From positions 3,512,501-3,576,500 of the forward strand of contig NC_092323.1 of NCBI RefSeq assembly GCF_036785885.1: 64,000 nt of DNA. The letters run 5' to 3'. Position 1 is the stretch's first letter, and each line of letters opens with the position of its first letter. This DNA comes from Coffea arabica. Lineage: Eukaryota > Streptophyta > Magnoliopsida > Gentianales > Rubiaceae. Positions 1 to 64,000 of this stretch are shown here, piece after piece. The notes under the pieces were generated by a model. It did no database searches, had not been told where the DNA came from, and saw only the letters and a list, made by a program, of their open reading frames with translations. The position numbers were made by a program, and so were the translations under genes.

Positions 1-190
1 TTGAGTGTATATTACATTCCGTGATAAATGAATAGCTTATCACTGAATTTTGAGAGTAAATTTTGCATAAAAAATTCGTTGCCACTTAATTAATTCAGAT
101 GTTCAATTTTTGTTATCAAACGATTTGAATATGTTAAAATCTAAATCTATTAAATTTAAGTGCTGAACTAGGTTATCAAACAGAACATTA
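1..190. repeat. Partial copy of a dispersed inverted-repeat element (family B)
   Basis: The window opens inside a repeat. The block holding GTTATCAAACGATT, AATATGTTAAAATCT and ATTAAATTTAAGTG is repeated near 40.55 kb. This copy ends with GGTTATCAAACAG, whose complement resembles the TGTTTGATAA start of the 40.4-kb copy, so the two probably share a short terminal inverted repeat. The left part lies outside the window. No coding capacity. Probably a non-autonomous DNA transposon; superfamily not determined. Confidence 0.5.
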
Positions 191-1046
191 GTCAAATAAA
201 TACTTACATAAAATTAGACTAAATTTGCCACGTTTGAGATTTAAACTCAAGACCCGATCAACATATATATAGATATGTATATTACTTTTTAAGGTATGAA
301 AACTAACTTTTAGGGAAAGATATTCGAATCAATGTGCTGAATAACGGCATTGCTTTGTCATGCACAACGTTTTTCTTTAAACCTATAGTTGATGTGTACG
401 TATCATTCACTTTTGTTATTGAACTATGAATTGTTGCTCTGGTAGACGAACAATGGACCCTCGTACGCAACGACGCGAGTCAAGAGGTAGAAAGTATTTT
501 GTTTTGTCTGCCCAAATCCCAGCCGTATTCTTATCCCGCACCAATGCTGAATATGAAAAAAAGGAGCCAATCCTCCGCAAGCAACCTCCCGAAGTTAATA
601 AATTTTGAGACACCGAAGAGATATCCCATCTGTTTTAGATTTGGATGATGCCAAACAATCAATCAACGGAGAATATTATTATTAGCCTGTTAATTTCATG
701 CAGAGACGTGAATCAAGATAACACCATTTGTTATGTTTTGGGGCGGTGGGGGTGGTTGAGGTGGCTAAATCAAGCAGGCATTTTGGGCTCCTGTCCCTTC
801 CAATATCCATCCCAACTTCGATACATCTTTTTCATCGCGAAAGAGAAAGAGAGATGTGAGTGCCGAATCTACCATGTGCATCCAAAACCCATCTACTCAG
901 GCTTGGTGACCTCTGCCTGGTGGTTCCACTCAATTAATTCTTCCCGCTTTATCATTTGGCTATTTACATTCTCATGCTTTCATTTCATGTCTCCGACGAG
1001 GCTTAGCTACCAATTAGTCTCACCTTCTAAATACTACCAAACAAAC

Positions 1047-1463
1047 GGGGGAAAAAATCGCAACGGATCTTCTGTTTCATATCCTGTGTCACTCTCTGTT
1101 CCACGTTTTATTATATTACTATTTCTCCTATATAAACATCATATTTTAGTTTTTTTTTGTTTTCTTAAGATTCAATAACTATTAATTGAATAAAAAATAA
1201 ATACAGCAGCTTAAAAAAAGCAATATATAATAGAAAATTAAAAAATACAGTAGAACATTCTTAAAAAATCTCATTTTTTATGCATTTTGATTTTTTGAGT
1301 TTGTTAAATTTTGTGTATAACTCAATTAATAGTTATTGAATCTTAAGGAAAAAAAAAAACTAAAACATGATGTTTATGTAGAAAAAATAGCAATATAATA
1401 AAAAGTGGGACAGAGAGTGGCACAGGGTGTGGGATAGAAGATCTGTTGCGGAAAAAAATCCCC
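1047..1463. mobile_element. MITE with long terminal inverted repeats
   Basis: About 120 bp at the left (around 1047-1185) is repeated in inverted orientation at the right (around 1325-1463). Paired landmarks include GCAACGGATCTTCT on the left against AGAAGATCTGTTGC on the right, and ATTCAATAACTATTAATTGA against TCAATTAATAGTTATTGAAT. The arms enclose about 140 bp of AT-rich DNA. There is no coding capacity, so this is a non-autonomous fold-back or MITE-type DNA element. The outer ends lie in G and T runs, so exact ends and target duplication are uncertain. A 177-residue open frame over the left arm is treated as spurious. Confidence 0.75.
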
Positions 1464-2357
1464 TTTTTTTTTTTCCCTGGGTACAAATAAACAGAGAGAG
1501 TTTTCTCCTCCATAATTGTCAGGCAGAAATGTTGGTCCAAAAGAAATAGGCTTTCATTCCATGGAAGCATTTTTTTGCTCATGTGATCCATCACGAACTA
1601 GCAAATTTGCCCGTGTGATCCATTTGTTTCCTTCAGTAAAATCTCCTTTTTTTTTTTCCCTTCTGGAATTTATTCTGTTGATCATGAGTTAACGGAATTC
1701 ATCCTGGGTGGGTTCTTCATGATTATTCGCAAATGAGAAGGAAAATGGAAATGTCAAAAGGTCGCACAACTAGGTAGGTTAATACGATTCCTTGCTCGTC
1801 TAATGGAAGACCATGCTCATCGCGTCGATCCCAAATGCTATGTCTAAAAGTTTTTCCTGTTCTTTGTTTCCTTGCAAGTATTTAACGAAAAATAAATAAA
1901 TGCACGACAGACCCCAGCATTATATCCTGGAAGAAAAAAAAAGAGGAAAGAAAAAAAAAATGAATAGAAGAGCTTTATTGCTGTTCCATTGCTTTTCCCC
2001 AGCCTAGCCCACCAAAGCTTTTCATTTCGTAAAGATGAAAAGAAATTTCTCAAGAAATGCAGCGTCGTGCTCCCATCGTGCATGTTGCCATCCACAGCAG
2101 ACCTTTGCTTTCGGCTTTCGCGAACCAGTTGATCTGTGCATATAAAGGCTTCACCACCTTCCTCCCAAGTCCTACCTAATCTTCTGATCAAAAGTTACGA
2201 ATCAGAACTTGATTACTAAAATCATGCATACTCCTCTGCTCTAGCAGTATAATAAATACTACTAATAACTAGCTGCGGCTAGCCTTATTAGCACGATCAT
2301 GAGCAGCCAAACAACGTGGCTATCTAGGTATAGCTTGGGACTAGCATCTCCCAGGAA

Positions 2358-2447
2358 AATGTCAAGCGTCGTAGGAGGAAATCCCATGATTCTTCCTCCT
2401 GACAAATAGGTCAAGTGTCGTAGGAGGAAATCCCATGATTCTTCCTA
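2358..2447. repeat. Two-copy tandem repeat, period about 52 bp
   Basis: A block beginning GTCAAGCGTCGTAGGAGG and ending CATGATTCTTCCT occurs twice in direct orientation, separated by a short spacer. The copies differ by about one base (CGTCG against TGTCG). It looks like a recent local duplication and has no obvious function. Confidence 0.8.
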
Positions 2448-3738
2448 AACATCGTCAGTTGACAGGGAATTTAACGTTTTCTAGCCTGTTGTAATTACGT
2501 TTTTCGGCAGCTGCAACAGTTTTAGTACATTATTATTGGCAGACAATGGTTAAACTATCAAATCAAATGCTCGCGTCCTAGAAAGCGATATATCCCTCCG
2601 TCCAGATTCAACTGATTAGAAGTCCTGAAAACAACGACGGAAATGAAAAAAGTGAAATCGCTGCCACTAATGTTTACAATCAGGAAAGTGAGATTGAATG
2701 ATCTTAAGTGGTGAGTGTCAGATCAAACAGTTACTAAATAGGAAATACGCATGGTCTGCTAAAGCGTTTGGCAAAAAGAAGCTCACAACTTAACTTACTA
2801 TGGTTTGGAATCGGCCCTTAAAAAATTGGGACTTCAGCATCGAAAGGTGCTTTGGTCAAGAAAGTATGGAATGGGAACGATAGGCCTGTTATTTGTTTTT
2901 GAGCAATGAGATTTATTAATAAAAATGAAGTGGCTTCGGTTGGGTTGTAGGCGCTTTTGGAGACATTAGATCCATTTTCGCGAATAATTTAGGAATGGTT
3001 TAAATTTAGTTAACAGCAGGGACTGGTAGGCTACTATGTAGGCATGTGACATGCCCCTGAAAATTACGCTTCGTCCATCTGCAAACATGATGCATTTTTC
3101 TTTCTTTTCCATCACTTTGTGCCGTCGCTTCTCCGTCCTCTAACCCAACCCGCCGCAATGACGATTTGAAGAATAACCATTGCGCTCTTTTTCTTTCTTT
3201 TTTCTTTTTACTGTTCCACGACCATGATCAATGTCATAGGAGCAGATTGGTTCAAAATTCCGCAATCATTTTATTATTATGGGTATGCTGCATTGGGAAA
3301 CAGCAATAAATTTGAAAAAAAAAAAAACAGCTTCACAACAATGGACTTTTAATAATAATAGATAAATGAAAACTTATTCTTTAATATTTAATTATGAAAC
3401 CCATACAAGGAGTCTATGAAACTGGCGGTTAACTGATACAGGCTGACCTTAAACAAACATTATATATTGATATAATTAAAATTGAAACTTATTTCCTATC
3501 TTGAAAGTCACTCTTTTGTTTTTCAATGTAAGTGAAAAGGTTCGAAAATGAGTCTCTTACTTGCACTCTTTCCTTCTTTGAAAGTCACTTACCATAATGG
3601 CAATTTATTGTGAAGAAAAATAGTACTAACATATATATTCCCCTTGGCCCCAACCAGAAATATATATGGTTCTCAAATTGCTAAAATTCTTTCCTTTGCT
3701 TTTAGTTTCTTAGGAATGGGGAGGAAAGAGGGGGAACA

Positions 3739-3869
3739 TGTTTGGATACTAATTGTTTTAAAATATTATTTTATCTATATCAAAAAATATTTTTTTTATC
3801 TTACGTATATAAAATTATAAAAATAAAAAATTTACAATAAATATTTTAAATAATTTTCTATCCCAACAC
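3739..3869. repeat. AT-rich repeat, probable family A MITE relic
   Basis: The stretch begins TGTTTGGATACTAA and ends CTATCCCAACACG, matching the terminal motif of the dispersed family seen at 17.9, 19.8, 57.6 and 59.5 kb. The interior is low-complexity A/T and lacks the GTGCTACAGTAAT core, so assignment is tentative. Confidence 0.4.
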
Positions 3870-4804
3870 GCTTAAAATGCACCTGCGATGAACCTTTTTT
3901 TTTATTATTATTATCGGTTTAAATAGAATTACGTAGAGGCCCATCAATGCGGCAGAGTGCAACTGTGCATGAGGGAACCACAAGGCAATGAAAAACACGA
4001 AAACTACTAAGAAAAGGTCTCGAAAACTAAAAGAGCAGCCAGCACCAATGAAAGGCAAAAGTTGTAGCGGGAGGGCTGGACGATGCGTGGAGCGGAAAAT
4101 GCTGGAGTATTGGACCACCAACCAAACAAAATAGTTTTAGTATATGGGGTTTCGAACTTTCCAGTCAACTTACAACAATCTGCTTCTATAAACAATAATA
4201 AAAGAGTAATTAAATTACTGGTAGCGTTGGTGTATTTGGATTTGCCAGCTTTGCTTCCAAACTCATATCATCAATTTGATAGCACTTGGATACGGAGATC
4301 GCTTTTGTCTGCCTTAGTATGATATGATTGCTCACCCGCTGTAGACATGATTTAAAGGAAAATAACACAATATATATATATAAGACCAACAAATTATAAC
4401 TCAAAACTTTTCAGTAATGTTAATTCTAACACATGTGACTAGACCTGCTATCATCAGCTGCAATTCTAGAGGAAACTTGGACCAGATCAGAAGTTGTAAA
4501 GGGCTGCAGTCCATTCCTGCACTATTCAGTTTACAGGTAGATGGGTGGACCATTATATGGATCTGGTCCAGCGTGAATGCAGTTGTAGTAAAGACATGTT
4601 GGATTTGTTATGGATCAAACTACTACTAGTAGGGAAATGCTTCAAAGACTTCTCTTGTGATTTTCTCCCAGCCGAATGGTCCAAGTACACTAGCAAAAGA
4701 AGCACAAACGGTACCAATGACTCGAGCGAGCTGAGATTTTGGGCTTCAGATTAGCACAAGACAAAAGGATTTTTCACTTTTCTTCTGTAGGTGATCCTGG
4801 ACTC

Positions 4805-4891
4805 GCAGGTTGGCATGCTCAATTCAGGAGGTTTTGAGATTGGATAGGGTGTTGGTTATGAATGCACCGCAGGTTGGCATGCTCAATTCAG
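4805..4891. repeat. 23-bp direct repeat upstream of the tubulin promoter
   Basis: The sequence GCAGGTTGGCATGCTCAATT plus CAG is found at 4805-4827 and again at 4869-4891, 64 bp apart and identical. It lies about 260-350 bp upstream of the tubulin TATA box. It may be a promoter duplication; no known element is recognised in it. Confidence 0.8.
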
Positions 4892-4945
4892 AGCCCTTCA
4901 CATGTAACCGTGTGTAGCCCAGGCCCAAATGCCCCGGAAGTTTAA

Positions 4946-7091
<2,146 letters not shown>

Positions 7092-9112
7092 GCACAAGTT
7101 TGAGCTCATGTTTGTGGTTGAGGGGTGCTAATGAGTGCTGCTAAATGATTTAGTGTTTTTTTTTTTGTTTTTTTTGGTTCCTTGTTTGTGGGTCAATTAA
7201 AAAACCAATGTTCTCATTGGTATGAACAAATTGCCGTGTTGATTTTGGCTCATTCTTAAATCTGGATTTGGTACTTTCTATTTTGGTTTACTGTGTTTCA
7301 CTGTTGTTTTGTTCTTGAATTTCTATTGAGCTTGATTAGTAGTAATTGGCCTGTTCTTTTTACTTCTTTCTTCTGTTCATCGTAGTCATTTCGGTATATA
7401 TATATTAGCTATGTCAATTCAACATGCTGATTTCAAGAACATAATTCATAAAGCTTTTTAATGACAGTTTACTGGTGCCACAATTTTTGAGTTGTGTTCA
7501 TTTTACTCAAAAAACTTGAGTTGTGTTCATTTTACTCAAAAAACTTGAGTTTACTCGAAATTTTTGAGAACGGGTTTTGGAATTTACGAGCCAGTGCGCG
7601 GGTCAATTACTTCAATTTTAGAACTTAATAAACAACAGCTTGCGTAGAGATTTATATAACGAAAGTTACATATATTTGGTGAGGAAAGAAAATTCATATT
7701 ATATCTGGGAGAGAAATTTTTTTAGTTTTACAAGCAAAAAGATCAACATAAGTAGGAGACAGAAGAGTTGAAGTTGCACTTGCACTTGGGTTTTTTATGA
7801 ATATTTGTTGAGTCGGAAGTGTACAAGAAGAGATGATTATAATTCAACACCCATAAGAAGAATAAGAGCAAAGCAGATCTCGGAAGATCCAGCCGTAATT
7901 TTCAAGCAAAATGTTGGGTATCTGCAATTAGGTAGCTAATTATGACAGCGAAGATGGGAAACACGCTGAGCTCTTCTTCTTCTAGCTGTTGGAATGAATT
8001 GGTTGCAACAATGAGAGGGGAAGCCCTGCCGCGGGCATCATACACTCAATGTCAATGTGGTGGCTATAAGTAGAAAAGCAAAAAGGACTCGATATCTCCT
8101 TAAGCGTTACGTTTGCTGCAAAATGTATGTGGCAAGAGTGTATATTTTTTTTATTAGCAGTGGTGTATTTTTTTGATGAAAATTTTGAGGTTGTGGCAGA
8201 ATAATTTCAAATCCAAAGATGGAAGAAAATACAATAATGCCAGCACCCGCATGGGCACTGCTGGCAGAGCATATATATTAGGTATAATACTCTACTTGTT
8301 ACCACCATTACTCAAAAAAAGAAATGAGTGTTACCGCAGGCAGCCTTTCGCTTTCTCAAGATTTGACGAAACTGCCTTCCGTTTCACTTAATCTTGCTTT
8401 CCTTCATTAGGAGTGCATTGAAATTTACGGCAAAATTATTGAAGCAGAGAACTAATATTTAAAACTGTACAATAGCAATAGTAGCATCATTCAGTTTAAA
8501 ACCAAAACTGTACAGATAGTAAATAACCTCTCTACTGCCTATTACATTTACATACACAATCACCTCTCTCTCTCTCTCTCTCCTTCCACCACCAACCGCC
8601 TGAGTGTATCGATTGAACCTACGAAATTCCGTGAAATGCGTCAATTCTCCATAGAAGAGCACAAAATCATCATTGATTTACTCAAGATAAGACAAGAAAA
8701 AAAGATTATGCTAGCTAGCTAGCAGCTGGGGATGTTTGAAGAAATGTTGGGCCTCTTCTCAGGAGGAGTTAAGAAGAGATTATTGAGTTTTTATTTAAAC
8801 CTTCTTGATGATGATTAGTTAAAGGGAAGCTAGAAAGTAATGATTAACCTGACATTCATTAATTAATCAATTGAAAATTCAAGCAGGCTATTGGTCCAGA
8901 TCATTAGATGGTGAAAGCAACCCGCGAAACCGCGGATTCCTCCAAGGTTTTGGTTTTCTGTCTAAAAAAATCTTATGTGAAAAGAACAAGAAATTGTCAG
9001 ATAAAACAAACGATTAAGATGAGGCAGAGGAGGGTGAAACAAAATCAGGCACCAAAGTCAGGGAAAGAAAACAAACCTTACCAGACATCATAAAGCTAAA
9101 GTTTTGATTTAG
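7092..9112. other. Tubulin 3' flank and intergenic DNA
   Basis: T-rich sequence just after the tubulin stop is presumably its 3' UTR. A 29-bp tandem repeat lies at 7487-7550 and a CT microsatellite near 8562-8582. Open frames here are short and unconvincing. The low end, 8900-9112, may be the 3' flank of the minus-strand ORF at 9113-9589. Confidence 0.5.
7487..7550. repeat. 29-bp tandem repeat, two full copies
   Basis: TTGAGTTGTGTTCATTTTAC followed by TCAAAAAAC occurs twice head to tail, with a partial third copy (TTGAGTTTACTC). The full copies are identical, so it is young or recently homogenised. It lies about 400 bp past the tubulin stop codon. Confidence 0.85.
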
Positions 9113-9589
9113 TCAGCAGCCTGGACGGACGGCAGAAGTACTATTGTTTCCAGTACTGAGAGGTGAAGCCGGCAAGGCTGCTGGCCGCTTCGACAGCTCC
9201 ATCACAACGCCAACCTCGTGCTTATTATTATTATTATTATCATCATCAGAACAACCAAACAGGTTAAGAAGCACATCCGCATGAATGTCCTCTCCTATGT
9301 GGGAATCCTCATCTCTGATCCTCCTTATCTGGCTATGCAGCAAACTGAATCCGTCTCCAACGTTGTTTCTGGATGTGGTGGTGGTGGTGGTCGTCCCGTA
9401 CCTATTACTACTACTACTGCTACTACTATGACTCCCTGCTATATGATTATATATTCTATTTTTGGTTATGGGAAGCAGAACTGATCTAGGCGAACAGTCC
9501 ATCTCCTCCGACGATGAACCCACGCCCTCCTGACCTGCGTCCACCAACTCTCCTCCAACACGGCAAACCGTCCTCTTGACCATCATCAT
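9113..9589 (-). CDS. Unrecognised 158-aa protein, low-complexity
   Basis: A single uninterrupted frame on the minus strand. I do not recognise the family. What can be seen: a positively charged start (MMMVKRTVCRVGG), runs of Ser, Thr and Asn encoded by trinucleotide repeats (around residues 54-72 and 115-119), and a more protein-like middle stretch, SLLHSQIRRIRDEDSH and DVLLNLFGC, that could be a short helix. It has no signal peptide, membrane segment or zinc motif. GC content and codon use look more gene-like than the flanks, and the next 30-60 bp upstream holds an AT-rich TATA-like stretch. It could be a small regulatory protein, one exon of a larger gene, or chance. Three start Met codons lie in a row; the first is used here. 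Confidence 0.45.
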   Translation of the reverse strand: MMMVKRTVCRVGGELVDAGQEGVGSSSEEMDCSPRSVLLPITKNRIYNHIAGSHSSSSSSSNRYGTTTTTTTSRNNVGDGFSLLHSQIRRIRDEDSHIGEDIHADVLLNLFGCSDDDNNNNNKHEVGVVMELSKRPAALPASPLSTGNNSTSAVRPGC

Positions 9590-9757
9590 CCTCTTCTCAT
9601 GAATATATATATTTACTAGTCCTTAACTCTGATCAATATTACTGCATAAATAGTTAAAAGCAAATATTCGGCATGCACGGCAACGCTCTCACAAGCAACA
9701 AAACTATGCCGCTCTTCTGATGTCACCCCTGCTCCTGCCTTCTTCTTCTCTTCCAGT

Positions 9758-9761
<4 letters not shown>

Positions 9762-9806
<45 letters not shown>

Positions 9807-9808
9807 AT
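9762..9808. repeat. Compound AT/GT microsatellite
   Basis: About 16 AT units are followed by about 6 GT units. It is likely polymorphic and usable as a length marker. Confidence 0.9.
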
Positions 9809-9859
9809 TTAAGTGTATCTTACGCAACACTGACGTACCTAATGTGTTTATATATGTAG

Positions 9860-10624
9860 GGATAATTTCTGAAACCTCCCCTGAGGTTTCTAAATATTTC
9901 ACTTAGTTCACTTGAAGTTTTAAAAATTACACTTACCTCCCTTGATTTGACACTTTGGTAACCAAACCTTAAAATAAGGTCAAAAATTTAATGAATACCT
10001 TAATATGCCCTTATCTTATAAAGTTCAATTCATTCTTCTAAATAGTTGTAAAGTAATTTGACACAATTATTTAAAAAAAAAAAGAGCATCAAATATATAT
10101 ATTTTTTATAGTGCTTTATTGGGAATATAGATTATTTTTAAGATAGAGAAGAAAGTATTATTTTGTGTTTTTTATGTTTATGGACTATTTTTTAAAAATA
10201 AAAGTTTATGTAGTAGTTTAGTAATGGAACTACCATAGTTTGGTAGTGATTTTTGGCCATTTATTTTTAATTATTGTTGATTTATTCTTGATTTTGATAC
10301 AAAAAAAAAGAGCTAAAAAAAATGGATGATATAAAAAGTCATCAAAAAAATTACTGGTTTAACGTTTAATCTAAATAAATTTAGCGACAACGTTGATAGT
10401 TCTTCTATACTTCTAATGAAATATAAGAGAAATGAATAAGAAGAAAAAAAGAAAAAAATTATGAAATCCATCCATTGTATAAACATGGCAACAAGAGAGT
10501 TTTATTAAAATATTAAGATTAGTATTGTCATTTTAAATGGATAAGAGAGGTAGGTGTAATTTTTGACACCTTAAGGGAGCCACGTGCAGTTATCAAAAAT
10601 CTTATGGGAGGTTTCTAGAATTAT

Positions 10625-10626
<2 letters not shown>
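9860..10626. mobile_element. 767-bp inverted-repeat DNA element (MITE type)
   Basis: The left end reads GGATAATTTCTGAAACCTCC. The right end is its imperfect inverse, GGAGGTTTCTAGAATTATCC. Similarity continues inward for about 80 bp, for example AAAATTACACTTACCTCCCTT against the inverse of AGGTAGGTGTAATTTTTGAC. The interior is AT-rich with no open frame of note. Both sides are TA-rich, and the right end abuts a TA microsatellite, so the target duplication cannot be read. It is a non-autonomous DNA transposon; superfamily not determined. Confidence 0.75.

Positions 10627-10673
<47 letters not shown>
10627..10673. repeat. TA microsatellite, about 23 units
   Basis: A pure TA run immediately follows the right end of the 9860-10626 element, which suggests that the element inserted into, or seeded, the microsatellite. 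Confidence 0.9.
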
Positions 10674-10676
<3 letters not shown>

Positions 10677-11174
10677 AGAAGGGTATGTCTCGAATAGAAG
10701 GAGCTTTAAAGGTTGAATCGAAGCAATTTGTGTAATTCTTATTGTTACTCGTGTACAATTTTAATAAAATCCTCAATTTAGTTGTTTAAGTTGATCAATT
10801 TAAATTCACATCCAAATTGTTAGTATATTAGAAGTTACAAAAATTACATGTACTAATTTAAAATTATACTACAAAACTGGAACTCCTGAGGCTGCTGTTA
10901 ACTGTTAGGTGTGAGGGAGGGGACGTGTGGGTTAGGTGGAGGAATACCAAATAGCGGCGTTGTTCGGATGCATGTGCGTGTGTATGCGGTGTTGATGGTG
11001 TTTACTTGCGGAGGATGGTCCGCTCGATGCCATTACTATTCATATGATTTTTGGTCAGTATTATGCTCTGCATGTTCCTTCGCTCGGCCAAGTGTCTCGG
11101 ACGGTTAAAAAAGCATCTTCATACATCACGTGTTTGCGTCGCATGGGGAAATTTAATACTACTGATATTATCAA

Positions 11175-11610
11175 GACTAGCAAAGGAGTACTTGAAGCTG
11201 GACTTAAGACAAAGAGTTTGGATTGAGTTCGAATTTGTTTTTATTTTGCATTACTTGAATTCGAACTCGAACTCATGCTTATCAACAACAATCGAACTTA
11301 TTACGAGTTTAATTGAGCTTAATCAAATCTAAGAAATATAAATTTATATTTTATATAATTTTAAATAAGAGATAAAATAGACACTTCATCTTAATAAATA
11401 AAAAATTCAAAAAAAATACTATGTAAACTTCGAATAGCTCAATTAACCGCCATATCTTTCTCATTTCACATATTAAATTTGAGCGCGATTTGTCAAATAG
11501 TTTGAAATGCTCAAACTCAAACTCGAATTCAGGCAAATACGAATTCGAACTCAAATTTTGATCGAATAAACTCTTAAACTACTCGATCAAGTTCGACTTG
11601 TTTGTATTCC
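11175..11610. repeat. Probable degraded dispersed repeat rich in TTCGAACTC words
   Basis: The stretch is full of GAGTTCGAATT, GAACTCGAACTC and AATTCGAACTC in both orientations, a composition seen in many plant non-autonomous elements. Clear terminal repeats and a target duplication were not found, so it may be a truncated element. No coding capacity. Confidence 0.4.
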
Positions 11611-12863
11611 TAATAAAAAACTACATGGTTTCGAGTATTTTGTCTATATCAATGACAAGACCTGTGCATTTTAGAAAGTGAAAAAAATATTAAGCCATAA
11701 ATAGATGAAATTAATAATTTTGGATTTTGATATTTGTCAAACACTAACAGTTGCAAATGCTCTCCTTGCATCTGAAATCGAAAACATTTTATTCAAGTAA
11801 AAAGCAGAAGCTATTTTCAACTCCAGAAACTTCTGCAATTGAGGACACTCACTGATCCATGCGTTTTTTTTTTCTAAACGATCCATGCGGTTAAGCACCA
11901 GGTCTGTTTAGATATTACTACTAGTAGTTAAAAAAAAGGTATTAATTTAGTCAGGCACTAATGGCTATGTACCGTGTGATATTGATACCCCATAATATAT
12001 TTGATGTGTAGGGGGCCTTGGGATGTTCCTTGACGTACGTGTACAATAAGACAAGCCCCATCCATTTTATTTTTTGAAATTAGTAAATCACGATTCTCAC
12101 GTGCCCCTTGGGATAGCACTTAGCAGCGCGACAAGGAGAGGATTAGGAAGTACTCAGTCCACGTGGCACGAAATTAAGAGCGCGAGGGATCGTGGCCAGC
12201 GAGCCTAATCTCAATTCTCATGCATTCACCCTTGGAAGAGTATTGGACAGTGAGTGGACACCCTTCCCGTTTGGGTTAGGACTTGGGAGTCTCAGAAGAG
12301 ACCATTAGTGGCCTGCGTGAAATATTAAGCTGGATTAGGCTTCAACTTCTTCTCTCAATTTCAAGAGACGCAGACATCTGTAGGAGATGGGCCTATATTT
12401 TGGGCTGGGTCCTGGGAGGGTAGGAGTTTGTAGTCTTCACATTACACGTGTTAAACTCACATATCATCGTATCACAAAGTCATCGCCGTACGCCAACCAA
12501 CGTGAGTTGCCACATCGGGTATTTATCGCATGTCAACGTCCTCATAGGACTCAAACAAGACCCGCGCCATTCATTTTTTTATTTATTTTTGTGAATGGAG
12601 GATATCTATATGTGATAGCTCGTACTTACCCTATCTCATACTCAACTGGGTTAAAGGAGACCAGAGGAGGAAGAATTTACCTCTAGACCAAGAAAAGCAT
12701 TATTGTACGGTTTTCAAATTTTTATTGCAATGCAAAAACTTAAACCTCCTCTAATTCACAGTTAAACTCGCTCTTATAGAAACAAACATAAACATATGCT
12801 ACTTATGCAAAATGTGAATTTTAAATTTAAAATTGAATTACATGACACACATTCACACCCATT

Positions 12864-12865
<2 letters not shown>

Positions 12866-12909
<44 letters not shown>
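12866..12909. repeat. TA microsatellite, about 22 units
   Basis: A pure TA run in intergenic DNA upstream of the RPS9 3' end. Confidence 0.9.
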
Positions 12910-12911
<2 letters not shown>

Positions 12912-13557
12912 CGGAGCATAAAAATATATTGCCCATAAATAAATGGAGTACATAATTTAACCAAAAAACTGTCCCTTGGATTTATCTTGCGCCCTTTCAG
13001 AAAAGCCGTTTTTCTCTCAACACAGATACGAACGTACATGAGAAAACTCCTTACTTATCTACTCAAGGATTCCTTTTCTGCTAGTTCACCATTATTTCAA
13101 AAAGTGTATTGCTACACCATTAGAAATCGAATTCGAGTTCTAATTCCAGGCTTCGCTTGATTTGCTTTTGTTGATGAATACTGAAAAAGTTTCTCCTTCG
13201 CGGGAGGGAAGCCTGGGAGAGGGAGTTGGAATACCTAATATCTGATCACCTTTCAGGACGAGAAAAACAAGCTGCACGCTTAAAAGTTAAAAGACCCATA
13301 ACTGAAGATGAAACGCAGAAACAACGAGACATACACCTAAAAAAAATGAAAAGGTAGGGTGGAAAAGCACCCACTCCAGCCTGGATCACACTGAATGAAT
13401 CGATAGCATAACCACAATAATAATAATCCACGTTACTAAGAAGCAAAACTAGATTCTGAAAAATCTAATAAGACAAAATTCCAAATAGCAGTCAGATGTA
13501 AATGTAATGGCTATCTTCTGGAGGGTAAAAGAAAGAAGGCATCTAACACGAAATGGC

Positions 13558-15369
<1,812 letters not shown>

Positions 15370-15509
15370 GGCTGCTACTGGGCCGGGGGATTGCTCGCCG
15401 TCGTCAGTGGCAGTGGAAGTGAAACCGAGGAAGACACAGCCAGACAACTCTGCTATTGGTTGGATTCCTCGTTATATATTTCAGTATTCACTTCGGAGGC
15501 CAATCCCAC

Positions 15510-15576
15510 AAACCCTAGCATAAAGCTGAAAGATTTCCTGGCTTATTTTATTTTAGGCCTATTGGGCTGCAGCCCA
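15510..15576 (-). promoter_or_regulatory. RPS9 promoter: telo-box and paired site II motifs
   Basis: AAACCCTA at 15510-15517 is a telo-box. TGGGCT at 15563-15568 and its inverse AGCCCA at 15571-15576 are site II motifs (TGGGCY), forming a near-palindrome. In Arabidopsis this pair is typical of ribosomal protein genes, where site II binds TCP factors and couples expression to cell growth. Orientation and distance from the RPS9 start (about 140-210 bp) support assignment to that gene. Confidence 0.75.
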
Positions 15577-17017
15577 TGTCACCAAGCCCGATCCATAATA
15601 ATACAATTTTGTACTGGCTGTTAACAGTGTAGGAACTATTAATTATCAGAATAAACTACAACATGGCTTGGCCCATCTTATTATCTGGTTTTTGAAATGG
15701 TAAAATATTTTGTCTCATAAATGCAATTCGAAATCAACTGTTGAGACATTAACTAGTGAACTACTAATGCACTTTTTTTTCCTTGTAAGAAAACCATAAT
15801 GTATTTGTTCTGGTTTTCCATTAAACTTTTGCCCATAAACTTTTCCCTTATAGGCAAAGTCTTCATTTTTTTTGTTGTGCAAAACAAAGTCTTCATTCGA
15901 ATAAAAAAAAAAAAATTATCGATGTGAAACATGCTATGGTAAGCTACATTTTTTTTTTCAAGGGATCGTCTGTGTACCGTAACCTTTGCAAGTTTGCACA
16001 TGTTTCTTTAAACTATATATTGATCATGTTTAATTTTTAGTGTCTCAATATACATCTTAGCTGTGTAAACAATTAAGCAAAGGCGTGTAGAACACAACAA
16101 TACATTTGTTCCCCTGAGGGGAAGGAGATGACACTACAATATTAGCACTACAATATTTTTATTGTAGTACTACAAATCTAATGTCAACTCCTAGTTCTTG
16201 ATAAATTTCTTTTTTCCAGCTCAGAGTAGGGAAATGATATTAGCACTCCTTAAAAAATCAAAAGCACTCCTTACACTGTATCTAATGTAAAAGAGGGGAA
16301 GGAGCGCTTAAGGTTTTTTGAAGGATCATTTCTTGAAGAGTTTGGTGGTGGTAAGGCTAAAATAACATGAAAATAACATTTTCATATAAACAAGTAGTCT
16401 TCAATCCCACCCAAAAAACAAAAAAAAAAGATGATACGAAGAAGGTATATTTTTTGTACATTATCGATGTGAAACATGCTATGGTAAGCTACATTTTCAT
16501 TCAATATCATATTTATGCATGAATTGTGAAAATGTCACTACTGTTAGTTGTTGATAACTTCGTACCGTCCTACTTAATTCAATGAAAACGGGAACGACCT
16601 TTTTTTTAAACAAAGGGTAGCTATCTTCCAGTATTACTTAGTTTAACAGAGAATATCCCCAATATCATGTAATCCTCTAGGCTTACCGCCCACCAAATTC
16701 TTCAGCTCGAATAGACCAGGTGCAATATCATTAACCTTTTATTTTTTGTTTTGAGTGCACATTTTGATCATCTAAGATCAACCTCGCTAGAATTTTCATC
16801 TGTTATTGTGTACAGTTTTACTCACAAAACATGGCATTCCACACATCTATTATGGCAGACTAAGATTCAGATCCATTACAGACAGGCTTACAACTTACAA
16901 AAAGATCGTCTCAGACATAGAATTCAAGAAACATCAGTATTTACAATGAGACATGCTACTCACTACTAATTAAGTTCCAGATCTCAGCTGCCGCTGGTGC
17001 CAGAGCTAACACTATCA
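15577..17017. other. Intergenic region between RPS9 and PYE
   Basis: No gene was seen. The main structure is a 36-bp direct repeat (ATTATCGATGTGAAACATGC plus following bases) at about 15917-15952 and again at 16462-16497. A short imperfect hairpin built on GCACTACAATA and TATTGTAGTAC lies near 16151-16176. The part next to 17017 is presumably the PYE 3' UTR. Confidence 0.55.
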
Positions 17018-18696
17018 CTACTGAGTAATCTCACGTCCATTTAGCTGTTCGTCAAGTATTTGAGATGGCCATGAATCTGAAGGTGATGGATAGCGAGGAC
17101 GCGGTTTCTTCACATTGGAGAGAGAAGCATTGCATTGAAAATCTTCCGCTGTATCATTTTGGGATCCTTTGTGGTAAATAGGAGAATCATGATGTAAAGG
17201 CACAACAAAGATGGGAGCAACAACCGAAGATGATAGTAGTTGGTGATCAGTGGAAGGCAGTCTCAAACTATCTTCTTGCAGTTCTGAAGCAGCAATGGGG
17301 CTTTGTGAAGGCCAAATATTTAAGTTCACTGACGACTGGGATTGAGTCCTCTCTGTGATCTCACTCTGAAGCTTCTCCACCTGAGATTTGAGAGCGGAGT
17401 TTTCTTCAATGAGCTCATTCTTCTCAACAGCGACCTGTTTGGTAATCATGAAACATTAACTTCATCAAACAAATATGATTGCCATCTGGAATCCCCACGT
17501 TGCCATTCACAAACACAGTAGAAATAAAAAAAAAATTTTGCTCAAAAAATTTATCATGGTGCTTAAAAGTAACCAAGAAAGCAATACAAATTCATAAGCG
17601 TGCAAGATTAACTCAGTCATCGAATTGCATCAGTTCTGTAAAGTGAATAGAAATGGATTTCAGATTAAGCAAAAGCAAGCTCAGTTTGAAGGAGCTCACA
17701 TAATGAGATTCGGATAAAAGAGCAGCATTATCCTTTTTGAGACTGTAAACCTGAGCAAGTAGATCCTTAAGCAGTCGAATGGTATCATTCACAATGCAGG
17801 CCTTTCCACTGGACAGCTGAGCTGGTTCTGCATAAAAAGACAGGAACCTGTAATTAAAGGGAAGTTGAGAATCCTAGTAAGTTTGTAATGAAGAAACTAA
17901 CATAGCCAAATAGTATTTGGCTCCAAATTATTTGTTTGCGTCACAAACACAATTTCTAACACAGATTTTTATCTTCCTAATCATCTTTTTATCTCACATA
18001 TGTCACATCACAAAAAGTGCTACAGTAATTATTCCAAATAATATTTCAAATAATCTCCTATCCAAACACAATCAAAGACGTCGGTTATGCTATACACCAA
18101 GCACAACATTACAGAATTTAGACCTAAGACAGGAGGAAGGAGAATTATACCAATAGCTTTCCTGAGCTCTACAAATAGGACGTTCATGTGGTCACGTTTC
18201 TTCTTCTCCCTCTCTGCTTTATGAATTCTTTTAGAAGGTTTTCCCTGCTTCTTTTTGCTGGAGGAATGCCTGATGCAAATTGTTTCAAGAAAGATCCACA
18301 AAAATGAGGTCAACAGGTTCCACATCCTCGCAGAAAGATAACAGTCACTTGGATTCTGAATGACAATTGCATAAATATCGGGGAACCTCATAATATTATG
18401 CTTACGGTTCCATAGAATGCAATTGTCACAGTAAAAATGCACCTTCTCTGGTGCAACTCAACAAGCTTTCCCAGATCTATGTCAAGGCATCCCAATCATA
18501 CTAAGCAATGCTATTTCTGACTCAAGAACTAAGGTGGAAAAAGGACTCATGATACAAAAAGCTAATGATTGCCCCAAAAAATTTGACGGGGTAGGTAGTT
18601 AAATCATACATAAATGAGAACAAAAGTGCTAAAGGAAACAAACCTATGGACTGCATTGCCCTCGTCACCGTCTGGAATAGCAGTTTCTGAAGCCAT
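17018..18696 (-). CDS. PYE: bHLH47 / POPEYE-like transcription factor, 238 aa
   Basis: A basic helix-loop-helix factor. In Arabidopsis, PYE (bHLH47) is induced by iron deficiency and represses iron-homeostasis genes, acting with ILR3-type bHLH partners. Minus-strand coding exons are 18644-18696, 18151-18269, 17700-17827 and 17018-17434, giving 238 residues against about 240 in Arabidopsis. The bHLH region spans residues about 28-84: basic part KPSKRIHKAEREKKKRDHMN, and helix 2 around NDTIRLLKDLLAQV. A coiled-coil/leucine stretch follows (VAVEKNELIEENSALKSQVE). The C-terminus has the PYE-diagnostic block KPRPRYPSPSDSWPS. A family A MITE sits in the intron between exons 2 and 3. A donor-like CAAG|GTACGT near 19083 and an acceptor near 18750 suggest a 5' UTR intron; this is inferred. 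Confidence 0.93.
17917..18072. mobile_element. Family A MITE inside a PYE intron
   Basis: This copy contains the family core, AAAAAGTGCTACAGTAATTA followed by TTCCAAATAAT, and ends CTCCTATCCAAACACAA. It lies within the intron at 18150-17828 of the PYE gene and is non-coding. The same core and end motif appear at 19.8 kb, and diverged versions near 57.6 and 59.5 kb. Confidence 0.65.
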
Positions 18697-19747
18697 ACTC
18701 TGGTCTCTAGGTCACTTAAACCCAATTCAATAGCCTTTAACCTTTTTTTATAACCTGCTATAAACCCAAACAATACAGAAGCAAAAAAAAAAAACCAAGA
18801 TAATGCAGCAGAAAACAGAAACAAGAGCAAAAACTTCAACTAAGTAACAGAAAAAATAAGTATAGGGAAAGTCAGCCGATGCATAAGTAATTACTATAAA
18901 CAGGTTTCAGTCTTTAGAAGTATTAAAGTATAATTGATAATAAACACGGCAAATATAAAAAATTACATTTTTTCTAAAAGTCGTCGGATCATGGGAAAAG
19001 ATAAAAAAAAAAAAAAAAAAGAAAGAAAATGAAAGAATAGTTGAACGTAGGTTTTAATTTCATCGGACAAACAGCACACACGTACCTTGTGGTTGAGTGG
19101 AGAATGAAAGAGAGAGGGCAAGCAAATTATTGGCGGAGTTGCACGGTAGAAACAGGGGATGGAGTCGCCTCTCCACGCGACGGCGTGTGGCTGCCACCTT
19201 CATCTTACATGCGGTCCAACCCGACCACGTAAGCTTTGTCTCAATTGTCTTTGACGATGATGGCCGTGCTACTTGTCTTGTTTATAAGTTTTTCCTTCAT
19301 GAGTTTAATTTTGACGAAATGATTTACATATTTCACACCAAGTCAAGTTCGAATGATCAGATGAACTCTTTTGTGCAGGAGTAATTGATTAATCTCACTT
19401 GGCACGGCAAGCCTCTTCTCCTGTTGATGTGAATAGACTCAATAGAGTTGAAGCCGACCGTATAATTTTGCAAGGTCAATCTTTTCGAGCATTGATTCAG
19501 TTCACTATGGAGAATTTTAATTGTTGCAATGAACTGCATTCATCAAGCCCCTGTAAATATCAACCTTCGACTTTTGCTCTGTGTGTTTGAAGTGATTTGA
19601 TAACATCATATCAATTAAGTCTTTTCTATATATTGACGCTGTATGCATCGTTGAGATGCGTTTTGATTGGACATGATATCCATGTATAAAACCCTTGTCA
19701 ACAGAAACGGTGTAACTTGTAAAAACTCCAAACTAAAATTTTTCCAA
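18697..19747. other. PYE 5' leader and promoter region
   Basis: No separate gene was identified. It probably contains the PYE 5' UTR, a 5' UTR intron (about 19083 to 18750) and a promoter; TTATAAAC on the minus strand near 19282-19290 is a candidate TATA box. Small plus-strand open frames here overlap this leader and look spurious. Confidence 0.45.
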
Positions 19748-19920
19748 AAAAACATGTTTGGATACTAAATTTTTTAACAAAAATTTTTCGTTTGCATCAT
19801 AAACACATTTTTCAATTGACATTTTTATATTCTCAATCACTTTTTTATCTCACATACACAAAAAAGTGCTACAGTAATTATTCCAAATAATTATTTGAAA
19901 TAATGCTCCATCCAAACAAA
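19748..19920. mobile_element. Family A MITE
   Basis: The element begins TGTTTGGATACTAAAT and ends GCTCCATCCAAACA, giving short terminal inverted repeats (TGTTTGGAT / ATCCAAACA). The core AAAAAAGTGCTACAGTAATT matches the copy in the PYE intron in the same orientation. Length is about 170 bp and there is no coding capacity. Confidence 0.7.
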
Positions 19921-20928
19921 ACCATGGAACATTCTTGCATCAAATTAATTCCTCAAAAAGACATGCTTTTCATTAATTAGTGTATTTTGTTGCGAGACGA
20001 TAACGGTTGCATCTCACATTCTAAAAGAAGGGAAAGGACTAAAGAGACCAAAGATAATTTGAAAGAAACTGAACCATCACCGGACCCATCTGAATTTTTT
20101 AAACAGAGCTACTTAGTGTAGCAATTGGTGAATCTTGACCTCCCACTTCCATCAAGTTTTTAATGTTTTGATGGTGCCATCAGGCCAAAGGCTGGTTTCT
20201 CATTAATTAGTGTATGTTTTCACACAAAAGAAGAGAATAGTACAGAAAATGAGATTCAATAATTAAATGGGCGCCACAGATTGAATAGACACGATTATAC
20301 TTTTTTTTTTTTTATCGATACGATAGAATTCCTATAACCTAAACTAACCCATTCTAGGGGGAAGGGGAGAGGAAAGGGACTCGATGTGAGTAGAAATTCC
20401 ATCGAAACTGGTCAATGAAAATCGTCACATATTATGATAATTTTTGTAGGAGGCAAGGTTCGAACCTTGATACGATTGTACATTTGCCATTCATGATGGA
20501 TAATCAGGAGAGGCTGGCACAAATTTTTTTTTTTTTTTTTTTGGGGATTTGGGTCTGCAATATTTGCAGGCAAATGAAGCAGTCTTGCTAAACTGTGCGT
20601 ATTTTATTACTTCACCATGCCTCATGCATGCCTTGCGAGTTTCGAGATCGAGACTCCTCGTTGACCATAAAAGAATCTTCAAACAGTGCCCGTTTGAAGA
20701 ATCTCTCTCATAGTACGTCGTCGTTTGGCTCGATATTCATTCTTGGGACCTTTTCACTTTGGCAAAATGGAATGTCAAATACCCTAGCAAGAATGCGACG
20801 CCTCCCCGCCGTGACTAAGCTGAAGCCTCCCCCGCCGTCCTGCAAACTGCAATACAAATATAAAGCAGGGTGAACTTGGGAAGAATACAACTCTATTATC
20901 CAATTTGATTCCCCGTCAAGACTAAAAC
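19921..20928. other. Intergenic region and THADA promoter
   Basis: No gene was seen. A 21-base T run lies at about 20522-20542, and a palindromic AAGGTTCGAACCTT near 20455-20468. The last 150-250 bp should include the THADA leader; no clear TATA box was found. Confidence 0.5.
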
Positions 20929-23900
20929 ATGTCCGCCAAATGGAGAGCCATTCAGCATCGCCACCGCTACACTTACAGCTCCGTCGTCTTCCCTCCTTAC
21001 TTCATTGACGCATTAAATCAAACACCTTCTCTACCCTTCTTTTCCCAACTCAAACACCTCTCCTCTCTTAACTCCACCTATTCCCAAGTCGAACACGCCA
21101 AGAACGTAGTTTCAGCTTTCACTGACTTGCTCTCAAATCCAAACGCCGACGCTGCCACAAGTGTTCTTGCCTCGAAATTCTACTTGGAAATTCTTTTCTT
21201 CGAGAACTCGTTGCCTTTGCACAGAACTTTAGCTTCTGGTCTGGCAAAAGCGAAGCACTTTCATGGTCTTCTGAAAGACTGCTTTCGGCAACTTTGTGAG
21301 GAGTATGGAGGTGGAGATGGGAATGGGAAGGGAAAGAGGTTCTCCGTTTCGCGGGCGGCGTTGTCTATGATGAGCACCCCCAAGTTGGGATATTTAGTTG
21401 AGGTTGTGGAGGAATGTGCGGTTTTGGTGGGTTTGGATGTGGTTTCTGGGTTGGATGCCGTGGTTTCAGAGACCAATGATTGGTCTAGGCCTTCACCTCT
21501 CGTCATGGAGCAGTGTCAGGAGGCTCTTTCTTGCATATATTACTTGCTTCAGCGTTTTCCCACCAAGTTCTCTGATGGAGGTGAACGTCAGGATGGCTTT
21601 TTAGCAATGGTTTTTGTGACTGTTTTGAGCATTTTGAAGTCGCTGGCATTCTCAAGGGACTGTTTTGTGGCGGCTGGGGTGAGTTTCTGTGCGGCTCTGC
21701 AGGTATGCCTCAGTCCTGAAGAGCTCGGCTTGTTTATCATGGAAGGCATTTTTATGCAGACTTCCGTCATTAGTTGTAAGATTAAATTTCGGGACGTGAA
21801 TAGCAAAATCCCCTATAAAGGGGATATGGTCAATGAAATTTCCAAGTTTACAGCACTCAGTCGACTTTGCTTGATTAGGGGTATTCTTACTGCAGTTTCA
21901 AGAACTGTTCTTAGTTCCAGTTTTGTTGTGTCGACTTGTGATTTCGAAAATGATAGCGCATCTGGGGATAGTACTCTGATAAAAACCATACTCTATGATA
22001 GCATTTTGCCTGAGCTGTGTAACTATTGCGAGAACCCTACAGATAGTCATTTTAATTTTCATGCGTTAACAGTAATGCAGATCTGCTTTCAGCAGATTAA
22101 AACATCAATGCAAAGTAATATTGGTGATTTTGCAGAATCTTATAATCCGCTATCTGAACAAATGGGGCGTAGAATACTGAGGACCGTATGGAATAATTTG
22201 GAAGATCCCTTAAGTCAGACAGTCAAACAAGTTCATCTGATTTTTGACCTCTTCCTAGACATTCAGGCTAGCCTTCTTTGGGCGGAGGGTGGTGAGAAAA
22301 TTAAGTTGTTTCTGCGGGAGATTGCATCTGATCTTCTTTGCCTGGGACCCCGCTGCAAGGGGAGGTATGTTCCTCTGGCTTCCCTGACAAAGAGGTTGGG
22401 AGCGAAAACCATCCTAGCTATGAGTCCTGACATACTATTCGAAACAACAAAGGCTTATGTCGATGATGATGTCTGCTGTGCTGCCACAACATTTCTTAAG
22501 TGCTTTCTTGAGTGCTTGCGCGAGGAATGTTGGTGTAGTGATGGTATTGAAAATGGTTATGCTAAATACCGAGGTGATTGCTTGCCCCCTTTCTTGTATG
22601 GGCTTGCTTCTGGAGTTGCAAAGCTACGCTCAAACGTGAATACTTATGCTTTGCCGATATTGCTTGAACTGGATGTGGATGGATTATTTCCGATGCTTGC
22701 TTCTATTGGTGTTAAACTGGTTGAGGATGACACTGAAATAGTTTATCCTGAGCTCCATTATACAGAGATGTATTTAGGGCTGGAACAGCGAGTGGCCATT
22801 TTGGTTTCCTTGCTCAGGGTTTCTCGTTCGATTGCTTTGATTGAAGGTGACATTGATTATGTTTCTGAATCTTTCGAAGTTTCAGAGAATAATAGAAAAT
22901 ATGATATGCATTCGTTTGTCTGTGTCAGGGGAATTAAAGTTACGATCCCAGTCAAATGGCTAGTTTTGGCACTTAGCCATACTGATGAGTCACTTCGCAC
23001 AGATGCAGCAGAATTTCTTTTCTTAAACCCAAAGACAGCAAGCCTTCCATCCTCTTTGGAGCTTAGCCTGCTGAAGGAAGCTGTGCCATTGAATATGAGA
23101 TGTTGTTCTACTGCTTTTCAGATGAAATGGACCAGTATGTTTAGGAAGTTTTTCTCTCGTGTTCGAACTGCCTTGGAGAGACAATACAAGCAGGGAAACT
23201 GGTATCCTTATGGGTCAGAAGCTAACGTTGGAGTTGCATCCAGAAATGGAACCAGAGAAATAGTAGTAGAAATGGCAGATGATCTGTTTAATCTAATGAA
23301 GTGGTTGAGTTACTTTTTTTTCTTCTCTTGCTACCCTTCTGCTCCTTATGAGAGGAAGATAATGGCCATGGAGCTTATATTGGTAATGTTGAATGTCTGG
23401 TCTGTCATGCCACCATCAAAAGAAAATCATTGTGCTCTTTCTTCTGAAACAAGTCTGTATCCTTACAGTAAGGGCTTTATTTTAGCTGATTCAGCCTTGC
23501 TACTGGTTGGATCGATTATTGATAGCTGGGATCGTTTGAGAGAGAATTCGTTTCGTATTCTACTGCATTTTCCTACCCCGCTTCCTGGCATTTGTAGTCC
23601 AGATGAGATCCGAGTAGCAATTATATGGGCAAAGAAGCTAGTCTGCAGTCCACGTGTGAGAGAATGTGATGCTGGAGCTCTGACTTTACGTCTTATATTT
23701 AGAAAGTATGTCTTGGAGCTTAATTGGAGTGTTCAATTGTCACTTGATTTTGTCTCTTGTCATGGCCAGGTAGAGCTGCCAGATCGCAGGCTTGAAATTC
23801 TTACACATCGCTCGCCTGCAGTAGAATATGTGAGGTCGCTGGTTGATTGGTTGCTCATTACTGTGGAAGATGGTGAGAAGGATCTTTCAGAAGCATGCAA

Positions 23901-26900
23901 GAAAAGCTTTGTTCATGGTGTCCTGCTTACTCTTCGATATACATTTGAGGAACTGGATTGGAATTCCACAGCCGTTTTGTGCTGTATTGCTGAGATGAAA
24001 CTTGTATTGGAGAAGCTATTGGAATTAATTATGCGAATAACCTCTCTCGCCCTATGGGTAGTCTCAGCAGATGCATGGCATTTGCCAGAAGACATGGAGG
24101 ACATGGTGGATGATGATCGTTTTGACAAGGAAGTTATGTCTAAGGTTGCAGTGGAAAATGTGATGGAGAATGAGAAGCTTGTGCAAGATGCCAGGTCATC
24201 AGAACAGATTGTTATGGTTGGTTGCTGGCTTGCTATGAAAGAGGTATTTTCGGAGTTTTCTCTGCATTGATATTGTTTGTTCTGGAAATGCATATAAAAC
24301 TGGCAATGTCACTGCCCTTGTTGTTGCTGATACTCGTTCTTATTTTGATGTAAGGTTATCAAATAAGCGTCATAGAATCTCCATAGTAGTAATCAATAGG
24401 TCTACTTCAACACTGAGTGTGGGAAAGAAGGGGTAGAATTAAACTTTGCCATTTCTATAATTGGAATACCTAGATGCTCAATAAATAGATGACCAGAAAA
24501 ACTTTTCTTGTCTATATATTTCATAATAATCTTTAATAGATCTACTTCAACATTGACTCTGGGAAAGAAGGGGTAGGACTAAACTTTGCCATTTTTATAG
24601 TTGGAATAGTTAGATGCCCAATAAATAAAGGGTTATTATCACTTTACCCCCTTAAACTATATCACTACTATCAGTTTACCCCCTAACATTATCTTTTAGT
24701 TACTTTACCCCTATAAGTAATTCAAATTTTGGACAAAAATACCCTTTTATTTTATAGCATTACTACATTATTATTAACACTTTATTTGTTTAGATTATAG
24801 TGATACAATCACTTTAGTTCCTAACATTATTTTGTAGGCATTTTACCTCATCGTTATCTAACTAGTATGGTGAAAATTTTTTAAATATAGTAACCTTTTT
24901 TTATATATACTTAAAAATAAAAAAGTTGGAATGGTTATTCTTCCTTTTTTTTCACTTTAAGAGATTGAAAAACATAAAAATAAAAAGGGTTTTCTCAAAT
25001 TTCTTTTTTTCACATTTATTAATACTAGAAAAATAAAAAGAGATAGGAAAGAAGGAGACAAAAAATTAGATTTTGCAAAAAAAGAAAATAAAGAAAAGTC
25101 TAACATTATTGTATTACTTTAAAGTTGTCGAAATTAGGATTGGAATTTGGCAGTAAACAAAAAAGTGAACTAATTTTAAAATAATAAAAGTATTTAATTC
25201 TTTCTTATTTGTAATTTTTAAAACAAGAATTGAGCTCTCTCTCTCTCTCTCTCCCTCTCCCCCTCTCCATCTTTCTATTTTTTTTTCAATATTAATAAGA
25301 TTGTCAAGAAGAAAGAAATTAATAGTTTGACCTTTTTTCTTGATACTAAAAAGGAGAAGAGTCACTCTAAATTTTTTATTATTTTTATTATGCGAAGAGG
25401 AGGGTATTTTCTTCTAAAGTTTTTTAATTTGCTAAGTTGGTTTAATGGTAGGATAAATTGCCTAAACAATGACTGTAGGGGTAAATTGATAATGAGACTA
25501 TATTTTATGGGGATAAGGTAATAATAATTTTAAGGGTTAAACATGTCTTTTCACTTTAATTAACAAACTCCGTTAAGTTTGACCGTTAGTTTTGGGGGTA
25601 AAGTGACTAAAAGATAACATTAAAGGGGAAAGTGATAGTGGCACCAAACGTTAAGGGGGTAAAGTGATAATAACCCTTAAATAAATGACTATAAGAACAC
25701 TTATCTATATATTTTGCTGTTTCAGGTAAGTCTTCTTTTGGGAACTATAATACGGAAAATTCCTTTGCCTACTGTGGATGCATCAAAGTCTAATGCTTTT
25801 GATGGCAATGGTGATTATGTATCAGTGTCTGATGGGGTGCTTGATATGAAGCAACTTGAGACAATTGGAAGCCACTTTTTGGAAGTCCTTCTGAAAATGA
25901 AGCATAATGGTGCAATTGATAAAACAAGGGCTGGATTCACTGCTCTTTGCAATCGTTTACTTTGTTCGAACAATCCGAGGTTTGCTCATTGAGCTCTCCT
26001 AAGTATTTTGCGGTTATCAATCTTTGTGGTGTCATGTTTAATTATGTCAAGAAGAGTCATTTTTCTTTGTTAACTGCTACAACCCATGGCATCTTGTGAG
26101 CTACTTTTGTAATACTTTGATTCTAGGGAATATGGTGGAAATATGAAATGAATTAAAAAGCCGAATTTGGTTGAAGAGTTCTCATCCTTATTGAACTATT
26201 TGGTTTTTGTTGACCATTCTGCTTAGTATTAGTTATCTCTCTCCTGTGGAAAATTGTTCTCAATGTCAATGAACTCCTTGTGAACTGAGAATTAATGCAT
26301 GCTTCTTTGCTAATTAAGATATAGAGGTAAGTAAGTGTTAATAAAAATCTATGACCATCAAATAATATGTTTTCCTTAATCAGTTTTGTATAGGACATTT
26401 GCCAGAACAAATACATTAGTATAGTAGTTTCGAACTTTAGGTTGTGTTTCTGTATTTGATGCTACTTATTGTCAAGGCTAATATCCATTGCATATTTTTG
26501 AGTGCCTTTATTTTTTGAATGTTTTGCCATTCAATGTACACAGCTAGCTATACATTCCTAATCTTGTTCCTAGGCACAGTAACAATTACCACAAACTTGG
26601 TCTTTTATTTGGCTAGAGGGCTGATTATTAGTCTGTTACTTGTCTACCTATGACTGGCATCTGTAAGATCTTCCTTGTTTCTTTGCTTTTAACTTGCCTG
26701 TTTGTTTGACAAGTTAAAAAACTTAACTTTTTCAAGTTTGAAATGTGAGTTGGAAGCTGTTTAAGCTGTTTCTTCACGACAACCTTAATGGAGATTTAAC
26801 AGCATAGGATTTACTTGTAATAGCAGTCTTAAGTTTCTGCCCCTATGCCAACTTTTGGATCCTTTAAGTTGGTCATTTTGAGTCTATTGCATAATGTTGC

Positions 26901-29900
26901 TTCTCTTGTCACAGACTTTGCAAATTAACAGAATCCTGGATGGAACAACTTATGGAAAGAACAGTGACAAAGGGACAAACTGTAGATGACCTACTGCGGA
27001 GAAGTGCTGGTATTCCAGCTGCATTTACTGCTATCTTCCTTGCAGAGCCCGAGGGTTCCCCAAAGAGACTTCTGCCAAGGGCACTGCGATGGCTGTTAGA
27101 TGTAGCCAACAAGTCTTTACTGGAACAGACTAAAGCAAGCAACTGCACTAATGACTCAGCTGATGCCCTTTTGACAAATTCAAGTCAAGTTGGTCAATTC
27201 GTTATGCCCCTTGGGATGGATGCAAAAGAGAAAATCTCAAAGATCCGGGATGAGGGTGTTGTCCCAACTGTCCATGCATTCAATGTCCTTAGAGCCGCTT
27301 TTAATGATAGCAACCTGGCAACTGATACATCAGGCTTTTCAGCCGAGGCTTTGATTTATTCCATACGCTCTTTCTCTTCGCCGTACTGGGAGGTGCGGAA
27401 TAGTGCCTGTCTTGCATATAGTGCTTTGATTCGTCGCATGATTGGATTCCTTAATGTACAGAAACGAGAATCAGAAAGGCGTGCTCTAACAGGGCTTGAA
27501 TTTTTTCACAGGCATGCTTTGAAAATTTGACTTTTATGCCTTCATGTGTCCTGTTACACTTTTTTCTGCCTCCTTCGAATCTTTTGTGTCTACATGTTGA
27601 AACCAGCAGCTAGATTATCTACTAAATTTGTGGTCTTGGTACATTTTCTCTTGAAAAGTGTAATCAAGACTCATTTCAACAACATACTTGTGAATCTGAA
27701 TAAACTCTGTGTTATCCTTTGTATATCTTTTCATGTTTGATAGTTATCTTTGAAATGCTTCATATCACAATGGAGGAAAAGTGAAGGTGTCAAAGTTTTT
27801 CCTATGTGTATTACTGTATGATCAACCATGATGTGCATGGTTTTTTTGGTCACCCAGTGGAATTGCTTAGCAGTTGTGTATGTGCAGGAGAGAAGCATGT
27901 TTTGTGTGTGCAACTTGGTCAAAAACTTGATTTTTGATATTGCAGTAATGTATATACTCTTACCATTTCGTGGGAATATTATACCTGCATTCTTTGCCTA
28001 ATTTTATGCTGATCCTACGGATGTCGACAGGGAAAGGAGTGTGTTGAATTAGCAACATGTTGTTTTCAGTAACTTCTGTTTTTCTGTTTGGCTAGTTGGT
28101 GCGTCTTTTTGGGGGTGGGGATTGGTTTTGGGTAGTTGGCAAGGGAAACTGGGGGATACAATCTGCTGAGTTAGATGAGTCCTTTGCTGAAACTTGATTT
28201 TTGAAATCAAATTCTTGAAACAGTCATGAGCTTTGAGTGGTAGAAGTGGTATTCTGAAATACTTCTGGCTGGCATTGTTAACCAGGATAGACAGAGAGAG
28301 TGATTAATGCAATTACATGAAAGCACGGTCTTAATCATGTTTTTTTTGAAACAGTTGGTTCTTATGTTGCATATTGCATCTTCCTTTATCATTCACAAGT
28401 TAATTAGTTGATATTTCCAGCATAGAACTTTTGCATCCCTAGTTCCTTCTGGTTTTAATGTCTTCTCTTCCATTACTAGAATTTGGCATTGCTAATCTAG
28501 TGCCTATACCTTTTACATGTGGATGCGTGAGTGCTGGAACAAGTCTTGAGTATTTCTTTCATCCTTTTAGTTAATTTGGAGCATTCCAATTACATTACTA
28601 GGGTCCATAGATTTTTTATCTCTTTTTATTTTTGGTTCTGCTAACTGATCTTTAAATTCTTCCTATTTTGAAGAGTTGCAGATTAAAGTCAAAAAAGAAT
28701 TTCGCAAGCTTGAACCATTATTGCAATCTATTTTTGCAGTTCCATTATCAAGACTATATGATTGTACACAATTGCTTACAATGTCCTAAGATATCTCATT
28801 AATTGCTTGCTTTTTGTTACAGGTACCCTACACTGCACTCTTTCCTATTTCATGAACTTAAAATTGCAACAGAGTCGCTTTTGGATGGGTCTTCTGGACA
28901 ACAAGGATCTAATTTGGCAAAACTTGTGCACCCAAGCTTGTGCCCAATTCTGATTCTGTTGTCACGGCTAAAACCTTCAGCAGTTACAAGTGAAGCTGGG
29001 GACAGTTTGGACCCTTTCATATTCTTGCCATTCATCAGGAAGTGCTCTGTCCAAAGCAATTTCCGTATCCGAATTCTTGCTTCCAGAGCTCTAACGGGCC
29101 TGATATCGAATGAGAAATTGCCCATTGTGCTGCTTAATATTGCCTCTGAGTTACCTTGCACAAGGAATGTCTCTTCTGATGCATCCAACTCAATTGACAC
29201 ACAAAATGGTACTTGCCATACTTTTAATTCACTTCATGGGATGCTGCTGCAGTTGAACACGCTTCTCGATAACAATTGTAGATGCCTTGCTGATTCCTCC
29301 AAAAAAGATGCAATTCTGAAGGATCTGATTGAAATTCTTGCAATACGTTCATGGATTGGTAAGTTTCAACTCTGCCCTTGCCCTATCCTGAATAGCTGCT
29401 TTCTTGGGGTACTGGATAACATGCTCAGTATTGCAACAACGTGTCAAATGAGCAGAAGTATTGCTGCTATTTGGAACCTCGTATGGGAGTTATCTTCAGA
29501 ATTTTTGGATTTAGAAGAACCTCAGAAATTGTCATATCATGATCCAACTATTGTAGAACTTCGCAAACAAGCAGCAGTGTCATATTTCAATTGCTTATAC
29601 AAAACGTCTAAGGAAATTGCTGAAGAGGATATTTTGATGCCTGGAACATGTTCCTCAACTGCTTCAAGTTTGTTAAGAGTATCTGATTTGGACAGTGCTC
29701 TCTCAAGATTTCAGGAAAGGCTGAGAGGCTGCATGTCTGACACATCATACGAAGTTCGTCTTGCAACTTTCAAGTGGCTAGTTTTATTTCTGAAATCAGC
29801 AGGATTAAAAATTGAAGGAGGCAATTCATCTTCTCATGAGATCAAGACATATTTGTTGTACAATATTGATCTCCAGAAAAAACTAGTGGAGCTTCTAGCG

Positions 29901-31265
29901 ACCGAGAATAACCATAAATGCACATATTACATTCTTAAAATTATCTACATGTGGAACATGTTGGAATGTGAAGAAAAGGGTGAACTAGATGTCAGCCTTG
30001 GATCAATTGGTGTGGATCGCAGTTCATTGTGGTGGTTTTGGGACAAGTTAGTGTCCATGTACAAGGTCACTAGACATTCAAAGAATCGACAAGTGCTCAT
30101 CTGCTGCATGGGGATATGTGTAAAGCAGTTTGCTAGCATATTCTCAAGCTTTGTTTGCTCTAACATGAAGAAGGAAGAGATAGCCATATCCAGCCGATAT
30201 GATCTTGATGGGAGACTCTCCAAGTTTTACGATTGCATCAATTATTTTGTTGAACTAATACAACTACACAGTTCTGCATCAGAGCCTGTAAATATGCGGA
30301 ACGCAGCTGCAGAATCAATAGTTGCATCTGGTTTACTTGATCATGCAAAGATAGTTGGTTCTTTAGCCTTCAGTAACAGCATTCCAGGCGAAAATCCTAG
30401 TTCAGAATTCAAAGTAGAGGAGGTTGTGAACATATATGGCCATAAGATTCTGAATCTATGGTTGACATGCGTAAGACTTTTGGAGGATGAAGATGTGGAA
30501 CTCAGAAGGAAGCTTGCCCTTGATGTTCAGAAGAGTGTTACATCCACAACGTGTCAAAATGTTGAACTGGTTCCCAGCCAAGTGGAGAAGGTTATTGAGA
30601 TGAGTTTTGACCATCTCTCTTCAATCTTTGGTCACTGGATTGACTACTTTGATAGTCTCTGCAATTATGTTTTTAATGCTGTAAACTCTGTGGTCAGTGT
30701 TGTGCCAAGAGGAGACCTTGTGAGACGTGTTTTTGACAAGGAGATTGATAACCATCATGAAGAAAAGCTATTGATCTGTCAGATTTGTTGCTCTCACTTG
30801 GAGAAGCTTCCAATTTCTAAATCTTGGGCAGCTAACTCCTCTGACAATCACAGGGTAAGGGACCTTTTACGTGGTTGGAGGAGGAGATTTTGCCACTACT
30901 TGACATCATTTGCCAATGACTCTATTGGCCGACGGGAAGTTGATTGGATTGGTGGCGCCGGTAACCATAAGGATGCATTTTTACCCTTGTATGGAAATTT
31001 ACTAGCCTTCTTTGCCCTGTCAAATTGTATCTTTGAGGGGGAGAAAGAGAGGAGCAAGTCCATGCTAGATGAAGTTTCTGTGCTTGGCAGGACTCTGCGT
31101 CCATTTCTTAGAAACCCGATGATATGCAACCTATATTTGTTAGTGATTGATTCACATGAGAAAATGGTCGGCGCAACTGCTAGTGATATGAACAAAAGCT
31201 TGATAGGAAATTCTTCCGACTGGGAAGGTTTCAATCCTTATTTTCTCCTTAGGTGTGAAGTATAA
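20929..31265 (+). CDS. THADA: THADA/Trm732-like DUF2428 protein, 2,202 aa
   Basis: A large helical-repeat (armadillo/HEAT-type) protein. The family member Trm732 in yeast, and THADA in human, partners the Trm7/FTSJ1 methyltransferase for 2'-O-methylation of tRNA position 32. Coding exons are 20929-24243, 25726-25979, 26915-27511 and 28823-31265, giving 2,202 residues, close to the Arabidopsis protein. The DUF2428 core runs through exons 2-4: DKTRAGFTALCNRLL, RRSAGIPAAFTAIFLAEPEG, VVPTVHAFNVLRAAFND, FSSPYWEVRNSACLAYSALI and GLEFFHRYPTLHSF. C-terminal landmarks include RRVFDKEIDNHHEEKLLI. Intron 3 needs a GC donor (CACAG|GCATGC), since no usable GT precedes the in-frame stop. Intron 1 contains a tandem duplication and a Mutator-like element. 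Exon 2 starts with GTAAGT, itself a donor-like sequence. The first ATG agrees with the family's start (MSAKWRAIQHRHRYTY). Confidence 0.93.
24395..25715. repeat. 140-bp tandem duplication in THADA intron 1, second copy interrupted
   Basis: Copy A is 24395-24534. Copy B starts at 24535 and shares blocks such as CTGGGAAAGAAGGGGTAG and AAACTTTGCCATTT (a few differences, roughly 10-15 percent). Copy B is split at 24629 by a 1,047-bp element and resumes at about 25686 with TGACTATAAGAACACTTA, aligning to GATGACCAGAAAAACTTTTC of copy A. Confidence 0.8.
24630..25676. mobile_element. Mutator-like MITE in THADA intron 1
   Basis: The ends are perfect inverse copies over about 25 bp (GGGTTATTATCACTTTACCC on the left; GGGTAAAGTGATAATAACCC on the right), and looser similarity extends to about 85 bp. 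Flanks are ATAAATAAA (24621-24629) and TTAAATAAA (25677-25685), a 9-bp target duplication with one mismatch, which fits Mutator-like elements. It has no transposase. The right end lies only 49 bp from the exon 2 acceptor, so it may have displaced or supplied branch-point sequence. Confidence 0.8.
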
Positions 31266-31979
31266 TCTTTTGTAATTCTAATTCCATGATCTGTACGCAA
31301 AGGGATCGCAGCCATATCTTTTGGGAGTTAGGAGCCTCCCAAAGTTGTAGAGACCTTTTGAGTTTGCTACATATCTAATACATGTATAACTTGCTCTATA
31401 ATTTCCGCGAATATCTCTTCATTACACACAGAGGGATTTCTTTATTGCTGCATTTTTCTGTTTTACTCGGCGCCATCTCCATTTCGAAGGCGGATTTCCA
31501 ATTTTTTTTTTTGGGGTAAAACTTCCTACACACACACTGCCCAACCATTTTTCTTCTTTAATTTAAATCACGAATAAAGGTGCTACAGTAATATTTTCCT
31601 ATTTACCCATCTAATCGATCCGATATCGGACTGGATATTTAGACCACATAATAGAATGGAATCGTGTTCATGAGACATCACATCCGATCAAATTGGTACC
31701 CTTCTAGGTATTTCAGGAAGGCCACCGGACCTCTACCCTTGGTGTTTTTGACCCTGGATATAAGTTAAGAAACCTTAAACAGAACATTTGCATATAATAA
31801 CTAAGGCCATGACTACACTTGTGTAAATCTCTTCATAGCAGAAGAGAGAACTCTGCAGGAGGTACGTGCAGCTACAGTAATAAAAATTTTCCCAAGTGAT
31901 TAGTCGGAAATAACTGAAATTTGTGCTTGCCATTACAAATTTGCAAAATACCAACAAAAGAGAGATGCAAAAATAACTA
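31266..31979. other. Convergent 3' flanks of THADA and NRP
   Basis: The two genes point at each other across about 700 bp. A fragment of the family A repeat (AAAGGTGCTACAGTAATATT) lies near 31577-31596. No additional gene was seen. The 3' UTRs of both genes must lie here and could approach each other. Confidence 0.55.
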
Positions 31980-34900
31980 TCAAGTGTCATCCTCCTCGTT
32001 GCCATCCTCATCATCATCTTCCTCATCATCATCACCTTTTCCCTTAATTAAAGATGAGGAAATAGACATTAGACGCGGGCAGTAAAGGAAAGGAAATAAA
32101 AAGGCAAATGATATTTGCACTCTAGGCACTCCACACTTGCTCATTTTCGTTTAAAGTGACAAAAAGACCCATAACCTAGAATCCTTGACTATTTGAATAA
32201 CAAAATTGCCCCCAAAGGCATAGTAAATGCATAGAGGGGCAATTTCGTCTCTTTAAATAATTTATAGGTTTTTTGTGTCATTTCATTAACTGATAAGCGA
32301 AGATAGGGTGCAAGGAGCTTATCTTGGAGTGCCAATATCATTTGCCGTAAAAAATGAACTAAATTGTAACAGATTATAGAAAAATGTTACAAGCAGTTGT
32401 AGCAGTTGACAAATAGCACAGAAGCCAATATTTACAGCTCAAAAACAAGAAGGAGTCCATGCACCAAATACCACGAAACAGAGCTAACAGGAAGTGAAAC
32501 ACCAGAACTTCTCCTACTTCTGTATTGCCACCATAGCCAGAGTTATCTGACCTCTGCTTTCAAAGATAAGACCCAAGAGACTTAAATCTGTTTCTTATTT
32601 ACTACTTAGCATGTACTTCTTACAAAACACAACAGATGTCAGAATTGGAACAAAAAAGTGAAGAGAAGTCATGAAGGTACAAGTAAATTGGTAACCATCC
32701 ATATGACAACATCAAATAACAGAAAAGTGGCCTTTGATATGGATATTGGCAGCTTATTATAAAAGAAAGTGAAAACTAAAGAAAGCAGATTGGTGTTATA
32801 TGTCAACCTGGTCCTCTGAGTTCGTAACTAAATGATCACCAACTCAAGAAACAAATCTCAACTCTTGGATGAATATCCATAGAAGTTATGGTACTGATAA
32901 AATTGGAACTGGGGGACTAAAATTTAGTCAAATCCAGGAGAGAGGGTGCATGAGTTAGTAAATGAGAAGCTTTTCTAGGTTCTAAAGTGCCTGCCTGTTT
33001 CCATGGGTTCCACAAAATGTAAAAAAGCAAAAGCGTTGATTTATACCTCTTCATCATCCTCTTCTCCCTCGGAATCCTCTTCATCAGCTTCCTATCAAAT
33101 CAAAATATGAATTCTGTAAGCAAGGAGAAAGAGCTATAAATCAGAAAAAAGGAACAGTCAAAATGGATTTTACATTGTTGAAATATTTCAGAGGGTTTGG
33201 CCATAAATCCTCCTTAATTATCTCTGCCACCTGCATGTTTAAAGTAGATGACAGATAGAATGAGAACAGGGAAGAAACCATACTTCTTTATTCATCTAGA
33301 GCTACAAAGATCACAATAAAGTGATCATTAGAAGTAACAACTTGAAAGCCAGCCAAAAGTGTCAACCATATATATTACTACATTTTACCACAAACAAAAA
33401 TAGCTAATAAAGTTCTTATAATTGTATGGAGAATGAATGTGAAAAGGCTTCATAAATTCAACAAGTAATTACCTCATCATTAAGCCCCTCTACCTCAAGC
33501 GTATCTTTTTGTTGTGTTTCAGAAAACCAACTAAAGAAGCTGCATTGACAATGCCCAAAAAAAAAAAAAATGGTGAACTCTAGATCATACTTTCAGTTTA
33601 AGGGAAACATACAGGACCTTTAGTAGATAACTTATAGCTTTCAACAGGTAAGTGACATCAATTCATCAGATGGTCACAACAAGATAAAGGTGAGAAGCAT
33701 ATATGCAGATTTGCATGTGCTTAACAATTGGAAGACCATGAAGATTTTCCTCTTCACAATCACAATTGGACTTAAAATATAGTCCGGACTTGAGTTGCAG
33801 TTTCTAAAGAAGAGATTTTCACTTGGTCAATGCTCAGCTAGAATACTAAGCATAGCTATTCAAGCTAAAATGTCAGTCAACACCATGGTCAATGAAAAGC
33901 ATAATCAGCAGTTGGAGCTCAATATGTATCTACTATACATTAAACAACTTTTACAATCTAAAACATGCATGCAACAATGACGTTAACATCTCCCTAAATT
34001 CCTAACAGTTGGATAATTATTATCCTTAGCTCCATGTGGTCATCTATAAGTTGAAGATGCTAACATCACAAAGCGTATTTATTTTCCATGTCCAAAAAGC
34101 CAATCATCTGATATAGAGTCTAGGGAAAAATCTGAATAGAAATGCATTAATTAGCAGAAAATACCTGTCATCAGATGCTGGTCGTTTATTTCCTTTCTTT
34201 TCATGACTGCCTCCATTTGCAGCCCCCTTCAATTTTTTGAAGTTGTAGAATTCAAAATTATATACAATAAAGGATTCAAACTGCCCAAGAAGGAATATAT
34301 ATTCAAATTATTACCATGCCTTCCTTCCACTTGATAGCTGTACCAATTATCCTTGTTGTTCCTTCATCTAAGAAGATAAATGTCTTTGTCAGCTTCGTAT
34401 CTTCAAAATATGGGTTTTGCTTGAAATTCTGAAGATCAAAAGCAAGATTTCAGGTAAGAATACAAGTACAATACATAGATCAATAACCAGCCTGCAATGT
34501 CAATTGTCCATTTGTTTTTCTGAAGGATGAAAGTTTCACGAGTAAAAGAAGAAACACACAAATGTAATTGAGTAACCCGATTTCACATCCTTAAAATCCT
34601 CCACATCAAGCGAATCCAAATATTTGAAAATCTGCATAAGAAATAAATGTACAACCAAATAATCAGTGGCTAACATTCACTAAAGATGGTCAAGAAAAAA
34701 TAAATTTATCCTCCTATGCTTATATCAGGAGGGTAAATTGAATGGCAAACTAATCAGACCAAGTCAAAAGGTAAACTGAAAGGAAAATCCTTTGGACTCC
34801 CAACCAAAAATTTCCAATCCACTAAATTTCTAAGCACGTTGCATACCTTCTGATCCTCCTCATTCAACAGATCACCAAGCGCTGGATGACTCAAAAACTG

Positions 34901-37380
34901 CAGGAAAAAGTAAATTAATAAAAAATAAATAACTAAAAGGATCCCCTAATAAGTTTCAACTTCATTGAAATTAGAAAAGGGATGGCTTTGTAACTCACAG
35001 CAGTCAACCAAAAGTCAGGAATTGTCTTTATGATCTCGCTTCTTCGGACATAAACAGGCCTCCGTAATTCATTGTACTTCTGTTCAATTTCCAGTACTTT
35101 GTCACTGGCATCTTCATTTACCTGCAAAGAATAAGTCTTTTAGTCAAGCCCCACTTCCGCGCAAAGAATCCCAGGCAGGAAAGAATTAAGAGAAGAATTC
35201 ATCTGGAAGTGTCTAATCAACTTTTGTTTTTTTCTGTCTCCCTTATTTATTTAGCCATCTTTCCTAATTCCTGGGTGTCAATTCTTTACCATATCAGCAT
35301 ATATACTTGCCAGAAAATTTCCAGGTCCACATACATCATATCAAGATCAAACTAACTGGCTACATGTATAAACAATTCCCATCTTTGTATGTCTACATAA
35401 ATATATCTACTTACAAAAATCTACACAGAATGAAATAATTCAACAGCCTGTCTAACAGATCATAATATGATAAAGAAGACCTGATGGAAAGGCAAAAGGA
35501 TCCAATCCAAGACACGATTATGCATGCATAAATACATGTATTGATGTATGTCAGGGGGATCCAAAAACGTTCTTCAGCTCATCTTGGACATCCCTAACTT
35601 TCTTAGTTTTAGCAGAAAGTTCAGCACGCTGAACAGGATCTTCCTCATCGCTATCTCCATGAATGCTCGATTTCTTTCCAGGAAATGCAGCCATACTTTT
35701 GTTGGAGATAGTGAGGCAAATAGAAATTCTCAGGCCAAAAAATCTTGCGGGTTTGTGATTGTAAATAACTTGCACTTTCAGGAGAACATACTATTGGCAC
35801 ACAGAACAGGTGGATGGTGGATGTCAAGTCAAAAAAAGCAAGGTCAACATGTTTAAGTATGCTCCTTCAGATGTGCAAATTCAGGGAAGAAAAAATTTCA
35901 CATCTGTTATGAGCATCATTGTCCAACCATTCATCCTTTCAAATTTCAGCAAAAAAGAGTTAATGTATATATCTTTGCTAACATCTACAGTGTAAGAGTT
36001 AGCAGGAAGGAACTACATCAGTTTTCTCATATATTAACCTTGATTAACACCAAAAAAATGAGGCAACAACTACAAAAACATTATCAAGTACTCGCCCACT
36101 CCACAAACAATTTTTCCTTGTAGAAGACAGAAGTCAACATATTAACTAGCATCTGTACAAGGATCAAGGAAAAACAAATACTCCCTCCGTCCCACTTTGA
36201 TAATCTTGGTTCTTTTTTCACACAGTTTAAGAAAAAGTAGTTAACTTTGTTGAAACAATCAATTTAGGTAGCTATTTTCCTAAAATACCCTCACATTAAT
36301 TAGAGTACAACTTTATGGGAACTTGAATTGATGGTAAAAAAAGAATAAACTCTCGTTAAATGGGGTAAGTTTATAGTAACAACAACTTACATTGAACAAG
36401 GGTATTTTAAAAAAATTAAAATACAACTACATTCTTCAATTGGAAAGTGGACTACAATTTGGGACAGACGAAACAGGAAAACATGACTATCAAAGTGGGA
36501 CGGAGGGAGTACAAGAAGATTTTCACGTGCATAATTCTGTGCCTTCAAAAATTATCCTTTCCAACAAAAATAAAACTGCATACAAAGCCTTTTCCTCTTT
36601 ATTTCCATTCGTTGCACCGAAACACTACAACATTTTGCAAGGCAAACAGGGATCACCTTTTGTAGAAATAAACCGCTAGAAAAGTTATAATTGAGAGGAA
36701 GAAAAATTAAGTAGATATGTAGGGGGAGATGGGAAACAGAGGAGACCAAAACTAAAATCAAATTTTTTTAATTTTGCCAAGTAAAGGAAAAGTATTCATT
36801 AGAATATTAACCTAAAATGTGGTCTGTTTCCATCAAACTAAAAAGTACCTTTCGCCTGATAGGAGGGGATAAGGAGAAGTAACAATTGGAGGTGGGGGTA
36901 ATAAAAATTATATTGCTAATCTAATTAAAAACTATCAGAAGAAGCAAATGCAAGGCAAGGAGCTTCTTGTATCTGCAGCGATCAACAGATGAGTGTATAG
37001 AAGGACCAATTTGTACTTGCTTAAGCTCTAGCATCTAAATATCAGCCGTCCACAACTCAACCCAACCCTCCAATGTATTGACGTAAAAACCCTAGTGGCT
37101 CTCATCTATGACCATGCAGATGTTAGTAATTCCACGAACAAAATCCCAATATGTGAAACTAGTACTGGTTCATTCACGATAATGATGACAATTTTTTCTA
37201 ATAGAAAACTAGAAACGTTTAGTATAAATTATGCAAAAGGAAAAAAAAATATACCTTTTCAAGCTCGTCCTGGACTTCTTGAAGCTTCTCGATAGAGAGA
37301 ACAAGCTCGCCATCAATGGGATCGGAGTCTTCCTCCGCTGGAGCGGCCACCTTGGATTTCTTTCCTCGCTCAGCCACCAT
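31980..37380 (-). CDS. NRP1: NAP1-related protein (NRP/SET-type histone chaperone), 259 aa
   Basis: A nuclear H2A-H2B chaperone of the SET/NAP family. In Arabidopsis NRP1 and NRP2 act in root growth, genome stability and nucleosome dynamics. Ten minus-strand coding exons: 37255-37380, 34999-35121, 34847-34897, 34560-34631, 34315-34428, 34165-34226, 33473-33539, 33174-33230, 33047-33091 and 31980-32042. These sum to 780 nt and 259 residues (Arabidopsis about 256). Visible landmarks: an N-terminal dimerisation helix ([16 protein letters not shown] then [20 protein letters not shown]), [45 protein letters not shown], and [16 protein letters not shown]. An acidic tail ([15 protein letters not shown], then [17 protein letters not shown]) follows. 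A telo-box (AAACCCTA) lies at 37404-37411 in the leader. Intron 1 carries a duplicated first exon and a Stowaway element. I cannot tell NRP1 from NRP2. Confidence 0.95.
32103..32346. mobile_element. 244-bp MITE in the last NRP intron
   Basis: The left end, GGCAAATGATATTTGCACTC, and the inverse of the right end, GGCAAATGATATTGGCACTC, match over 20 bp with one difference. It is non-coding, with no clear target duplication. It lies inside the intron between NRP exons 9 and 10. Confidence 0.7.
35569..35694 (-). other. Candidate alternative first exon of NRP (exon 1b)
   Basis: An ATG at 35694 opens 42 codons ending before a possible GT donor at 35568. The real exon 1 (37255-37380) is also exactly 126 nt, 42 codons and phase 0. 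Translated without gaps, 15 of 42 positions are identical, including M1, A3, GKKS at 6-9, EL at 25-26 and VQDEL at 36-40. Joining to exon 2 (35121) keeps the frame. The donor (AAC|GTTTTTGG) is weak, and no clear TATA box was found upstream. It could be a working alternative promoter and exon, or a decaying duplicate. Confidence 0.6.
36181..36509. mobile_element. Stowaway (Tc1/mariner) MITE in NRP intron 1
   Basis: The element begins CTCCCTCCGTCCCACTTTGA and ends with the exact inverse TCAAAGTGGGACGGAGGGAG, flanked on both sides by TA. The CTCCCTCCGTCCC terminus and TA target are diagnostic of Stowaway elements. It is 329 bp and non-coding. Confidence 0.92.
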
Positions 37381-37411
37381 CTGTTTGTTTAGAGAATGAA
37401 AGGAAACCCTA

Positions 37412-38771
37412 GGCGGGTTGTAGGCAGTTAAGCTTAAGCTTCAACCCCTGGATTGGATTGGTGGAATGAGGAGTGGGGATTGTATGAAGCGGCAGAGTGA
37501 AGGGAGTCCAACTTCTTTTCGAGGGCAGAGACAACAATTAAATGAAAATATGTGGGCAAATGTTTTTAAGTTACTTGTTCACCATTTTGTGTCTAAGCTC
37601 TGCTAGTACTCAATCGAAGCTAATTTATGGTCACAAACATTCTCTTACCATCAATGAAAGGTTTTGGACATATATATACTGTAAATCTTGCATAAAATTG
37701 AAGGTGTATACATTATCGCGGTTGGATATATGATATATATACATAATTTAAATTTCAAATTCAAATTCAAATAATCTGTCATGAATTTTATGATGAAAGT
37801 GCATATACTGTTAATACAAAAGAACGGCGCAAAAACTATGCTAATATAAAAAACAACAGGATGAAGATATCAGAACCAACAATGAGCACCAACAACATCA
37901 TCAGATCCTCGAATTAAGTCTAATAAGATAAATCTAATTAGTAGTTAGAAAATAATTTTTATTACGAATGTCTAACTCTAAGATTGTAACTACCTCTTTC
38001 AAACATAAGGGCGATATAATATATCCTAGCATACTCATTGGAGTTTTTTTTCGCCTCTTTATATGATCATATAGTATAATCATGTAATAGTATCTCTTTT
38101 TTTTTTTCAGTGAAGGATCAATAGTAATTGTAAGTTTTGTCGGGATGATTCCTTCGGAAAAAAAAAATAATGACTTGTGTTTTAGTCCTCTATGTTATGG
38201 CCTCTTCAATTGATTCTTTATTGTTTAGATTTGACTTAATTTTCAGATATTCTTCTGACTTATTTCATTTTTAGTTCCCGTTGGCGTTGTATTTGAATGC
38301 TAATTGATCCTTAAATCCGTATTGACTTTTTTTGTAGTATGCTTTGAGGCGTCCTCCTTCAAAATCAAGCATAAAAGATGCATGGATCCTATGTATATAT
38401 CGTGGAGTCATTGGCATGCTAATCAAGAAGCCAAACTATGCAATTTCGGTACTCAGCTCTATTCTGTTATTAATCGTTAGTTCCCCACTTCTTTTTTTTT
38501 TTTTTTGGAGAGGGAGAGCAGTAGAATAATAAGATTAATAGAGATAATAATATTTCTCTCAAATAGTTTGTTTTATTGAAGGGAACAAAACCCAAAATAA
38601 GCACAACATGAGTTGATCTAGCAAATCTATGAGTGGATGGTATGCTTGGAACTTTCACATAACCACAGTGGTAATCAGTAAGGTCTAAACGTATACTATG
38701 GTGATGACTCCAGCCCAAGCACCCTTCCAATTATTTATGATCCATCATATCGATCTCTCGCAGTATCCATC
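37412..38771. other. Intergenic region between NRP and the LTP gene
   Basis: No gene was found. It is AT-rich with several homopolymer runs. The high-coordinate end is the 3' flank of the minus-strand LTP gene. The NRP promoter must lie in the low-coordinate end, where a GGATTGG / CCAATCC word near 37451 is a possible CCAAT element; this is tentative. Confidence 0.45.
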
Positions 38772-39290
38772 TCAAGGAATGCTGGAAATCAAACACAGGA
38801 GACGAAAAGACAAATTCCGGTTAGCGAGAAAACGTAATAATAATTACAGTACTATATTAGTAGTACGCATCAAAAAAGAATGATGACGGTCCAAATCAAA
38901 ACCAAAAGCAGCAAAAAGAAAAAAAGAAAAAAAAAAAAAGAAACACTAAGCGCAGCACCTGTTGCAGTTAGTACTAGAAGAGATGGGGAAAGGCAAGGAG
39001 ACACCACAGCGTCCAGGAAGGCTTGTGGCAGCATCCGGCTTGAGATTTGGGAAGTGGCCGGCGGCAGACTTGACGCAGTTGCATGCAGTTCGCCTATCTT
39101 GTTGGGTAGGGATGCTCCCCAAGTTTTTCACTCCACTACAGCATGAACTTGATGGAGTGCCTCCTTGGGTGAGATACGGCACGCAAGGCTCAAGTTCGTG
39201 GGTAACTTGTTCACAGGTGATTGCTTCACCTGGCCTTGCCACCAAGACTAGCACCAGAACAAGACTTACCACTGCAACCACCTTCATCAT
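38772..39290 (-). CDS. LTP1: Type-1 non-specific lipid transfer protein, precursor about 113 aa
   Basis: A small secreted protein that binds lipids in a hydrophobic tunnel; roles in cuticle and defence are known for the family. Residues 1-23 form a signal peptide (MMKVVAVVSLVLVLVLVARP, then GEA). The mature part has the eight-cysteine pattern: C26, C36, C50-C51, C70-N-C72, C95 and C109. The unspliced frame reads on to end NCNRCCA, which would add two stray cysteines. LTP genes usually have an intron a few codons before the stop, and AACAG|GTGCTG is a good donor. Splicing 38959-39290 to 38772-38781 gives an NCNSIP ending and restores exactly eight cysteines. That join is inferred. A TATA box lies at 39401-39410. 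Confidence 0.9.
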
Positions 39291-39400
39291 GTTTTCGCCG
39301 GATCAACTAGTAGTATACGATTTGCGCGGAATATACTCGAGTGAGAGGGGTTACTAACAAACACTGCTCGCTTCTTGCTAGGAATTGAGAATGTTGCAGG

Positions 39401-39410
39401 CTATTTATAG
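39401..39410 (-). promoter_or_regulatory. TATA box of the LTP gene
   Basis: CTATAAATAG on the minus strand lies 111 bp upstream of the LTP start codon, a strong match to the plant TATA consensus. It predicts a leader of about 80 nt. Confidence 0.8.
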
Positions 39411-41042
39411 CAGTAAATTAACCTGCTGGGATGCATGCATGGTTTAGTAGTATTCCTGAAATAGGAATCCAATCTGCGACTTCACATGTGTCGGCGCGGC
39501 TGGAAGCGGTCATGACATGAGAAAAGTGGCCCGTCACTACACCTTGACCTTGCATGCAATTAAATGGGATATAAGACTGGTGACAGTTGTTGGGAACGAA
39601 AAGGAGGGATAGAAGAGAGTTTAAATCGCTTTTCCCTTGTGTTAAGAGTTTGGCTCGCATGTCATCTATCTACGAAGTCATCTGTCTACCCAGGAGGCCA
39701 GGCACCCACACCACTGTCTTCTTCGATAGGTAGACAAGGATGATGACCGTAAGGGCACGTGAAGCTATCGATCATATAGGTACTACATGGCAAGAACAAG
39801 GGCAGGGTAGTCGTCAGGGCACTGAGGAGTCAATGCTTGAACATGACCGATCGACAATGGAGTTCATCTTTTTGTGATCTACTGATGTTATGCTACCGCT
39901 GAGAGTTATGAAATAATTTTTTGTTTAGCTTCTTTCATTGCAAATTGATACAGCAACACAACAACTATCAGCTCAAGGGGACGAGCCATAAATGAAGGGT
40001 CATTTTTTCGAAACCACCCGTACTTTTAAATCTGCAGCAACAACCTAACTAGAAAAAATACAATTTATTTAGTTTTATCAGAAGATGACCCAAAATTTTG
40101 CCATCAACAGAGAGAGAGAGAGAGAGAGTTGGTAATGCAACGCAACATTCATTCTTATTAATCCTATTCCAAAGCAGAAGTAGTCCAGTAATTCTGGAAC
40201 TGTTTTTGTATTGAGAATGATAAAAGTTGAGCAGTCGTTGTTCGTCTATTAACACTGTTGTTTTGTATACATTAAATTCTCAAATCCATATCTTAAAATT
40301 GCTTCTCTGTACCCTGCAAATTACATGTATGAGTCCGAATGTACAGACTTTTGCCAAATCAAGGACGTGTTTGATAAAACTGAAGTTTAAAATCTAAAAT
40401 CTGAATTCAAATTATTGAATTGTTAAGTATTAAATTTAATACATTTTAGTGTATATCACCTTCAGTGATAAGTGATCACTTAATTTTAGGAATAAGTTTT
40501 GTTTAGAAAATTTAGTGCTACTTAGTTAATTCAAATGCTTAACTTTTAGTTATCAAACGATTGTAAATATGTTAAAATCTGAATTCATTAAATTTAAGTG
40601 GTAAATTTAATTACGAAAAAGATCCAAGTAGCTGTACACAATACATTCGGTACATCGAAGACATCTGGTATTGATAGAACCATGGGCTATAATTGGGCTA
40701 TGCCAGCCAATGTCTACTGAAAGTTTATAGTCGGCTTGTCTCAGCCCATTTCTGCAGTTGCCCTTCCAATTTGGGCTGTGGAGGTTGTGATATCGTAGAG
40801 TTTCATGTCGACCGGTGAGCCCAAACCAAGCATTCCACATCTTTTCGGGTCGGGTCCAAAATAAAATAATAATTGAAAAATAAAAAGGAAAGTAAAGCAA
40901 GGGAGGAGTGGTAGAAAGAAAACTCTTGAACTGCCAGGCTATCTTGAACTGCTGCCGGTGCTCTGTTCCACTGGGCTCTGCGACTCAAAAAGCCTTACTC
41001 CCGATTGGTGGGGTGGGGGCGTGAATTGAACCAATTTAGAAA
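39411..41042. other. Divergent intergenic region between LTP and DEG8
   Basis: It contains the LTP upstream region, an AG microsatellite near 40109-40130, the family B repeat (40367-40620) and the DEG8 leader. No gene was seen. Confidence 0.5.
40367..40620. mobile_element. Family B element (MITE type)
   Basis: It starts GTGTTTGATAAAACTGAA. Its right half carries GTTATCAAACGATTGTAAAT and ATTAAATTTAAGTGG, matching positions 108-163 of the window. An internal palindrome-like stretch, TCAGTGATAAGTGATCACTT, is present. Non-coding; exact ends are uncertain. Confidence 0.5.
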
Positions 41043-44000
41043 ATGCAGATGGTAACATTAACAGCAGCCAATCAACCCGCAGCACCTCCAAAAACTTCAT
41101 TTTTGGGCCGCCGAGAGCTCTGCTTCGACGGCATTTCGTCCATTTGCTGCTCTGACCAACCCTCCTCAGATGACGCCGCTATGGCTTCTGCCTCTTCTGA
41201 CCCTCAAACTCCAAATTCTCCGTAAGCATCATTTCGGGAAGACACTTCAGCTTATATTTTTTTTGTGCCCCCGGGGGGGGGGGGGGGGGAATAGGTGTTG
41301 TTAGTGGGCATTATTTGACTCGTGTGTGATTTCTTGCTTCTCTGTTTTTGTGTTTTTTGCAGGGCTGTTAAAACTGAACAAGGCCAGTGCAAAGATTTGA
41401 GTGGGCGCCTTGTGGGGAAAATCTTCCCCGTCACAACACGCCGGACTTTGTTTGCTAGTCTATCCATGTATTTGGGTTATCATCCTTCAAGGTACTTCTC
41501 AGGTTCGCACATTTCAGCTTTCTTAATTGGTTTACTACAAATATCAAGTTTTCACCATCTTTTTTTTCTAAATCAATATGAATATATCCAAGTTCATGTC
41601 AATGATCAGCATTTCTCATTTGTCATCTTGATGCCTTGATATGCAACATAATATGGGCTGGGCTCTTTCAAGTTACAATAAATAGCATTCCTACAGTACC
41701 ATGAGATAGAGATTTATTGGTTGAGCTGTGGAGAGATGTACAATCTTGGAGGACACCATTTGCATTGTCATCAAAAACAAAATGAAGTCTTTCTGGGCAT
41801 TTATTTGTAAAACTTTACGTTGACTTCTGATCCTGTTTGGATGTTGGTTTGTAATGAAGCATATGCATTGGGGGATCCATCAGTGACAGTTGAACAAGTG
41901 ACACCACCTGTTTTTCCTTCTGGGCCACTTTTTCCTTCCGAGGTCTATTTCAGTTTGTGTTAAATTTTCTCTGTGCCAATTCCTTGGGGAATTCTTGAAA
42001 TTTATTCTTTGTAGATTGGATATTCTCATGACAGGTGGTGAAATTGATATTTGTACTTGGCAGGAAAGAATTGTGCAACTCTTTGAGAAGAATACTTATT
42101 CAGTGGTCAACATCTTTGACGTAACTCTTCGTCCTCAACTTAATTTGTCTGGTGTGGTTGAGGTATTCCTCTTGATTCTCTTAGAATTCTTTCTTTCTTC
42201 TTCTTCTTTTTGTTTTTTTTTTAATTCTCTCTAAGTGACGCAGCATCCATAAACCGTGCAATTTCCTTCATTCTTCAATTTATATTCTTTTGTTAACTTA
42301 CTAATAGCTGAACCCTATAGCACTGCTTTTTAATGCCAGGTCCCTGAGGGAAATGGTTCTGGCATTGTTTGGGATGGACTGGGGCACATTGTCACTAACT
42401 ATCATGGTAAGTGCTTGTGATGGTCTCTGTCTCTGTTTGTTTGAGAGGTGGTTGGCTGTGCATGCCATGTGTGTCTCCATGTTTTTGTATGGTGAGCCAA
42501 TTGATCCTTTGCCATGTTGCCCGTTTGGAAAAGATCTTTTTCCTAAATCACCTTTTTCCTAGGTATGATTGTGCATGCACTTATTTGCTGGAAGGCATTG
42601 CATATAATCTGTCTTTTTGTAGGTGTCTCTTGTAATTAAAGTTGCTTTACCAGGTTACTCTTCATAGTTGCAGTTTATCCCTGCAAAACAACTAAGTTTA
42701 CGAGAGATGCCATGAAAGTGATAATAACTCCTGCATTGTGGATCAGTGCGTAGGGTATCATTCATCTGTGTTCATCATACATAATTAATACGGGAAAAGT
42801 GTTGCTGTTGAACAATTTCTTTTGGATTCTTAGTGGAGGATGGAAATCCAAGTAACTTGCCCTTTCTTGGCAGTGATTGGCAATTCTCTTTCAAGAAACC
42901 CAAGCCGAGGACAAGTTGTTGCACGAGTCAATATTCTTGCTTCAGAAGGGTAAGCAAAACAGTTTAGATATTACTGTCAAGTGGATTGCATTTTTACTTA
43001 ACTTCATCCTGTTTCTCTAATGTTTCCTTTTCTTTTCAAAAGAGTGCAAAAGAACTTTGAGGGCAGGCTGATTGGTGCAGACCGAGCAAAGGATCTTGCT
43101 GTATTAAAGGTAAAATCCTTCTAAAAAATGTGACATATAGAATACGATGGCACAGGTAATGCTCAATGTACAAAGATATTTTTAGATAGACCTGCTGCCT
43201 ATTAGAAGTAATTAACTCCCACTTCACAGTACTTTAACAACCAGGAGAGCTGTCTTGTCCATTTCTGTGAGTGCCAGTGACTGATTTGTCTCTTTATCAG
43301 TCTACCGCAGAAAAATATCTGATATTCTCCAGTTTTAATGTCTGATTGAGTTCCAGTAGTTAATCTTAATCTTCAGAAAATTAGAAAATTGTGTCTGGTA
43401 ATTTGTGATGTCTGTAGCCTCTAAATTATCAACTAGATTAGTTAAAAACCTACATATCTTGATTTGCTTATGTTTTCCGCAAATCTCAAGTTCTGTTTAA
43501 CTCTTTACACTTTCATATAATTAGGTGGAAGCATCTGCAGATCTGTTGAGGCCAATCAAGGTGGGGCCTTCATCTTCTTTAAAAGTTGGCCAACAGTGTT
43601 TAGCCATTGGAAATCCATTTGGTTTTGATCATACACTTACAGTTGGGGTCATCAGTGGTCTAAATCGAGATATATTTAGTCAAACTGGAGTTACTATTGG
43701 TGATGGAATCCAGACTGACGCTGCCATCAATCCTGGAAACAGGTCCTAGTTATCAGTTCATTCAATATGCTAATACTAAATAAGTGAACTGGCATTGAGT
43801 CTAGAGTTGTTGTTTTTCATTGTTGCAGTGGAGGTCCTCTGTTGGATTCAAAAGGAAGTTTAATTGGGATTAACACGGCAATATTTACTCAGACAGGCAT
43901 ATTTCTCCTTAGCAGTTTGAATTCTGCATTTAGTTATTTGTTTATTTATTTGGTTGATCGAGGGGAACAATACTTTTTATTGTTGCCTCCTTGAATGACT

Positions 44001-45780
44001 TGGAAAATGCTGAAAACAATATTGTGTCTTCAGTGCAATTTGAAATGACTTGTCAAACGTATCAACGTTCAACTTGTTTATGGACAGGGACATCTGCTGG
44101 TGTTGGGTTTGCAATCCCAGCATCTACTGTGTCGAAGATAGTGCCTCAGCTTATTCAACGTGGCAAAGTATACATTATTGTTCTTCCACTTTATGCTTTA
44201 TACTGCAATCTACTTCATGAGAATCTAGTTTCCTTTCGTTTGTTTCATGACTCTTCTAATTGTTTGCTGGAACTCTTAAGCTCCACTGACGAGCCTTTGG
44301 GTCCACTGTCTTCAGAAAGAAAAAGAAGTGGAGAGAAAGTGAAAAGAGGTTTTAAATTTGTTTTCCTCAAGTTGCATCTGGAATGAAAGAGAAAAGAGAC
44401 TGTTAAAAATTTAATCTGAAGATACTCAGTATGACAATTGGGAGGGACAAGATTTTTTTCTTCAGGACCTAACAAATTGAATTGAAAATGTGAAAATAGA
44501 AAGTTGATTCTCTTGGTCTTCGTATTTTGAATAACTCTCTCTCTCTCCTCCCCCAAGAATCATTATCAACTTCAGATTGATATCTTTATTTTAAGTGTGC
44601 ATTGAGAAAAAACAATTAATAGCTGTGCAAAGAATATATAAATTCTAGTTCAACGTTTCTCTGTGGAACATGCCAGGTTGTTCGAGCTGGTTTAAATATT
44701 GAATTTGCTCCAGACCCAGTTGCAAATCAACTCAATGTTCGAAATGGAGCTCTGATTTTGCAGGTGTGTCCGCGTGTGTGTGTGTATTGCTGACAGCATT
44801 ATGACAATGTTTTTTTTTTTTTCATTTATTGTTTGTAAAATCACTTGTATTTAGATTCATTCACCTTTTTATGCTTTAGGTACCTCAAAATAGTCTTGCC
44901 GCCAAGGCAGGTCTTGTATCCACATCGAGAGGCTTTGCTGGCAACATCATTCTTGGTGATATAATTGTGGCGGTGGACAAAAAACCTGTGAGTATCTGTT
45001 TGATTTTCTATGGCCTATTATGATTGTTGTCAGCAAACATCATTCTCTGTGATATAATTGTGGTGGTGGACAGAAAACCTTTGAGCTCTTTCTTCAATGT
45101 TGCTCCCTACTACTAGAAATGTTGTTAGTGCAGTTAAGATAAGTGAGGCTAGAATTGAGCATTGAAAAAGCTCAATTCTATTAGAAAAATGTTGCTCGCT
45201 ACTACTATTTAGAGCAAGTTCAATTTTCTGGAGTTGTGTTTTTGTGAAATAGAAGCACAAATTCAAGGAAAGGAAGATGCTTGCATTCAAGCATGAAATC
45301 AGTGCTGTAGCAAAATATATGTAAGGTGATCCTTAACAATAACAGTTATCTGAGATTGCATCAAGTTTAAAATGCCAATTAAAGCTGAGATCCCCTTAAA
45401 ATTCCGGTCTTTCCTTTGCACCCTTGTGATTAAACAAAAGGTTCTGGAAGTACCTAAATTTAGCTCACTTGCTATTCTGAGTGCTACTTGTGTCAGTCTT
45501 TTTGTTGGGTTGAAATGATTGGTGAAGAGATGTGCAATTATGTTACCGACAACACACACAGAAGTCAAAAGGACATGCTGAAAAACTTGTAAATTTCTTT
45601 TCAATTTATCCTTATGAATTTTCTCACACGTATTCATCCATTTTCTTATTGCAGGTTAGGAGTAAGTCAGAGTTAAATAAAGTGCTTGATGATTATAATG
45701 TCGGAGATGAAGTTCTCCTGCAAATACGAAGAGGCAGTGAGACTGTGGAGTTGCCTCTAGTTCTAGAGGAGACGGCTTGA
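41043..45780 (+). CDS. DEGP8: DEG8-like thylakoid-lumen serine protease, 465 aa
   Basis: A DegP/HtrA-type serine endopeptidase. In Arabidopsis, DEG8 works with DEG5 in the thylakoid lumen and helps degrade photodamaged D1 of photosystem II. Thirteen coding exons: 41043-41221, 41363-41502, 41860-41942, 42064-42162, 42340-42406, 42874-42949, 43043-43109, 43525-43742, 43829-43896, 44088-44167, 44677-44763, 44880-44987 and 45655-45780, giving 465 residues (Arabidopsis 448). The N-terminus looks like a bipartite transit signal: a chloroplast part, then twin Arg (TTRRTLFASL) and an AYA cleavage site. The catalytic triad is His189 (TNYHV), Asp232 (AKDLAVL) and Ser310 (GNSGGP). One C-terminal PDZ domain (about 360-465, VRAGLNIEFAPDPVANQLNV onward) separates DEG8 from PDZ-less DEG5. 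Intron 9 requires a GC donor (ACAG|GCATAT). Intron 12 holds a decayed copy of part of exon 12. Confidence 0.95.
41268..41289. repeat. C5G17 homopolymer in DEG8 intron 1
   Basis: Five C bases are followed by 17 G bases in the 141-bp first intron of DEG8. Such a run may form a G-quadruplex and is prone to length error in sequencing; it is non-coding. Confidence 0.85.
45032..45084 (+). repeat. Decayed partial copy of DEG8 exon 12
   Basis: About 53 bp matches 44941-44992, the end of exon 12 plus its donor. Shared blocks include GTGATATAATTGTGG and AAAACCT. The copy has changed the splice donor (CCTGTGAG to CCTTTGAG), so it is unlikely to be used as an exon end. It lies 45 bp inside intron 12. 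Farther on, TAGAATTGAGC and GCTCAATTCTA (about 45150-45181) form a hairpin. Confidence 0.8.
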
Positions 45781-48700
45781 TGCAAAGCTGTGACTTCCAA
45801 GTTTTCCAGTACGTAGAGATCGATATAACTTATATTTGCTCCTGTTGATTCAACCATTGATGATAAAGGATCCATAGCGGATTGAACAAAAGAAACATGT
45901 ATTTTCGTTTTTGCAAGGGGAATGGAATCCATACATGGTTGTTTAACGTAGCGACACTTGCAAGTGTAAATGAGTAATTATATATATATTTCTCCGGTTA
46001 TCGACTTCTAGCTGGTTCATCTTTCACTTTCTTTTCTGTCCACTTCGTAGCAAAGAGTTGCGATATATTTGGCAGTCGTCGGTCAGGAAAATTTTATGGT
46101 TGGCAAGTGCTAATGTATTTTGAAAACTTCCGTTAAGACTGGCTGTAAAACTAAGCCAAGCCCATTAATCATTTATTCGAAATTCAGTTCCAAACAAAAG
46201 TCTCTCTAGAAGTTGCAAAATTTTTGGGCAGTTTTCCTTCGGGAAAACTGATCAACTAACTTTACTTTTGTATCACATACAGAAGTTCGCCAATCGAACA
46301 AGTACTTTCATATGTTTCGTCAAAATCTCATCAGTACCAGTACTGAGTAGTTTATCATCGGGCTGCTAAGTGCTAGGGCTTTAGATTTACTTTCTAGGCA
46401 ACTTTCAATAATTTCTTTGTGACAACAGACGAAAGATGATATGCGGTTGAAATTGATCTCAAGTATTGCGAGAAACTGCCCAGTTCTATCGCGCATATAT
46501 ATATATATATGTATATATTTGTGGATTGCCTGGCGTAGCAACCTGAGATTGCTCGGCATTGGTCGCTCAAGTCCTAACTGAGAATGTTCACAACTACAAT
46601 GATATTAAACAAAACGTTCTCCCTGTTTCTGCATACTTCATCCATGAAAAAGACAGGGTTTCTTGGACTGTCAGGCCATCGTAATAATTACAGGTTTCAT
46701 TTTAATTAAACAACAAAAGTTCCCAGTGTCTAGGGATCCACAGGATGGGAACTGCAAAAAATTCGTGTACCATAAGTCCACAATAAGATGGAATGTTCCG
46801 CGAGGGATGTAAGGTCACTTTGCAGCTTCCCATGTAGACGAATGTGAATAGGAATTATGGTACCGGGATGCTGCCGAGGTTAACGTCAATAGGTGCTTCC
46901 TACTTCTTTGTACAATTGTTTTATAATGAATTTTTTTTTTAATCTAAATTGGCTTAAATCTTTTTTGGCGTTAGTCTCTGGTGGTGACTTTAATGGGGCA
47001 AGAGATGACAAAATACCATAACAATGTTAAAATATACCACCATCTTCTGTGTGTCACTTTAACGCCTGAACAGTTCATAATAATCTTGACAAAAGAGTTT
47101 TCATCATCTATTAAAAAAACAAACAAAAAGAAAAACAATAGGGAAGATAGAAGGGTGAGCTTTTCAATTCATATCACATTCGGTCCTAAGTACCTCACTT
47201 CAATTGGCGAGATGGTACTGCTGTGCTGTGTGGAAGCTTAGCTCATTATCAAATCAAGCAAATCCTTCGATCCATCGCAATTAGACTAAAAATCTGCGTG
47301 CTTGTAGAAGCAAGTTTGAAGTCGAGATCTTCTTAATTTTCTCGAGATTATACTATGTTTCATTAAGGTCTCGACATGCATGTTTTGCTAATTACTACTG
47401 CTAGTTATCAGACAGTATCTCGTTATCTTAGTTAATAGCATCCTTGTGAGAATTATTAGTTGCTAAGTACTATTTCTTGTAGTGGTTTTGTCTCCGAGAT
47501 TCCATCATTCGGGTAATGGTATCTGTGTTGACGTTAATGGGTTCCCAGCTACTTTCAACCGCATGCAAGCGAATCAATATATGTATATGTGTGTGTGTGT
47601 TGCAGACCACCTGCATGGACATTTGTTTGCATGACAGTATGGGGTCTCGATAAAATGAGACCACCCATACACAATAACAAAAAATATGTTAGACTGCTCA
47701 AGCACCATAAGATTGATCATTAAGTGGGGATTTTCTTTAATGCTTAATTAGCCTACCATCATTTTGTTGTCAAGCTAGGGTTGATCAGCTCCTTATTGTC
47801 GTTTTGGAATGCCTTAATCACTGAGCAAAGGATCTGAAGTTTCACGTTCAAACAGACACGGACATTAACTATATCTTTAGGGGCGTAGTTGACAACAAAA
47901 CTGCTATCTTCATCAGGACTTGCATTTTTTTTTTATCTCTGTCTTTTCTGATATAGTAATACCAACAAATCATTTAATTATCACATGTTGCATTCATGCG
48001 TTTTACTCTTTATCTTTTAGATGGGAACTAAAATTTTGAATCAGCTTCTGCTATGATGGGAATGTGCGAAATCTCTAATTAAAGAAGCCATTAAAGTCAC
48101 AGTCTTTCCCAGAAGATAAGGTTTTTGAATGGTAAATTAACACGTAAGTTTGATATTATGGTTGCTTTTAAGAGATTATGATGAAGGTTCATAAACAGAA
48201 TACTTCCGAAGAGCTTTTTATAAAAGGAGAAACCAAAGTGGTTTGCTAGTGTAACAACATGTTTCTCTGATTCAACGCGTATGGAAGACACTGAGCAGCA
48301 GGTCTCTAGTTAAATTGGGATGCCCATTGCTTACAAATTGTTCATCTCTTATTATATATTCTTAGCACGAGTTATTGAGCCAGGAGAAGCTTTTACAGTT
48401 TTTTTTTTTTTCAACTATCCCAAATTCGTAGTGGGGTATAAAATCATTGAAGAGAGGAATATCTAAGCGAGAGATTTCGTTTTGAATCCTAGAAGAAAAC
48501 TATTACTAGATAAACGCAGCTTTCGAAGAGCTAGTGATTATGCAATATGTATAAATCTTGAAGACGTGGTGATTTTTTTCACCACAATCAGTTCAGACAA
48601 GAACCAAGAATCTTCATTAAATACATACAAGAATGCTACCTTAAGCAAGGATTAATCTGTAATCCCAGAATATTATACAAGAAAGCTACCTTAAGAAATT

Positions 48701-50281
48701 GAAAGAATTCTAGGATACCCTGGAGACCTCTTACAGCCAAGCCTGCGGGTAACTATTTTAATCACAGCCAACATCGTTGATGTGGTTATATGGTTCATTT
48801 TTCCTTTCACCAGGTCATATTAGTTAAAGCTTTCTGCTTTGTCTACCATCAAAGAGTCTCTCTCACTAATACATACATGATGGAAAAGACCTAAAACGCA
48901 AAAAAAAAAAAAAAAAAAACATAAATTTACATTAGGGAAAATAATATGGTAACCAATTCCATACTAGGTAGTGTTCGAGAAATTTCAAGACTCTATGTTT
49001 TTGTGGTTGCAAGGATTAAAGTGTACTCAAATTCCGGACTCGTAGAGGTAGAACTGATTTCCTTTGTTGGCTTCCGGTTGAGGTCCTGCTGGTTGATACT
49101 CGCAGGTGCATTACGCAATGGCCATAATTAGCAGAACCTCTTACAGTTCCTAGACTTTTAACAATCCAACAAGCAAGTCGCCTTCATAAAATTTAATCAA
49201 TTATATCGTGTATATTGTTCTTATCCGAGTCACCATTTGAGAACGATAAGAGATGCTCTCCAATCCAAGAACATTGGTGCATGGGACAATAATCAAAGAC
49301 AAAACATAAAAGAAAATACTGCTCACTAAAACTATCTAATGCAGGCTGCAATCATATTTCCCCTTTGCGCACCTAAGCGTCCCTGACGAGTTACCAACAG
49401 GCTTGCAAACCCACTTAAATTACCAGCGGGTTTCACAATACTCGGCCATTTGATAGTCAAATGTTTAATAATTTCTCGACGAATCTGATCACATATCCAC
49501 ACTGAAGGTGACGTTTTCATATGGGGCAGAAGGGAATGAAGAAACAGAAAGTTCTGAGAAGAACGGAACAAAAACCGACTGATTTTGATCCGACAATCCT
49601 GACATGATAATTTAACTGTGAGGGTTTCGCAGGAATTTCCACAGAGGATCTGCGTAGATGATTAATAGTGATACTCAGCTATTAAAGATGTGATTAATTT
49701 TATCAGTATACGGCTATCCAAAAAACTATTCAAGCAAACAGGATATTAAAGTCCTTAAAACAAATGATGTAAGAATGTTGCTTTGTCCTTTTGTCTTGAT
49801 GGGGGGGGCAAAAATAAAATAAAATAAAATTTATATGCAGAAGAAGCATCCAATGGAAGAGCACGTCAAGTGTGAAAGCAGATTTCCACACACATTTCAT
49901 CATCTTGTAGTCTTTTTGGGATCGTTAATTTGGATTTAAACGGACCCCCCCTGCGTTCAAAAAGGGGGGAGAGCTTCTTTGAAAGTCCATCAACTTGACT
50001 TTGGGTTTTTCTCCTCTACAACTACCCAAAAAAAGGCGGCCGAAGCTTCGGAGGCAGAACCACTTCTCAGGAAGCACACAATGGCTTCGAACCAACTGTC
50101 CCATGCAAATGACTTGTATGATGCACATACTTAACTGAGACTTCTACGGCCTCAATATTGGTTCAACTATCTTGAACACGGACCATATTAAAACTCAATC
50201 CCCAGTTTGTCCAACGTTTTTTCAGTCCTCTTTTAAGTTTTCCGTTTAGGTGACGAGATCAAGGAAAGGAGAAACAGAAGC
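45781..50281. other. Gene-poor 4.5-kb intergenic region
   Basis: No gene, RNA or complete transposon was identified. Contents: the DEG8 3' UTR, an AT microsatellite near 46495-46515, a short GT run near 47588-47600, an A run near 48900-48920, a G8 run near 49801, and the NAC upstream region. All open frames are short and unlike any family I know. Confidence 0.55.
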
Positions 50282-52062
50282 ATGGACGACAAGGGCGATG
50301 GAGATAAGATCGATGATGTTATGTTGCCTGGTTTTCGATTTCATCCCACGGATGAGGAGCTTGTTGGATTCTATCTGAAGCGAAAGATTCAGCAGAGATC
50401 ACTTCCCATTGAACTGATTAAGCAAGTGGATATCTACAAATATGATCCATGGGATCTTCCAAGTAAGATGAACTCTCTGGCCATCACGGTTCCTTCAAAG
50501 TCCAATTAATCTTCTCCTTGTTTCTATCACCTTGAATTCTTTAATGAACACGGAAAATAACTCCTTTGTCCTCGTTCGTCTTATTCAATTCCACACTTGA
50601 AAGTGATATTCTTTTCGTTCCTTTCATGTTATTATATCCTATTTCTTGCAATCATGAATAAGGTCTTACAGTTACAATCTACAGCTACAAATCCCTATTC
50701 TTATCAACCTGCCATCCAGTTCTCTGAGAGCAAACTTCTCCGAGTCGCTACTGCGTGTCACAGAAAATGATATTTTGCTCACAAATCCTCTTGCATTTTT
50801 CATCTCACAGAAATATTACAAATATCTCGATCGCTACAACCCAACTTCCATTTTCAAAAGCTAATATGATGTGTATTGCAATGAGTTACCCATTAAACTA
50901 CTTTTCCTCTCAAATTTGCAACAGAGCTGGCATCAAGTGGGGAGAAGGAGTGGTACTTCTACTGCCCAAGAGATCGGAAATATAGGAATAGTGCTCGGCC
51001 CAACCGTGTCACAGGAGCTGGATTTTGGAAAGCCACAGGGACTGATAGGCCAATATACTCTTCGGATGGCACCAAATGCATCGGCTTGAAAAAGTCCCTA
51101 GTCTTCTACAGGGGCAGAGCTGCCAAAGGAATAAAAACTGATTGGATGATGCATGAGTTTCGACTTCCTACTACTTCGGAATCAGCACCGCCCAAGAAGC
51201 TCGCAGACAAAAACCTTTCTCTGCATGTAAGCTCACTTCAATTTTCATGTTCCAACTTGTCCTTCAAAACCCACTTAGAGTCATAGTTGCTGTGCAAGTG
51301 ATACTCCGCTAAATTCCCACTTTCTCCTTGAATCTGCAGGACTCATGGGCCATTTGCAGGATATTCAAGAAAACTAGCTCGCTCGCTCATAGAGCTCTTT
51401 CTCACACCTGGATGGCCCCAGTATCTGAAACATCCCCAGACATTTTCCCACAAGGTGCACAATATGCTCAGTATGGTTCAGAGAATTTATCTTGTGCTAC
51501 AGAAAGTGGATCAACCATGCAGCTCTACACTAACAATGACTTACAATCGGCTTCTACCGCCATATTCTCTGCCCTAAACATCCCTTCGTGCAAACCCCTA
51601 AATGGACTGCTTTCTAAACCATCTTTTTTGGCTGGTCCAAATGGGGATATCCCCTGTAACTTTATGTTTCCACCTTCGGAAATATCAGGACCACCAAACA
51701 AGTGTTCGCTTGATGTTCCTTCAATGCTTTTCAACCTTTCCCCTACATTCCTGGGGGATGTCAATAAGACCTCAGAAAGCATCGAATTTGAAGGATCTCA
51801 ACACCATTTCAACAGCTTTTCTATGAACCCATCACCAGATATGCAAGAAGGTATAAGCATTGAAAACGATGAAGGAGGGCTCAGAAAAGATCCAAGGGAC
51901 GGTGATGCAAGTAATCAATGGGAAAACATGAGAGCAATTGGTTTCCCTTTCAGTTTGCCTTCAACTCTACCCGATGTATGGAAGCCTAATCTGCCATGGG
52001 ACTCTTCAAACTGTCCTAGTGAAATATCCACTACCTACTCCGCAAACAAGTGTTATACATAA
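50282..52062 (+). CDS. NAC094: NAC transcription factor, FEZ/NAC094-like, 401 aa
   Basis: A plant-specific DNA-binding transcription factor. Coding exons are 50282-50462, 50925-51226 and 51340-52062, the standard three-exon NAC structure, giving 401 residues. The NAC domain spans about residues 15-171 with subdomains A ([20 protein letters not shown]), B/C ([43 protein letters not shown]), D ([12 protein letters not shown]) and E ([11 protein letters not shown]). The close match of [20 protein letters not shown] and the RALSH motif just after the domain places it in the FEZ/ANAC009/ANAC094 subgroup; FEZ controls root-cap stem-cell division. The C-terminal 230 residues are Ser/Pro/Asn-rich and probably activating. 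No membrane segment is visible. The exact orthologue is uncertain, so the symbol is provisional. Confidence 0.93.
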
Positions 52063-53104
52063 TCCTGCCTTGTTGATAAAGAGAAACTATTTTACCTTAT
52101 AATGTATTAATCCAATCCCCTACCATAGAAAATTTTTTCTTTTCCCTTTCTTGTAATTATGTCTGTATTCCAAACTACTGTACAGGCTTCAGCTATCTCC
52201 TCTGTCTATAAATTTGAAAAGACGCTACCTTTATGCTGTAGCTTCATTAGCTTTATTTTTAGTTTACAATTAAATTTAGTACGGGTCCATTTTGTTGTGC
52301 TCTTATACTGTCATTGATGCAAACTGTAGAAAGTAAGCAAATTACTGAACCTTGCAACCGCGACTCTCATCTCAATCACTTCCATCGATAATTACTCGAT
52401 GATTACGCCTGTTTCTAAACAAATCAAGAAATATGATGGCCGTTAGAATTCTGCACAAGGGGTCGTCAAGGTCTCGAAACTAGTTTAAGAAGAACGTTTA
52501 AAAAGGTTAACGGTGAATGAGGTATCAAACACATAACACAGCAACGTATCTTAAAGGGGTCGGGGGAAGCAGGGCATCTGACCGACTACCAAACATAAAT
52601 AAAGGTTCAGAGCAATATGCAGTTAGCCAACTAACGAATTACTTTATAAGTTGGTGAAATATTGCTTTCTTTTTCTGGTTATGTAGTAAATCAAGTAGTA
52701 GTAAATGACACTCAGGCACCTTATACAGATAGGGCTTCGGGTCCTCTCTGACATACGTGAGAGTTACATCTCTATTACACACTCAAGTTATAAAACAAGT
52801 ATACTACTATAGGAGTATCATTTAATTCTAATTGTGTCGTCACCGAGTTGATGTCAACTATGACCAAATGATCCTTCTGAAAAAGTCGCATTATGCTCTT
52901 CAACTTCAATTTATGATTAGTAGCATCTCATCATGAAGTCCAAAGTGTTTTCTACCTGATCCTCTTTTCATTTTGGCTGACCACTTCAGCAAATTAAAGT
53001 TAGACAGTAGAAAAAGTGCAAAACTCACGATCAATTAAGACAGTTTCCGGTTATTCACCAACGCTATGTTGAGTGTATTTTGCAAGTCCAGCACTTCTCA
53101 GAAA
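52063..53104. other. Intergenic region after the NAC gene
   Basis: The NAC 3' UTR occupies the first few hundred bases (T-rich, with TTATAATGTATTAAT-like poly(A) region sequence near 52098). Nothing else was recognised. Confidence 0.5.
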
Positions 53105-53125
53105 TTCAAGATGGGCGAGTTGGTC
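53105..53125 (+). pseudogene. tRNA-Leu 5' fragment
   Basis: Twenty of 21 bases match the tRNA-Leu gene 195 bp downstream (TCAAGATGGGCGAGTTGGTC here, GCCGAG there), covering the acceptor 5' strand and the start of the D arm. The anticodon and T arms are absent. It is probably a decayed partial duplicate. Confidence 0.55.
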
Positions 53126-53299
53126 TCAGAGCCGGGATTTGGCCTTTTTCCACGGGTAGAAAGTGTTGAAAGGTCAAACCCCCCTATTGTGGGTCTAACT
53201 CTAAACAGGTGGCTCACCATAATAAAGCCAAATCCTCCCGTTTTATCTAAACAGACGGTCGAAGACATTTTTTGTGTTGTCGCACACCAACAGCCATAA

Positions 53300-53380
53300 G
53301 TCAAGATGGCCGAGTTGGTCTAAGGCGCCAGTTTCAGGTACTGGTCCGAAAGGGCATGGGTTCGAATCCCATTCTTGACA
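53300..53380 (+). tRNA. tRNA-Leu (anticodon CAG)
   Basis: 81 nt that fold as a type II tRNA. Acceptor stem GTCAAGA (53300-53306) pairs with TCTTGAC (53373-53379). Anticodon stem CCAGT/ACTGG encloses loop TTCAGGT, with anticodon CAG at 53335-53337, reading CUG Leu codons. There is a short variable arm (TCCGAAAGGGC region), and T arm ATGGG-TTCGAAT-CCCAT at 53356-53372. Box A (TGGCCGAGTTGG) and box B (GGTTCGAATCC) are intact, and a TTTT pol III terminator follows at 53391-53394. No intron. Confidence 0.95.
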
Positions 53381-53492
53381 CAGAATTTACTTTTGGTTCA
53401 AAATCTTGACATAAAATCCACTTTTGGGTTTAATAACATCTACTATTAATCCGCAGACACCATTAGCGGACTCAAAGCCCCTAGCATTTGAG

Positions 53493-54475
53493 TAGGCCTG
53501 TCAATCGGGCCATATGAGCCAAACTTTCACAAGTTCAGGCTCATTTCATTTAATTTATAATATTTTTGGGTTTCGGGCCATTAGTTTCGGATTAATAAAT
53601 GTGAAGAACATACTCAACTCATAAAATATTCTGATTTTAAGCCTTATTTGGGTTTAATTCAAACTCACTTATTACTCCTCAATTTTCTTAATATAATTAC
53701 TATAATTATTAAGTTGTGAAATTAATTTAAAATTTGCAGGACTACAACATTAAAATTAGATATGAACGAGTAATAGTTCTTAAAAAGTACATAAATCAAA
53801 AAATTTTCAACAATATTTATATCTAGTTTGTTCAAAATACATGAAAAAATAGTAATAAAACATGTGATCATAAGTCAATACATCTTCAAAGGTTGGAATT
53901 TCTTCATAACCTTGTAATTAAAATCCAAACATGCTTGATGATTTGTATTTTTGGAGCAAAAAGAAATCAACCAATATTATACCAACATAAAAATTTACTC
54001 AACCAATCAGAAAAGTTAAGAGTTTCAGTTAAGCATTACCAATATTGACTCAAGAAAGTTAGTAGAGGAGTTTTCAGACGTGTTTTTATGTTTTGTAATT
54101 TATATATATTTAGTATTTAGTAATAATATATTTGAATATATAATTATATATAATATCAAAATATAAATATTATATATACATATATCATTATGTATAAGTA
54201 ATTAAAGGATCGGGCCTATATCAAATTTGAATCTAATGACGTCCAAACTCAACTCATATTTAATTCGAACTAATTTTTTAAGTCCAAACTCAGACTGACT
54301 TACTGAAATATCGGCTCATCAAACTCATTCTCGGACCAAACGAGCCAAACTCAAGTTGGACCAAACGAGCCAAACTCAAGTTGGCCCACTGACTTACTGA
54401 AATATCGGCTCATCAAACTTTTTCTCGAATCAAACGAGCCAAACTCAAGTTGGCCCAGCCTCATTGACAGTCTTA
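53493..54475. mobile_element. hAT-like non-autonomous element, 983 bp
   Basis: A perfect 8-bp target duplication, CATTTGAG, flanks it at 53485-53492 and 54476-54483. The left end is TAGGCCTGTCAAT and the inverse of the right end is TAAGACTGTCAAT, so the terminal repeats are short and imperfect. The right part has subterminal direct repeats: ACCAAACGAGCCAAACTCAA-type units occur three times and a roughly 85-bp unit twice. No transposase is present. The 8-bp duplication and subterminal repeats fit hAT. Confidence 0.85.
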
Positions 54476-54914
54476 CATTTGAGCCTTATTTAGCAGCTAA
54501 ATCACGTGAAATGTATTTAATTGAAATGGCGGATCAGAAAGAATACTAGATGGGATTATGTCGATTGTTCTATTTACATACGTTCGGACAAGCGGGAGCC
54601 CAAAATTGAGTGTGTTCCCAGGAGTCGGAATAATTTGTGATCACCAGAATGGTTCCCCGAGTACTCAAGCATCTTCTAGCCAGACTTAGTTTTCGCAAAA
54701 CAAACTTCGGAGACATCAGACAAATAGACACCACAAGATTCTTGAATAAATTGTACTTCGGAAGCATGAAACAAAAGTTGAAGAAGCATTTGTTCAAACT
54801 ATTCCATTACCGATCATTGAACATTTCTTCATCGTCATCACAAAAGATAAAACTTTGAAACATATCATAAATTTTTCTTAAACAAAACAACTGCGGCTAA
54901 ATAGTTGTTCCATT

Positions 54915-57091
54915 TCAACTCTTCGAAGCTAGCTTTTCTTTTGCCTTTTGAATTTTCAGAACCTTTTTCACAATCTTTTGCTCTTCAACCAAGAAAGCAC
55001 GGATAATCCTACAAGGAGAAGAGGGGTGAATCAGATTAGTTACTTGTACAACCATTCTGAAGAAATAGGAGTATATAATAACATGTCCATAACAGACCTC
55101 TCCCTGACAGCACTTCCAGACAATACACCACCATAAGCACGATTAACTGTCCTACGGTTCCTGGACAATCTGGACCTCTTGTATTCAGCAGGTCTTAAGT
55201 GAGGAATCTACAAGAGTACAGCGAAATAGATACAATTAACCAACCGCAGTCTGACATTATCAATGACATTGTTTCACAAGAGAAACATGAAAAATGCCCT
55301 AGATTCTTTGCATGATTACACTACCACCAGGAGCAACGCGGTAACATGAAACACACAAACAATGAATGTCAAAAGCTATCTAATACAGAGTAATCAAATA
55401 TAACTGGATTTGCATCATACCATGGAGAGTCTTAGAATGTCAATTGCAGTAGTTCTTCACGGATTGTTCAGATAAAATGAAAGCTAGATTCCATGTCTTA
55501 TTGAATCTTCAGTTGTAGGATAATAAGCTGAATAATATCCAATTTTTCACACGAAATCTCATACATTTTATACACTTCGAAAAATCGTTAAACTCAACAA
55601 CTTAAGATCAAACTGATACAGCATGCATGATACCAGATTCATTTTAAGCTTTTATCACTCTTCCTAAATGCACGCATGTGAAAGTAAAAATGATTTAAAT
55701 AACCCAATCAGTACAATGTCTAACAACAGTAAATACCACTTTAAAATACATTAGAACAATACCCAACACATCAAAAACTGAACCTAGAAATTAGAACAGA
55801 TATGTCAATAAAGACAACAAATATATTTTCAGCAATAGGTCTTGACAAATATAATGCAGAAGTAATAAATGGATATAACTCAAATTTGCATCTGGAAATT
55901 ACCATTTCAGCACAGGCTATTTAAATTTATGAAGGACTTAGTCTTGTATTGAGATTTATACATGTCTTGGTTTTGTCCAAACCAAACGAGGTTTACAAGT
56001 AGCACACTAGCTATAATTATCTTCAACTTCTTGAGGATGTTTTTAACTACAAGGCTCGTATTGATCTGCCTTAAGAGTGATTTGTGGTAAATAATCTTTC
56101 TGCAACTTAAGGAGTGATTTTAATTTTTTTTTTATGCAAAGTAACTCTATCACAACTGTGGCTCAACCAATTAAAGGTTCACAAAACAAATATATTAAGA
56201 GCTGGAGAAACATAAGGCCCAATCATAATTTAGTACCATTCAGGTTAACCATACTGATTCACAAATCCGCAACCCCCTTCAAAAAAAAAAAAGATATCTG
56301 TGCAATAAACCTTTCACTAGCTTGAAATAATCATCTCTCATAACATGAGATTATTTCCAACACTTCTTAGCCAGACGGTCAATGTCAAACCCCCAGCCCA
56401 ACTAACAGAATCAGGTTTATAATTCAAACACGACCACAAAAGATAAGAGGTGTGCAAAGGCACATTATGGGACCAGAAGCATAACTGTGACCGACCACGT
56501 TTTAACCCGCGCAAACAGAAAAACATGGAAATCAAAGGAAGAAGGGAAGAGAATGGCGTACCCCTTGGATTCTTTTCCCAGTAACTGGACATTTAGGACC
56601 ACTGGCTCTCTTCTTGGTGCTCTGATACACAAGCCTCCCCCCTAAATTCCCATTCATATACAACTCACATTAGCTGACACACTCCATTATTAACAAAATC
56701 AAGAAATTATAAGTTGCCACATATTGCAGTCAACAAAAACAAATAACTTCGGATCTAAATAACCCCAATCTACGTCAAAAGCTAAAGACACTCCCCAATC
56801 TAGTACTCCAAATCAGTAGGGACCCAGGCAAAACCAAGCGTATCACTCTATCAGTATCACCAATTCTATACCTAAATCAGTAGGTTAACGGCTAACATAC
56901 CAAAATTAAATTAAAAATAAAGACAACCGATAACCCAAAAAAAACGAACGAAATGCTATTAAGAATTGAAGCTAGGGTTTTGGAACAGGAAGAGACATGA
57001 GAGAACCAATACCAGGGGTTTTGACGACCCTGTGTTGGTTGGATTTAGTGGCATAACTATGCCGTTTTCGATACGTAAGCCTCTGCGCCAT
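54915..57091 (-). CDS. RPL34: 60S ribosomal protein L34 (eL34), 120 aa
   Basis: Large-subunit ribosomal protein eL34. Minus-strand coding exons are 57013-57091, 56562-56641, 55098-55207 and 54915-55008, with GT-AG introns and intact frame, giving 120 residues. The protein starts [20 protein letters not shown] and contains [40 protein letters not shown] and [20 protein letters not shown], all family hallmarks, and ends in a Lys-rich tail ([16 protein letters not shown]). The zinc-ribbon cysteines of some archaeal/animal relatives are reduced, as is usual in plants. The promoter carries a TATA box and telo-box. Intron 2 is long (1,354 bp) and shows no evident snoRNA. Confidence 0.97.
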
Positions 57092-57194
57092 CTCCTTCAA
57101 TCCACCAGCTCCACCTCTCTCTGTCTTCCTCTCTCGGAGTGTAAGTAGAACAATGAATGAGAAAACGAAAAGAAATTGAGGAAATGCAAGATAT

Positions 57195-57231
57195 GGTATT
57201 TATATGGACTTTCTCCCACAGCAAAACCCTA
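57195..57231 (-). promoter_or_regulatory. RPL34 promoter: TATA box and telo-box
   Basis: On the minus strand, CCATATAAATACC (57195-57207) is a good TATA box about 105 bp upstream of the start codon. AAACCCTA (57224-57231, plus strand) is a telo-box, common in ribosomal protein promoters. Confidence 0.75.
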
Positions 57232-57507
57232 CATCCAACGGCTGTACGGAAGCCACGCTCTCAATGACTCACTAATTCGGGGCTAATTCACTTTACGCCC
57301 CTATAAACTCATATATTCAACAATTTAGACCTTCTATTCTGAGTATTTTAAATGAACCCAAACCCAACTCCAGGATTGGAGGCCTTGCAGTTGCGGTTGC
57401 ACTTGCAATTACCGAGGGAGGTTTTTGGTTGCTCAATTTGGGTCATGTGCAATTGATCTTGCATTTCTTTGTATAAAAATTTTTTAGGTTTTCGTAAGGA
57501 TATTGAG

Positions 57508-57775
57508 TGTGTTTAGATAATAGAATATTTGAGATTATTTTTTATAAAAAATATTATAGCACTTTTTTGATGTGATGCATGTGAAATAAAAAGATGATTG
57601 AAAAATGTGTTAATAATACAAGTAAATAAATTTTTTCTAATAAACCACTGTTCTTTTTTTTACATTTTCAATTACCAATTTTCCTCACATACATGATACA
57701 TCACATATTACAAAAAAAAATAAAGTGCTATAGTAATTTTTCTCTAAAAACTCTCCAAAAAGTACCATCCAAATT
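57508..57775. mobile_element. Family A repeat, two arms in opposite orientation
   Basis: The left part (TGTGTTTAGATAATAG, then ATTATAGCACTTTTTTGATG) is the reverse complement of the family core. The right part (TAAAGTGCTATAGTAATTTT, ending TACCATCCAAATTGG) is in forward orientation. This gives a fold-back structure of about 270 bp, either two elements head to head or a rearranged one. Confidence 0.55.
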
Positions 57776-59401
57776 GGCTCTTAAATTTTGAAAACAATAT
57801 ATTTGAATTTCACAGCTGACAGTTTAGATTAGAGTCACATTCGTTTAAACCTACTTAAATTGTAAAATTGTTTTTAATAAGGAGAAATTATACCAATTGT
57901 CTAATGTGAAAATTTTGTCCTTCATAGTCAAAATAAGCGATGTTAGTCTCTAACAAATAAACAATTATCAGTTTTGATCCCTACTCGTCGTTCTAGTCGA
58001 ATTTTAGCAAGAATATGTCACGGACATATTACGTGGTCAATTTCTAAAGAGAATTCCTCTTTCCTCCCTCCCAACTCTTTCTGCCACTAACAAATGTCAC
58101 GAAATTTGTGTTTCCAATTGCCTGGATTGAAGAGATCAAAAGGAAATACAAAGAACTAGCATTTGCTAGCCAACCCAAATTTCCAGGTAGACATCTCGAT
58201 TTAGTTGGGTAACGGTGTTAAGACCGAGCAAGCTAGGTTGAATTTTCGACTCTTGATTTTATTGGGAAAAAATGAATTAAACCAAATTTGTTAACATTAT
58301 TGGTTTTTCTTCCCGGCTTTTAGTCGTCCTAAAAGATGTCTAGCTAAAGAAGGGTACGGTCTCAATATTTGTGTTGTTCAAAAAAAAATTTATATATATA
58401 TATATATTTGGAGGGAGGTGGGGATCGGGGATGGAGTTTCAGGTAACATTTATGATGTCGAATTTTACAATATTGCGGCTTATATAACAATATTACGCAC
58501 AATATAGATAACTAGCATGTGGATTCGAATGATTTGTTGACACAAAAGCACTTAAAATCATAAAAAATTCTTTTTGACATGATTAAATTTTGTATGCACT
58601 GATGATGATTTATGCACCATGACAGTTGAATGTATGACAAATATATAAATTTTAAATTTTAAATTCAAATTTGAATTAAAATCAAGCATTCATATCTGAA
58701 GTATATAAAAAAAAATTAAGTATTTTTGTTTTGTTCTTTTTTGAATTTACCTAATTCGAATTCAACAGTTGTGTGGTATAATTTGTGCAAACCCCATCAA
58801 CGCATGGACCCTCCACTTTTGAGAGCGATGAGTTCTTTTTGGTGGATAGATACTAAATGATCATCCTTTATCTACGGGTTGCTACGTATGCAAAGACCCA
58901 ATATACTTTTTGCCCAGCCATTTGTATGCAGAAGGGCATCCATTTCATGGAGCCGGCTCCTGGGTCAATTGCCTTTTTGGGCCGTGTTTATCGTCTGGGT
59001 CAATTGGCTTTGACTTCTTTTCTTTTGTTTTTTTTTTTAACAGAAACGGTAGATAATTGCCTTTGACTGAATCAGATTCTTTTTTTTGAATTAGACTGAA
59101 TCAGATTCTTAAAAAGATAATTGACAAGTGAGAATTACCTTCAAGATAAGTGTGATTGATATGAATGAGGATCGGGACGGTTTCAGATTGCAAGGGTCTA
59201 GGAAGCTTACGGGCTAAGATTTGACCCAAAAAAATAAAAGCATCAATTTTAACACTATGTCAATGTGTGAGGTTGATCAAAAAGCTGTATACATTAAAAA
59301 AAAAAAAAAAAGAAGAAGAAGAAGAAGAACTAGCATTCAATTGAATTAAACATATTGAAGTGTGTTCGAATCATAGATTCGCCCGATCAGAAGACCCTCC
59401 C

Positions 59402-59542
59402 TGTTTGAATTGCTATTTTTAGGATTTTTTATAAAATAATGTACTGTAGCGATTTGACGTGGGTGAGATAAAAAAATAATTAAAAATATATTCATGAAAA
59501 ACATAAAAAAAATTTTGTTAGTGAAAAATCACGATACAAACA
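59402..59542. mobile_element. Family A MITE, diverged copy
   Basis: It begins TGTTTGAATTGC, contains GTACTGTAGCGATTTGACGT and GGTGAGATAAAAAAATAATT (the reverse of the family core), and ends GATACAAACA. Non-coding. Confidence 0.5.
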
Positions 59543-60559
59543 AGGCCATGATCGGGGAAGAAAAAGAAGGGGTGAGGTTGGTGTGGTGTGTCCCCCCGCC
59601 CCTGGGGGCTGGGTTGGTGAGTTTGGAAACGAAAACGGTTTTCTACAATTTTGCCTACCGTTCGAGTCCCCTCCTGATTGACACATTTTCTCGCGCAAGC
59701 TTCTAGATGAGGAAGATATTCTGTGCATGAAGCTTTGCCGATGTAATTGTGTCGTTGACTAGGTCTGCAGCATAACCCCGCAAGGAAGAATCCCTTGGGC
59801 ATTAGTTGGATGTGAATGAAGAAGAATCAGCGGGACTAGGTTGACTTGAGAAATCAACTTTCACAACTTGCCAGAAAACTTTTTCTGAAGGAACTTGCCA
59901 GAAAACTTTAAACCCGAGTCAAAATAGTAATGATTCCAGGCTTGCCAATACTAACAATGTGTTAGCCTGCCTGCTAACCATGACAATGACAATGAAATGA
60001 TACTTGGTACCTCCTATTGAGTAAGTTTCGAGCAAAACCACACGTATTGATTTCTGAAAATTGCACTGTTTCGATATCGAAATACTACCTTCTTGACACA
60101 AGGTTTGTTAGAACTATATGAACACCTACCTGTTTTAAGAATCATGTATGAAATTGCTGAAGGAGTACTCATTGTGTGCTCTTCGTTCTGTAAAGAAGCG
60201 TTCAAATCACATCTATAACACTCCACGGTATCATCAAAGTTAAGGGAAGATAAATGGCAACTTACACGAAATTAACCGATATTGAGTCGATAGTTTCAAA
60301 TTGTACAAATTAATAGTCTATCCGTACTTTCAAAGCTGGAATTTTTTTCTGAAATTGTTCGAGTATCAGTTCTTGACACTCTTTTTTTTTTTTAGCTGAA
60401 GGGGGGGGGGGTGTTATTTTGCGAATTTGTTGCGTAATTTGCATCCACCAGTAGAGTTGGCCATCTGTGCAACCCATGTGTGGTTATAAAGCCCCACGTA
60501 AATTTTCTGAGAGTGTCTCTCTCTCCTCTACATCAAACATAATAAAGCAGCAACTATTA

Positions 60560-63500
60560 TCAGCAAGGGAACAGCAGAAATGAGGGTTCTACCTGTATTT
60601 TCCTACTCTCAATACTAATCCTGCTTAATTTACTGTGACACCATACTAGTTGCTCAGTTGTTAGTCTTGACATATTTAGGACTCTAGCTACTAACTTCAA
60701 ATCTACTTGAGAGAAAAAGTAAAGAACATGATCTGATTCATCTTCTCTGCTCTTGCGAAGTCTCCTCAAAATGCAATTTCCACCTCTCACCACGTCTTTA
60801 AGCTTCCTCTCCTTCTGCATCCCCAAGGGGGGGCCAAAAAAAAAAAAGAAGAACCACTTTACTATCGCAACCTCATGGATCAATTCATGAAAACATCCGC
60901 TAAGCCACTAATACTCTTGAGAATAAATTCAATTCAGAATCCAAATCATCTTCTCCAGAAATTACGATTTCAATCCATGAAGCTGCACTCATGCAATTGA
61001 AGTATAGTTAAGAATGAATACTTATTATTAAACGTAGATAGAACCTTTTGAAGGATGTTCTTGATCTCCATCAGAAGCTCCAAGTCGCCAGGATTTTGAA
61101 GCGCTGGAGGTGCTCCTTTATGACCTTTAGACATTGCGCCGTTGCAATGTTTATCAGCTCGAACAAATCGCCAAAAAATTCTTATTGATTCCTCGATGAT
61201 TTCTACCATCATGTCACTCGTGATGACATATTCGGCTCTCTCTCCTCGTCTTCCCTTCCTTAAGTTGTCTTCTGCAGTATCAGAATACATGACATGCATG
61301 TTGAGTGTGATGCGATTACCCAAATTTTCTCGTAACGACACGTAACAATGAAACAAATAAAACAGAGTTCACTGGCCATTGCAATCAGCTATAGCGATTC
61401 TATAGATACCTCTGATTACCGGAACTTGAAGAAGGTTTCGAAGTAAGCACCGACGTTTGACATAACATTGAACTCTTGGCCCCTGGAAATGCTCGTCTTC
61501 TACGAATCTTTGCAAGAGCACTTGAAACTGCTGAAATTCTCCGGCAACTTCATTATACCGATGAATCCCACGTGGATCAGAATCCCAGAGATCTAAGGCC
61601 TTCCCATATTGCCAATGTAGGAATTCCCACGAAAGGCACATCTGTCCAACATAGACCACTTCCAGATCACTCTGCAATTCCTTCACAAACTTTATCATTG
61701 GCTCATTCTCACTGCTTTTATGTTTGAGTTGCCAAAAATTTTGTGAAAGAAGGGATTTGAGTATTGGACCTGAAGTTTTCGGACTTGAGATTGGTTCAAG
61801 CGGATCTTTCAGCTGGAGAAAACCTGTAAATCCAATCCACTGTATTAGTTAGTTGGTTTTTTTTTTTTTCGGGGGTAATGCGTAGAAAGGGGAAAAGAAC
61901 AAAATCATAGATGCTCTGCTCTTCAGTATTATTTTAGTTCTAAGATTTCATTAGCTAAAAATTATTCATGAATATTAATTACTACATGGATTTTCAATGC
62001 TTTACTTACTTTTTATTTGGACAACAACCCTCACCACCGAATGACTAGGAAAATGGGAACATGATATGTCTCTTGCTGCTAAAAAGTAATAAGACTTTAG
62101 ATTCAGGGTCTTATTGTCGAGGGAGGAAAGGCTTAGACGAAGGCAAATGATATGGTTTGGTTTGGTTCAAGGGACGATGACAACTTGGGTAATGCGTTGA
62201 GCCACTTCAGTGGTGGTCGATTACTTAAAGAGCTAGAAAACAAATGTGTGGTTGGAACAAATCAGTTTCTTTTTAAAAAATAACAGAGTAAATTATAGTA
62301 ACTGCGTCTGCGTGCATGCTTCTCACTCAGTCGAATGAATACATCGTCTAAATGGGATGCCTAAAATTTCAATTCAAAAGGCAAATACCAGTTTCTAACT
62401 TAAAAAGTGAGGGACAAAAATGGGTTAGCTCTCCATGCATTACTCAATTCAATTGTCTATTGCTTCTTGAACCAAACATCCGCAGCCCAACCAGAAAAGA
62501 GGCCGTCACCATCTTATGAGGTGACTTGAAAACATGGGAATTCCTTGGCAAAAGGAGGTTTCAGACTACGCCTATGGCAAAAGGAAATCACTTTACTTCA
62601 CAAGGCATGGATTGTCAATTGAACTAGTAGTCAGTATACGTTTCTTCTACAAGTTAAGGCTTTTTACACCTAAAAAGAAAAGCTGTTTCTGTCATCTCAC
62701 TAATATGCTTTGCAACTGAGCAAGACCCATCAGTTTTGCGTTTATAGGGACCCCAACTAACCTGATTTTGTGGGTCATGGTCGGAATTATGAGAAAGATA
62801 GCCGGTGGGTAACGTTATTCATGAAAATGAATTAGCACTAATTGGCACTCTATATAACACCAGCTGTGACTTATGATGCTAATTGGCTGTTGGGCAATAA
62901 TCACAAAGGACCTACGAAAAGCAAGAGGAATAAAAATGCAATTATGGCCATGATGAATTGTTATAAAATCCAGTAATCTAAGAAACTCTAAAAGAGAATA
63001 GGGTTTTTTTTTTCTTAAAAAAAAAAAAAGCTCTAAAATAGAAGAAAAGATGTCGAAGAATTTGACTGACCTATTGCATACATCTTCTGGTAATTGAAGA
63101 TATCAAATTTCCGCATCCTCTCCCTGTAACTCTTGTAGAACTTGTGGAGCTCGCCCATGCAATCTTCACGCTGGAACTTCTCGTCAATTTTCCAGGGCTT
63201 CAAGTCTTCCGTAATTTTGGGAAACTCAGAATCCTCTAGAATAGTGGGCAGACCAGTCGCCCTGACCTTTCTAAGCTCCATCTTCAACTGCTCAATCAAA
63301 TCTTGATGTTCCCACAATGTCTCCAACTTGTTTGGATCCTCAAAGTCACACGTATCCTTGGACGTCGCCTTTTCAGAGTCATAAGAACCATTCAATGGCT
63401 TATCATCTTGGTCGGCCTCTGCCCCCATTGAATCTTCACGAAAATCATCCTCGGATAAAAATCGCGACGCCACTGCATCTGGATTACGTTCCAGATCCTG

Positions 63501-64000
63501 TTCAAGTAATTCTCCCTCTAGCTTCGAAAGTTCGCCCAATATGTCACTATCTTCTTCACCAAAATCGTCGGATTCCCCATCTTTGTCCCCAAAGTCTGCC
63601 GTTTCACCGCGTGTGGTTTTGACTTTCTCGCCATTGACATCCATCGAGGCTTCGAGATCAACAACACTGCTGTATTCTTGTCCAAAATCTTCGTCGGACA
63701 GAAAGCCATCGTTGTACGAGTCACTCGTGACTGAAACTTGATCGGGCTCAGAATTGATTGACTCTGAATGGCCATCACTTGCGATCACGCAGTCTCTCTC
63801 AGTGTAATCAAAGCGAATCTCATTGCGAAAATCATAATCGCCGGTCTCCTGTGGTATACAACTGGTGGCCTCATTTTCCTCAGATTTTTCTTCATCACGC
63901 GGACCATCGTCAACTGGCTTCTTCTTTGATTGCACTTCAAAAGTTTCTGCAGCTTCCACGGTGAAATGCTTATGTGAAGCAGCATCAATTTCTTCGACGT
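60560..64000 (-). CDS. DUF1666 ("ribosomal protein L34Ae"-type) protein, 5' end outside window
   Basis: The C-terminal part of a plant DUF1666 protein of unknown function. Minus-strand exons in the window are 63071-64000 (open at the right edge), 61410-61823, 61045-61271 and 60560-60814, with GT-AG joins and intact frame, about 608 codons. The N-terminal part in view is highly acidic and probably disordered (GEKVKTTRGETADFGDKDGE and similar). The folded part starts about LWEHQDLIEQLKMELRKVRA and includes KPWKIDEKFQREDCMGELHK, then DLEVVYVGQMCLSWEFLHWQ, FQVLLQRFVEDEHFQGPRVQ and MMVEIIEESIRIFWRFVRAD. It ends VLNMSRLTTEQLVWCHSKLS plus a short tail. Databases often call this family L34Ae, but it has no resemblance to the true ribosomal L34 encoded nearby; the proximity is coincidental. 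No membrane segment is seen in this part. Confidence 0.88.

Follow-up and report, generated by a model that had tools for sequence, protein, structure and literature searches.

A candidate alternative first exon, homologous to exon 1, within intron 1 of an NRP/SET-type histone chaperone gene of Coffea arabica

Intron 1 of an NRP/SET-type histone chaperone gene carries an ATG followed by 41 codons, here called exon 1b, which the evidence supports as an old homologous copy of exon 1 that ends in phase with exon 2. We propose that exon 1b is a minor type I (mutually exclusive) alternative first exon of the gene, and give this reading a probability of roughly 0.55; the balance tips slightly towards its being used at present. 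The gene lies in the window, by which we mean the whole stretch of 64,000 nucleotides that was analysed.

The host gene and the frame in intron 1

The host gene occupies the minus strand from about 37380 to 33047. Its exon 1-5 product matched AtNRP2 (6JQV, 3e-72), AtNRP1 (5DAY, 7.2e-70) and human SET (2E50, 1.1e-39) in the PDB; the plant NRPs are thus its nearest solved relatives, with SET after them, and AtNRP1 and AtNRP2 (5DAY, 7C7X, 6JQV) are its homologues. A test protein made of exons 1-5 minus the final codon matched the Pfam NAP family (PF00956) with E = 9.9e-28 when it began with exon 1 and 6.3e-27 when exon 1b was substituted. In a genome-wide scan with PF00956, done exon by exon, nine stretches were found on contigs C7, C8, C11 and C12, and the host gene was missed because its exons are short. 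The coding part of exon 1 (37255..37380, 42 codons or 126 nt) ends at the donor AAG/GTATAT, the slash marking the splice boundary, and is followed by intron 1 (35122..37254, 2133 nt), which contains exon 1b, and by exon 2 (34999..35121, acceptor ttgcag/GTAAAT), the partner that both first exons would share. The remaining modelled exons span 33047..34897, all on the minus strand: exon 3 (34897-34847), exon 4 (34631-34560), exon 5 (34428-34315), exon 6 (34226-34165), exon 7 (33539-33473), exon 8 (33230-33174) and exon 9 (33091-33047). Boundaries of this nine-exon model were drawn by eye, guided by splice sites and the translation, and its last exon and 3' end are provisional.

Intron 1 also holds, upstream of exon 1b at 36181-36509, an element of about 329 bp with inverted ends CTCCCTCCGTCCC and TA at both borders, a MITE that we take to be of the Stowaway type. 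It is absent from the second copy of the locus, on contig C13, and a search with 36182-36509 gave, among the 40 scored of 2600 candidates, at least 39 more copies of nearly full length (94-96% identity). Elsewhere in the window, a 184-aa open frame at 4967-5521 has a long in-frame leader ahead of a start that, we presume, resembles that of alpha-tubulin; the leader is probably 5' UTR read through. Matches to plastid rbcL fragments occur on C3, C4, C5, C6, C9, C11, C13, C16 and C20, that on C6 falling below the family cut-off, and full-length rbcL was found on C131 (127,500 bp), which seems to be the plastid genome. In comparison with known chains, the plastid rbcL falls close to the form I chains of plants.

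The original prediction described an ATG-initiated 42-codon frame in intron 1, of the same length and phase as exon 1 and with 15 of 42 residues identical to it without gaps. The frame is as described: the minus strand from 35694 to 35569 translates from methionine without a stop, exon 1 and exon 1b both end in phase 0, and exon 2 starts at 35121. Between the exon 1b ATG and the stop upstream of exon 1b there is no other in-frame ATG, and the start has A at -3 and G at +4, a favourable context. The 15 identities, including GKKS at residues 6-9 and VQDEL at 36-40, were likewise recovered. Since K, E and D abound in both peptides, chance or shared composition was considered as the source of the likeness. 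In 100,000 composition-preserving residue shuffles, none reached 15 identities and none reached the observed BLOSUM62 score of 66; when exon 1 was scored against all 42-codon frames of the window, at every offset and on both strands, it gave 203 with itself, 66 with exon 1b and 24 with the next frame. Chance likeness is thus refuted in practice. A gapped alignment, in which each sequence takes a gap of one residue and DP pairs with DP, is slightly better than the ungapped one and scores 68, the maximum in 20,000 shuffles being 47. The length match fared less well than the identities: both exons are indeed 126 nt, but their equal length counts for little and is partly luck, because the better alignment needs gaps and the first exon of the presumed paralogue has 48 codons.

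The 42-residue peptide of exon 1b alone gave no match in Pfam, and among its 12 PDB matches (E up to 10) none was a NAP-family protein. The best of the 12 were IgG-binding protein A repeats, at a summed E of 4.7e-7; no single stretch was significant, and these matches were taken as chance.

Codon-level signature and age of exon 1b

Exon 1 and exon 1b resemble each other as coding sequences do. In the ungapped alignment, 25, 23 and 12 of 42 bases are identical at codon positions 1, 2 and 3, i.e., 48/84 at positions 1 and 2 and 12/42 at position 3 (Fisher p = 0.003); in the gapped alignment the counts are 27, 27 and 12 of 41. Part of this pattern must stem from the side of exon 1, since the comparison partner is itself constrained. 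The base composition of exon 1b bears on the same question, with G+C of 0.62 (26/42), 0.36 and 0.33 at the three positions, compared with 0.54, 0.30 and 0.41 in the modelled CDS. Its first-position value of 0.62 exceeds the 0.34 of the gene's introns, exon 1b included (p = 0.0002). When the host-gene introns without exon 1b were cut into 2464 overlapping 126-nt segments, each read in one frame, 102 were open and 1% reached the G+C of exon 1b.

The frame that is conserved is the one that begins at the exon 1b ATG, and this observation weighs on another way in which the segment might be used. A pyrimidine-rich stretch and an AG directly precede the ATG, so that inclusion from this AG between exons 1 and 2, as a cassette or poison exon, could be envisaged; the included segment would be 127 nt, would shift the frame, would run into a stop when continued from exon 1, and would lower expression. 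It is the ATG frame and not the shifted one that is conserved, and such an exon would face the same weak donor as a first exon would, which makes this account very improbable.

Third positions tell a different story from first positions. At 0.333, the third-position G+C of exon 1b is at intron level (modelled CDS, 0.414), which fits either silent sites without constraint or recent decay. This is one of the observations in favour of a fossil, that is, a once-used alternative first exon that recently lost its donor, and perhaps its promoter, and is now drifting while its frame is still open. The first-position G+C and a frame without visible decay speak against a fossil, as does simulation. When exon 1 was allowed to decay neutrally by 0.5 substitutions per site, the frame and its ATG stayed open in about 4.5% of runs, and were both open and indel-free in 0.25% of runs at 0.05 indels per substitution and in 0/4000 at 0.1. 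Decay ever since the duplication is thus very unlikely in the simulation, which used assumed rates and today's exon 1 as the start, and which counted any indel as a break although the gapped alignment holds two one-codon gaps. Recent decay is a different matter, and here the simulation favours the fossil: after 0.1 neutral substitutions per site 40% of runs were open, and 20% or 12% were open and indel-free at 0.05 and 0.1 indels per substitution, respectively, so that 12 to 40% of runs survive, depending on the indel rate. Exon 1b probably coded for protein over most of its existence, and the signals of constraint that we read from it would fit a working exon and a recently lost one alike.

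The duplication appears to be old, since third positions are near saturation. Exon 1 matches exon 1b at 12/41 third positions and the first exon of the presumed NRP paralogue at 15/42, and identical codons make up 7/16 and 11/30, respectively, of those that specify the same residue. Across exons 2-5, 55/120 third positions and 9/28 four-fold sites agree between the two NRP genes. In the first exons the four-fold sites that match, 3/7 for exon 1 and exon 1b, 0/5 for the paralogue and exon 1b and 4/12 for exon 1 and the paralogue, are too few for dating. By these comparisons exon 1b would not be detectably younger than the NRP gene pair, and saturation prevents a date.

The paralogue emerged from a genome search with exon 1, which returned exon 1 itself, the C13 copy and one further gene, present on C7 and C8. 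No exon 1b was found in that gene, a point against exon 1b as a working alternative first exon. A search of the genome with exon 1b (E up to 10) found no copies beyond the host locus and C13, and in both copies of the paralogue's intron 1 a six-frame local alignment gave nothing clear as an exon 1b relic, with a best score of 27, exon 1 giving 24 in the same test.

Splice donors and the two copies of the locus

Exon 1b ends at AAC/GTTTTTGG (donor at 35561..35568, minus strand), which had been called weak in the original prediction and is in fact very poor. A GT does follow the exon, and its U1 duplex of -0.9 kcal/mol is like that of a GT taken at random; of the 400 GTs in the examined stretch, 75% pair with U1 at least as well. 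All nine modelled donors of the host gene do better (-1.6 to -7.2 kcal/mol), including the two weak ones at -1.6 and -1.9. Because the donor is so weak, present use of exon 1b is unproven, and the same weakness, with GTTTTT identical in both copies of the locus, is what a fossil would be expected to display. In a survey of alternative first exons, the mean donor score was 5.89 for minor type I exons and 8.00 for constitutive exons in Arabidopsis, and 7.75 for both major and minor type I exons and 9.31 for constitutive exons in rice, these scores being averages on the GeneSplicer scale that are not comparable with the U1 energies given here (PMC2174465). Such averages suggest that a poor donor is compatible with use of an exon, and they are not proof for the exon 1b donor.

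A better donor lies inside the exon. The inner GT at AAA/GTTAGGGA (35591..35598, minus strand; AAA/GTTAGG, cut at 35598) is also in phase 0 and pairs with U1 at -3.6 kcal/mol, compared with -0.9 at the end donor; its use would remove the last 10 codons of exon 1b and give a shorter N-terminus. However, the best conserved block, VQDEL, lies past this site, which argues that exon 1b was selected at its full length, and we consider splicing through the inner donor improbable.

The second copy of the host locus is found on C13 at about 97-98% identity, and the assembly seems to hold both haplotypes, the C13 locus being the second. The exon 1b frame is open on C13 as well (2/2 locus copies), with no indel inside and one base changed. 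That change is missense, L26V, at a leucine that exon 1 and the paralogue retain, and a missense polymorphism at a conserved position is a further point in favour of a fossil. Exon 1 on C13 has two base differences, both silent. Between the two copies the CDS differs at 6/717 aligned bases, exon 1b at 1/126, the remainder of intron 1 at 36/1672 and all other introns together at 18/1484; the density in exon 1b resembles that of the CDS and is not significantly lower than that of intron 1 (p = 0.24). The frame that would read through the exon 1b donor is not kept, since a T/G run directly after the donor shows a difference of one base between the copies. Taken with the composition and the simulations, these observations leave the fossil, the chief rival to our reading, a real possibility, although we would sooner bet against it. 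The C13 copy also has about 2.15 kb of unmatched sequence (L003 5637-7790) where the window has about 144 bp (37679-37822), at a distance of some 300 bp upstream from where exon 1 starts with its ATG; the two copies thus differ in structure in what is likely the promoter region.

A replaced N-terminus and comparison with known systems

If exon 1b is a minor alternative first exon, exon 1 would have been duplicated about when this plant's two NRP genes parted, or before. Transcription would start a second time inside intron 1, from a putative promoter upstream of 35694, translation would begin at exon 1b's own ATG, and splicing at the end donor to exon 2 would yield an NRP with its first 42 residues replaced. 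With so weak a donor, this form would be a minor one, perhaps limited to certain tissues or conditions. The original prediction placed the exchange wholly ahead of the dimerisation helix, and this did not hold. The AtNRP2 helix is given as residues 14-73 in one place of the structure paper and as 51 residues long in another (PMC6630525). On either figure it starts within the part encoded by exon 1, since exon 1 aligns with the AtNRP2 chain from query residue 16 onward. Because exon 1 reaches into the dimerisation helix, the swap would alter the helix itself: the replaced part would comprise the tail and the first portion of the helix. At the positions of the exon 1 hydrophobics L26, L28, I30, L33, V36 and L40, exon 1b has L, A28, T30, V, V and L, i.e., four of six hydrophobic, and a helix start with fewer core hydrophobics might change dimer stability or the choice of partner. 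The human TAF-I alpha and beta first exons lie mostly before the helix and, to our knowledge, neither is an obvious copy of the other; exon 1 and exon 1b, in contrast, are homologous and both reach into it.

Alternative first exons are known in plants (PMC2174465) and, as TAF-I alpha and beta, in SET (PMC2636835). In the plant survey, about half of the alternative first exons in Arabidopsis, and about 19% in rice, possibly change the N-terminus, and its type I exons are, like exon 1b as proposed here, mutually exclusive first exons with common downstream exons and donors weaker than constitutive ones (PMC2174465). The main text of that survey makes no mention of histone, nucleosome, homologous or any word beginning with duplicat-, and its supplementary gene lists could include an NRP (PMC2174465); the main text of the AtNRP2 structure paper makes no mention of exon or splice (PMC6630525). 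Among the matches listed in our literature searches, which were short parts of long lists, there was no alternative first exon in a plant NRP gene.

Were exon 1b a fossil, comparison among related species could put a date on how such an alternative first exon was lost. Were it in use, it would show that poor splice signals can conceal coding first exons within introns. A stronger version of our reading, in which the NRP gene makes two chaperones from homologous, exclusive first exons that exchange the beginning of the dimerisation helix, the choice of start site sets the dimers that form, and exon duplication has produced a counterpart of TAF-I alpha and beta, strikes us as doubtful. The likeness to TAF-I that had been drawn for this gene is fair as a way of working rather than as a claim of common descent. 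Human SET belongs to the same protein family, and its TAF-I alpha and beta differ by alternative first exons and were both seen by RT-PCR (PMC2636835), whereas exon 1b is a candidate at the sequence level. In sum, if exon 1b is used, the gene would encode two forms of a plant histone chaperone, one of them hidden until now and changed in the dimer-forming helix itself, and would offer a plant parallel to TAF-I alpha and beta.
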